A DNA stretch of 64,000 nucleotides, from the NCBI GenBank assembly GCA_950295325.1, contig OX485805.1, positions 38,303,501-38,367,500 of the forward strand, read 5' to 3'. Positions 1-64,000 of this stretch are shown here, one piece after another. The position numbers and the translations under genes were made by a program. The notes beneath the pieces were generated by a model, which saw nothing but the letters and a program-made list of their open reading frames with translations, was not told where the DNA came from and searched no databases. Position 1 is the stretch's first letter. Every line of letters starts with the position of its first letter. Origin of the DNA: Polytrichum commune (Eukaryota; Streptophyta; Polytrichopsida; Polytrichales; Polytrichaceae).

Positions 1-3000
1 AATTGTTGAAAGAAATAAAATAGTAGTGTCCTTATGACACACTCAGGTCCGGGTAGTGTGTGTCTACATGTTGATTGAGGATGAGATCACTTATAGTTAT
101 TCAAAGATAAAATGGACCACCTCCGACATGAAAGAATGGCACTTGTCCTAGAACCTTGATTCGTAAACATGTTTTGGACTAACATATGAACTCAAAGCGG
201 TTGAGTTTGAGAATGGGTTCAACTCTACTATCCACCCCACAACTAATGAGAAAGTTTAGTGTGATTGATAGGATACGGTTAACTCTAGTTCACAAATTTA
301 TTATTGGCAAAAGACTTACCTTTCCCTTTCAATTTCCAACTACCCAAGGACCGCCAATGACCAAGTCATTGAGCTCATAAGTAGTCCAAATATATGATAA
401 AGGGTACAATCACTTGAGAACTAGGTGTGGCACCAACCTTTTATAACGACATTCGGCTACATGTTGTTTTCATGTCTTCATATAGCCCAAAGACACAACA
501 AGGGGCCCTCAATGGATTGCCAACAAACTTTCGATGAAACAATGTAATGCAATGCCATTATCCATTTCCACTAGTGGACAAAATTAAATTCAAAATTGAA
601 TTGTACCTTGACAATGTTCACGCTAACATTGATAGCATGCATCTTGTACTTTTCAAGAATTGTAATTTTGTACTTCACTTTCAGTGGTAAAAGATTGTGT
701 CAAAAAGAATCGCAGCCGACATCAACTGCAGTTTGTTTGACCAGCATGACTTGTAGTCATTGAACGACTACATATTTGTTTTTTTTTATTGATTTAGCAT
801 ATTAAACTGCAAGAATTCGGGGGTGTGTAATATACCGTTGGATAAGTATTCAATTTTATTTTTTTTCAAAATTATAGTCACAATACAAAAAATAAAATTT
901 TGTAGTCGTTCAACAACTGCATGCTAGTTCATGCTAGTTGATTTTGGCTATGGATTTTTCGGGCATAATTTTGTACTATTGTTTTGAGTTCAACATTTGA
1001 GTGCCAACATATAGCCAACTTTTGATAATTATGATGATGAAAGTTGACAAATCTTTTAGAAATAAGTAAGAATAGCATTTGCAATCATCAATGAAGTGAA
1101 TGAGTGTCAGTTAACCAAATATTTTTATTTTATTTGTTGAGTTAATGAGGAAGATAAACCTATGTGATAAGGCAAATCTTATTGATGATGTTTGTTGCAT
1201 TGTCAAGTTGCTCGACATGTGACCCTTCTAGATAACAAATTGTTATGGGATTTATTGCGTTTTTTACATTTGAATGAATGTGGTCAAAAGATGACGTTTA
1301 GAAAGTGTGAAACACCTTAATGCAGTCACCTATCAAATTTTGCAATCACATCATTATTAGATACATAAACGTGTTCAAGTTGACACAACTGAAGGGACCT
1401 TGTTGTTAGTATTCAATTAAGAACGCTATCAAATTTATTACTACATGTCATATGAAAACTTTAGTATCACATTTTGAAGTTAGCATACAATTATAGTCAA
1501 TTTTGTGAAAATTGTAAAAGAAACTTGCAATATTGTCCAACATAATGTAGGGAAAAAAATCTTTACAAATTACTCATAGCATGCGTGTGCATAGAGTAAC
1601 AAATCCTTGATTATATACAAATACACAATAAGTTTGTTCCCTCAAATTGAAGGTATTAAGTTTTGGGGCTCTGTGTGTATTCATTTGTTTGCTTTAGGAG
1701 GTGTTTTTACCCCATTGGGAGCAACTTTGGAAGACATTTCCAATGGTACATTACATGCCTTGTATGATGGAGACATGAGTCAAATATGGTTGATCAAAGT
1801 TTCAGAGTAATTGGAGCAAACAAAACAACCAACTTCAACCTTTCAACCAACCTCTAGGAGGTATCTTGCCATGGAACTCAAGGCCCTTCCAATAGCTCAA
1901 AATTGGCCTAAAACCATGGATAGATATTCCCCCCCCCCCTCCCATTTAAGGGATTCAATAGCACTCTTAATCAATGGCAACATGGCACACAACACTTGAA
2001 ATTAATGTTCATTTATCCTCATACCCAAATAGGCGTAAATTAGAATGACATACAATGAAATCATGATTTTTTTTTTTCGAAAGTTATGTGACACCGTTCA
2101 TTGATTAGTGTAGAGCATAAAAACAACGTGTGTTGGTTGCTTTATTTGTAAAGGTTTAAAGCTACCATACCATAAGTGCATGGTGTGATGTGACCTTTTG
2201 TACAAGCCCCCAACAAGAAGCTTACTTGCCATTCCAGAGACACATTTTTTTGTAATTATCTCTGAGTCCACAAATCAACAATCCATAATCATACTGACAC
2301 AATCATAGATGAAAACAGACATTAAATCAAATAATACGCATCATCGGCAACAACAAGAAAGAAGAGGGAAAACACAAGAGCGAGGCGTAGAAAACACGAG
2401 AGGCCAAAAGCTCATTTCACCTCCCATAGACTTCTTCTCGACAAATTTGAAAGTTATCTTTCACTTGATCTTTGAGATCTAGACTATATTTAACACGACC
2501 TTATAGACTTTGTGAAAATATGATCACACATACCAATGGCAATCAAATATACATGGTGTGTATTTAGACCTAGGTCATATATACCTCGATTCATGCTTAC
2601 ATTGGTCTGAATGGAAGAATAAATTAGATGGGATAAATATTCTCTATAGATGGGGTCGCTTTAGACATCATTATGACCTTGAGCACCTATGTATGATTCT
2701 TAGTGGTCCTCTGGACCTGTAAAAGTGAGTACATTATATTTGCAAGGTATTTGATACAAAACTTACAGAGAATCATTGTGTATATTATACATCACTTTAT
2801 CCACTCTGTAATTTATTTATCATTTTAAGATAGTAAATTCAACAATTCTCTACAAACACCTCTCAAAAGAAGCTAAGTAACCCATACCAAGTGATCCAAC
2901 ACTAGACCACCATCACAAACTTCCAAAGGGTGATGTATGATGCAATAATCATGTATTGATCCTACGTAACAATGTACTTTTGATAATAAAACATGGTAGA

Positions 3001-4534
3001 CAATAAAAGACAATATCAACAAAGTAGTGTAACTATCACGACGTCGGTCAGAATCGATGACGTATGTTCAACATTGTATCATTCTAACGTAGTAATTTAG
3101 CCTCTTGGAAAGTTGTGGTGAAGAAGACTCTATGACCAACATGTGTGGTTTCTTTGTTAAACCTAACAAAATTACGTTGTGGATGTTGTTGTTTCTTCTT
3201 CTACAATACCTAGACTAGCTTACCGACCAACCTTCAACTAAGTTCTTAGTCCTCACCAAAGAGAACACGGACCTCGGGAGAAACTCTATCTCGATGGTGT
3301 CCACCATGTGATTGCACCACCCTCACAATTGCACATGTGTACTTAGAGGTAGACATTGTTACCGTACTCAATGTGGTTTCATGTGACGTAAGGAGTGCTT
3401 GTAGTGGAGCTCGAAATGAAGTGTTTTGAATGTACACCCATATGAATGAATGAGTGAGAGAGAGTGTGTAGCATATGAGTCTGAGGTAATTGTCATGCGT
3501 TGGTGAGAGAAATGTACAAATATGTTGTTACGGTAGATTTGGAGATTTTTAGTGACGCAAGACAATTTCTCAGTGACGTGTCAATTAGCCTTGATTCATA
3601 TGTTTGTAGTGGAACTACGGCTCTTAAAGTCTTGATACGAAATTGAGTTGACCATACAATAATCATGGTTGATTTATGAAGGTAGATGCTTGTAAAGATG
3701 GCAACAATTTGACTCCCTTCCACATGGAAGTATGTTCTAAGTGTATGTGAGAAAGAGATACAGTGTATGCACCACTAGGGTTTGAGGAAGGGAAGTTGAC
3801 CATCTCTCTATTCCGTAGCTAGATATTGACCTTAATTTGAGTGGGTAAAAAGGTTTTGCATGTAGTTCTTCGTGTGGACTCAAGCTTTTGGTATTCTTAT
3901 TGATCAAACCTTGCCTACATTTCACTTAGTAAAAAATATGAGTTGATTAATTTTCAATAAATCCACTAATGCAACATTGAAGATGGGCAATTGCGATGAT
4001 GACCACACTTCAACGTGCATGTTTGATAACAAGACAAATATCTCTTTCATATGTTGACCTTTCTACTCCACATAGAAGTGAGTTCGGTCAACAACATATC
4101 AACAAATTGTATCTTGCTTTTTGGGAATAGCCAAAATCTTAAGTATGCCCTTTATGGAGTGGTTATTGAATATCTTAAGGATTACTTGTCAAAGCTAGTT
4201 TGATGTCATCCAAAGATCCCAATTAAATCAATGAACATGATGGACAAGGTCCACGATAATACTTGACCTCATTGCACTATGTAACTTACACCCTTTCTAA
4301 AAGAGGAACGCACATTGAGTCCTTGAATGCATAGACTTGTCTTAGAGCCTAAAGAAGAAGAAGAAGAAGAAGAAGAAGAAGAAGAAGAAATTTAAAAAAA
4401 AAAAAAAGTCAAATGGGCTAAAAACAAACCACTTATTAAACCACGGGCTTTGGAATTTGCATGTCAAATCATGATTTGAGTTTCTTGAGTATATATCAAC
4501 GGGTGTTTTTGCTTAGGATTTATAGTTGAGCTTA
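1..4534. other. AT-rich intergenic spacer, no gene recognised
   Basis: No reading frame here resembles a known protein, and none has splice-compatible neighbours. The open stretches are short and AT-rich. A pair of abutting frames at 1607-1999 (67 and 62 residues) could be a remnant of mobile DNA, but I cannot name a family. Homopolymer runs and a GAA microsatellite near 4.35 kb are the only clear low-complexity features. Confidence 0.6.
4352..4390. repeat. (AAG)n microsatellite
   Basis: About thirteen uninterrupted AAG triplets lie here, followed by an A-rich tract. This is a simple sequence repeat in spacer DNA with no coding context. Confidence 0.95.
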
Positions 4535-5033
4535 GGGCCACTTCACACCTGAGACTGAGAGCCCGTACGTGACCATTGCACTTCAAGCACTCTCATTGGT
4601 GGAAAACACGGAGCTGGTCCAAGTTCGCTTCACACTATGCTTGAGGGACCAATGGAGTATTGTAAATGCAAGATGGATGTAAAGTCTACATGGATTCCTA
4701 CATGGCATCGAATGGATCATGTTTCATAGTCATTTGGACTATTTAAAAAACCCACCTCTTGTAGGTAGGCCTAACACAAAACCAGGAGACCATGGCACTC
4801 GGAACGCTCACAACGTTTGATATATTCGATTTTATCATGGTTGAGGACCCGCATGAATAGAAATTCATCGAAATAGCATTTGGTTGAAGGTCAGGTCACA
4901 TATGGCTTCACACTTGAGGGTCCATGACCACACTAAATGATTTTGGAGGTGTCTTAGGATGGCCTTTGGACACTTTCTTTTGGGCTCTCACGATTTCATG
5001 GTCATGGCTCTTGGCTTGTGTGTGAAGTGGCCC
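4535..5033. mobile_element. Non-autonomous TIR element, about 499 bp
   Basis: The stretch starts with GGGCCACTTCACAC and ends with its exact reverse complement, GTGTGAAGTGGCCC. Weaker pairing continues inward: GAGAGCC near the left end pairs with GGCTCTT near the right. There is no transposase-like frame inside, so this is a deletion derivative or large MITE. I could not define a convincing target-site duplication, so the superfamily is open. Confidence 0.75.
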
Positions 5034-5242
5034 TTGTTGCAAGGCTATTGAAAGTAGGAGGCAAAAACTCACAAAATCTTAGTGAAGTTTGAATGTACGT
5101 ATTGACCTTTAGTATGATATATTATATTTTTGCTACAAAATATATGGGAATCATGGTTCCTTACCATTGGTTTTCTTTTACTACATGCTTTTAAAATCTA
5201 CTACAATATTGAATTTCTGGCCAAATACATAAGAAATTTGTC

Positions 5243-5464
5243 TACAACCATTTATGGTATTTAGTGTCACTTCCCAATCAAAGTTACGCAATGCTTTAAC
5301 TTTTTGCTAAGAATGGAATGCTTTATCAAGTAGAGTTCATTTATGTTGTCGAATGTCCATACAACTTATTTAAAAGTTGTCGATAGAAAATGAAATCTAT
5401 GGTAAGAACTCCTAGTATTATGTAATTTTAAATAATGAGTGGCACTAAATACCATAAACGGTGC
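5243..5464. mobile_element. Foldback MITE, family A copy 1
   Basis: The ends are long imperfect inverted repeats. The left end reads roughly ACCATTTATGGTATTTAGTG and the right end is close to its complement (CACTAAATACCATAAACGG). The same termini occur at 42340-42529 and 53853-54076, which identifies a dispersed family. No coding capacity. Confidence 0.7.
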
Positions 5465-8400
5465 AATGAAAGAGAACCATTGGTAAAGAACTACGATTCC
5501 TGTAACTTAATCGAAGAACACAACTATCAACATAATAGAAGACAAGGGGGATAAGACAAGAATAGGAGAAACATGTACAAGGAGGAGGGAACAAGCCTAG
5601 GAGACAACACCTAGGGAAGTTGGAGGGGACAACTTATTATGCTCCATGGGAATAATTATGACAATATCCAAGTGCATGTGTGACTCACTATTGTAGTGAA
5701 AAGACATAACTTAGGTATCCGATTTTCACTACAAGAATTGCAGTTCTGTACAACTTTTTCTCTTCCATTTTGTAGACGGGTTTTGAATTTTACGAATATG
5801 GATTGGAAAAACACTATTGTAGTCTAGTTGACCAAAAACCAATGCAGTGGAAGAACGCATGTGGTAAGGAACCCTGATCCCGGTAGTGTCTTGTTGGTGA
5901 TGGTGTGTACGGTGCCATGGGTTTTTAAAACATGTTTTTGGTGTCTTGGGGTGTACCACCTTCATTCAGAATGCATGAATGTACATGGCCACTAAAGACC
6001 ATGGCCCATTTTTGCACTCAAGACCCATAACATTGTTGTGCCAGCATGGGCCCCATGTGATCGTGTTTCTTAATCGAACACCTATATTTCAATGGTAAAA
6101 TAGCAACGCTGTTAGTTAAGAATAGACACTGAAAATACACCTACTATTGGGTTAATTCGAAGATGAGAATGGACTATGGGCTACAAATGATAAACACTAC
6201 CTATTCTAGATTCACTGATAATTTGACTACACTTGTAAAACTTTATTTGATAGCTCAAAAAGATAGATAATCTCTGCTATATCATATATAACTTTTTCCA
6301 TCCCAACTCCATATCTAAAGCTTCAAATGATAAATTTCAGTTGCTAACCAAAGAAAACAACTTCCAATCCACTTTGATGGCCAAATATAATATAAGGATT
6401 CAAAAATTGGAAGTGCCCACAATAGAACCACATACTAAGGGTTTAGGTATAGTACCATATATTATATTATATGTCATTGTGGTAATTTCTTATAATTCAA
6501 TATTGTCATCCCAACTTCCGTTAAGTTCATCCACTTTCCAAAACCAAGTGTATGTTGTGCATCCTAACAATCATGTAATAAAACATTAGCATGGATGATT
6601 GAAATTTGGATGAAAATCACATAGTAAGTGACAGTAATCAGAACATTGTAGATCTATAATGCCCTAAGTATCCTACCAAGGAATGACAAATTATTTAAAG
6701 TGACACTATATTTAGTGGTGGTGACACTACACATGCGGTGTCCAATTAGCATTGAGCAAGACACATTGGTGACAATAAATACAATATATAGTGTAAGCTT
6801 GAGTGGTTTCTTCCTCTATTTGAAGCCTTATCTTAGAAGTGTAGGCGAATGCTAACTTATCTACTCGATATACGGGCCTTGCAAGGTGTGCAACTAATGC
6901 ATATCCCAACACCAAGTCTTGTTTGAAGAGTCTTCACGTAAATCAATGTAAGGTAAGGTAAAGCATATTTGAAAGATACCAAAATGACTTGAATTATGGG
7001 ACCCATCGTGTCCATGCTTTGACTTCTTTAGTCTCTAGTGGACTCGGTCAACACCTAAGTTATGAATAGATTGACTTAAGTCCCTTACGATTGTCTCAAT
7101 GAATGTATGATGTAGAAGTAATCTACATGTTAAACAACACTATGTTAATGGGGGTATTTAGTGTCCACGTCATCATATTATTTTTGTTGGAGCAAATTGT
7201 CAAGGGAGTGGCTAAACACCTCTAAACGAGCTTTGTTTAGGGGGTGTCGATGTCGGCAGGCCCCATAAGTTGGGTTGCTTGTAAATATGAAATGTCGAAT
7301 GGTTCAATTTTCTATTATCGTTATGTTTGGCTACGAGCACTCATTGTTTCGGTTTCAGTAGGATGCAAGTGATCTACTTCGTAGTGGGGGCAAATTCAAA
7401 TCATGCCTCCCTCTTGATGATTAGAGCTAAGAAAACTTTTAAACTTTTGTGGTTGCACTCATTATAATGCACTGTTACCAGGGAACTCCTAAATCATCTT
7501 TCCCGTGGTTTCAACACATAATGTGATTAGTGTTGTCTTCAAGTTGTATTAAAATGAATGTAACACACAATAACCATTCTAGATCTAAAGCATCACAATG
7601 CGAGTCTATTAGGACAACAAACCCAAGCCATTGTATGCATCAAGCATAAACCAACTCCAAGAACACCATCAATTTCTTCCATCGTAACACAAGCATAAAA
7701 TACCGCAAACCTAGAAGTTGGAATTGTTAGAGAGATGTCGTAGGATCAACTTGGAAGGGTCACATTGTCTAAGTTGTCAATTGTTAGAGGTGGGTGTCTA
7801 GCCTTGGTCCATAATTGTGAGATCTCTCTAAAAGAGCCGTTTACACTAGGGGTGGCAGTGATAATGACATTGGTTTACTTTCTTTAGTTTTATTTCCACG
7901 GAAAGACATGGTAGATGCTAACCATCCCCATCCCCACGACCACCCCTCACCCCATCAACTACCCTACTGTGCATGGTTAGCCACCCTACTCTGCGTGGTT
8001 AAACACCCTTGGGATGGCTGTTCATGCTCGTGTGGCATCAATATTGTATTGTAAAGAGTTTCAGGCCCAACGTCCGGAGAGAAAGTTGAAGACCCACCCA
8101 CTTTAACACCACAAAAAGCCGATAAGGATAACAATCATTTCGATTTCTCTCAAGTCCAACACTCAAACCAAGGATAGATTGCAATTCAAAAGACCAACCC
8201 CACCAGCAACCACAACCACCTTGGGAGTGTAAATCGACCCTTGAGCAATGGTGTGCACTTTACAAGAAAGTGAATTCGGTGTTATAGCATAGTAAATTCA
8301 CATCAGGCAAGATGAGTCTACATACGCAGTCCGAACCCAGATTTATATACTTTATATAGAGTTCAATTTCAGGAGACAACTTCAAATGCTTTATTGAAAA
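5465..8400. other. Intergenic spacer, no gene recognised
   Basis: AT-rich sequence without protein-like frames, tRNA-like folds or clear repeats. The longest frame (6341-6589, 82 residues) is low-complexity in character and has no recognisable motif. Confidence 0.55.
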
Positions 8401-8532
8401 GTCTACAGGAAAGAAACATTCCAAAATAGAGAAGGAAACAACAGCGGTGAAGCATTAAACCAGGTTGGAGAGAAAATAACGGCCAGCGGGAAAGATGATG
8501 GAGTCATGAAAGAAACGTAGAGAGAGGACAAC

Positions 8533-8538
8533 CACGTG
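8533..8538 (+). promoter_or_regulatory. G-box (CACGTG)
   Basis: A palindromic CACGTG core flanked as ACCACGTGGA lies about 360 bp upstream of the start codon at 8898. The surrounding 8.4-8.9 kb is distinctly richer in GC than the spacer to its left, as expected of a promoter. bZIP and bHLH factors bind this motif in plants. Function here is inferred from position only. Confidence 0.5.
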
Positions 8539-8608
8539 GAACGACAGGCAGGGCGTCGCAGTCCTGTCGTCCAATCCAAGGTGGCGCGACAAAGACAGGT
8601 CACCTGAA

Positions 8609-8620
8609 GGTGGGCCCACC
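8609..8620 (+). promoter_or_regulatory. Palindromic TCP / site II type element
   Basis: The perfect 12-bp palindrome GGTGGGCCCACC contains GTGGGCCCAC, the class I TCP-binding consensus, and TGGGCC site II motifs on both strands. It lies about 280 bp upstream of the membrane-protein start codon. Such elements are common in promoters of housekeeping plant genes. Function here is inferred. Confidence 0.5.
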
Positions 8621-8889
8621 CCTAGATCATCCCGGGCCGTCGATAGAAGGAATCCAACGTCCTGGATGGCGCTTGAAAGCATGAAAGGAAAGTGTGTGGG
8701 ATGTAACGTGGGAAACGTATGAACGAGTGAAAGAAAGAACGGGAGTAGCGAAAGACTTGTTTCTCGACTCGGAACCTGCATGTGACGAAGGCCGGGGGTT
8801 TGCGCTACACTGCGCTTTAAAACACGGTAGCACGGCGAACTTGGAAGAGAGATAGTTGTCAAATTTTCATGCTGTTATGGAACACGGAC

Positions 8890-8898
8890 ATGGCGTGA
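8890..8898 (+). promoter_or_regulatory. Two-codon upstream ORF overlapping the main start
   Basis: ATG GCG TGA ends on the A of the next ATG (TGATG, main start at 8898). A scanning ribosome meets the uORF first, and stop and start share one base. This could reduce translation or work by reinitiation, provided the transcript includes it. The sequence arrangement is seen directly; the effect is inference. Confidence 0.5.
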
Positions 8899-11551
8899 TG
8901 TGGAGGTTCCGGAAACCAGGAAATACGACGGCGGTGTTCGTCTTCTTTGCGCTCGTCTTTTCACTCTATTCGCTCAACAATTGTCGAGTACGAGCTTTTC
9001 TTGATTCTCTTCTTTTCTAGGAAGGGTCCACTTGATTTTCTTGTCGTTCTGGGGGAATTCTGTGTAGAATTAACGTATCTGAGTTGCGCGGTCTTTCAAA
9101 CGGCCTTCTTATGGTGGTCTTGTGACGGTCAATATGTTGTAAGCGATGAGCGCAATGTATTCTTCGCAGCAGCAATTGTGTTTAAGATGAAGTTTCTGCC
9201 GTTTGTTGCTTACGAAGTCTCCTTTACGTAGCAATGGAGTGTGCGGAATGGCTTATACGTGTCAACTTGGTATAGTCGCATTGCGTTTGATTTTCGACGT
9301 ATGAATTAAAGAACGGCGGCTTGCGTTCCTTTTATGACTGGGAGACGTTTTCCTCTCCGTGGAAGAATTTCTCTATTTTCTCTATCCTCTAGCTTGCAAA
9401 TTATGGTGCCTGATTATTAGTGGAAGTGAAAGTATGAGTGCGGAGTACACAAGGCAAATTGGTGCCGGCGAGACTCTACTTTGATTCGTTTGATGCAGAA
9501 AGTGCTTTTGCGAGCTATCCTTGTTTTGTGAACCTCTGATTGCGAATTCAACTAGAGAATATAGAGTGCCTGGTATGCTCGACTTCAGGAATTATTTTCA
9601 ATAGAGGTTCTGCCCTTGACTTGTGCATTGGACAGGCAGCTTGCTTGAAATCTTGAATTTAAATATCTTTTAGGTTATTTTACGCACGTTGGCTTGCCGC
9701 TCCCTTTATGGTAATGAGGTGCACGAGTGGTTGATCGATTCATCTTTTTACCTGTGGTGCTCAGTCAGCCATCCTTTGAACGAAGCATCACTACCTTGTC
9801 TCTATATTGTGAATAAGTTAAGGAGTCAGAACTATCACCACACCTAACTTCTACCTAGATAAACGTTTCCAATTCTCTGGTCTGTCAGGAATTGGAGCAG
9901 ACGTCTACTTTGTTTGTACATTCTCTTTCCTCGATCGATTGGCGAGCAGCTTTGACCTCAAATATATTTCTACTTTCTAGCTAGTGGAAAGATTTAGAAG
10001 CATGCCAAGCTTCTCATAGTCTGTATTCTTGCAGTTTTGTGCGGCTTACATTTGTTCGAGTTTGCATTTCAAAAGATTAATGGATATGAAAGACTTAGGA
10101 AGTCTACCTTCAAGAAACTTATCAAAGATAAATCAATTTGAACATTTTTATGCCATTCAGCACACTCCATTGTTATTGTAAAGGAGATTGTTAACAATAT
10201 AATAGAGTGTCACATTCTATGGATAGTAACAGAGAAATCAATTTATTGTAGATAATGTTAGTGTCAAGTGTAGCATTTCGTGTGAATCTGGGAATTTCTA
10301 CAAGCTTTTGAGTCCATCTGACTTTTGCCTTCTTAAGTCTTATGTAGTTTCTTTCTTTCACCTATTGGTTATCAAATACATGTCGCTGTGGTTGACTAGG
10401 TCCATCAAGTCCGATAAGTCTAGCTAATTTTCCTGGTTGATAAAGTGGTCACAGAAGTTCTTAGAAAAAAATTCATGAAGAGCTGCGTTTTCGGTGTGCA
10501 GACCTGCATCTTTCAACCGAATACAAGGACGGCAAGTCCAACAGAATTTGACGAAGAAATTGAGCAGCAGGCTGATTTCCACACAACTTCCGCTTCCTCT
10601 AATGGTTGGAGGCCCTAGCATCCTTCCACTTCAGCAATCACAGTACATTAAATGGGTGGACTATGGAAGAAGTCTCTAGTTATTGTATGAATTCGTGTGG
10701 AGCAATTTTCACGCCCATCCCCGTCCATCCCTGTTCATTACCGCCCTCTACAGGATTTACAGTCCTTTCATGCGATGGGTGACTAAAGACAATCAGGTTT
10801 ATATTTCTCTTTGTGATAATTTACCAATTGGGATGATAGATGTCATAAAGAAATCACTTAATCGGCTTTGATGCAGGATTCTTCTCACCAACAACCTTAC
10901 ATACAATCAAGGTTGAGGACACCGATGGGGAGATAAAGTGCATGAGAGCATGCAGCCTTGGACTTCAACAGACGTGCAGTGAACTAGGTCAAAGAGAGTG
11001 CCCGGCAGTTTTCAGGATCCCTGCAAGATCAGTAGTTCCCTTTGAAGATCTGACGGGGGGAGACTATATTATCCGAGTGAATTGTGCAGACTCCCAGCAA
11101 TTATGCTCTGCAGGTAATAAACTGCATTTTAGTCTCATAAAGGTGTTGGAAGGGGGCAACAAATAAATTCATTCTAATCAGGTGCATCACAATGAGTTGT
11201 TGAAGAACCATCGGCCAGACTAGGATTCGGTTCTTAACATTATTCGTGTCCTGTTCTTATACAGATCCTCAAGAATATTCCTTCCATGTCGAGGAACAAG
11301 AACAAACAGAGAGTGGTGGGGGATTGAGACACATACCGTTGGTCACAATTAAGCTCCTCAGAAAGGTTACAGTGCAATGTTCAAGGGAACAGGTTTGGAG
11401 ATCGCGAGTCACCTGTCTTGGGATACTTTATACTCTCATGGGCATTTGTCTGTTGGTAATTTCCCATACTGAGAAATTGGACGATGAACAATTGCAGCCG
11501 CACATTTCTGATGATCTCAGGTGGTTGTTGCAGTCGAGAGCAAGATCATGA
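8898..11551 (+). CDS. Single-pass membrane protein of unknown function (4 exons)
   Basis: The model joins 8898-8987, 10502-10604, 10877-11113 and 11265-11551 with consistent phases and AG acceptors, giving about 238 residues. The donor after 10604 is weak (G|GTTGGA). Residues 8-30 form a hydrophobic signal peptide or anchor. Next come a Ser/Thr/Glu-rich stretch (40-65) and a cysteine-bearing domain (C86, C90, C98, C106, C134, C141) containing VPFEDLTGGDYIIRVNC. A hydrophobic segment at about 192-208 (LGILYTLMGICLLVIS) follows, then an acidic tail. This suggests a type I membrane or secretory-pathway protein with a disulfide-bonded lumenal domain. I do not recognise the family. It stands alone, about 3.3 kb from the convergent acetyltransferase gene. 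Intron 1 is long (1.5 kb), and the upstream region carries a G-box and a TCP palindrome. The start was chosen because the preceding ATG opens only a two-codon uORF. Confidence 0.7.
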
Positions 11552-13198
11552 TCCTAATCTGGAAGTACATACATAAAATCTTAGGAAACCATAAGAGAGT
11601 GTGCAGCATTACTTTGCGAGATTACATGGAGAGCATTTTGTGATTTGCGGCAATACACAGAAGGATGTCACTGAAGACGATGGGTCTCACTTGAAAATAG
11701 ATGAAAGGAGCTTCACGTAAAGATATTGTAACTTACCCTGTACGATGGAAATTTTGGACGATGCATGTAAATGCAAAGCACAGATATAGGAGGTATTTGG
11801 TTGTACCAAGAGATTACTTTTCTCACAGAAAACCATTCACATTTAGGAACTGTTCAGTTTTCACTAGGAGAGTTAGCTTTGTACACTGGAACGTGCATTC
11901 CAATCTCAATCTAGAGAAGTGGTCACGTTCTGGGTAACTTTTTGTAATTATGGCAATGGAACATGGCCTGTCACATAGCAAGTTTTTGGGTGAAGCCCTT
12001 GCAAGTTTTTATGTGTGTTGGATTGCCACTTGATTGTGATCATGTACATTGATTACAGGTTTAGCTGTAAAAGTTTATGAAAAGAAGAGAAACTTCCTTG
12101 TATAGATATGTCGTCAACCCTACAGGCCCATTTGCACTATCTGCAGATTTTTGACCAGGCATAGGTCTTTACATCTCCTACTACTAAGTATATTGTCGAT
12201 GTGAGGTATTTACAAGGTAACATTTGAGGCAAAATGAGTTATTCTCATATTCTGATCCTAAAGATATTGATGACCTTTGTTGTTTGGTAACCAATGGACC
12301 TCCAACATAACCTCCAAGTTTGATGATAAGTATGAGTTATTTGTGATTCAAGAGGTATGTCGTTGTAACAATACAAATGACAAAACAAACCTTTTATAAG
12401 GATTTCTTGGATGCAGGTGCAATTTATTTTAAAACTCTGACCATGTTATATAATGTATAAGTGAGCTCTTTGCTGATGAGCACATGTGACTAGGTCCCTC
12501 TTCAAATAACCTGATCTTGTGAAAAGTGGCTTTGTTTACTCAAGGAGTCATAACATGTCTAAGCCTCATGCTCTCTCACCCATTCTAAACAAAAGAGATG
12601 TCATGTTACTTGAAGACTAAGATTGAAGCCCTCATTTTTTGAGAATCAATACATGTTTATACCCAACCCTTGGCATAATTATTCTCATGCCTAGTGTAAG
12701 TGGCATGTGGAGCTTAGCAATGTTATGAAAGCTAGAAAATGTTTTATGTCAAGAATGATGCCAAGGGTTTCTTGGATCCCCGATCGAAACTTGATTTATG
12801 GGCATTAGTAGGTCTCCCTCTTCTATGCCAAAAGTTTGTAGCATAAGGAAGCAAAATAAGGTGCTTATGTACGTAGTAAGACTTTGTCCAATGGATTGAT
12901 TTGTGATTGAATTTATGTGTCTTGTTCTTGATCTCTCCTCATGTGTAGCCCCATGTCTTAGGAGTGGGAGTTAACTTAGGTTCTAGATTGCTCTCTCTAG
13001 TTTCCCACATGGAATCCACAAATTAAAGCAATCCAAGAGCTCTACTCTAGGGGTACAACCAACAAAACAAGGAATCGCAAAAGTGAAGTATTCTCCAACT
13101 AATACATGGTTGAAGTGTAAATTTGTGATTATCCAAGTGCAAATGAGAACTTCTCTCGCAAAAGGTTGCTCTCTTACATATGTGCACACAACTACCTT
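11552..13198. other. 3' flank of the membrane-protein gene and spacer
   Basis: This presumably contains the 3' untranslated region of the upstream gene. The frame at 11701-11937 (78 residues) has no family resemblance and no splice link to the gene. Nothing else is recognisable. Confidence 0.5.
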
Positions 13199-13479
13199 CC
13201 ATTCTTAAGGATTTGGGCGAACCAACCCATACACTCGTTCCTTGTTGGATGCCTAAACCCTTGCCTCCAAGGAATCAATGTACAGGTTGTTTCGCCCCAG
13301 CCATTCTTAAGCATCTAAGTGTTGTGGTGACTAACCTACTTGGGAGTTATTTTCTCTACTCACTGTAGGCAACTGATGGCTGGGACGAACCGACCTGTAC
13401 ACTGGTTCCTTGGAGGCAAGAGTTTAGGCATCCAACAAGGAACGAGTGTATGGGCTGGTTCGCCCAAATCGGCAACTGA
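13199..13479. mobile_element. Two inverted copies of a tiny TIR element forming a hairpin
   Basis: A unit of about 91-95 bp at 13210-13304 reappears in reverse complement at 13376-13470. I count about 7 mismatches in 95. The loop is about 71 nt. Each copy has its own flanking direct repeat: CCATTCTTAAG on both sides of the first, and GGCAACTGA on both sides of the second. The unit ends are themselves imperfect inverted repeats (TTGGGCGAACCAG and CTGGGACGAACCG). The simplest reading is two independent insertions of a minimal TIR element in opposite orientation, giving a long fold-back. Confidence 0.8.
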
Positions 13480-14340
13480 CCACATATTGGTTTGAAGTTC
13501 ACCTGCGAATGTCAATTCCTCCCCCCTGTGGTTCACATGGTTAAATGAAACAATAGGCATTGTTCCCATTTTAATAACCCTAACCTCACATGGGGACCCC
13601 ACATCTCAATTGTTTGTTTCTGGAATCTGGATCTCAAATGTGATTCATGTAGACAACAATAACTCACTGAAAGCATTACAATTTCCACTCATTCCTCAAA
13701 CTATTGAGATCAAGAGTGAACCAAATCTATTACTGATGCTCTCTTGAACAGCCAAATCATAAGTGACCTGTTCATTTCCTTGAACCTTTAGATTGTATTC
13801 ACCGTGAAGATTTTGGACACACTAAGATTTGTATTGAGAGCGGTCATAGAATCTGGTCTCTTTCTGCAAATGCTTGAATCGACAGACATATAGCTGATGT
13901 TGGAGCTCAAGTGAGAGTGATCTAAGATTAGAAGTCAGTAAGAAGGTTTCGGCAACAGTAGAGATCAAAAAGTGGAAACGTTACCACAATGTTTATGTGG
14001 TTAGATTGAGAATCTTTGCTCCATTAATGTATGCATCTTTTCCTTGTGACTGGCATCAGACAAGACTGTCGATGACACATAATGTCGGCAAACCTTGCTT
14101 CCAAATCAGTTCCCTGAAACTCATATCCTATTCATCACTGCTCAACAGCCTTAGACATAAATACGAAATAGACGATAGAAGTGATCGGAGAGAGTAGTAT
14201 AGCTTAAGGTTTTCTGACAAAGAGTTTCCAGTGAGGAAGTCAGAATACGAGGCTGTCTATGAGTGCTCGCATGCATGAACTTGTCCCTTCTCAAAAACAA
14301 TATCACCGAATCCTCTCCTGTTTTCTCTCTGTTTATCAGC

Positions 14341-14543
14341 CCGTAATGCACATTCTTCCAACTTGTCTCGAGAGTAGTAAGACATTATCTACAAAATTGA
14401 AAGGGCGGAGTTTGGGAGCAAGGCAGTCTACAAGCCGTCCCTATCACAAGCAGTTAGGAGCCATCCTCCAGGGAAGCAGATACGGGGAAAAAAAAACTTG
14501 AAACTATGAAGCAGCCTGTTTATGGAGTGCAAGACTCAAGGAA
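14341..14543 (-). repeat. Duplicate of the acetyltransferase gene 3' end
   Basis: This segment is a diverged direct copy of 14659-14841, about 318 bp away. Shared landmarks are AATGCACATTCTTCCAACTT, CATCCTCCAGGGAA and the end of the coding region. On the minus strand the copy still reads L-E-S-C-T-P-stop, matching the gene's own last codons L-E-S-C-T-L-stop. Thus the final codons, stop and about 170 bp of 3' flank were tandemly duplicated downstream of the gene. Confidence 0.75.
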
Positions 14544-14819
14544 AATACCACCGAATCACCAGCACTCACTCGGAACATATGATAGATACATAGATATGCA
14601 AAGAAAGCTCCTTTAAGAGCATCTGCTCTCTTTTTTATGTAACAAATTGTCATTGAGCTCGTAATGCACATTCTTCCAACTTGTCTCGAGTAGTGTGATA
14701 TTATCTAAAATATTGGAAGAGTGGAATCTGGGAGCAAGGCGGTCTGCATCTTTCCTTTCATAAGCAGTTAGAAACCATCCTCCAGGGAAACAAAAACTTG
14801 AAATTCTTAAGCAACCTGT

Positions 14820-15470
14820 TCATAGAGTGCACGACTCAAGTGCTTTTCCAGTGAGACGGCAGATCCGCCACTCAGGCATCACATTAGCTCCAATGCCCTC
14901 GTAGAACTTGATGGCATTGACATTCCAGTCAAGCACACACCACTCCACCCGCCCCGCACCGAGCTTGACAGCCTGTTGCGCCACAGTCTTCAACAAGATG
15001 GTGCCAAACCCTCGACCCCGATACGGCTTCCGCACATACAAGTCCTCGATATAGATGCCCGATTTCGCAAGAAACGTCGAGTAATTCGGGAAAAAAAGAA
15101 CAAAGCCCACCACAGTTTGGTTCCCGTTGGTAAACGATGTGTTCGAAGGATCCTCAATCGGCGATCGAAGCGTCACATTCCTCACAACGGGCTCAAATGT
15201 GGCCTCCGCCTCGTCGGAAGAGGCTAAATGATCCTCCTGGTGCTCTCCCGTTGGGCCAGTTTCAAGCATGAAAACCGTAGGCCCCTGAAACGGCGGCAGC
15301 TTCCATAAACTGGCGTTCAGCTTGGCGTCCGTGACCTCGCATGCGTGCGCGAGCTCCTCGAAATCTGCGAGCTCGCGGATGAGTGCGGCGATCGTGTGCA
15401 CGTCTGAGCGAGTGGCCAGCCTCACGGTCACCGTCGCCGTCGTCATTCCCTCCCCTTCCTCCGTCGCCAT
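14820..15470 (-). CDS. NATA-like GNAT acetyltransferase (SSAT family)
   Basis: This intronless frame of 216 residues matches the plant NATA1/NATA2 type along its length. It has the substrate-side N-terminus (VRLATRSDVHTIAALIREL, 16-34), the FFPNYSTFLAKSGIYIEDLY strand pair (126-145), the acetyl-CoA loop PYRGRGFG (149-156), and the C-terminal block VEWCVLDWNVNAIKFYE (175-191) with WRICRLTG (201-208). Known relatives acetylate ornithine, diaminopropane or related amines, or thialysine, in the cytosol using acetyl-CoA. The exact substrate cannot be read from sequence. The family is usually 210-240 residues, which favours the ATG at 15470. The same frame is open to another ATG at 15701, adding 77 residues with no family similarity (possibly 5' UTR or a targeting extension). 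The 5' half is GC-rich compared with its surroundings. A diverged copy of its 3' end lies downstream. Confidence 0.92.
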   Translation of the reverse strand: MATEEGEGMTTATVTVRLATRSDVHTIAALIRELADFEELAHACEVTDAKLNASLWKLPPFQGPTVFMLETGPTGEHQEDHLASSDEAEATFEPVVRNVTLRSPIEDPSNTSFTNGNQTVVGFVLFFPNYSTFLAKSGIYIEDLYVRKPYRGRGFGTILLKTVAQQAVKLGAGRVEWCVLDWNVNAIKFYEGIGANVMPEWRICRLTGKALESCTL

Positions 15471-15701
15471 AGCCGAGATGTTCTTGCAAATCCCAACCCT
15501 CTCCGGCAAACTCTCGTGCCGAATCCAGAGAGACGAAGTTCCCAAAACTTGTTCCCAAAACTCGTTCCCATAAAGGGGAACGTGCTCATCGGAAAGAAGG
15601 AACGCGGCAGCAGTCCTTTCTTTTCCTTTGTGGAAGTAACTTTGGTACTCGTGTACACCTTGCAGTAAAAATCTGCCCCAATAGGGTTTTTGCTGATTCA
15701 T

Positions 15702-17980
15702 GCTTCAATCAACTTCAAAAGAGCCATTCATGAATATTTTGTGGAATATTGTCAGTCCCGTAAAACATTGTTATGGATCTGAATAAGGCTATGGGATATT
15801 TGACCCCAATTTAGGAGTTTAAATTGTTCTTAGAATAATAATATTACCCAGGTTCCATATACAAATCACACTTTCACCCTTCCCGTTGACAGGTGTTGTG
15901 AAACATGCATTCCTATGTGGGACCGGGCAGTGAGTGATGAGCAATAATACATGAGTGGTGAGGAAGGAAAAATTTATGGAAATACATTCGTTAGTATCTT
16001 AAACCCGTGGTACTTTGGCATAAAGAATACCAATTTCCTTCATAATAATATGCAAATGTAGAGCGATTACCCTGATGAAATGCGTTACTCTACTTTGGAA
16101 GTTCACAAACGTGAGGTTGACCCTAGGGTTTATAAATAAACTGAAATTTTGTTGCCAGACTCAACATTTAAGAATGCTAGCACATGTACGCTAGAGCAAT
16201 GAAATGATAAATACAATGCACAATGCACAAGCTTAAGTTTCTTGGCATAGAGGAGAGCAAGAGAAAATTGTTCACACAAAACTATGTACATCGAACGTGG
16301 TTGTTTTAGTCAACAACAAACTATTCTCATGCAAATCCAAAAAAAAGAAAGCACACTTTATGTAAGTACTCTATATAGAACCATGTGTAACTACCCTGAT
16401 TGTTTTCCCATTCCCTCCTACGTCTAATTGTTCCTATTTGCTTCATTACGCTCATGTGTTGATCATGTACAACCGAGTGGCTATTGAATCGTTTGGACCT
16501 ATGGCGAGGGATAAGTGTTGAGGTGGACCCCATATCCTTTGCGACGCCATAACTCTTAAAAACTACTTTTTGGTTGAAAGGGTTGGTCATGAACTTAAGC
16601 CCCCTCCACACAACATAAGGCTCATGCTTGGCATTTGGAATTCGTTGAGTTTTTGAAAGGCCCTTGAAAAGGCCATAGTGGAAAATAAACCAAAAAATTA
16701 TAGCATTCTAGATTTTTTGTTTTGGTTATTATGTTGACCATTTCTAAGGCCTTCAAGAATTCCAGAACTCGGTTTGGAGGGGTTGGTCATCAACTCAAGC
16801 CCCCCTTCTACTTATATGGCACATCATTTGAGCCCCAAAGAGGCAAATTTCAATCTCCATTCAAGCCTTTTGAGGGTTGCAATAAGTAATTGTCAATGAG
16901 ATTGAGGAACATTAATGAATAGTTTGTATAAGTTGCTTGGTTCAAGTGTACAAAATGTTCTTATATGAACGAGGATAAACTAATTAAGCTCATTACCTCG
17001 CTCTCCAACGAGGTTAACACTTTCCAAGGCATTGTACAAACTATGGAACAACGCTCGAACCTAGTGGAAAAAGGGCATGAGATTCATGAAATAACATCTA
17101 GCCTGGACACAATGCATACTTTAACACACTTCACACCTTTATATGAAGGAATTAGATTCTTGCATCTCTAACTTCGAGACATCTATGACAACATCAAAGT
17201 ATCATGACGATTCTCACTTGTCAAAAGCTAGAAAGTGACATGAGTGTACTACAAGACCATCTAAAACCCCATAAAAAAAATGCTAGCACATGGGCATTTT
17301 GATTCAAAGTTGATGGGCAAGCATCATCTCTTCATGACGGGTTCATGAACAAACAACACAATATGTACATGAAATATTAGAAAGGAAAAAATATAGTCTA
17401 CACTTAAAATATGGAAGAAAGTGAGCACAAGGACACTCTCCAACTCACCCAAAGTTTTAATAACACATGTTCCTATGGAATTCACTGTGCAAATTTTTTA
17501 AAACCATGTGCAATAAAATATAGGGTATTTAATATTCTTCAAGGATAAAAATGATACAAAACTTAGTAGTATCATGGGGGCTAGATAAATTCATTCAACA
17601 ATATTAGAAAATATATTTATCTAGTACTTAGGGATTTTTGTATTTTTATTTATAGTATACAAAATCCTACATGTAGGATTGAGAAAAGAATTGTACAAGA
17701 TAAGTTGTTTAGCTTGTAAAGCTTTGTAGATGGATGAAATATGATAGTGTCAGTTGGAAATATGGATGACAATGCAACATATTATGATTGCCTTGTCTAT
17801 TTCAATGTTCTTTCAACATTATGTCCATCTATTGGCATTACATGTTATTGTTGAAGAGGGGAGAGGGGTGGTACTTTTGAGGAGAGAATTTTGTTTATAA
17901 GAAATATAAACTTCACAAAAATACCCTACCAAAGCACTTACAAAGTAAAACTATGGTATTAATAAACATGAGAAATCATC
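15702..17980. other. Intergenic spacer with LINE-proximal debris
   Basis: No intact gene. The phrase GGTTGGTCAT.AACT.AAGCCCCC recurs near 16577 and 16780 as a short direct repeat. A frame at 16965-17171 (68 residues, helix-prone, rich in E, K and L) precedes the LINE endonuclease remnant and could be decayed first-ORF sequence; this is only a guess. Confidence 0.45.
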
Positions 17981-20100
17981 TTATTACATAATTGGGGAAA
18001 ATAATGAAGATCGTACGCAAAGAAATTATAGTACTTGAGGATGGGACAAAAAATCGGCCAGGCACAAAAACCATATTAATTGGAGCAACACTAGGGGACA
18101 AACTTCAATCCCCTTCAACCTCAAGGTTAGTGGCCCAATTCATGTGTCTCTTGGAATTGTAGAGGTTATTCTATGCACACCAACATGCTAACAACAAAGT
18201 CATATTCCACCTATGGATTTAATATTATTAGTGGAAACATGGGAGAAAGATGAATTAGGTATAGCAAACATTCTCAGTTATGTCATTTCTCCATTGCACG
18301 ATATGAAATTGGCAGCATACAATTAGGCACCATTACTTGAGGACATGGGAATATTGCTGTAGTTATTAGGAAGTCTATATATATGTGAATCTCACATCTC
18401 TCCTTTACTCACACGGACTCGCATATATGGATTAGGATCCACAAAGATATAGGTCTCTTCATGGATATATGTACATATATTGGTATGTGTTACTTTGTAC
18501 CTTTTGGCGCCAAAAATCACAAATCTACAACTATAGACCCTTACATTTTCCCCATCAAGTTTGTTTCTTATCAAAAATTTAGGGAGGTTTTTGTAGAGGA
18601 GATTTTCATGCTCAAACTAGTTCTCACCAAGGATAGGACTTTCATCTTGATGTCAATGACATCAACTTGATAGAGGTTTCTAGACCACACATGCTAAGAC
18701 AGTACGACCACATTGGCCAATGGAATGCTTTTAGTCAATTCTTAGTATAAAATTGGTCCTTCACTGGCTTTGTGATACTTAATGAGGTAATAAATGATGT
18801 CAAAGTTTCACTTACTTTTTTAATATGGGTGGGGCTATTGTAGTTGATTATCACATAGGTGATCCCAACTCCCTTCAAATTCTATCTCTAAATTCTCCAT
18901 ATATACTAGGTAATGAACAATCCGGTTCAAATCACTGCTCAACCAATCTTCTCTACAAAACTAGGTGGCAAACAAAGAGTTAGATTGTCCAACACATGGT
19001 TTGATAACGATTGTCAAGAGGCCTAGTTACCATACCATATTGTGTTAAACTCTAGTCACTTGGTCAATATTTCAAGAATGGCTATCAAAAACATCACATG
19101 ATGATGCAACATAAGAAATGCTCTCATTTGGAGTGCAAACTAAAGGAACCATGTCTTTTGCTATAAAAATGACCGCACATTGAAATCGGGAGAGCTTTGA
19201 AGGAAAAAAACAAAACGATTCAACCCTCTCATTTATGCACAAGAAGTAGGCGATTATTGCACAAAATTGTACACCTCAGGATACAATATCAATGATCATT
19301 TTGTTCCAAACACTCAGCTTTCAAATGTTTTTACAAAAGGGGAAATGTGAAAGATTTAGCAAATCATAAGGCAAGAGATATTTAAGGTTTAAACCCGAGT
19401 TTCTAAAATGGGTTGCAAGTGATTTATGTGAACCAATCACAAAGTTATTTAATTTAGTGGCTAGAGAGGGTTTCCCACATTCACGAACCATCATCATTAT
19501 TCAAAAGATCTCCAAGTCCAGTACAAGAAACTCCCTTGGGAACTATAAGACCATAATCCTAGGCGCAATCTTTAGCAAGCTCAATGGCTCCATTTCATAA
19601 ATAAAAATGATTATTTGATGGCCTAATTTGAAAGGGGTTAGAGCGAGAGGACAAACAAGTTTTTAGGGAAGGTAGATCTATTGTGGACTGCGAACTTACA
19701 TTATGTAGTTTAATCAAACAAGAAATATTTGCATGTCAATGTCTCTATTCTTGTTTTGTTGATTCAAAAAAACTTTCGACGCATTTCCACATGACAAGCT
19801 TTGCGAATGCCTCCAACGATTAGGTGTTCCACTTCATTTATAGCAAGTTTAAAAAGCCATGTATATCATAGTTTATGCAAAAGTACGAATCTAGAGTGAC
19901 ACACATGGTGAAGTAATGTTTGACATTTGTGGTAAACAAGGATGTATACTCTCCCCCACACCATTTGAAACATATTTGAAAGAGATCGACGGGGATGTTC
20001 AATGTTTGCTTGATATGTAGGTTGCCATTCTTTTATGTTTGTAGCTTTTGGTGCACATAATGTTTTTTTTTGTAGTGCCTTCATAATTGACATTAATTAT
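17980..20100 (+). mobile_element. Decayed APE-type non-LTR retrotransposon (LINE)
   Basis: Translated pieces in shifting frames follow the order of a plant LINE ORF2. The endonuclease opens at about 18152 with WNCRG. It continues with AVVIRKSI near 18360, CYFVPFGA near 18487, GEVF-type strand remnants near 18580, an IVVDY motif near 18840, and the SDH-equivalent GSNHCS near 18925. Reverse transcriptase follows: LFNLVAREGFPHS near 19440, NYKTIILGAIFSKL near 19535, FVD.KKTFDAFPHDKL near 19755 and GCILSPTPFETYLKEID near 19945. Stops and frameshifts interrupt it throughout, and the catalytic YADD region near 20020 is lost. The element is dead. Confidence 0.85.
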
Positions 20101-21115
20101 TTATGTAGGACATGACCGTAGACAAACATGTAGAAATGCCAACTTGCAACCTTGTGGAAAATGGTTCACAAGTGGCCCCAACAATTTGGCAACAAAATGA
20201 CTTACCTATAGGAAGAAACAATGAAAGATTTGATAAGAACATTCAAATCATGTAAATTATTGGTCATGATTGCAAGGGGGTCCAATGGTAAAGGTCCAGA
20301 TTCAACATCGTTGAAACTAAAGGTTGCTACTAGGTGTGGAGATCCAAAGCTATTGGCGGAGGCATTGAAGTCCTATCTTGGTGTAGAAGATCTTTAACAT
20401 CATGGATTGTGCCTTGGAGGGCTTAGAGCTGTTTGGTTTCACAAAACATAAACTCGACTTGCCACTTCGTGTCACTTGCGATTCTCATTGACCTAACAAA
20501 GTGAACTACTCCATTCCCTACCCAAACACTCAGGCAAAAGCATCATGCATTGAGGCCTCTTCAAATTCTACAAAACATGGTGTGGCTCATACGATATTCG
20601 TGTTGGAGACTGATTGCCCTGCTTAATGGTGGCACATTGGATGATTATCTCTTACATCTACTAAAGGATGTTGGACAAGGCAAGCCAATACATGTACTAT
20701 GTGAATGCCAAAGTGAGAACTGGCAAACATGGCACCCCCACTCCAATGTACAAAGGGATGAAGTATGAGTTTCATTTCACCAAAAATGTGGAGTATGATT
20801 TTATGGTTTTGCCATGACGACATCAAGCATTGTGTGAGTGGCAACAAGAAGAAACACATACTAGATTGGCCTATAGTATCTAGTACGTGTTGGTGAAGAT
20901 AGGTACCAATCTCCCGAGGGAGGAGGTGTTAGCACTTGAGGATGCTGGATTCCAATTGCAACACAGGAAAACGCTTTTGCCTTGCTGTAAACTTTTAGCA
21001 ATTGCGACGCTCTCCATCCCTCAGTTGCATTTTTGTGTGACAACATACCTGGACGCCCACCTGAACAACATACCTGAATTTTTTTAAGATAGTTTAATGG
21101 GATCCAACAATACCA

Positions 21116-21545
21116 ATGGTGGATCACAAAAAAAATGGGAGAGATGTTGGACTCATGGACGGATACTATGTTGTTGTAGTGATTGCCATTCCATATCAAG
21201 GATTTGGAGTTATCATCAACATCGTTTCCAAGGAGGACAACGCCCATCATGTAACGATTGGTGATATACCACAATGCACTTGCCCGAACTTCACTAAAAT
21301 GTCATGTTTGACTTTCATAATGAAAAGGAAATGGATGTACAACAAACACCTCAACAATGTGTTCAAAGCAAGGTTGATTATGACAACAACAAATTCATTC
21401 ATGCTCCAACATACACCTACAACAAGGTTATGCGACTACTTGAGTAAGCCAATGTTGTTGAGTGTGAGTAGTGATGCTCCTGTGGTGTTCACCTACAATT
21501 TGAAAACATGTCGCTATATGACATTATATGTTTGGAAATTTATTT
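21116..21545 (+). pseudogene. Decayed SWIM zinc-finger element protein
   Basis: The frame contains HHVTIGDIPQCTCPNFTKM, then a K/G-W-x-Y-x-KHL-x-x-VF segment. This is the CxC...CxH layout of SWIM domains carried by mobile-element proteins common in seed-free plant genomes. The third zinc ligand is lost (YNKHL where YCKHL is expected). A frameshift near 21366 separates the downstream piece KVDY..NKFIHAPTYTYNKVMRLLE, which continues the same protein family in another frame. Upstream sequence (20530-20870) may belong to the same element but I cannot show it. The copy is non-functional. Confidence 0.7.
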
Positions 21546-21549
21546 AGAT

Positions 21550-23942
21550 GCATGTATAAATGTTTTGGTTTATTATCAAAATTCGATTGAAAATTTGATT
21601 TAGAATTTGTATTACATGGAAATACACCCCCATCATTTGTGATCATTGTAAATGTTTTTACTATACAACTAAAATATGAAATGAATTACCAAATTTAAAA
21701 TGTGACCTTAAACCTATACAAATTTCCTAACTTTGGACTCATTGCTCATATGTTACTCATCACTCATATGTTATCGCTTGCAGCTTAGATACTACTGCTC
21801 TTCACCTCCTCGTTTCTAGATTTTGAGGAGCCATGTGTTGTGTTGTTGACCACATCCTCACAATCCTTTGAGAACATATTTGGTTGTGCATTTTCGGGTC
21901 CGACACTAATTTCACTCGAGGTATGTGCTATGCATGAGAATGGAAATCTAGTGTTGTGTATGCAAACTTGTTGCTAAACCCTAAACCATCGCCAACTATT
22001 TTCTAGTGGAGTACCTCAAACCATTTTTCTTCTCTCTCTCTTTGGCAGTGTGGCATTTTTGGCTTTGGGCATTTGCAACCTCTTTCCTCAAGTTGATGTG
22101 ATGTCCCTATGCGTTTGTATCAAAGAGATCCTATACAAACCCCTTGAAATACACATTGTCTTTTAAATGGTTATGGGGTTTGACATAGATCACGAAAACT
22201 TAAAACCTCTTGGCCACCTTTCAATATTGGAGGGCGGGACCTTTGCCAAGGTGTTATATTCAGTGAAGAAAAATGAATTCCTAGGCTACTGACATGTGGT
22301 GTCATGTGTGGTATCAACAATACATTCAATATATCGTTTTATTCTTTCCCCCCCATCAAATATGGCTACCATTAGAGCTCATGGATCCTTAGTACCACTT
22401 GAGGCTGATGGTTATGTGTGTGTTCTACAAAGTTTGCTTGGTTTGAGATTCAACCTCCAAATAGGAACCATGTACGTTGAGCAAAAGATGTATTTTGCAA
22501 ATGAAAATGTGTTTCTTCTATTGTCAATTTGACAAACAAGTGGGGGTGGTAAAAACTTGCCCAATATCTCAAATTAGACTCAATAAAATTATCCAAGGTT
22601 TTTGACCCCTATTTAAGGTTTCTTTGTCCAAAAAATGAGTGAACTAATGCTCTATAATAATAATATTTAATATTTCACCCTCCATCTCTGCAGGTGTCAG
22701 TAAACATATAACCACTCAAGTAATTCCTCTTTGTGTTTTGCAAGCGCATTATAGCATGTAAACGGTTGCCTCCGATGCCTTATGCACGGCAAGACCATCT
22801 TACCAAGGCTTTTTACAAACAAAGTCTATCCCTCAGACTCCACCTTTGGGAGGGCCCTCATTCACGGATCGTGAGTCTTGGGCCTTATTAACTACTTTAC
22901 CCCAGGTAGAGCTAAGAGAATGTCTCATCACAACACATACCTACACTAATTATCCCAGTAGAGCTTCCTCCTCCACAAAAGAAGATTAGAAAATAATCAA
23001 CCTCTACCTCAATTACAAGACCCTCCCTAGTCAACAAATAAACAAATAATAAATAAATAAATACTAAAGATATAATAATTAAAATCACATTAGTATATAT
23101 CGGCAACGGGCACAATTCCCCCTGCCACGCGAAAGACGGACTCCTAGGTGACATAAACATCACACTCCCAATACTTACACAAACACACTCACTAGAATCT
23201 AAAACACCAAGAGTTAAAACCTTGCACCAAACAAATCCAAGATTAACCAGTCCTTATTGGGTACTGGTTCTATCTGTGACTGGTTACTTGTGACTATAGT
23301 GTCTACTCTCGAAAGGGGGAAGTAGTTCTATACCTCTATTCCTTTGCCCAGTGGGCCTAGGTCTAGGGGTGGAACGAACAGACACTTCATTCACGTCGGC
23401 CTCCTAACGGAGACCGAAGTTTCTCTTCTTCTTCCCAGTAGAGCTAATAGAGTGCATGCGAAATTAGTGAAGGTGATATTAAATTTCGTTACGCAATGAA
23501 ATTAGTGCCACCAGAAGATCTAGGGTTTTAGGAGTCCAAAGTGCCGAAAACTCTCAATACAAGCTCTCTTTAATTTCTCAGTGTTAAGAGATGCCCAAGG
23601 AGTGAGTGGCACAGATTGAAATGAAGACGAAGGAGCCTCTTCAAACTCACCAAAATAAATTATGCACTTTACAAATACCTTAGAACACACAATAATTTTA
23701 CTTGGAAAGTATGATAAATGAGCATGTATTCATGAATTTAATATCACTCAGGAAAAATTTCAGCCTTCACTAATTTGGCTAAAGAGTGTCTTTTGGGAAT
23801 TAGCACCACACGCACTAAACGGGATACCTAATCAGTGGAGTCCATAATATCATCCACCATGCAGCTATTCATCCTACAATTTACTCATTCGTTCATTCAA
23901 TCATTCATTCATCCAACGACACTTCCCATCCCAGCCAGGCAA
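21550..23942. other. Intergenic spacer, no gene recognised
   Basis: AT-rich, without family-like reading frames. A stretch at 22598-22708 resembles 15795-15905 (shared TTTGACCC, AATAATAATATT, TTCACCCT and CAGGTGT in the same order), suggesting an old dispersed repeat. Nothing else could be assigned. Confidence 0.5.
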
Positions 23943-24197
23943 ATGAGGTGCGCGGCGGTTTCCCAACAGCTCTCCACCGTCGTCGTTGCCTTCTTCTTTC
24001 TTGCCGCGATCGCAGCATCGTCGTCACCATCGCCATCATTCTTCGATGCCACTCCAATCCACACCCCCCACAAAAACCTTACTCCCGCCCCTCTCTTACT
24101 TCCCTGCTGCCCAGTCAAAATAGACCGCACCCAAAAACCCACATTCCGCTATCGACTTCGGACACCAGCAGAAGAGGGAATTGTATGTAGAGTTTGA
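23943..24197 (+). CDS. Candidate small secreted protein or first exon (uncertain)
   Basis: This frame of 84 residues begins MRCAAVSQQLSTVVVAFFFL and continues AAIAASSSPSPS, a good signal-peptide profile with a plausible cleavage after ASS. A short Pro/Thr-rich mature part follows, with an adjacent CC pair. The segment is GC-richer than its surroundings, as real exons in this window are. A GTATGT that could serve as a donor occurs at about 24181 (GAATT|GTATGT), so it could be the first exon of a longer gene, but I found no convincing second exon. No family recognised; chance remains possible. Confidence 0.35.
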   Translation: MRCAAVSQQLSTVVVAFFFLAAIAASSSPSPSFFDATPIHTPHKNLTPAPLLLPCCPVKIDRTQKPTFRYRLRTPAEEGIVCRV

Positions 24198-25540
24198 AGG
24201 GTTTTTAGTTTGCTATTTGGTGACAGGCTTCAGACGGTCCAGACTCGTGGGAAGATTCACATACATTAAAGACATAAGAGAACGGAGAGAGATAGAGAGG
24301 GAGAGAGAAAGAAAGAGAGTTAGAATTGCCCTATTTGGAGTTTCCTCAGATTTTTCTATGTGTCATGTTGAAAGGGTCTGTAAAAGTGTGAGAGGTGAAC
24401 ATATTGTTGCTGAGATGTGTTCTAAGCGGGAAAAATTGAGAGGAAGTAGCGCCAACCGAATTTGACCTCCAGCGCTTCATCTACTCTTCCATATTGCTCA
24501 CGTCACCAGAGGGTGGAGGGTAAGGGTGGAGATGGTATCCATGTTGCTTGGACCATATTTGCCGACGTCCTGGGTAATGATGTATGAATGAGATTGGCAT
24601 GTGCATTTGTAATGGACAACTTCAAATGGCGGGTTCTGATTAGGTTTGTGGCATTACCACGGTGTTTATAAAATTTGAGACGGCGTCGGGGAGATTGTGT
24701 GTCAGTTTTGTGAGTGTCAATTTGCAGTTGCACAGAGCCCCGTAACGTCGGCTCCTATGAGGAATTTCGATGCATCTCCAGACCCTCCCCCCCCCAGTGT
24801 AAGGAGCATGTCGAAGACAAAAGGCTACAGGTAGTGTTGGGGTTTTGGATTTGCAGCCAGCAAGTACGACTCTAGGGGTCTTTTGAGCTCCGAGATTTTA
24901 TTTAGAATCGAATGCCTTCAAGATCAGTAGATTCTGTAACATCTCTATCGACATAAACGGTTGCCACCATCATTCCCATTCAGCTGCGGGTCAAGAAATT
25001 CGAGCTGTTATGTCTCCTTTGAGTCGTCAATAGGTAACACATCCAACCTACAAAGCTGGACATCCAGGCGGTTCAATAAAAATTTCACCGACATGATCCT
25101 CGGGTCCACATGAGACATGTAACCAATGAGTGTTCCTCAAAATTTGAAGTGAACGTCCCTTCCAAATTCCACCAAAGGATGATCACTCAAAGCTCATCAA
25201 CTTGGGGGAGCTGCTGTTTCTCTTCGCCCTCATTCACATATTCAAATAATGTTGCCGATCAGCAGACCTCGATCGGCATGCCTAACACGCTTGACTAATT
25301 ATGACGCCAACACAAATTATTAAGTCTCCAACTGGAATTCATCAACATCACATGTTGACAGAAACATCTGACATGCAAATGATGTTGACGCACATACATT
25401 CACGTATGAGCTTACAATCTGTCACCCGATGAACGAAGAGCTGCAGCTTCGTGAAATTGTGCTCCCACTCTCTGGTCGGATCGGTGTCAATTACAGTATT
25501 TGCCAACTCTGATCAAGAGCCATCATTAACACACAATAAG
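24198..25540. other. Upstream region of the ABCB gene
   Basis: No confident gene. It includes a GA-rich tract (about 24284-24316) and presumably the promoter and 5' UTR of the transporter gene. The coding frame of the transporter is open back to about 25451 without an in-frame ATG before 25541. Confidence 0.5.
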
Positions 25541-28500
25541 ATGGTGTTGATCAGGCCAGAAGAGACAGATCCCCCCGAAGCGCATCATGAGGATGGAGCC
25601 GGGATGTCAAACTCCTTAATATATGATCTTGAGAGCCTCAGGGTTGAGGATTCTTCTCCATGCCCAGTACCATCAACGTCGGTCCATATGATCGAGTGTC
25701 TGGATAAGCCAGAGGTTGTGATGTTGCGACTTCAAGGACGTAGCCAACAAATTACACCTAGGATGTCACTGACAGATCATCATCATCAACATCAACATCA
25801 ATACCAACATCATCATCAACATCATCCCGGTGTGTATGGTGATGATGCAGATCAGGTGGCAAATGGTGATCCATCCATGCAGCAGGTTATCCCACGGAAA
25901 CCCGGCCAGCTTGATCCAGGGGAAACCGCCCTGCATGTGTTTGCGGAGCTCACCACATCTCCTCCAGCGAATCAGAAGGTGCATAAACCTGTTGAGCCTC
26001 ATGGTTCAGTGCCATTTTACCAGTTGTTCTCGTTCGCAGATTCGATTGATTATTTCTTGATGGTCGTGGGGACCTTCGGTGCCATCATCCATGGTGCTGC
26101 TCTGCCAGTTTTCTTCCTTTTCTTCGGGAAGCTGCTGAATGGATTTGGCGCCAACTCGAATAACCCTCACTATGCCGCTCACATTGTCGCTAAGGTAGGC
26201 GAATCCATAACCATAATCCATGACCATAATCCATGTATCCAGTGTTTTTCATCTACCTCTGCACAGTCAATTGCATTGCATTGCTTCATGAAGGAGAGAA
26301 TCTTCTTGCGAGGGTATTTATGTGTCCTCTATTATGTCCTGCCATCTCAGAGCAAATATCCAGTGATTTTCATCTACCTTCGTACCAGCAATTGAATTGC
26401 ATTGCTTCATGAAGGAGAATCCTCTTGTGAGAGAATTCATAAGTCCTCTTATATCCTGCCATGCTGATGCGAAACCTAGGACCAAATATCCGGTGATTTT
26501 TATCTACCTCTGTACAGTCACTTGCATTGCATAATTGCTTCATGAAGGAGAATCTTCTTGCGAGAGAGTTCAGTTTCCTCTTATATCCTGCCATGATGCT
26601 GATGCGAAACCTGAGATGAACTGCCGTGTTTCCTAGCTACCAAGTCGCTTGAAAAACCTTGGTGCAAGGTGATTTTAAGGTCATATGATCAATTAGAATT
26701 CGGTTCACAGAAACTGGATGCAGTTCCAAGGCTTTTTAAACTCACCATGGTTTGTTGTCCTTCGCCTGTGAAGCCACTCCACATTCCAGTACTGTTTGAG
26801 TCAAGGAATCTAAACAGTACTCGATTAATACACCAGTGATTATTATATGCCCTTTACAATCAACTGGATTGCAACATGAAGGAGGATCTTCTTCCGAGAT
26901 AAACCATGCATCCTCTTATGAAGTGCTATGCTGCGAAACCTTAGGTGAACTGCGGTGCAGTTACTTGGTACTTCCTAACTACCAATTTACTTGAAAAGCC
27001 TCGTTGCAAGCAAGCAACGTTAAAATAAATTGAAGAATTCTGATGATTTACCAGAAGCTGGGTGCAACTAGCTCCAATTCTCGTACTCCCACCGATAGCT
27101 AATCAGAGCCTCTCAACCTAATGAGACACTTACAAGTTGTTCAAAGATTTTGTGGTTCCACAGTGCATTGTCGTAAAGGTAAGGCGAAGGATTCCGAAGC
27201 CAAAGATAGAAACCCACATGTGTTGACAATGCCTAACCTTTGGGCTGAATGAAACCATCGAGATTGGCATCACAATCATCACCTGTGACGACACTCCAAG
27301 TTGCAAAATTCCACTACCATTTGTGTCAAGTCATTCAGGCGGTGATGGTAATGTAATCAATTCTAATTCGGTTTACCAGATCAAACTGGGAAGAGCAGCT
27401 CCCACCTGTGTGAATCTGTCAACCTCATGAGATATTTACAAGTTGTTGACTGGTTTTGTGGTTGCACAGTACGCATTGGACTTCCTCTATGTGGGCCTTG
27501 TGGTGTGGATAGCATCATGGGCAGGTAGTCATCAACAATTACCTGATTCACCTCTGATCAAATTTTGTTGAACTTCAGTAATTTATCGAAGTGATCCGTT
27601 TTCTTGAGCACTGGGCTGAATGTATTTGCTCTTGTTTCAAATTTCAAATGTCTCTCTGGTGACCTGAAAATTTTGCGTAATGGGGGGTACCGGGATGGTG
27701 GCAGAGGTGGCCTGTTGGATGCAGACAGGAGAGAGGCAAGCAGCCCGGATGCGCATCAAGTACTTGGAGGCCATGTTGCATCAAGATATAGGCTTCTTTG
27801 ATATCGATGGTCGCACCACAGCCATTGTCAGCAGCTTGGCCAGTGACACCCTCCTTGTCCAGGACGCTATCAGTGAGAAGGTATAATATGTTTGGATTTT
27901 CTCTCTCAAATCTTACAAACTCCTACTCTCTCTGGACCTTATCACTGATCAATCGACTGCAGAAACATCTGGAAAATACAAAGTGGTCTGTGAATCTTAT
28001 CCATCCTTTCAACCAGAAACCCTAGTTTGATTCTTTCGGCCATGCACACAGAGGCGGGTCCGCTTGCCTCACATTTAGAACATGGGGGATAGCTTGATGT
28101 GACTGAGAATTTCATTAAAATTGTACGATTTTTCCAAATAATCATTTCTGCATGAATTTGGAGACATTCATGATCCTTCAGGTTTAGATGGGTGAAGGGA
28201 GTTTCAATCTCTTTCAGTATTGATTAATCAACGGCAGAGACATCTGGAAACTACAAAATGGTCTCATAACTGTATCTTATATATGCTATCATCCATAAGC
28301 ACAGAGACGGATCTGCCTGCCTCACATTCGGAACATAGGGGGTAGCTTAATGTGACTGAGATTTCCATGGCATTATGTGATTTACCCGATTTTCTTTCCT
28401 GCATGAATTTGGAGACATTCGCGATCCTTCAGATTTAGGTGCCCTAAAGGGAGTTTTATCTCCTTGCCGTACTGATCAATCGACTGGATAAACATTTGGA

Positions 28501-31500
28501 AAACACAGAATGGTCTCTGAATCTTACCTTGCTATCAACCATAAATCTATAGATTCTTTCAGCCATGCACAGAGATGGATACATGCATGCATCCAAGACA
28601 CTGAGCACGGTGAGCAGGACCATTGAGAAACCCAGATGATGATAATGATGAGCTGGTCACATATTTCTTGCAGATGGGAAACTTCATACACTACATGGCC
28701 ACCTTTGTGGCCGGCTTTGCTGTCGGGTTTACGTCGCTCTGGAAGCTTGCTCTTGTGACTCTTGCAGTCGTTCCTTTGATCGCCATTGCTGGTGGTTTCT
28801 ACGCGGCATGTCTTACAGAACACACTGCCAGAACCCAGCAACAATACTGGGAGGCAGGGAGCATTGTTGAACAGGTCCCTGGTTCTTCTCTCCATATCGA
28901 AATCCTGGATCCACTTTATTGAGTATCAGCTTTCAAAATTGGTGTGGCTATACATTACGTATGGTTTGTGAATTTGGTTGCACAAATTCTGCAGTCTGCA
29001 TGCTTTCAAGTAAAATGCAAGGCATAATAGAGTTATCCTCTAACCCAACATGACTTTTGGTCCCTTTTGGTCAAGAGTTGGTTGTTTTGCATACACCACC
29101 TTCCATGTTCGGTAGGGTGCATGTTTGGAGGTAGTGTGGAGGTTTGAACTAAGAACATTCTATGAACATTATATCTAGCGCTATTGAGATTCAAACCCAT
29201 TCTGGCATGTCGAGAGGTCTACAATGAGTTTAGCCCTCAACGAACCGAAACAAGTTGCTCTTCATTCAAATTCAAAACCTACCTCTCCGAGCATGCATCA
29301 CAAGTGGAAAGAAATTGTTGATATTGTATACAAACCAACCAATGAAAAATCATAGGGAGTCAATTCTCCTGACGAAAAGTTCCGTTGATGAGTTAAACGA
29401 TAGCTCCAAGAGTCTTCTGCCCAATCATGCACCTGGTATTGGAGAGACATGTGACTTGGTGTTTAGTCCCTGTTCAGTCAAACTGAAAGAGATTCAAGTT
29501 CATAGACATGTCAAAGACATAGTATTCTTCACACAGCAGATGGAATGGTGTGAGGAAGTTCAATCAGAGGGTATGATGTTTCAGGCAAGGTCATGATGAT
29601 TCTGGGGAAGTTATGATTCGCTGATAAAATTGTGATGGCGTTTCCTGTTCAGGCAATCGCACAGGTGAGAACGGTCTACTCCTTTGTTGGCGAGGCCCGA
29701 GCAGTGGAGTCTTACTCTAAGGCCCTCCAGGCTGCACTGAAGCTGGGGTACAAGGGAGGTTTAGCAAAAGGGCTTGGCATGGGCACAACCTATGGTGTCC
29801 TCTTCTGCTGTTGGGCCCTGTTACTTTGGTATGCGGGAACCCTAGTTCGGAGTGGAGTCACCAATGGCGGCAAAGCTCTCTCCACCATCTTTGCGGTCAT
29901 AATTGGGGGCATGTGCGTTTCCAATTTCTCTAAACCTCGTCCTGCTTGCTTGCAAGAAGTGCTTGTTCATCAGAAAGAAAGAACAAAAGAAAGAACAAAA
30001 GAAAGATGGTTCTCCGATGTTGCCACTGGCGTGAATTATGATGGTGCTTCACCTTCGAGTTGGTCTCAGTCTATATGTAATCTTCAAACGGGCATCACGA
30101 TAATTACAGGACGTGGCAACGTCTTCGTTAAAGGCCTTGGGTTTAAGCCATCCTCTTGTTCGTCACTATATAATGGTCCACCTAAACCCTTTAAGTGGTA
30201 CTGTTTCACAAGATTGCAGGTTTTGTAGATTTTGAAGATTAATTTGGTATTTCAAATTTAATGTGATCCCCATCAATAACACATATTAGTGTAATTGTGT
30301 AGCTACTAGTCTTTCAGCCACAATGTTCCTAAGAATCACATTTCTAAGTCTATGTCAGGGCATCCTCTAAATTTTCATTCATCAGTCTGGAGCACTATTT
30401 TTACAAAAGCCTATGATGGCTGTGGTTGTGGTTTGGGAAGGAAGCAACCATAACATTACTGTAAAAATGCACTAGGGGATCTCATAAAGGTGGACCAGAG
30501 CATTATCTTGCGCCGATTTGGGCACAAAGAAAAATACAAAGAAGTGAATAGGTATTGGTCATCTGGCCCATCTGCTCCTTCAATGGCAAACTAATTAGGG
30601 CTGTGGGCGTGAGTGCAGTGGACTTGGCCAAGCATCGCCAAACCTGCGTGCGTTTGTGAAGGGGAAAGTGGGAGCTTACAAAATCATGGAGATGATAAAA
30701 CAAAAATCAATTATGCAACGTGGCAACGACGACACGGGCAAGCAGCTGCAGAATGTGCAAGGCCAGATTGAGTTCCGGAATGTGGATTTCAGCTACCCGT
30801 CAAGACCTGATGTACTCGTCTTCCGAGATTTTTCCCTCAGCATTCCTCCTGGCAAGACCGTGGCCATAGTGGGCTGCAGTGGTTCGGGGAAGTCGACGGT
30901 GGTGTCTCTGATTGAACGATTCTATGATCCTAATTCTGGTAGGAATTAATCAAGAGGATATATAAATTACATATTATGACTTGTCATTAAACTCTGTGCT
31001 GTCAATGCCGATTCAGACAATGTCTCAAGTGTACATAGCATTCTTAATTGGTAAAGTGAGTGTTCACCCTAGATAAGCATCTTCTGCTTCAAAGTACTCT
31101 TATCTTGGGACAAAGCTTCTGATTTTGAAGAATTTCTCATAAGTAGCATAGTGAGTGTTTGCTTGAAGCTTGAATTATAGAAAGATAACGTCCTATACCT
31201 GCTTACGAATGCTATGTATCAAATGTCAAGAGAGGCAGTAAATGTAAACTATTTCAGAAAACGATCTCAAGTCGACTGTGAATTTGTTCAAAGCAGACTC
31301 CATTATTTGGTGATCTTGAAGCAAAACAAAGAAATTATGGAATTCTTATGATGTGTTGCTCATAGGCTAGAAATTTCAAAAAAATTCTATAGGGAATTTG
31401 CAGCAAAGTTCTCATGCATTGTACATTAACTTATGTCCCAAAGTTTTATGTAAACCCTGTTGCTCAAAAGTCGTAATGAAATTAAGATGATGGGTTGCAG

Positions 31501-34500
31501 GGGAGGTGCTTCTGGATGGACACAATGTGAAATCATTGCAGCTCAAATGGCTGAGGAGCCAAATAGGGCTGGTTAACCAAGAGCCTGCACTTTTTGCAAC
31601 CAGCATCAAAGAGAACATCCTGTATGGAAAAGACAATGGCACCAACACTGACATTGAGGATGCGTGCAAGGCTGCCAATGCGCATGCTTTCATTGCTCAA
31701 CTTCCTGACCGTTATGACACCCAGGTCATCTTTCCTTACACTCTAAAGCCCATGATGATGATGTTGCTCAGTTGGATAGAATTCAGCTTTCTTTCATTAT
31801 CATGTGAACTTGGTAATGGGTGTTAAAAGACCTGCTATGGGATGTAGTGGCCACCCAACCTACTGAGCCGGGTTAGTGGGTGAGGTAGATATTTGCTGCC
31901 CACTACATCCAATGGCATGGCGACACATATCAATCACTGGACACAGTGGTCATGCCATGGCAAGGTCGTCAAATACAAATGATATTGTGTCTCTTCGTAT
32001 TCAATGAGGAATAACAATGTTAGCAAATCTCTTGGTCCAACCACTACAAAATTGCAATCCTTTGAAGTGATGAGCTCTTTGTTATGAGCCCTACTATTGT
32101 TTCAAAAGTTCTTAATTTGATCCGAAAGCCATTGGATGTCTATTGCACCCAATGATAGGACGGCACATGTCCATTACTAGATGTAGTATTATTGGTCATG
32201 CCATGCCATGATCATTGATTATAAGTGTTAACGAGCCTCCTCATACCCAATCAAGAATAAACATGTCAGCAAAATTGCTTCGCCTGACCATTGCGAAGTT
32301 GCATTCCTGTCAAGTTGTTGGCACCAGCTTTGTTATGAGCCTTATTCTTTTTGGAAATTCTAAATTCACCAAAGAAGCTCACTTGTGTGCAGGTAGGCGA
32401 GCGCGGGGTCCAATTGTCTGGTGGACAGAAACAGAGGATAGCCATAGCTCGGGCAGTTCTCAAGAACCCCACCATCCTGCTCCTTGATGAAGCAACAAGT
32501 GCACTTGACACAGCTTCTGAACAAATAGTTCAAGAAGCTCTGGACCGGGTTATGGTGGGCCGAACCACTGTGGTGGTTGCACACCGCCTTTCCACTGTCC
32601 GGAATGCTGATTTCATAGCTGTTGTCCAGAACGGTGTTATAGTGGAGATGGGAACACATGAACACCTCATAGCCAGGGGCCAAAGTGGAGCATATGCCGC
32701 CCTTGTGAGATTGCAGGAGATGGCCACGTCTCAAGATGTGGATCCATGCCTAAGTCATGAATCTTGCAGGTACCTCCATGTGGGTTAGATTCGTCCTTAT
32801 TTGTAATGTCGTGGAATGAATTCTGACAAATTATCTGTGTGTGCAGAAAGATCTGCTGGGCTACACTAATTCATGGTCAACACAGTTCCTGAAAGCGTTA
32901 AGCAAAATTGGGATTCCAGTACTTACATGGGAGTTAGATTTAATAGCAAACTTTAAGGACTTTGAACTAATCAATTCTGGGGAAATTGACTAATACGATT
33001 GTTGGTTTGCAGACTATCCCAATTGAGTGTTTCCAAATCTGGAAGGACGTTAACTCGACAATACAGTGCAGTGTCGGACAATCCATCAGAAGCAGATTCC
33101 ACAAGGGGGCTACCAATATCCGATTCAAAAATTCGAGCCTCCTCTGTGTGGCGGTTGATGAAGCTCAACCGGCCTGAATGGCCCTATGCAGTGGTTGGGA
33201 TTGCAGGATCGGTGGTCTCAGGATGCATGAATCCAACTTTTGCTCTTGTTGTGAGTCAAACACTGAAATCCTACTACAATGCAGACCACAAAAAGATGGA
33301 GCGCGAAATCAGCAGATATTCTCTTTTCTTCGTGGGCCTGGGAGGGTTGTCTATCTTTGGCTACTTTGGTCAGCATTTTTTCTTTGGCATCATGGGCGAC
33401 AATCTGGTGAAACGTGTCCGGGAGAAGATGTTTGCCGGTAAGTCCATAATCTTCTAACTGATAGGCTACACTTTGCAATCTGCTCAAAATTAGATTTATG
33501 CATCCAACTTTTGGCGGTATCGTTCTCACCAAGAAGGGTTGGCTATCAAGTGCACTGATTAAAATACTAGGTTCAAGAATTTCAATTTGCAGGCTTTTAA
33601 AAAGGATTCTATTTAGGAATATATTATTCTAAAAATATGATGAGAAAGAAGATATTGTGATGGATATGGTATTTAAGAACATTCAACATATCATTCCAAA
33701 GAAAAATTGTTGTTGACAGGTATACTGCGGAATGAGGTTAGCTGGTTTGATGTGAACGAGAACAACAGTGGGAAAGTAGCAGCTCGTCTCTCGGCTGATG
33801 CATCAACTGTGAGGGCTGCAATTGGAGATCGCATCTCCTTGCTGGTCCAGAACTTTGCATTGCTGTTGGCAACCTGTGCAATCGCATTCGTCATACAATG
33901 GCGCATGGCCTTTGTGCTCTTGGCCACATTCCCCATTCTTGTTGGAGCATCCTTTGTTGAGGTGTGTACCAATGTTAAACCCGTATACGGTGAATGCATG
34001 AATATCAACGATCAACATCACTAATGGCATCAAAGAATCTACCCGAAGGTATCATAATTGTAATATCAATTGATATTTGGTGGGTATGTCAAGGTGAGAA
34101 AAATCATTTTACACCCGAGTTATTATTAGAGTCAATTTCATTCTAATCCATATGGATACTAGGGCGATTTTGCCTAGGTATGAAGGTTCTTACATGGTAT
34201 ATAGACCCGATCGGTAATGAGAATAAGAATACCGTCAATTACCCATACCCTGGAGGTATCAAAAAATGTGAAATCCTTATTATAGATCATACCCAATGGT
34301 GTTAGAAAATACGATACCAGATGAACACTGTTGTGTACATGATAATGTGATGAATTATTTGGCACATGTTGAGTACACTCTCAGAGCCTACGACTGACCT
34401 GAGATTCATCAAGTAAAGAATGAAAGAAAGAAAGAAAGAAAGAAAGTAACTAGCTATGCACATACACCGCAGTGAAACATGGATTGTACTAAACTCGACA

Positions 34501-37500
34501 TGGTGGTCACCTATTCCAATTTCACTGATTTGGTGCACTGAAATCAGTACAGCATTCTTCAACTTGTTATTCATATGTGTTTCATCACTTGTTTGATGCA
34601 GCAAATGTTCTTGAGGGGCTTTTCCGGAGATATAGCGAAAGCACAGGCTGGGGCAAGCATGCTGGCAGGAGAAGCAGTCAGCAACATTCGGACAGTCGCA
34701 GCTTTCAATGCTGAGGATAAAGTACTTCGTCTTTTCAGACACGAGCTTGAGATTCCTATGGAGAAGAGCTTTTGGCGAGGCCAGGTACCAGGTCGTGTAA
34801 TCCCCTCATTGATCCCCTTTCATCAGACCTGTGAACAATAGCAACGGGACTGATAGTCTTCCCAAATATGTCATATCAAATGTTCAGGCCTTCCGTGTTA
34901 AGTCTCATGTAAGCTGTCAAGATGTTGTCCGTTTGTGATTCCGAAGTGAAGGTGTAAGGAGTTGAGAGAGTGGACTGTAGCTCTAACTTATCAAATTTGT
35001 TAACAACAATGGGAGCCCAATACAATACCCTCTATGTGAGCATCTTAGTGTCTTTGATCACATGTGCACTTTTCCTGTTTCAATGGGACCCACTCCCGTG
35101 TCTTCTTCATCTGGACCAGATAGTCTTTGCAAATTTCTCATATATATTCTACAGGCCTGCCACGTAACATTTCATGTCAATCGGTGGATTGAAGATGTTG
35201 TCACCCATTTGTGGTACAGAAGTCATGTTGTAATGATGTTGACTTGTAGTTCCATTCATCAAAACAACACAATATCCTCTATGTGTGAACCTAAGCGTCT
35301 TGGATCACATCTCCCCATGTGGCTGCTTCACTTGAACCACTAAATCATCACAGTATCACATCAGACATTCTTTCTAGATCTGTGAAGACGTTGTCACCAA
35401 TTTGTATTGATGAGCCTGAAGTGATCTTGTAATGAGTGCTTGTTTCATTTGGACCACCTATTCTTCTTCATAGAATTACACCAGTCTTCCCAAAATTTGT
35501 TATATTCTGCAGACAGGTCTGCTATAGAGAATTTGTCAAGATATTGTCACCGATTTGTGATGATGATTCCGAAGTAAACTTGTAACGAGTGTTGTGAGAA
35601 TGTGTCCTTGTAGTTCCCATTCATCATCAGTCCAATATCATCAATGTGCAACTAAGCGTCTTGGATGACATCTCCCACTGTGTCTATTTCAATCGGACCA
35701 CCTGTTCTTCACTGAATCACACCAGATAACCTTCCCCAAATTTGCCACATTCAGCAGACAGATCTTCCATAGAAACTCAGCCAAGACGTTGTCACCGATT
35801 TGTGAAGATGGTTCTTAAGTAAGAGTGGTCATGAATGTTGCGAGCATGTGAACTTCCCACTCACTGGCCCAATACAATATCCTCTATGTGTGCACCTAAG
35901 CATCTTGGACCACATCTCCCGCTGTCTCTGTTTCAGTTCGACCACCTAATGTTCTTCATCACAGAACCACGCCAGATTGTCTTCCCAATTTTGTCATACT
36001 CAATAGACAGGTCTCCCGTTGAAAATTGTCAAGAAGATGTCACCGATTTGTGATAATGACGATTCCCTTCCAAAGCAAGAGTTGTAATGAGTGTTGTGAG
36101 CATGTGGATTTGTAGTTGTATCAAAAAGGGTTTGGGAGCAGGTGGCTGGCCTTGGCTATGGACTCTCCCAGCTCGCCATGTTCGGGGCATACGGACTCGG
36201 CCTCTGGTACGGCTCCATTCTAGTGAAGAACGGTGTCACAGAATTCGGCAACGTCATCAAAGTCTTCATGGTTCTCATAATCGCCGCCTTCGCAGTGGCT
36301 GAAACCCTAGCACTCACACCAGACATCGTCCGAGGAGGCCAAGCACTCGCCTCCGTCTTCGAGGTTCTCGACCGATCCACAGAAATCGACAGCGAGGATC
36401 CCGATGGCGAGGTAGTCCAATCCGTAAAAGGCGACATCGAACTAAGAAAAATCATGTTCGCCTACCCTTCCCGCCCCGAAGTCATCATCTTCAAGGACTT
36501 AACCTTAAAACTCCGCACCGGGAAGAGCCTGGCGCTTGTCGGTTCCAGCGGATCGGGTAAAAGCTCCATAATTGCTTTGATCGAAAGGTTCTACGATCCA
36601 ATTCTGGGCAGGGTGTTCGTCGATGGTCGTGACATCAGAAAATTTAATTTAAAAAGCCTGCGGCGCCACATTGGCCTAGTGCAGCAGGAACCTGCACTGT
36701 TTGCCACCAGCATCTACGAAAACATCTTGTATGGGAGGGACGGTGCGTCGGAGGCTGAGGTGGTGGAAGCTTCGAAGCTTGCCAATGCTCATCACTTCAT
36801 CAGTGCTCTGCCTGAGGGTTATGGAACCCAAGTTGGTGACCGAGGGATCCAGCTCTCCGGTGGCCAGAAGCAGCGGGTGGCGATTGCAAGGGCTGTGTTG
36901 AAGAATCCTGCCATTTTGTTGCTGGATGAGGCCACGAGTGCCCTGGATGCGGAGTCTGAGCAGATCGTGCAGGATGCGTTGGACCACCTGATGCAGGTAA
37001 TTCCTGGAGCTGATGTTGTGGTACTGTCATAGTGCTGCTGATGATGTTGATGATGATGATGATGGTGGACGAGTTCAAGATGGAATTGTTGCAGATTGTT
37101 GGCACGAATTTCCCATTTTAAATTGCGAGGTTTTTGTAATTGACCGTCTTTTCGAGAGGATTTGTGATGAAGTTTCAAATCTGGTCATAGACAAGTCGAG
37201 TAATTTGAATTTCTTTTGAGTTTCTGGATAGTGATGAGCTTCAGCACTGATGAGTAGTTTGAAGTTCTTTCAAGTGTCTGACAAAGTTCAGCTTCAAGTA
37301 TGATGAGTACTTTGAAGTTCTTTTTCAGTTGTCTGACTGTGATCGGCTTCAAGTCTTGAGTAATTTAAAGTCCTTCATGTTTCTGACAGTAATCAGCTTT
37401 AAATCTCGGTAACAATTTACTTCCAAGTGTGCAATTTGAAGTGCTTTCAAGTTTCTGGACAAGTGATCAGCTTCGAATCTTGGTCATAGATTACTCGACA

Positions 37501-38266
37501 GTATTTAGAAGGTCTTTCAAGTTCCTGACAATGATCAGCATCAAATCTCGGTAATTGTTTACTTGAGATCAATTTGAAGGTCTTTCAAGTTTCTGACAGT
37601 GATCAGCTTCAAGTTTCGGTCATAGATTACTCGAAAGTAACCCGGATCCCAGTAAAACTCCGTCCCATCCCATGAGGTTAAGCTGTCTAAGGTTGGAATA
37701 GTGCTCGGATTGTTGCAAATACTTGAATTTCCGGTGCACTCACAGGGGACTCATAGTAGGGGACCCGGTGAGCCGAATATTTTCAACCAACTGTGTGGAA
37801 ATCGAGGGGCTTGTCCTTGGGGAGATAGGTGCAGGTCGGCTTGTCCGCACCTGTTCCAGGTGTTCGCCTCGAAAGCGTGCAATAGTCTTCAAAGGTCCCT
37901 CTAATTGTTGAAATGCCCGTTTCAGGATTATATGTAGATTTAGACCAACTCGGAGATGTAGCAACACCATAATTTACACCGGTGGCAACATCGGAGTCAT
38001 CTCTCTCTCTCTCTCTCTCTCTCTGGATTGTGACACATTTCTACAGAGAGCCAATGTTAACTTTATCACTGTTGGAAATGATACAGGGCCGCACCACAGT
38101 GATGGTCGCGCACCGCCTTTTCACGATTCGAAATGCGAATTCCATCGCCGTGATTCAAGATGGTGCAATTGTTGAAGAAGGCAGCCACCATGAGCTCATG
38201 AGTCGACCCGGTGGAGCCTACTCTACGCTCATCAGGTTGCAACAGCACAGCAGCCAACGCTCATGA
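25541..38266 (+). CDS. Full-size ABCB (P-glycoprotein/MDR type) transporter, 13 exons
   Basis: Exons: 25541-26194, 27470-27524, 27705-27880, 28674-28874, 29653-29912, 30619-30938, 31501-31724, 32393-32769, 33013-33437, 33720-33961, 34602-34784, 36142-36996 and 38087-38266. Phases agree throughout, giving about 1,383 residues in TMD-NBD-TMD-NBD order. NBD1 has Walker [10 protein letters not shown] (534-542), LSGGQ (638-642), ILLLDE (658-663) and AHRLST. NBD2 has GSSGSGKSS (1173-1181), LSGGQ (1277-1281), ILLLDE (1297-1302) and AHRLFT. All catalytic motifs are intact, so the protein should be an active ATP-driven plasma-membrane exporter. Similarity is closest to plant ABCB2/10-like members. Relatives carry auxin or other small organic molecules; the substrate cannot be predicted. 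The N-terminus has an unusual extension of about 155 residues with a His/Gln-rich run at 80-95. Many introns are swollen by tandem repeats. Confidence 0.95.
26237..26975. repeat. Tandem repeats in ABCB intron 1
   Basis: Three direct copies of a unit of about 125 bp start at about 26237, 26358 and 26488. Shared words are ATCC.GTG.TTTT.ATCTACC, GCTTCATGAAGGAGA and ATATCCTGCCAT. A fourth, more diverged copy lies at about 26832-26975. They are non-coding. Confidence 0.8.
27943..28592. repeat. Tandem repeat in ABCB intron 3, about 2.4 copies
   Basis: Units start at about 27943, 28219 and 28471 (period about 250-275 bp). Shared blocks are ACTGATCAATCGACTG, ACATCTGGAAAA, GCCTCACATT.GGAACAT and GAATTTGGAGACATTC. 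The third unit stops part way, shortly before exon 4. Confidence 0.85.
29068..29420. mobile_element. Dispersed repeat B copy 1 (ABCB intron 4)
   Basis: This closely resembles 58806-59135 in intron 2 of the ankyrin gene. Shared blocks in the same order are GTGGAGGTTTGAAC.AAGAAC, GAACCGAAA.AAGTTGCTCTT, GTCCGAGCATGCA.CACAAGT, and a terminal stretch around ATAACTCTGCTGTCTTCTGC (partly diverged here). It is a non-coding interspersed element with no detectable transposase. Confidence 0.75.
31900..32370. repeat. Tandem duplication in ABCB intron 7
   Basis: Two direct copies about 240 bp apart. The block CC.AATG.ATGG.G.CACAT is followed by GGTCATGCCATG, then a lysine-codon-poor AT stretch, then GCAA.T....GTT....GCTTTGTTATGAGCC. 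The second copy runs to within about 25 bp of the exon 8 acceptor. Confidence 0.7.
34040..34318. mobile_element. Dispersed repeat C copy 1 (ABCB intron 10)
   Basis: The segment starts GGTATCATAATTGTAA and contains ATTTGGTGGGTATGTCAAGGTGAG; it ends near ACGATACC. An inverted, more diverged copy lies at about 55880-56165. The GGTATC/GATACC ends suggest short terminal inverted repeats. Probably a non-autonomous DNA element. Confidence 0.5.
34422..34446. repeat. (GAAA)n microsatellite
   Basis: About six GAAA units inside ABCB intron 10. Simple repeat only. Confidence 0.9.
34860..36120. repeat. Degenerate tandem array in ABCB intron 11
   Basis: At least five diverged units, each marked by TTGTCACCGATTTGTGA or a variant (near 34925, 35195, 35389, 35545, 35785 and 36036). 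They share AATATCCTCTATGTGTG.ACCTAAGC, TTGGATCACATCTCCC and ACACCAGATNGTCTTCCC. The period is about 250 bp in the fuller units, with internal deletions in others. The array fills nearly the whole 1.36-kb intron. Confidence 0.85.
37160..37640. repeat. Tandem array in ABCB intron 12
   Basis: Roughly six to seven diverged units of about 65-80 bp. Shared words are TTTGAAG.TCTTTCAAGTTTC, TGACAGTGATCAGCTTCAA and TCGGTCATAGATTACTCGA. The last unit runs into the 5S-like relic. Confidence 0.85.
37630..37741 (+). pseudogene. 5S-rRNA-like relic
   Basis: The stretch contains CCGGATCCCA..A.AACTCCG, GTTAAGC and GGAATAGTGCTCGGAT in the order and near the spacing of plant 5S rRNA (CCGGATCCCATCAGAACTCCG, GTTAAGC, AGAGTAGTACT.GGAT). 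About 13 extra bases lie between the second and third blocks. The 3' part of 5S is poorly matched. It is a decayed 5S fragment or a 5S-derived SINE head in the last ABCB intron, not a working rRNA gene. Confidence 0.55.
38001..38024. repeat. (CT)12 microsatellite
   Basis: Uninterrupted CT dinucleotides lie about 60 bp upstream of the last ABCB exon. The CT tract may strengthen the polypyrimidine context of that acceptor, but it is too far upstream to be the tract itself. Confidence 0.95.
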
Positions 38267-40819
38267 GAAATTGAATACCTATTCTCCTCTTTTAATTCCC
38301 CTCCACCTCACAAATTTATTATTTTTAAGGTCATTAATAACATCATCAGTTGATAGTGGGTTGATCTATGTAATTAAAATTTGGCTGAACCTGAATCCTC
38401 TGTTTCGGAACTCATGCTGCAGAATATATGGGTCCCTATGAGGAGATAACCTCAAGTATTAGAGAAGAAAAGGTAGACTCACACGAAAAGAAAATTGGAA
38501 GAACTTGGAAGAACTTTGCACTGTATGAATGCACCAGAATAGGAGAAGATTACAAAGAGGTAGGCGGGTTATACAGATGAGAAAAACACTCGTACAATTT
38601 TGGGTCCTGACAATTTAGAAAATTCAATTTGGTTTTACAAGGCGGCCACAGGTAGCTACGGAGGTTAAGTAGTTTCAGTTTTAGGTAATTAAAATTATGA
38701 GGAGACATCGTTAGGGTGCAGCAACTGTCCCAGGCCTTTGTATAATAAGTTAATCCTCCTGACCCAAATGGTTCTTCTTTCACTTCATCACGTGGCTTTG
38801 ATAATGAAAACAAATTTCCCGAATCTTTGTGAAAGGATCGATGTTTCAAATGTTGGGCTCTGAAGTTTCAAGGAAATGAGATTGTATTTATTCGACACTC
38901 TGGCTTTGTTGAGTGTGGTATTGTAAATTTTCGCAGAAGATAATGGCCCTCTTGAAAAATTGAGAAGTGGTACTACACCCCTTGACTGGTTTGTCAAATG
39001 GTAGGTATATAATCAAGTCAGAGTGGCCATGGAGCTATCATTTAAGAAGTGTTTTCACAGTAGAATTTTTGCAGATCAATAATTTGATGTGGAATTCTGA
39101 TGCACTAAGGTATTAGGGTTGATTGTTGATTTACAGTATACATGACCAACCTAGGAGGCAACAACCATGTGTGTCCACTGCCGATTTCTTGAGCAACTAA
39201 CTATCAAAATTTTCAGGAGGCTGTGGAAAGTCTTTATAATTCATATTCTTAGACATCTGGTTCGAGACTTTCCCTCCTTCCAAATTCTACATGCTTTGAA
39301 TTCTCAGATCTGCTTTTTTATTTTTGTTTATCACTATGCATGTAGGCAAGTGCAATGTGGAACTCAGACTGACTGTTGAATTCACCAGGTATTGTTGCAC
39401 TAATACACAGCTTGCAAGCTGAAGAGAAGAAGTTGGGTAAGTGATTCGTAGGCCTTTGGCAACTCTTTGGGCAAGTTAGCGATTTTTTTTACTCTATTTT
39501 TCTGTTTTGTTTCTGAGGGGGAGTTTTATTTATCTTTATTTTCATGAGTGGTGTCTTTTGGCAGATCCAAGCGTCACATGCTTCAACTACCTAGTTCATT
39601 CGCAAGAAATACCTTACCTCTTCACCTCATCAGGCTCCGCCTCTAGGGCAGGTTTGCCAATACCCAAACTTTTGCAGCAAGCAAAACACAGCAAGCTGGC
39701 ACAATTTATTTTCATTTTCCTAAGTGCATTAGCTATAAGATGGTTTTGAGAGAGTCGGTTACTTTATCTTGGATTCCGTGACATCTAGTCTCTTTTCACT
39801 TCATTTTGTTTCGTTTAATGAAAATGGGCAGGTTTTCAGGTAGATTTTGAGATCATTGGTACAATGCTGTTCACTTTCAACTTCAGACAAAGCACTTAAT
39901 CTGTACTCTTCCAGATTATGACATGGTAAATGCACCTGGTTTGGCAAAATTATAGGCTCCATATGAATTGAGTCGATCCCTTTGCATTTGAGGGCAATTC
40001 TAACCAGTCTAAGTTTCTCCTTCCGATCAGCTGACATTTCGAACATGAATTGGTTTGAGACTACCCATCTATGAACACGATAAACTCCCGGGGTGGCAAC
40101 TCTCCCTTTTAGAACAGCTGTTTCTAAATCACTTCTTATACTTCTAATGTATTGGTGATTTCTTTTCACAAAGCGGAGAAACATGCTTCAAAAGAGGTCA
40201 TTGGGAAGAATTCATTGATATGACTTGTGTCTGAATAAGTGAAGTGTCCACTTTCAAAAGTCAATTCAGAAGCAATTAATAGCACTTTTTCCCAAAATAG
40301 GGGTCACCATCCAAACCCCTAGTTGTTGAGTTTCACTTCCAAGAAATTTAATAGTATTTCTTAGAATATTAAGCCTTAAAACTGCTTATCGTACAAAAGT
40401 GGCTCCTGAACAATGCTTCTTAGAAATGGTTTAGCAGCTCCAAACCAAGTTCTTAAAGACGGTGACCCTGGTGAGTGCTATTGATAGTTGCCACGCTGGG
40501 GATGAACCACTTGTGTATTATTCTACGGCGTGTCTCAGTGTAAGAAATCTCCTGTGAGTGTAAACACAATTTTCATTTTAGACTTGTGGTGGACATGTTG
40601 GAACAAGGCTTCTCATGGCCACTTCATTTACTGCGAAATACTTAGGTCTGTGGAGACCAAGTCATGCTTGAGGCTCTAAGTGTTGGGATTAAAACCAAAT
40701 TAGGTTCATGGTTCTGTATGTTACGCAATTGCTGACTGTTATGTTTCTCACAGGAAACTTGTTAAGAGACGCAATAATCATTCAAGGGTTGCTGTTTTAT
40801 GTTGACATGAAAAACTAGA
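38267..40819. other. Spacer between ABCB and glyoxalase I genes
   Basis: This contains the 3' UTR of the transporter and the promoter and 5' UTR of the glyoxalase gene. No third gene was found. The frame at 39801-40184 (minus, 127 residues) has no family resemblance. Confidence 0.5.
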
Positions 40820-43800
40820 ATGGCAGATGTAGCCCAAGAGGCTGTGGCAGAGGTAATAGAGGTAGCGGAAGAGTCATCTGCAAACAACCCCGGCTACTCT
40901 GAGGAACCTGATGAGGCCACCAAGAGTTTCTTTCTGCAGCAAACTGTAAGGCTTCCAACATTTTCCCCTTCTGAGCTTTCAACTACACTAATTATGGTAA
41001 ATACTGTGGGCCACACCATTGAGTTTTTTTCCGCGCACTAAAAGCATTTAGAATAATACCGTGGTTGCACACTATTTATCGACCCACAGTTTGTAACATT
41101 AAAGGCCCAAATTCTGGGTTATACTGTTTTTGTTGGAATTAAAATGAGTTGGATGTGCCTTAGATGGATACGTTCTCTCTAAACCCACTTCTCGTAGGAT
41201 ATGAAGCATGCAATTAGTGCATTTGATTAGCAAATCCAAATCATACACGTAGCCATGCGCCTCATGGTTTTTGGAGCTCATATGAATATCTTGTTCATTA
41301 TCAAAAGTCAAGGTTCTCATGCTCATTAAGTGGTCACATAGCTCAAACCCCTCCCCCCCTCAATCAGGCTGACTATTGAGCCTAGAATGGTTTGAGCACG
41401 TAGAACAATTTCTTTTAAGCACATGTGTAATTGATGTCAAATCTTAGACCCACATACCACTCAAATACAGGTGTCCAAATTATTGTTGAGTTTGATTTAG
41501 ACACGTTTGACTTGTGTGCATTTGAAAGACTTGCACCACCACTTTCTTGCATGATGGTGTACACTGTGGGCCACACTATAAGGCTGTTCAGGGTAAGTAA
41601 CCCTATACATTTGCGCACACTAATGACCGTAATCAGTATACTGGAATCTGTGTGCCAATATATAGTCTCTGTCTATTTGCATGCGACGTTAATAAGGAAA
41701 AAATAAAATGCTGCCAAGTTATAATCATACATGCATGGTCATGAAAGTTTCAAGGAACTGAATTTAAAACTTGGAGCCCGCATGCAGATGTACAGAATAC
41801 GAGACCCTAAAGCAAGCCTCGAATTCTACTCAAAAGTCCTGGGCATGACGTAAGAGAATAACCCCCCTCTTACAAATCTATCAGTTCCAATTACTATCTT
41901 GACATCCAACATAATACACAATTTGATACATGATACATTTACGAGTACATTTACCTTCTTGACAGCCTTAGTGCTAGAATTAATTAGGTATGTTATCGAT
42001 GCAGGTTGATAAAAAGACTTGACTTTCCAGGGCCCAATTTCAGCCTGTACTTCCTTGGCTATGAGGTATGTGACAATTGCAGAGGCCTATCCTGATCGAT
42101 GAATCTTTTTGCAACAATTTTCTACTGATTCCTCTGTGCTTATCTTTCATGTACCACGAGAAAACGAGAGCCGAATTTTTGAACCTAGAGAAGATGGTCA
42201 TTGATGAGTTGTTATGGTTGGCTTTTTCAGAATGTTGCAGACATTCCCATGGTTCCAGCTGAGAGAGTGGCATTTCTGTTCCAACGTAAAGCCACTCTGG
42301 AATTAACTCAGTAAGCTTCTCACCGCATCAATTGGCATGTACACCGTTTATTACCTTGGTGTCACTTACTGTTTGGAGTTACACAGTGCTATAATCTTAT
42401 ACTGTTAGTGTTCTATAATGTCTACCAACCATTTTGACCTTCGTTGGTACTGTATGAGATCTATAGAAAATAGTTATAGCATTGTGCATTCCAAATAGTA
42501 AGTGACACCAAACATCATAAACGGTGTAGTCCTTTTTGTGTGCTTCCCAATTTTTAGAATTGTAATTCAGCCTGTCCGCTCTTAACTCTAGAGCCCCTGT
42601 TCCTCAGTAGCAAGTTATAACAAATGGTGTCACGGATTGTGTGGCATGTAGTAATTGGGGTACAGAATCGGACCCAAACTTCAGAGGCTATCACAGTGGC
42701 AATAGCCAACCACTAGGCTATGGTAAGTGGTTGTCATCATGTCCAAGCTCCAATTTATTGCACATTAGAATATCTACTAGGTATAGTATATTCTGGAGCT
42801 TTGGAACAGCAACTACGCATTGATGCAGTCGCCGTTCCGAAGGTTCAAAATGGCCGGTGGTGAATGGCATGTTGGGGTGAATGCATGGTCTAGGTCGGCA
42901 TGGGCCCATACTTACTTAGTCTCCTACAAGCTAAGTACAATGATTATGGTAAATATTGTAGGCCACAATATTGGGCTCATTTCCACATTAAAAACAATGT
43001 TGACAATACTATGGGTGTAAACTATTTACCAACCCATCATATTTAACACCAAAAGTTCACAATATGAGTTGCAGTATTTCTATTAGATTGAAAAATAATG
43101 TGCATTTGAAATACGTCCAACCTAAAGGGAAGGAATGGGCATTGAGCATACAACGGGGACATGACAAGTGTAACTAGGGTTGCACATTAGTTTCTTGCGT
43201 GAATCGTGCTCACCTTTTGAAAGGAAGGCCATACTCCTTACCGTGCATTATGGACACCATGATTAATACAAGGAAAACATGCTCACATTCATGTCAATAT
43301 ACAAATACAAATGTTTTTTTCTTCTTCTTTCTATTCTTGCGTGATGGTGTAAACCCAACAAACTTTTGATGATGAATACCTAATTTCAGGACACATTGGG
43401 ATTGTTGTTGATGATGTCTATAAAGCATGTCAGCGCTTTCAAAGACTAGGAGTTCCATTTGTGAAAAAGCCCGATGATGGTAAGTTGAGGTTTATTACCA
43501 TCATTCCCACACATGCTCTCTGTTTTCAAGACAAGTTTTTTGGCATCAAGTCTACTCAATAGGCATAACCCTGGGCATGACATTCTTGAACAAGTGTTGG
43601 GGTAGACCCCCAAGATATACGTCTTGGAGGTATTCACAATGGACATCCTGTGCGGATCCTTTTTGCACTTCTCCTTGAATTCAATCTACAACTAAATGTT
43701 GGTTTCGCGTCCTATTAAGGTAGGTGACTATGAGTGTGAGAACTAATCGGAGCCTTGTCAATACTCTATGTCAGCATTCAATCCTAAAAACGAGGCATCA

Positions 43801-44226
43801 GAGATGGCTTCCTTTAGTGGAAATAGAAAAGGGTCCATCCTCACAAGGCTCAGGAATGTTATGACACGAGTAAGGATTCAAGTCCTCAATCGAACATCCA
43901 AATATGACGAGAGTCAAAACCATCCATCAGTTACTACACCTAGGTGACGATAGGCAAGTTCAACGTTCTGGTGCCAGAATACTAATTTTTTGGAGTGACA
44001 CATAGATTTTGTACATGTTCTTGCTAATAGAAAAGAGACATGTGGCACTTTGCTCATAGTTTGAATCAGTTTGTGCTGCACCTGCTGAACTTATCACCTA
44101 CTGTGGTTTGGAAAACTTGCAGGAAAGATGAAAGGCCTGGCGTTTATCAAAGACCCTGACGGCTACTGGATTGAGATTTTTGATGCTCCCCGAATGACGG
44201 GTTTGATTAATCATATAACGACATGA
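40820..44226 (+). CDS. GLYI: Lactoylglutathione lyase (glyoxalase I), 7 exons
   Basis: Exons 40820-40945, 41788-41849, 42005-42065, 42231-42310, 42652-42722, 43390-43479 and 44123-44226 join in phase to give 197 residues. The enzyme isomerises the methylglyoxal-glutathione hemithioacetal to S-lactoylglutathione in the cytosol, the first step of methylglyoxal detoxification. All four metal ligands of the human-type enzyme are present: Q41 in FLQQTMYRI, E107 in TLELTHNWG, H135 in GHIGIVVDD and E181 in GYWIEIFD. The glutathione-side block [13 protein letters not shown] (159-171) is intact. The [15 protein letters not shown] loop marks the eukaryotic, usually zinc-dependent class. The length fits plant single-domain GLYI (about 185). 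The start is fixed by an in-frame TAG just upstream. Introns 1, 4 and 5 carry mobile-element copies. Confidence 0.95.
40990..41600. mobile_element. Dispersed repeat D copy 1 (glyoxalase intron 1)
   Basis: Bounded by two direct copies of ACTGTGGGCCACAC (near 41001 and 41566). The interior shares long blocks with 61340-61690 in the ankyrin gene: GGAGCTCATATGAATATCT, CATGCTCATTAAGTGGTCA, CCACATACCACTCAAA and AAATTATTG. A shorter related piece lies at 42940-43140. No coding capacity. Confidence 0.7.
42340..42529. mobile_element. Foldback MITE, family A copy 2 (glyoxalase intron 4)
   Basis: About 190 bp with inverted ends of roughly 55 bp: ACACCGTTTAT..., GGTGTCACTTACT, AGTTACACAGTGCTATAA on the left, and close complements ending AAACGGTGTAG on the right. 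It begins only 30 bp after the exon 4 donor. The transcript would form a stable hairpin there. It is the least diverged copy of the family in the window. Confidence 0.85.
42940..43140. mobile_element. Dispersed repeat D fragment (glyoxalase intron 5)
   Basis: ATTATGGTAAATATTGTAGGCCACA.. and the following TGCACACTATTTA.C.ACCCA-like stretch match 40990-41130 with substitutions. Truncated copy, non-coding. Confidence 0.55.
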
Positions 44227-44989
44227 AGAGCCACAAGATATCACAGCCACCACAAGGATGCTGGCAAGTGTAAGTGCTAGCAGGTTTCTTGTTTCCTGTT
44301 TGTTTGCAGATGTCGAGCCTCTCAGGTATGACGCCTTTTGGATATGTAAAGCCAAGCCAAGCCACTTTCATTCGTCTTTCCTTTTGTTGGAATATTGTTC
44401 TCTATGTGTATCATAGTTTCAGTATTACCAAATGCCTTCCTAAGCTTCTGTGGCCAAGCTACGATATGGAACTGAATAGAGGATCAATCACACGGGCAAA
44501 GAAGGAGCAGTCTATTGATACATGAGGTCTCAAATGGCTACACAACTTCATGAGCAGGAATGGAGGCTTGTAATCCACACAACCCAACCTCTTCAACTAT
44601 TTTGGATACTAATCTGGGCTTGCGCCGTCCCAGCCCATTGCACCCGTGCATATGAATTCATGGTCATGTGTCATCTCGCATCATTCGCTGAACATATTGT
44701 AGTCATTAGTTGGTCATTTTGGAACTTTGGAACAGTGATTGCATCAACGCCCGTGCACCGTGTGCAAATTTGACTTCTTTTCGTTCTGATGAATGTGTCT
44801 CCTTTCTATGGCTTCTTGGTCATTTCAACCTGTGTTCCTTGGGTTTTGTTATTTTCAAACATTATTCCGAACAATACTTGTGAACAAATTCTTCCACATT
44901 CTCAACAAATTGTTCTGGTAGTTGAGGGTTGTAGTTTACTTTCCTTGGTTCCATATTTGAGGGATGAGGAGGGATAAGATGCATATATG

Positions 44990-45335
44990 CCAACCACAAC
45001 CATGTCCACTACTCTTACTTGCCCAACTACAATATGAAGTGTAGTTGAGAGTGGTTGCGATGGTTGTAGTTTGCTTTATGTGGTTTTATTTTGTTTGTCG
45101 GTTACTATGTAGCTTTGGAGAGAGATTCCAAGGCCAAAGCATGGGAGAGGATTTGTAGGAGGCAACTGCTCTTGGACAAACTTTCTAGTAGAATCCAAAA
45201 ATTGTTTGTCTCCACTCGGTGGATTGTGCCAATCAGAGGGACAACAATTGAGGTCAAATCCACTCTTGAACTATAATTGCCTTGCATGTAAATGAAAATA
45301 ATCGTAGTTATGCGTAAACACCCTTTCCCAAGCAG
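44990..45335. mobile_element. Dispersed repeat E copy 1
   Basis: Matches 58157-58516 over about 340 bp. Shared blocks are CACAACCA, ACTACTCTTACTTGCCCA, TTCCAAGGCCAAAGCATGGG, AGAGGATTTG.AGGAGGCAA, TTTGTCTCCACT and ATTGAGGTCAA.CC.ACTCTT; both end near GTAAACAC.C. A frame runs through part of it, but the other copy does not keep that frame. Family not recognised. Confidence 0.7.
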
Positions 45336-45954
45336 GTGTGTGGTTTCGATTAATGAGGAATGCCATCTCACCTGAGCTTAGTTGGTTGGTTCCAAGCGTG
45401 GTCGGCTAGCTCCAACTTGAGAATCTCCAATGCCTCTTGTGTCTCTCTTGCCTTGGAAATCCCGGCATAGATGTCCATTCTAAAAATTCAGAGTATTTTT
45501 TTTCTCACACTATTAATTCATCAAGAGTCCAGTGGCAAACCAAGGGGGGTAATTGGTGTTCCACTAGAAAATGGTGTGCAATAGAAGATAGGGTCCATAT
45601 TAACACTATTTAGTTGACTGACTAGGTTGGGTAGACTCTGGAATATGTCATGTACGGTGCTAGAATTATATCTTGTGGATGCTTGTCAGTAAGAAGAGTC
45701 GGCTTGAAAAACAAATGAGATTCGGGTGGAGCACTATCATTGAATATTAATAGAATGGAACGGCTCATAGCAGCTAAATAATGTAATGTCCCATTTAATG
45801 TTTCAAAATAAAAATATTTAGATATATGGAGTATTGGAAATTCATGTTGAAAATACACTTGATATATTCACAAGAATATTGATCAAATATGCAAAACATC
45901 CCATAAATATGCGCATAACTTCATAGCTCTTTAAAAAATACCCCTTTATCTCAC

Positions 45955-47240
45955 ATGGTTCATGTCTCTACAAGGGAGTGACCCCCCATGGGGCAAACCC
46001 AATACTCAATGTTACCATTTTTGCATATGAAACTGCTTTGCAATCTCGTAACATTTTACACAATGATGTAGACTTAGAAGACATATCACCATCACCCTTG
46101 AGAAGAGAATTATTTGGTTTTATTAGAGTTGTGATTCCAAAGGTCAACTTGTACCTATTTTGTGCTATGGATTGGAAACTTCACATCTTCTCAGGGTAAG
46201 CAGTCAATACCTCTTCGACTCAAACCATCGTATTCTTGCATTCTCATCGCTCTCACAATTTGATCAATAGAGAGGCAACATAATAGTGATTTACTAGCTC
46301 CTCCGCTTTGTGGATGGATCTGAATCTTCAAAAGCTTGATGGGCAAATCAATGCTCATTCTGGCAAACCCAATACACAATGTCACCATTTTTTCTTATGA
46401 AACGGTTTTGCAATATGATACCTAGCCCACAAGGATGTAGGGTTACAACTCATGTGTGACCAGTGGATTGATTCAGATCATATTAATCCTGCTTAAATTG
46501 TGCTCGAGAAGAAACCTCTTTGGTGTTGCTGAAGTTATGATTCCAAACATCACATTCTTGCATCCTCATCTCCCTCACAATTCAATGACGAAGTAGACAA
46601 TGTAAAGAATGCGGATGTCAGCTTTCCAAAATGTGCACCAGTACTTCCTCCGCTTTGTGGATGAATCCGAAGCTTCAAAAGCTCGACCAGATCAATGCAC
46701 AGTTGATAATCTCCACTGCGTGTTTGTCTTCTCTTGCCTTGCAAAATCCTTGCACATGTGTCCCATCCACACATTGACGACACATTTTGATAGGTTGACA
46801 AATTGTTCTACTGCAAATTCTCTCAGGGTAAGCAGTTGACGATAACTCTTCGACGCGAAACATCACATTCTTGCATTCCTCCTTGTCGCTCTCACAATTT
46901 GATGAAGAACCAGGCACCATAGCTGAGATGGGCATGAACCCGCATGCAAGCAGAAAACCTAACCCTTTGCCCTTCAATGATAACTCTTCAATTTGAAACA
47001 CCACATTCTTGCATTGCTCCTCATCGCTGTCACAATCTGATTGTGCATGATCCAACACCAACGTATGATATGCTTCCACCTGGCTCAAACTGGGCAATAT
47101 AAGACAACACATGCAGATGCCACGTTCCAAATGTCGCGTACCCAACCCTCCACTTTGTGGATGCATTAAAAGCTTCAAAAGCTCAACCAGATTAATGCGC
47201 AGTAGTTGGTTGGCGCCTTAATTTCATCACAATCTCTTTC
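45955..47240 (-). pseudogene. Tandem fragments of an unrecognised coding family
   Basis: Three diverged units recur here. On the minus strand they read L-L-K-(L/I)-x-IHPQSGG in three places (near 46310, 46670 and 47150), each followed by unrelated or broken sequence. Two also contain a SD.(E/D)(E)-x-C-K-N-V-x-F-x-(I/V)EELS segment. A block GKGLGFLLACGFMP at about 46950 matches the intact copy at 48.1 kb. Stops and frame changes separate the pieces, so I call these gene fragments. Confidence 0.5.
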
Positions 47241-47257
47241 AATTTCTCCGCAAATCA

Positions 47258-47530
47258 TCAGAATTGTCCGCACCCACTGGTGACAATTTGAGCATCAGAT
47301 TTGAAGTCCGACAAGCGCTTAAAGTGCCCCATTCTAAGACCCATGTGACCTGGTCCAAGATCAACCTTGTACAAGAAATGGTTGGTCTTCATCCACATCT
47401 TCATCAAGCATTGGTAGAAGTCATGGCTCACTGTGACGAACACACGGTTGCACTTGTACAGCATCTGCTTGTCCACTTTGGGCATGAACCCACACGCAAG
47501 CAGAAACCGTAACCCTGTGCCCGCAGTCTG
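47258..47530 (-). pseudogene. Chimeric partial copy of the 47.8-48.2 kb reading frame
   Basis: Residues from GLRFLLACGFMP to the end pair residue for residue with the 48.2-kb frame, with no indel and the same terminal stop after GCG(Q/H)F. Upstream, however, the DNA is fused to a KPWPDCG-coding piece of the type at 50.26 kb. The fused ATG frame is shifted relative to LLACGFMP, so the copy is broken at the junction. Confidence 0.55.
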
Positions 47531-47800
47531 GCCACGGCTTCTCCAGCACCATAGCTACAATGTGTGTGTGGACAATTAAGAATGTAACCTTGTAAAGCAG
47601 CCGAATTCGTCGAGGAATTCTAGGTTGGTGGCCATGGCTTCTCAAACACCATAGCTACAACTTTGGATGCAACTTGTGAAGGATGCAAGCCTGTGAAGCA
47701 GCAGAATTCGTCGAGGAATCCTAGGTTGATGGCCATGGCTTCTCAATCATCATAGCTGCAATATGAATGCACCTATGAAGGATGCAACCCTGGAAATTCA
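47530..47800. repeat. Tandem repeat of about 110 bp, about 2.5 units
   Basis: Repeats of CAGCAGAATTCGTCGAGGAAT.CTAGGTTG.TGGCCATGGCTTCTCA..CACCATAGCTACAA. The same unit is amplified at 50260-50690. On the minus strand each unit contains ATGGTG.T.GA.AAGCCATGG, the start of the KPWP coding piece. Confidence 0.8.
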
Positions 47801-47839
47801 CAAATATCTTTCGATTTGTCCGCAAATATCCGCAAATCA

Positions 47840-48241
47840 TCAGAAATGTCCGCACCCACCAGTGATAACCCGAGCGTCAGACTCGATGTCCGACAATCGC
47901 TTGATCTGCCCCATTTTGGGGCCAATGTGTCCTGGCCCAAGCTCAACCTCATACAAGAAATGGTTGACCGTCATCCACACCTTCATCAAGCATTGGTAGA
48001 AGTCATGGCTGGCCGTGACGAACACGCGGTCGCACTTGTACAGCATTTGATTGTCCAATTTGGGCATGAACCCACATGCAAGAAGGAACCCTAACGCTGT
48101 GCCTTTCATGTCTTCAAGACGCCATCGCTCTACAACCCCAAGCCAAGCGAACAGGTCATCAACGTTGCGCTTGTTAACAATGTACTCCGCGAGCTCGGGT
48201 GTCCATCCCTTCCAGCCCGGTGCCAACTCCACTGCGTTCAT
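47840..48241 (-). CDS. Hypothetical protein, most intact member of local repeat family
   Basis: A 133-residue frame starts MNAVELAPGWKGWTPELAEY, continues through a Leu/Arg-rich helix (DDLFAWLGVVERWRLEDMKG, about 28-47) and LGFLLACGFMP (about 50-60), and ends DARVITGGCGHF. I do not recognise a family. Three things argue for real coding. Codon use is GC-richer than in the flanks. The copy at 47.26 kb keeps the C-terminal 70 or so residues with no indel. Both copies share the same stop. The ATG sits inside the 48.2-49.3 kb tandem repeat, so expression is uncertain. It may be one exon of a longer gene including the 50.26-kb frame. Confidence 0.4.
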   Translation of the reverse strand: MNAVELAPGWKGWTPELAEYIVNKRNVDDLFAWLGVVERWRLEDMKGTALGFLLACGFMPKLDNQMLYKCDRVFVTASHDFYQCLMKVWMTVNHFLYEVELGPGHIGPKMGQIKRLSDIESDARVITGGCGHF

Positions 48242-49330
48242 GTCAATCTCCTCTACCTACAATTTTCCAACTACAAATTCACCAACTGATCCATAAAAAC
48301 CATAACACTGGGAGGGGAGAGCCTGGAGAGAGACAGGGAGAGATGACACCGGCTGTAAGGTTGGTGTGAATGGGAGATGTTTCACCGTTGATCAAAGCCG
48401 CAAACTCAAATGTAAACCCGAGGTTGGTTATTGAATTATCAATGAAGGACAAGGTCTTCAAAATTTGACAAAGGTTCATGTTCGTCTTTTCCACCTATAA
48501 TTTCCCAACTACAAATTCACCAATTGATCCAGTGAAACCATAATGCTGGGAGGGGAGAGCCTGGAAAGAGAGATGACGTCGACATAAGGTTGGCGTGAAT
48601 GGGAGGTGCTTCACCTTGATCAAAGTCGCAAACTCAAATGTAAACCCCATGTAGGTTATTGAAGCATCAATGAAGGATAAGGTCTACAAACTCCGTCAAA
48701 GGTTCATGTCAGTCTCCTCCACCTACAATTTCCCAACTCTAAATTCACCAATTGATTCAAGAAGCCATAACAAGGGGCCTGGAAAGAGAGAGAGATGACG
48801 CCCGACCGTAGTAAGTTGGCGTGGATCAGAGATGCTTCACCCTTTATCGAAGTTGCAAACTCAAATGTAAAGTCAAGGTAGGTTTACGAAGCAGAAACAA
48901 GGCCTACTATCTTTATTAGAGGTTCGTGTCACTCTCCTTCACCTACAATTTGTCAACCACAAATACACCAATTGGTCTAGAAAAGTAGAACATTAGTATG
49001 AAATACAGCGAGAGAGATTTGAGAAATGAGAGAATGAGAAAAAGAATGAGAAACGCTTCACCCTCGATCAAAACTGCAAACTAGAATGTAGAGCATGGCT
49101 CAATGACAAGGCTTACTACTTCCTATCGGAGGTTCGTGTGAGTCTCTTCACCTCTAATTTCAAACTACAAATTCACCAACTGGTTCAAACAACTACAAGA
49201 ATGGGAGGGAGAATCTGAATGAGAGAGGGATATGAGAGACTCTTCACCCTTGGTCAGAGCCACAAACTCACATGTAAACCCGAGGAAAGTGTATGAAGGA
49301 TGGTTCAGGGACAAGGTCTACTGCGGTCTC
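48240..49330. repeat. Tandem array of about 230-bp units, 4-5 copies
   Basis: Each unit carries TTCATGTCA.TCTCC, CACCTACAATTTCCAACTAC, AAATTCACCAATTGATCCA, GAGAGATGACG, GCTTCACCCTTGATCAAAG and GCAAACTCAAATGTAAACCC. Units diverge progressively with distance. On the minus strand the first unit is open as a 71-residue frame (48279-48494), but others are interrupted. The array separates the 48.2-kb and 50.2-kb coding-like frames. Confidence 0.85.
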
Positions 49331-49920
49331 TTTTGGAAAAAGGTGAAGGCCTGGGAGAAGGGCCCTCTAGTATCCGGTGGATGTAATACGTGTGCGAAAC
49401 TGATAGGAACGTAGCAATGGGATTTATCAATTCGCACCTTAGTATTCTAGGTAGGATTGTGATAGAGTGCCAAGAGGTGCTCTCAAATGACGTTGACACC
49501 CAATGAACAAATACATAGAATGTTCTTCGTTCAAACCTCCACGCCGACTCCAAGGATGCACCAAAAACTTACAGAACATGAAAAGCTATATTAGCAAAAC
49601 AACTAACTCTTGACCAAAACCTGGGTTGAACTAAAAGTAGGACTCTAATACTGGGTTATGCCCACAATATTGTTGAACTTAGAGCTTCGAAACCTGTGGT
49701 GTCAATATTCTTAATCTTAAAAAACTCTGCTGTCTATTTACTTCCTTGATTTGACTTATTTGAATCAGTATCGCATTCTTGTTAAAGTGGCAGTTTGTTG
49801 GTGAGAAATTGTCACCTCGAGGTTGAGTAGGATGGTTGGCTGGAATCATCAGTATACATGACAATAATATTTGAGGAGGGAATTGATTCATATAAAGCGA
49901 TTCACTCCAGGGAACACCTC

Positions 49921-50265
49921 TCAATATATGAGTGAAATTATGATGCTGTTTTTCAGCTTTCCGGAGAGAGATCGCAAATGCACCTTCCATGCCGGCACTT
50001 TCTTCTTAGGTTTCGGTCGAGGTGGACCACGAATGACGAACAGCCTTCCTTCCTTGAGACGCTTCGCCACCCACTGGCCTGTCGTTGTGTTGATCTTGGA
50101 GGCGCTCAGGGTTAGGTAAACCTCGTGGTCGCAGATGTAGTGGCGGTGATACTCGTCTTTCGAGATGCCGCAGGAATGTGGGAAGGGGACTCTGTCGTAG
50201 GTCGCAGGTTTGAAGTTGATGCTCAGCGGGCACCCACAGTCTGGCCATGGCTTGTCGATCACCAT
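49921..50265 (-). CDS. Hypothetical protein or exon (KPWPDCG type)
   Basis: A 114-residue frame begins MVIDKPWPDCGCPLSINF. It contains several Cys and His residues (HSCGISKDEYHRHYICDH, about 30-47) and ends in a Lys/Pro-rich basic stretch (RGPPRPKPKKKVP). The C-terminal residues after LSGKLKN look like read-through into intron or flank. Composition is GC-rich compared with the spacer. No family recognised. The Cys/His cluster could bind metal; this is only a suggestion. Its first codons are repeated in the adjacent 110-bp arrays and in the chimera at 47.5 kb. Confidence 0.4.
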   Translation of the reverse strand: MVIDKPWPDCGCPLSINFKPATYDRVPFPHSCGISKDEYHRHYICDHEVYLTLSASKINTTTGQWVAKRLKEGRLFVIRGPPRPKPKKKVPAWKVHLRSLSGKLKNSIIISLIY

Positions 50266-50690
50266 AGCTGCGACTTGTTACTGGACTATGATGAAGAATG
50301 TCATAACCCTGTGAAGTAGTAAACTTCGTCGAGGAATTCTAGGTTGCTGTCCATGGCTTCTCAGATCACCATAAGTACAACGTGAATGCAAATATGAAGA
50401 ATGCGACCCAGTGAAACAGCAGAATTTGTCGGAAAATTCTACGTTGATGGCCATGCCTCCTCAATTACCATGGCTACAACGCGAATGCAACTATGAAGAA
50501 AGCAACCTTGGTGGAACAGCGGAATCCCTCTTATTCTATGAAGATTGCAACCCTGTGAAGCAGCAGAATCCCGAGAGGAATTCTAGGTTAGTAGCCATGG
50601 CTACTCAATCACCATGGCTACAATGCGTCTGCAACTATGAAGAAAGCAACCCTGTGAAACAGAATTCCTCTCGCGTTTCTAGGTTTGTGT
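50260..50690. repeat. Tandem repeat of about 110 bp, about 4 units
   Basis: The same unit as at 47530-47800: CCATGGCT..TCAATCACCATGGCTACAA, ATGCAACTATGAAGAAAGCAACC, CTGTGAAGCAGCAGAAT and GAGGAATTCTAGGTT. Direct orientation, with some units shortened. Confidence 0.85.
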
Positions 50691-50746
50691 ATCCAGTGAG
50701 CAGAAAGAAACATCAGCACAGCTCCTCTACATCTCCGAATCTAGGA

Positions 50747-51590
50747 AACTCCGAAGGATCTCACACACAAGAATGGACCTAGAAATGACATACAGTAAAA
50801 AGATCTACACTGAAAAGAAAAAGGAGGATGCATTGTTTGGGTTGCATAAAAATCCATCCCATAGCATCATCTGCCAACTTGTTGTAATCCCAATGCTTGA
50901 CTGCCACACACTGCAACACTCCATTTCCCTGCTGTTTTGTTGAGCATTCTTGAAGGAACGCCCTAGCCAATTCACTTCCGTGGAGGAAAACTAAGGCACC
51001 GATGTTGTGATCCAAAGTCATCACGGTATTTTGAGCAATTAAAAACACGAAGTTCTCAAGTGGAGCCTAAGAAATTCGGAAGCATCTCACAGACAGGAAT
51101 GGACCCAGAAACGAAGCCCTGGCGGACCACATGACACCGAACTGCATCCTCAGCGTATAAGTCATTCATGAGTCGTTCATAAGAATGTAAAACGGATTAA
51201 TCTGCCATGATGTGAGTCTCAAGTCACCTTCCTGGTCCCCCCTCAAAGAAATTTTAAGTAGCCAAATTAGGCGCTGGCTGAGGATCGAAAATTGGCCGAG
51301 CTGAGTCCACTTATGTTCACAAAACCCCGAAATGACAAGAAAGTCTGGAGCTGGACTCTGGAAGCAACTCGAACCTAACTCGAAGAACCGATCTATCAAC
51401 CTGGGTAAGGATCTCCATTAATCTACTCATCCCCACTACAACCACCAAACCACAACATGAATTTAGTTTGACTAGATGGCAGATCAGAATCGCTAAGGTT
51501 TGACCCTGTGCAGTGAGTCCATACTGGGGTAATGCGAAACGGTTCGTAGGTCGTTTAGTTTTCAGTCAATAACGGCCCCTCAACGAAACT
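50747..51590. repeat. Large direct duplication, left copy
   Basis: Pairs with 52865-53790. Shared blocks include AATCCATCCCAT.GCATCATC, GAGCATTCTTGAAG.AAC.CCC, ACAGACAGGAATGGACCC, CATAAGAATGT and CGAAACGGTTCGTAGGTCGT. On the minus strand the left copy keeps an 89-residue frame (50779-51048, containing ARAFLQECSTKQQ and LADDAMGWIFMQPKQ) that is broken in the right copy. A short direct repeat (GGAAATTCGGAAG..CTCACAGACAGGAATGGACC) brackets the first about 320 bp of each copy. Confidence 0.75.
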
Positions 51591-52149
51591 GGAGACACAG
51601 ACACGTGACCACTACCTAACCTTCTTCCTTTAGGGTTTACTTTGTGATTCATATGGGTATTACTGGCCATGGCTACATTCACTGGCTTAAGTCTACTAAC
51701 TTCACCTTCGCTTCACGATGCAAGCCTAACTGATCCATACAAATTAACACGTGACTAATCCACCTCACATCCGGATCCACTATAGAATCTGAGGATGTAT
51801 ATAGAACCCTAAAACATAGAAATTGAGGATTTACATGAAATCCTAAAAAGATGTAGCAGCAAGCTCCACCCCGTGATAACAACCTCGTCCAGCAACGCAA
51901 ACTTCATTATTATAGTAATTCCCTGTTAACTGATGAAGCTACTTCGACGTTGCCATCGTGAAACCTGCGAAGGTCAAGAATCATTGCAGTTTCTGGAAAT
52001 GGGCGTTTCTTAAATTAGGTAGATTGAGCTGAGCAAGTTATGGTAAGTTGCACATTACGAAAGTGGGTGTAGAGCAGTTCAATATGTTCTTGACTGTGTG
52101 GGCCTAAGTAGGTACTTAGATTGATCATCAAGTGGCCCATCCAGGAAAA

Positions 52150-52330
52150 ATGCACTTGGAAATAATCATGCTGGGTTTAAGTAAAATCCCAACTAGTTGT
52201 AATAACACTACTGCAAAATGCTCGACCCCTCCATTCATCAATCCCCTACTGTTGAGAATTCTTGAAGGAATAGACAACCTAGCCCACTTCCTTTCGGTGA
52301 AGAAATCAGTTGAAGAGGCGCCGTTGTTGC
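52150..52330. repeat. Third, partial copy of the 50.8-kb unit
   Basis: Contains CCCAACTAGTTGTAAT, GAGAATTCTTGAAGGAAT and CTAGCCCACTTCC, matching the core of both large copies in the same order. It lies between them, so the region went through more than one duplication. Confidence 0.6.
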
Positions 52331-52864
52331 AAGGCATCATTGATTCACAGTAACTTAATTAAGCATCTATATTGGTTCGCAGAATTCACCTGTGCGGAAT
52401 TCCAGTAGATTCTAAGAGCACTAAGGTGGAGATTCATAGACACTTAGGTGGAGATTTAGAAAGGAAGAGCGCAAGAAGATCACGAAGTACTATTGGAGTC
52501 AGTACGTTTCGCATTGAGTACGTTGTTCAAGATTAGTCACTTGATTAGTTAAGAGTAGTTAGATTGATTAGTGATAGAAGTTTCCTCTTCCACATCAGCG
52601 GCAGTGAAGAGGATGAATAAGACGAAGCAACTCTGCTCGAGGGTAGATGAGTATGCAAGATGACTGCGAGTGTGTAGTGTATGTAGCTGATAAATAGGTT
52701 ATCAAGAACTGAGAAAGAGATGATTGCCTGAGTTACTTACGAGAAATAAAATGCATATTGTACCAAGCGTGACTGTTAATGAGTGATTCGTAAAGCATCA
52801 TGTGTATGTATGTGTAGATCTATCAATGAGTGAATGTTTAATGATCGGTCAAATTGTGTTGTAA

Positions 52865-53790
52865 ACAGCAAGTACTCAAGTGGCCTTAGGAAATTCGGAA
52901 GGACCTCACAGACAGGAATTAATGGACCCGGAAATAATCATACCGTAAAAAAACAATCTACACTGGAAAAACCAAGAACAGAGAAAAGAACAAAAAAATG
53001 AAGAGGAGGATCCATTCTTTGGGTAGCATGAAAATCCATCCCATCGCATCATCTGCCAACTAGTTGTAATCCAAATGTGAGACTGCCACACACTTCGTCC
53101 CTCCATAATTTCCCCTCCTATTTGATTTTGCTGAGCATTCTTGAAGTAACACCCTAGCCGGCCCATTTACTTCCTTGGAGAAAAACTAATTATGGCATCG
53201 ATGTCGTAATGATACAAACTCATCACAGTAATTCGAACGTATTTCTGTGGGGCCTAAAAAACTCAAAACTAACATCCCACAGACAGGAATGGACCCTTAG
53301 TGTAATCATTCTTTCATAAGTCCTTCATAAGAATGTGCAATAGATTGATCAATCTGCCATATGAGAATGAGAATTTGCCGTCCAGCTCCAGTTCTCATAT
53401 GGTCGCACTGTAAATTTACGTTCGTCAAAAACAAGAAAAACTGAGCACAAAATTCTGGAGCTGGAACCTCGAAGCCTGCAACTCGAATAACTGATCTCTC
53501 AATGCAACCTCATGGATAGAATTACTGCAAGTTGTTATAATCTGCTCATGATCCCACTGCAACAATCCACACACAACCAAAATGAATTCAGCATGTCAAC
53601 TAGATGGCATATCAGAATCGCTGGCAAGCAAACATGGTCAGAGGAGCCAAGATTTCGCTTCGTCGTGATTCGAGCAAGGGAAGGTCTAAAATTAACTTGT
53701 GCTTTGAGTCCATGATAGTGAGGTTGTACTGCGAAACGGTTCGTAGGTCGTTTAGTTTCCACTCAACAACGGCCCTTCAACGAACCTGGC
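52865..53790. repeat. Large direct duplication, right copy
   Basis: Partner of 50747-51590, with many small indels. The minus-strand frame of the left copy is interrupted here by a stop (AAC-TAG-TTG where the left copy has AAC-AAG-TTG) and by indels. The two copies flank about 1.3 kb. Confidence 0.75.
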
Positions 53791-53852
53791 AAGTGCAGCA
53801 GAATGAGGGTGAGTTTCCTTGTGCGTAGCTCACCCACTAGATTCTAGATAAT

Positions 53853-54076
53853 ACTACACAAAATATGATATTCGGTGTGACTTCCTATTTGGAATTACAC
53901 AATGCTATAATTGTCTACTGTACATCTCGTTTTTTACCAACCATGGTCGAATTGGTTGTTTGGACATTATAGAACGCTAACATCTTAACTTGGTAAAAGA
54001 GTACATTAATAATAAAAAGATATAGGAACATGTAACTCCAAACAGTAAGTAACACTAAATATCATATTTTGTGTAG
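53853..54076. mobile_element. Foldback MITE, family A copy 3
   Basis: About 224 bp with inverted ends CTACACAAAATATGATATT and AATATCATATTTTGTGTAG. Next come the family's internal inverted blocks TATTTGGAATTACACAATGC and AACTCCAAACAGTAAGT. It sits between two copies of the GGGTGAGTTTCC terminus of the neighbouring TIR family, so it is probably nested. Confidence 0.8.
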
Positions 54077-54106
54077 TGTGTTGTTAGATGTGTTCTCATG
54101 AAGATT

Positions 54107-54793
54107 AAGGGTGAGTTTCCACGAAGGCTACTCACCCACCAGATTCTAGTGCAAATAAGGACAAACCCGTCCAAATGTAGATGGGATTTGATGGGGTAGG
54201 GTTTGTATGTGCACTAAATATATCAATTAACACGGGTGGTACTAATTCAAGTCACACGCACAATCTAGCCAAATCTCAAAGTTATCGAGAGCTACAATTG
54301 CTACTACGTGACACTAACTTCATGAAGACAATAAATTCTATGCTTATTTACTATAAATATCAAGAAAATTAATGCATGCTTGTGATTAGTGTGTGCCACA
54401 CACTTGTCAGTAAATAATGCCAAGTGCCAAGATGAACAATGCTTCCTAGGTCTTTTGGTGGCACTAATTCATAGCATAAAGGAATTTAGTATCACCTTCA
54501 CTCATTGGTATAATTAGTGTAGTTATTGTCATCTCCTCAAATTTGGGCCCACGCACTAACCTCCTCTTCCTCCTAAAACTTTGATCCTTTAGTGACCGGC
54601 ATGTGTACATAGGCTAAAAAGTGCTTTAGTGGGCACATGGAAGTCTAGCGGCTCATGTCCAAAGCCTTCCATGTTCTAGTAGGCCACTAAAATGTGGTTG
54701 GTTGGTGGCTTGTGCTTACTTGCATGCGAACACCTCCAACCCGTTATTATCTAGAATCTAGTGGACAAGCATCCTACATGAAAACTCACCTAA
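54107..54793. mobile_element. TIR element of about 690 bp (GGTGAGTTT termini)
   Basis: The left end AGGGTGAGTTTCCACG continues to CCACCAGATTCTAG; the right end CTAGAATCTAGTGG continues to ATGAAAACTCACCTA. They are inverted repeats of about 42 bp. Further single termini occur at about 53806-53846 (GAGGGTGAGTTTCC...CCACTAGATTCTAG) and 54985-55008 (ACATGGAAACCCACCCTTAG), so several related insertions are stacked here. A frame of 63 residues inside has no transposase similarity. Confidence 0.65.
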
Positions 54794-55853
54794 AAGCAAG
54801 CAAGCAAGCACATTTTGGATATCTAATAGAATGTGGAGGGTTGTGATAATGGGCTGCTAGACTTCCATGGATCCACTAAACGCTTATAAATAACATTGGA
54901 CAGTTGGCACATACGAACCACCACATCCCACCATATTTCATCTACCTCTATCCTTATTCTCACCAAAGTCTCATGGGAGAGCATCATACATGGAAACCCA
55001 CCCTTAGCATATCTGACCTTCTTCCATTGTCAGTTTGTGGATCACATGGGTATTGCCCATGGCATTTGCTAGCCAAGTCAACTAGCACACCACTTGCACA
55101 TGTTGGATGTTTTGAAACTTTTCAGAGTGTTTGATGTCTCAAAAATGTAGCCTTGCTACTGTGCAAGTGTATATAACTTTGGAGACAATAAATGTTTCAA
55201 AGCGTCCGACGTTTTAAGACTTCGGGTAAAGTGCTATGATAGAAACTCACAACTCACACGCACGGATGGGAATCCATTGAAAAGTTGTTGCCAACTATAG
55301 GCTAGGATTTGTAACAAGAAAGGTAACTTGGTCTTTCCTATTCTTGGCAGTGTTTTGAGAGTTGAAACATTTTAAAACATCTAACGACCTTGTAAGCAGA
55401 CCATTGCGATTAGATGTCGAACATTCTCATATTAAAGTAGTCAAAGAGGTCCCCCCCCCACACACACAACTTGTGGGAGGGCCTTGTAGTTCCAAAACAT
55501 TTTACATTTGGGGTGTGCAAGTGGTGTATAGCTTACACTTCTCTTCAACAATCAAACCTTCATACAATTAACACGGCCTCTTCTACCAGCCCACATGTAA
55601 GGAAGTGCATGGAAACCCTCAAAAAGTTTAGCAAGTTTTAATACATTCCTTTAACAAACCTAAGTGTAATGACCACACAACAACATTAATAATTTTGTAT
55701 GCTAACTACAACCATTCGGCATGACGTTGCCATTATAAATCATATATGCAAGGATTAGTTGGAGTCATAGTTTCTTGAAATGGGTGTACATTTTCAGAAG
55801 AAAATTGAACAAAAATGCGATAATCTTTACACCAGTGTTGGACCGGTGTCGTC

Positions 55854-55875
55854 TTATTTATTTATTTATTTATTA
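55854..55875. repeat. (TTTA)n microsatellite
   Basis: About five TTTA units in spacer DNA next to the inverted copy of repeat C. Confidence 0.9.
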
Positions 55876-55879
55876 ATAC

Positions 55880-56165
55880 TAGTCATGTATTTATAAGGAA
55901 AATTTTCATCTTTTTGATACCGGTAGGATACGAATACTATTTGAGTATTTATTTTGATTTATTTTGATGCAATTCAGGTAGATATACCATCCAATAAACT
56001 CCATACATGGGTAAAACTACCGTAATGTCAATATGGTATTAGGATGATATTGATCCAAGTAATAGCTTGAGTAATTGTCAAAGATTCGCTCACCTTGTGG
56101 TAATACCCACCATGCATTGATATTCTACAGGTTTTTACAATTTTGATACTGGTCAGGTAGGTGCG
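55880..56165. mobile_element. Dispersed repeat C copy 2, inverted
   Basis: Read on the minus strand it gives AGTATCAAAATTGTAA, ATATCAATGCATGGTGGGTA and CAAGGTGAG, matching the start of 34040-34318. It begins near GATACCGGTAGGATACG on the plus strand. Diverged and non-coding. Confidence 0.5.
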
Positions 56166-56854
56166 TTGATATGTAGGTACTTGGATTGATCATCAAATGA
56201 TCTAGTGGATTGGACCTTCGAAGTTCTTGGCATCCTTGAAGACCGATGCGGATGGAGTAATAAATCCATGGAGTTGTAGAATTTCACTGAGAAAAAAGAT
56301 TCTTATCAATAACTAGGAGAAAATTACTCGCAGCAATATTTAAAGTGCATTGTTGTAACGAATAAATTTCTCATAGGGATTCTTGCAACAAAATTCTTGA
56401 ATCATCATAGTAGGGATGTCATCAGTTTTTTGGTCTAAAATATTGAGATTGAGGTGACAGAGGCTACATGCTAGAGCCACGTTCAGAGAGAAGCGCGGAG
56501 GCACCCATTTTTAGAGTCAAAGCAAAAAAGTTTTCGTTTTTGGGTACATACTGTATAGAAAACCATGGCAGTCAAACCGACTCTCACTGGTGGTAACTTA
56601 ATTTAACATAGAAAGAATTTAAACTCTGAAGTGTTGGTTGAAAATACTGCGATGAGTGATCTGGCAGAACGGTGGTGTGTGCAGGAAAGGCTGGAAAAGT
56701 AGACATCTTCGCAGACAGAGAGAGAGACACAGTAAGCAAAATCCAGTACTTTACCATAGCCATAATTTGTTTCTCGACCGGTTTCTTTCTTGGAGGTCAT
56801 CATTCAGTGTGCTTGAAGTTTCAACCCTCACAAGGAAGAGCAAAAATCCTCGAC

Positions 56855-59800
56855 ATGGCCCTGCCGCATACGATGGAGGAGGAGGAGGGAGAAGGCGATG
56901 ATTTGGACTTGCAACCTGCAGTTCCGGAGGATGTGCAAGCAGTCATGGTTGCTGCCGAAGAGGGAAATGCTTCGGCTCTCTCTCGTGCTTTAGGTGAAAT
57001 AAAAAAAAAGTCTTGTGTTTCCTCTGCAACTCGCACTTGAGATCTTAGATTTGCCCTCTTCCCACCTTTGCTAAAACCCTACACCCTAAACCCTAGGACA
57101 CTCTTTCGACGTATCCGAGGTTTCTTCCATAAACCTTTCGTCCCATTCCTGACCTATCAATGTGCTTCATCTCTTCGCGGTTGCTGCGATTTTTTTCTCC
57201 TAACAAAAAGTCTTCAGCAATTTAATTCTTGAGGATTGGTGTGGCTTCGCCCATCCTTTGGAAGTGGTTAGGATTAGCTCGTATCAACGTTGTTCGTACT
57301 AGCTTTGTGGGATTTCTAGGGACTTCCGAGCTGCTTTTATTAGGCATCATCTCTCGGTTCGACCTATGAGTGAATTTTTCTCAGCTTGGATTGTCTATTC
57401 CTTTTACCGAGTCACATCAAGAGTTGGCTTATCACCGAATTTTCAGAAATTCTTAGAAATTGTATACGAAGCCAACCCTTTGCATTCTCCAAGCACATGC
57501 GGTCTCAAGTTGCAGGGCGCCTTTGAGCATGCAATGAGTGGGAAGCCTAAACTCTAGAACCTTTTTTCGACGTATCCGAGGTTACTTCCATACACCTTGG
57601 GTCCCTGCCTGACCTTTCAATGCGTGCGCATCATCTTTTGCATTCGGTGCCGATTTTCTTTAGCTGACGGAACAAACAGCTCGTATTTTGCAGATGAAAA
57701 TTTGTTCATATCTGTTACTTAGTGGCAGTTATAGTATTTTCCGAGTCGCTCTTGCTAGGCATCATCTTTCAGTTTGACCAATGAATGAATTTCCTCAGCT
57801 TGGATTCTCCATTCCTTTCGACGAGTCACATCAAGAGTTGGCTTCTCACCAAATTCTCAGAAATTCTCTCAATTGGATCCCACCCTTTGCATTTCTCCAA
57901 GCACATGCACGCTCAAGTTGCGGAGCGCCTTGGAGCATGCAATGATTGGGACTACCATTCGTTGAGGTTTTAGCAAAGTTCTGAGAAGATGGCGGCAGCC
58001 CATATGATTTCAAATTGATGGTCAGGTTTCTGTGCTAATGTCCTACTGCATGAAACCCTTTGTATCCATAAAGATCACAACGCAGAACCTGCCATGGCTT
58101 TCTATTGGCTCTATTTTTTGGGGATTAGGGAGGTTAAGGGGCATCAAAGACAATCATCACAACCACAACTACTCTTACTTGCCCATCTACGATACAAGGT
58201 GTGGTTGGTTGTGTGTACTTTACTTTCTTTGATTTTTTTTTGTTTGTAGTTACCTATGTGGCACCAGTAGAGGATTTCAAGGCCAAAGCATGGGAGAGGA
58301 TTTGAAGGAGGCAATGACTCCTAGACAAGCTTTTCACTAAAAGCCATAAACTTTTTGTCTCCACTTCCCGCATTGCACCAATAGGAGGGACGATCATTGA
58401 GGTCAAGCACACTCTTCAACTACAAGAGTAGTTATGTGGAAACGAAAATATTAGTAGTTGTGGTTGAAAGTGGGCCCAAATCACAACCAGAGTACTTGTG
58501 TGTAAACACGCCTTCAGAAGTCTGCGCAGTTGATCACACTTAAGGGTTAGGGTTCAGGGTTTTAGGGTTTAGGGTTTAGGGTGTTGAGGTTTTAGGATCA
58601 CCTTTATTGTTGATGATGCAAGTTACTGTTCTTCTTTTTACTGATGAAGGGTTCTTTTTCATTTTCTTGATGACAGCCAACCTCACAAGCGGTGTGGACT
58701 GTGAGGGTGAAGATGGTGATCGTCCCCTGCATATAGCTTGTCTCTATGGGCACAACTCCTGTGTGCAGGTACTGTTGTTATCCTTTAATTCAACTAGTAT
58801 TCTAGTCAGGAGTTGATTGTTTTGCGGGAATTTTGATTCATATTTGGTAAGTTTTTGGTGGTAATGTGGGGGTTTGAACAAAGAACAATTTATATTGGGC
58901 ATTGAGGGTCAAACTCATTTTGGCATACCAAGAGGTGCTAAAATGAGTTTGACCCTCAGTGAACCGAAAGAGGTTGCTCTTCATTCAAATTTAAACACTA
59001 TGTCCGAGCATGCACCACAAGTAGAAAGAAATTATTGATTTTCTATTTAAAACAACCAATAAGAGATCATAGGGGACCAACTCACAGTGAAAACTCCCAT
59101 TGAATTATAGGATAACTCTGCTGTCTTCTGCAGTTTTTGAGATTTAGGGTATAAGGCTAAGGAGTGGGCAGTGTCATGAATATTTTAGAGAGAAAATACT
59201 TTAGAGGTATGACATTATTGGACAGATGTCTACATGTAGTCTAACAATGAAAAAAAAAAACCTTTCATGTCCCTCCCATCCTTCTTTGTAAAACTCTCGT
59301 CTCTCTCCCTTCCTTCCTACCTTGTGCACTCCTTGTTGCCCTCATGTACATTGTGTTCAAGTAAGCTTTAGTAAGTTCCAAGGAAAAAGCAAAGGCATCC
59401 AAGAAGCAATGGAATAACCAATGAAAGTACAAGACAGCGCAAATACTAATTAACACAATAAATACTACATTGACAGCCTTCATTGTTCAATGCTCCCTTC
59501 AATTTAATGCTAATGGTCATGATTCTCCATGTGATGCTCCTCATGACTGAATAGGTCCCTATCCCAATTCTTCTAGCCTTATCCCTACCTTTCATACCCC
59601 TCATTGCGTGTTGCTCTCATTGGTTATAGTGGATTCATCCGCAAATATTTATGGATCTCCCTGCACGCATGCCCTTAAAGAGAACAAGGCCCACAAATAT
59701 ACATACATAGATACATATATGTGTATATATATATATATATACACCCTGTATACTGATTCTAGAGTGGCATTCAACTGGATAAAATCTGGTAACATATTCT

Positions 59801-61894
59801 TCCTGGGGTTTAGACTTTGACAAAAGCAAGGGTTCCCAGATTTTGCTTGCAGCAGGGGCAAACATTGAGGTGAGGGATGAGGATGGAGGACTGCCTCTTC
59901 ATGATGCCTGTGCAGGAGGTAATCAACATTGTCTATTGATACAATAGATTTTTGAAATAGAAGTGTCTAAATTTCTTTTCTATTATATTTTGGTTATGTA
60001 AGAAGTACCCAGCTAAAATACTTTGTGTCATCAGAGGATTGCAGTTACTAATACACCAATTTCACCTATCAGCATGGGTTACCATTTGGAGTTATAGTTT
60101 GCTATAGCTTTATAACAATGATACCATTGTCTACCCAGGTAACATAAATAGCTAGTATGCACATCAAGGAACTGATAAAATTTTCTTGGCAAAAAATGAT
60201 ACTCAGGAAAAAGTTATAGCAATTCGAAACTCCAAAGGTAGCTCTAAGAAGGCGCTCAAACCTTTTTGTGGTGCAGGGTACAAGGAGGTGGTGAGCATGT
60301 TGATACGGGCTGCCAGCAGTCAGGACCAGTTGCAGCGAATTTTGGATGCCTTCGATGTTGATGGTGACACGGTATGAAGTTGCTTGCTATCAATTTTCAT
60401 GCTTAGACATCTGCATAGGGAAGGGCTAGGTTGGTTTCTTTGTTTGTGGTCTCCATCATAATTATTGGCCAATTTGCCCATGATGATGCAGATGATGGCA
60501 CAACTTGAGTGACCAGGTTTTGGGAAACAATGAAAAAAATTAGAAAAACTACATCGATTTCTTATCTAGTATGCGTAATTTATGACGCACTTTAGAGTGA
60601 CGGGAAAAATTAGAGAATCAGCTGTGCGGAGTGAAGGTTGTCATGTTTGGTTTCATTTTGGCTGAAGCTTCGAGTCACATAAAGGAATAAATAAAAACAA
60701 TATAATTAAGGTGATGAAAATGAGTTTAAAAAATGGCAAAAAAGAGAGGAACGTTGACCAATATAGGGCCCTGGCCTATTATAAGTAAATTAGAGCTCCT
60801 ACTTTGGTTGCACCCATAGCAATATGGCATAAGCCACTTATCCTAATGGCCTTAAAGTGGTCAAGTCCCAGGTTTTACTCTGTGCAGCTGCACTAGCGAA
60901 GTTGATTGCTCAAGGCTCAATCTTTTGTGAATTGACCAAAAGGCTCCATTAATGTCAACCCACCAGCAGGATCGCTGGATTTTGTGAAATTGATAGAGAA
61001 GGGAATTTTTTTCAACAGTTTCACCTATCTCCCTTCTCTACTGTTTGCACTTAATGTTTCTAGGTGGTTGCAGCAATTTCTGTGATTCTTCAACAGTGTC
61101 TTCTCAAATGCTTTGGAGATTAATCTATTTTGTTTAACTTCAATGTCTTCTGCAGCCTTTGCACCACGCAGCCAGGGGCAACCATGTGGATGTCGTGGAG
61201 CTACTTCTTGATTCTGGGTGTAACCCTAAAATTTCAAATCTCATGGGTCAGGTGTGGATGCTGTCAAGTTGCTACCTTATTTGATCTTCTGTTGTATTGT
61301 CATCCAGACAGTGTCCTATTGTCATACCATACTGTAGCCAATTGTCTCGTAATCTTTGGAGCTTATATGAATATCTCATGTATTATCAAAGTGAAGATTC
61401 TCCTGCTCATTAAGTGGTCATATAGGCCCCCCCCAATCATGTTTAAAAACTTAAGCTGTCAGAATATTAGCTTGAGCCTACCTTCGCATACCTCCATTAC
61501 TCTTTGGCCAATTGTGTTTTGAGTATTGAGCTTAGAATGGTTAGTGTATTTTGAGCCCGTAGTCCGATTTCTTTTGAACCCATGTTTTTTGGGTGTTCGT
61601 TGTTAGATCTACATCTAACCACATACCACTCAAACATGGGTGGTTAAATTATTGGCGATGTTGGATTGAGACACGCCTACATTATATGTGCTTTTTAAAT
61701 TTTACTATTCTCCCACTATAGCAACTGCTAGGGACATGATGGTCTGCTTTTGTTCACTTTCTTGTGCCCAGATTGCAAACATGACATTGCCAATTGTGTA
61801 TATTGGAAAATTGCAGTGTCCAGCAGACTTGGCGGACCCTGATTCTGCAGCACAAGTTCGCCTACTTGCAGCCGTGGAAAAGCTCAACACTTAA
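56855..61894 (+). CDS. Small ankyrin-repeat protein, 6 exons
   Basis: Exons 56855-56993, 58677-58768, 59840-59918, 60277-60371, 61156-61251 and 61817-61894 join in phase to give 192 residues. An acidic N-terminus (8-20) leads to a helix (VQAVMVAAEEGN). Three ankyrin repeats then show the diagnostic motifs RPLHIACLYGH (62-72), LPLHDACAGGY (95-105) and TPLHHAARGNH (135-145), each with a following L/V-rich helix. The C-terminus (PADLADPDSAAQVRLLAAVE) corresponds to the usual end of short plant ankyrin proteins. Such proteins act as protein-protein adaptors; partner and compartment are unknown. Introns fall at near-identical positions in the repeats. The upstream frame is open without an ATG, so 56855 is the first possible start. 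Intron 1 carries a tandem duplication, repeat E and telomere-like DNA. Confidence 0.9.
57085..57950. repeat. Tandem duplication in ankyrin-gene intron 1
   Basis: Two direct copies about 462 bp apart share CTAAACYCTAG, TTTCGACGTATCCGAGGTT, GGCATCATCT, TCACATCAAGAGTTGGCTT, CTCCAAGCACATGC and GAGCATGCAATGA. The second copy ends just past 57950. It is the same type of local intron duplication as in the ABCB gene. Confidence 0.85.
58157..58516. mobile_element. Dispersed repeat E copy 2 (ankyrin intron 1)
   Basis: Partner of 44990-45335. The order of shared blocks is kept, with scattered substitutions and small indels; ends near GTGTAAACACGCC. It lies immediately upstream of the telomere-like array. 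Confidence 0.7.
58542..58583 (+). repeat. Interstitial telomere-type repeat (TTTAGGG)n
   Basis: AGGGTTAGGGTTCAGGGTTTTAGGG is followed by two clean TTTAGGG units, about six units in all, in intron 1 some 95 bp before exon 2. TTTAGGG is the plant telomere unit. A short CCCTAAACCC telobox in opposite orientation lies at about 57083-57094 in the same intron. Confidence 0.85.
58806..59135. mobile_element. Dispersed repeat B copy 2 (ankyrin intron 2)
   Basis: Partner of 29068-29420. It contains a perfect 19-bp inverted repeat (TGAGGGTCAAACTCATTTT at 58903-58921 and its complement at 58940-58958) with an 18-nt loop. The ABCB copy shows the same palindrome in decayed form. Confidence 0.8.
59711..59741. 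repeat. (TA)n/(GT) microsatellite
   Basis: ATACATATATGTG followed by about nine TA units in ankyrin intron 2. Confidence 0.9.
61340..61690. mobile_element. Dispersed repeat D copy 2 (ankyrin intron 5)
   Basis: Matches the interior of 41260-41520. Shared blocks are GGAGCTYATATGAATATCT, ATTATCAAAGT, CTCATTAAGTGGTCA, TTGAGC.TAGAATGGTT, TTTCTTTTRARC and CACATACCACTCAAA.A. It fills much of the last intron. Confidence 0.75.
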
Positions 61895-64000
61895 TAACCA
61901 TAGAGACTCAATGATTTTAGCGAGCAATATTTGATTGATCTTTGCGAAAGACTTTTGCAGCAACTAAAGTTATTTCTTCACAATTGCAAACCCAGGGCCC
62001 AAAATCAGGCAGATCTTTTCTTCCCAGCTTACATTCTGGAGGGTGAAGGTTTGGCTACATAGGTACTGCGCTAGGGGTAGCAAAAACACTTGACCTACCT
62101 ATTTGACCCCTTGATTTGGTGTAATAGGAGAGTTTTTCTGTGCTGACATTATGGTCTTGAGCAAAGTGCTTTTACACTGCTGCTGTAGATGCATACTCAG
62201 TGTGGTTAACCTCACGAAATTTGGAGTTGGTATTCGCTGCAGCATTGATTTTAGCATTGAGGGTTGCAGAATTGAATGACATGGAAATCAATGCACTTAT
62301 GTTACTCAAATGTAACATTGTGAAACTTGAATGGAGACTGTTTCATGTCAGACGATGAGGTCTGAAATACAAGTTTTTGTATCCTGTAATGTAGATGAAT
62401 GGTTTTTTTTGACATTGTAAACGTATTATAGTACGGTAGACCAAAAAAGGTGGAAAGGATCTGATCAGATTTGTATCTTTGCAAGTATCTCATCTGTATA
62501 ACCAAAGTTGTGTGAGGATGGAATGAATTAATTCTATGATACTGTTGAGGGTTCTCTATCTTCATTTTGTAAAGTGATTGGAGTGCTGTTCTCTCATTGG
62601 TTGAGAGCACTTGATTTCCAAGTGGAAACCACATTTTGGCAGTCCTTAAGTTGAAATTGACGGGCCTCCACAATAATCAACACCATAAAGCCCTGAAGGC
62701 CGAAGCAATATCTTCCCAAATTCGTCTGAAGTAGCTCAGTCCACTTCAGAAGCTTTTCAAAGCAGACTGGTGCCTTTTTTGATAAATCTGACTGCATAGA
62801 TGCCATCTCTGTGTAGTTAGGATTGTTCAAACAAATTTGAGAGGTCTTTGTGTCCCAAACCAGAAGATTATAACATAGATGTGCACACTGGTATTGTCAA
62901 GCAGAGATGACTGCCCTGGCAAGAACGTCTGCCTCGTTCTTTAGGGAGTATGTGCATTAGATTGGGCCAAGGATTCTTGACAGCCATGTCAGTCTTAGGG
63001 TAAACCTCGTCACCCTGAAAACTTGGGAACCACTTGCAACTTCAAAAGTTTATCAAAACGAACTTAACTCTAGAAGTAGCATTAAAAATCCCAGATTATG
63101 TAGTTTAATGAGGTTAAGTAAAGAGAAATTAGCCATAAATCTTTATGTTTATGACCAGTGACCAACTCATGATTACTTTTAGAGTGAAGCCCATGATTTC
63201 AATATTCTTAATCTTAGAGAACCCTGCTGATTTACAATCCATTCTCATACTACACCCTAAACTCCATAATATCAACTCTTGTAATGTCACTCTCTAATAT
63301 CCTAAAACCCTAGGGAATAGATGTTCTTAGTTCAAATCTCACTTGTTATGGTCACATTTCTTTCCCTAATATCATGAGTTTTGCCATTAATGCAAACCAC
63401 CATAGAAGTCAACCCACACCCTCGCATTGCACCATGTTTCAATATGTGGAGTGTCTTTTTCTTATTCTTCTTCATATGCCACTTGTTGAATTGTTGGTGC
63501 ATGGATATGTCACATTGTGTGAGAAGGCCAAGTGGATTTCCCATGGTATCATTTATTCTAAACTCCTAATCCTAAACCATGTCCTCTCCCTCTCACATAT
63601 GTTGCACATCTCTTGGCAATTCAATCCACCAATGTGGGATGCTCTTTAAGGAGTTGAATATGTACAGGTGTGTGCATTACCCATTGTGAAGGTCACCGCT
63701 TACTAATCTCAAATGCAAGCCCTATTAATTATGCTTTCTACATATCCTTAGAAGCCGAGTTGTTTTGAATATGAGATCAAGCATCGTGGAATTGGTGTTG
63801 TTGTAGGACATTTCCATCAATTGCTGATGAAGATAAGAAGCAATATTTTATGCATTGGACAACAATGGTGACTTCCAAGATTCGTTTCGTACACTGATTT
63901 TATTATTATTGTAAATATTTTCTTAGCAACTATTGAATTCCTTCATAAAATGTTTGAGGTTTCCTTCATGTCAGGAATTTGATGTGTTGGTTGTCGCTAG
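61895..64000. other. 3' flank and spacer, no gene recognised
   Basis: The first few hundred bases are presumably the 3' UTR of the ankyrin gene. The longest frame after that (62302-62673, minus, 123 residues) and others near 63.4 kb lack family similarity and codon bias. No repeat shared with the rest of the window was noticed. Confidence 0.5.

Follow-up and report, generated by a model that had tools for sequence, protein, structure and literature searches.

Within the window (the whole 64-kb stretch of DNA that was analysed, which reads as land-plant-like nuclear DNA), positions 45955-50690 hold two open frames on the minus strand, designated p114 and p133, together with a partial copy of p133 and several tandem arrays. 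Read along the minus strand, the order is an array of 101-bp units, p114, a spacer that contains part of a dispersed repeat, an array of 228-bp units and p133, followed by a second 101-bp array, the partial copy of p133 and finally a degenerate repeat region in which the IHPQSGG frames are located (Table 1). As a whole, the p114 frame, which contains the motif KPWPDCG, comprises 114 amino acids (49921-50265, minus strand). Of the bases in this stretch, 64% belong to local direct duplications, compared with 14% for the whole window, and the sliding-window maximum of duplication coverage (66%) overlaps the stretch; smaller tandem duplications are located elsewhere, in or near the ABCB transporter exons (26.2-28.6, 34.9-36.1, and 37.2-37.6 kb). 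The inventory given by the original prediction was confirmed: an intact frame of 133 residues, a KPWPDCG frame with a Cys/His cluster, several tandem arrays around coding-like frames, start codons within repeat units, which were found at the unit edges, and three copies of IHPQSGG (46299-46357, 46647-46703, and 47147-47203) are all present.

Table 1 Features of positions 45955-50690 of the window, listed in minus-strand order (a slash marks the candidate exon edge)
Feature	Position	Strand	Remarks
Array of ~101-bp units, four of them start-bearing	50233-50689	-	Ends in the first p114 codons
Probable coding exon 1, p114 codons 1-94 (MVIDKPWPDCG...PAWK)	49984-50265	-	Cys/His cluster; codon score lower beyond codon 95
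Remaining open p114 frame, not coding-like	49921-49983	-	Starts with candidate donor AAG/GTGCAT
Dispersed-repeat fragment	49485-49635	-	Longer copies at 29065-29357 and 58784-59074
Array of ~228-bp units, five units	48236-49321	-	Ends at p133 start
p133 frame, 133 amino acids, probable coding exon 2	47840-48241	-	Open from 48256
Array of ~101-bp units, 2.7 copies	47529-47796	-	Opens second cassette
Junction, p114-like to codon 11 versus p133-like from codon 47	47520-47521		Out of frame
Partial p133 copy, last 87 codons and stop	47258-47521	-	Homology runs to ~47223
Degenerate repeat region, IHPQSGG frames, not coding-like	46178-47203		
48-bp p133 relic	46929-46976		Within degenerate repeat region

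The units of the arrays have been preserved to different degrees. The final 228-bp unit spans the edge between a putative intron and exon 2 (TTGTAG/GTAGAGGAG...ATG); all five units retain AGGT, and the ATG is kept in three of them and replaced by ACG in two. The two 101-bp arrays are related to each other. YAG is located just 5' of the ATG in six of seven 101-bp units, and the frame MV.EKPWP stops by about ten codons in all units except the last one of each array. Given that two 228-bp units lack the ATG and that a stop follows after few codons in several 101-bp units, the notion that the repeats shift starts and promoters as they amplify is unsupported. It is also very improbable in our view that the arrays grow over the 5' edges of exons, multiplying splice acceptors and start codons, and that their length would set the N-terminus. 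The copies within the stretch show 64-89% identity, i.e. they differ by 11-36%, which suggests that the duplications are old.

Length was rejected as evidence for coding, since chance is sufficient to produce such frames: among 300 sequences of 6.5 kb generated by simulation, 15% had a longest ATG-initiated ORF of 133 amino acids or more and 39% one of 114 amino acids or more. The longest ATG ORF of the stretch itself (163 amino acids) is an IHPQSGG frame. The telling measures are codon usage and dN/dS. In a codon model trained only on five coding stretches of the same window, which scored from -0.06 to 0.16 when each was left out in turn, p133 and p114 obtained scores of 0.174 and 0.175, respectively. 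The two frames occupy ranks 1 and 2 among 73 stop-to-stop ORFs of at least 70 amino acids between 38 and 64 kb (median score -0.07), and both score above all 712 simulated ORFs with a minimum length of 110 amino acids, which reached no more than 0.053. With a score of 0.182, one of the antisense frames of p114 matches the sense frame, which means that base composition contributes to the p114 score. The partial copy of p133 scores only 0.045. The predicted protein-coding character of p133 and p114 is borne out by codon usage and, in the case of p133, also by dN/dS (see below); both frames are very probably coding, now or recently.

Codons 10-47 of p114 encode eight cysteine and histidine residues (C10, C12, H30, C32, H40, H42, C45, and H47), a cluster that suggests metal binding. 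The AlphaFold2 models, made for p114 alone and for p133 with its copy, were unusable (mean pLDDT values of 39.8 and 36.7). In Pfam (E up to 10) and NCBIfam (E up to 1), neither p133 nor p114 nor the copy matched any family, the zinc-finger families included. For p133 and p114, no relative was found in the PDB, where all matches had E values of 0.88 or worse, or among viral contigs, and for p133 none in the GTDB prokaryote genomes and plasmids. Nothing usable was obtained from the literature on moss genomes or on Marchantia, including its sex-chromosome repeat genes.

The IHPQSGG frames, which had also been taken as coding, were rejected as genes and are regarded as repeats. Their codon scores (-0.10, -0.11, and -0.05) are to be compared with the median of -0.07 given above, and the differences between copies, small in number, are distributed over positions 1/2/3 of the HPQSG frame as 3/1/4, 7/1/4, and 5/1/1 and do not favour third codon positions. 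In addition, a related copy of the repeat adjoining IHPQSGG carries stops. A point against the repeat-only view is that the HPQSG cores (57-59 bp) are open in all three copies. For an IHPQSGG frame of 167 amino acids, the only matches in Pfam and NCBIfam were far below the cut-off (E 6 and 0.023).

The second copy of p133 had been described as keeping about 70 residues and the identical stop without indels. The stop and the gap-free alignment hold, and the size has to be corrected to 87 codons, over which the amino acid identity to p133 is 74% (84.7% nucleotide identity over 275 bp). The two sequences differ at 42 sites, with 12, 7, and 23 differences at codon positions 1, 2, and 3, respectively, and the method of Nei and Gojobori gave a dS of 0.45 and a dN of 0.125. 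The dN/dS ratio between the copies, which the original prediction had singled out for calculation, is 0.28 (bootstrap 0.13-0.56; one copy pair, 87 codons, p133 only) and hence not near 1. In 5000 simulations of random change, a ratio as low as this was obtained in 0.4% (P 0.004), the number of amino acid changes was equal to or below that observed in 4%, and the frame stayed stop-free in 27%; the Fisher P for the p133 pair is 0.0002. A ranking of 66 duplicate pairs from the window by codon-position skew placed the p133 pair second (P 0.007), a value that by itself would be lost on correction for 66 tests. The first pair lies in the ABCB region, and the one just behind p133 (P 0.008), at 14.3-14.8 kb, is of no known coding nature. 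As judged from two copies, p133 was probably under constraint during some of the period after the duplication, and a constrained frame (dN/dS below 1), as expected of a lineage-specific plant gene, was found in p133.

The fusion of two different frames predicted near 47.51 kb proved to be real and is a non-homologous junction at 47520/47521. In the copy, the first in-frame ATG of the p133 tail would yield 75 amino acids, and the ATG of the array at 47529-47796 is out of frame with this tail; the copy is probably a truncated pseudogene because its start is out of frame. The claim of ongoing shuffling is not supported in view of this out-of-frame start codon at the junction, the dS value, and the divergence of the copies.

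The codon score of p114 changes along the frame, from 0.15-0.26 in the five blocks up to codon 95 to -0.02 in codons 96-114. Codon 94 is followed by the donor-like site AAG/GTGCAT in phase 0, which lies at the 96th percentile of the GT sites on this strand (donor side only, scored with consensus weights). Upstream, p133 is open only to 48256, at TTGTAG/GTAGAGGAG, likewise in phase 0; the stop that limits it is the TAG of TTGTAG/GTA in the same phase. The candidate splice sites are moderate matches to the consensus. Joining codons 1-94 of p114 to p133 as two exons separated by an intron of about 1.7 kb would result in a protein of 232 amino acids (94 + 138), the N-terminal part of which would contain the Cys/His cluster and probably bind metal. 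We lean towards a single two-exon gene of this structure, combined with a history of tandem duplication.

This history can be read from two alignments, of 47520-47793 with 50233-50511 and of 47247-47521 with 47829-48103. The homology continues beyond the stop codon, to 47797 on the side of p133, where it adjoins the second array, and to about 47223 on the side of the copy; an equal score was found in 0.2% of 2000 random stretches. From the order of the cassette and the homology that extends from the junction in either direction, 50511..47797 and 47796..~47223 look like one tandem duplication. In the proposed sequence of events, the order of which we infer, slippage or unequal crossing over would have duplicated in tandem the sequence that spans the 5' edges of both coding stretches, from which the 101-bp and 228-bp arrays would have arisen, and the p114-p133 cassette would have been duplicated in tandem into the two segments named above. 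The downstream cassette presumably lost about 2.1 kb, from codon 11 of p114 to codon 47 of p133, and would thereby have become a truncated, probably dead copy. The junction at 47.52 kb is explained by one tandem duplication and an internal deletion. The origin of the arrangement looks ordinary, and the sequence itself looks real: it probably represents a genuine plant gene that has no recognised domain and lies next to a truncated duplicate, among old tandem repeats.

In a different reading, p133, p114, and the copy could be pseudogene pieces of an older family, whose codon bias and dN/dS predate the decay. The dense, diverged duplications, the truncation of the copy and the loss of frame with its start, the broken units of the upstream arrays, and the adjoining IHPQSGG frames without coding character would agree with such decay; p133 and p114 are however still open and score like the exons of this window, and p133 and the copy can be aligned across 87 codons without a stop or frameshift, so that we consider a fully decayed gene rather unlikely. 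The ATG of each frame is located at the inner edge of an array, as would be the case if p114 and p133 were two small genes, each having promoter and start codon in its own array. The 228-bp units also hold pyrimidine-rich stretches, and such stretches are likened to plant leaders. On the other hand, the p114 codon score decreases 20 codons short of the stop, at a site resembling a splice donor, which suggests that p114 is an exon and not a whole gene and makes two independent genes improbable.

That a transposon (Pack-MULE or Helitron type) captured gene fragments, which were then rearranged within it, is the least probable of the explanations considered. Pieces of different frames have indeed been joined and re-used, but a tandem duplication plus one deletion is enough to account for the layout. 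Helitrons have a 5' TC and a 3' CTRR end with a hairpin. The search for long terminal inverted or direct repeats flanking the stretch detected none. Its significant pairs come from the two copies of a hairpin element (42.4 and 53.9 kb), two other inverted matches, 12 and 16 bp long, are no better than chance (E 0.82), and TIR or LTR flanks were rejected on these grounds. The hairpin element at 53853-54077 is MITE-like with 88-nt arms that are 75% complementary, and the related copy is located at 42358-42530.

Tandem genomic duplication over an intron-exon edge is known in plants: in a potato RdRp gene, it is reported to have given a new intron that was detected (PMC4974935). If the two-exon model holds, the 228-bp units would similarly span an intron end and an exon start, whereas here there are five diverged units. 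Lineage-specific (orphan) genes are a known kind of plant gene (PMC9305701), and p133 and p114 resemble them in being coding-like without a domain recognised in Pfam or NCBIfam. Capture of gene fragments by Pack-MULE, Helitron, and CACTA elements is known in plants (PMC1947982); the joined fragments of coding frames are reminiscent of it, but no long flanking inverted repeats were found here and the arrangement is consistent with duplication and deletion in place. If the preferred two-exon gene is transcribed, it would be a plant gene without recognised domain whose history of local duplication, deletion, and fusion is readable, and a usable case of exon-edge duplications that alter gene structure; if it is not transcribed, the locus would be an ordinary decayed duplicate.

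Among the neighbours of the locus are the ABCB transporter exons at 25.4-37.0 kb on the plus strand, the final long stretch of which best matches the solved structures of the plant ABC transporter B family members 1 and 19, and a GNAT acetyltransferase frame at 14.8-15.7 kb on the minus strand. The domain scans comprised 96 distinct frames out of 177 frames of at least 70 amino acids in the window; ankyrin repeats were matched by one of 91 ORFs picked from 3.2-24.9 kb and 38.5-63.7 kb (E 1.6e-5). Rfam gave no match in the whole window. Arrays of 53- and 68-bp units are located directly downstream of the ABCB exons (37198-37640). The dispersed repeat listed in Table 1 is about 290 bp long and occurs in three copies, the third being the minus-strand fragment. 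Adjoining the stretch, chained blocks at 50742-51592 and 52863-53789, about 2.1 kb apart, share 70-83% identity, and direct repeats with 72% identity at 44945-45312 and 58105-58462 are separated by 13 kb. A degenerate interstitial repeat of the TTTAGGG type is present at 58543-58596.
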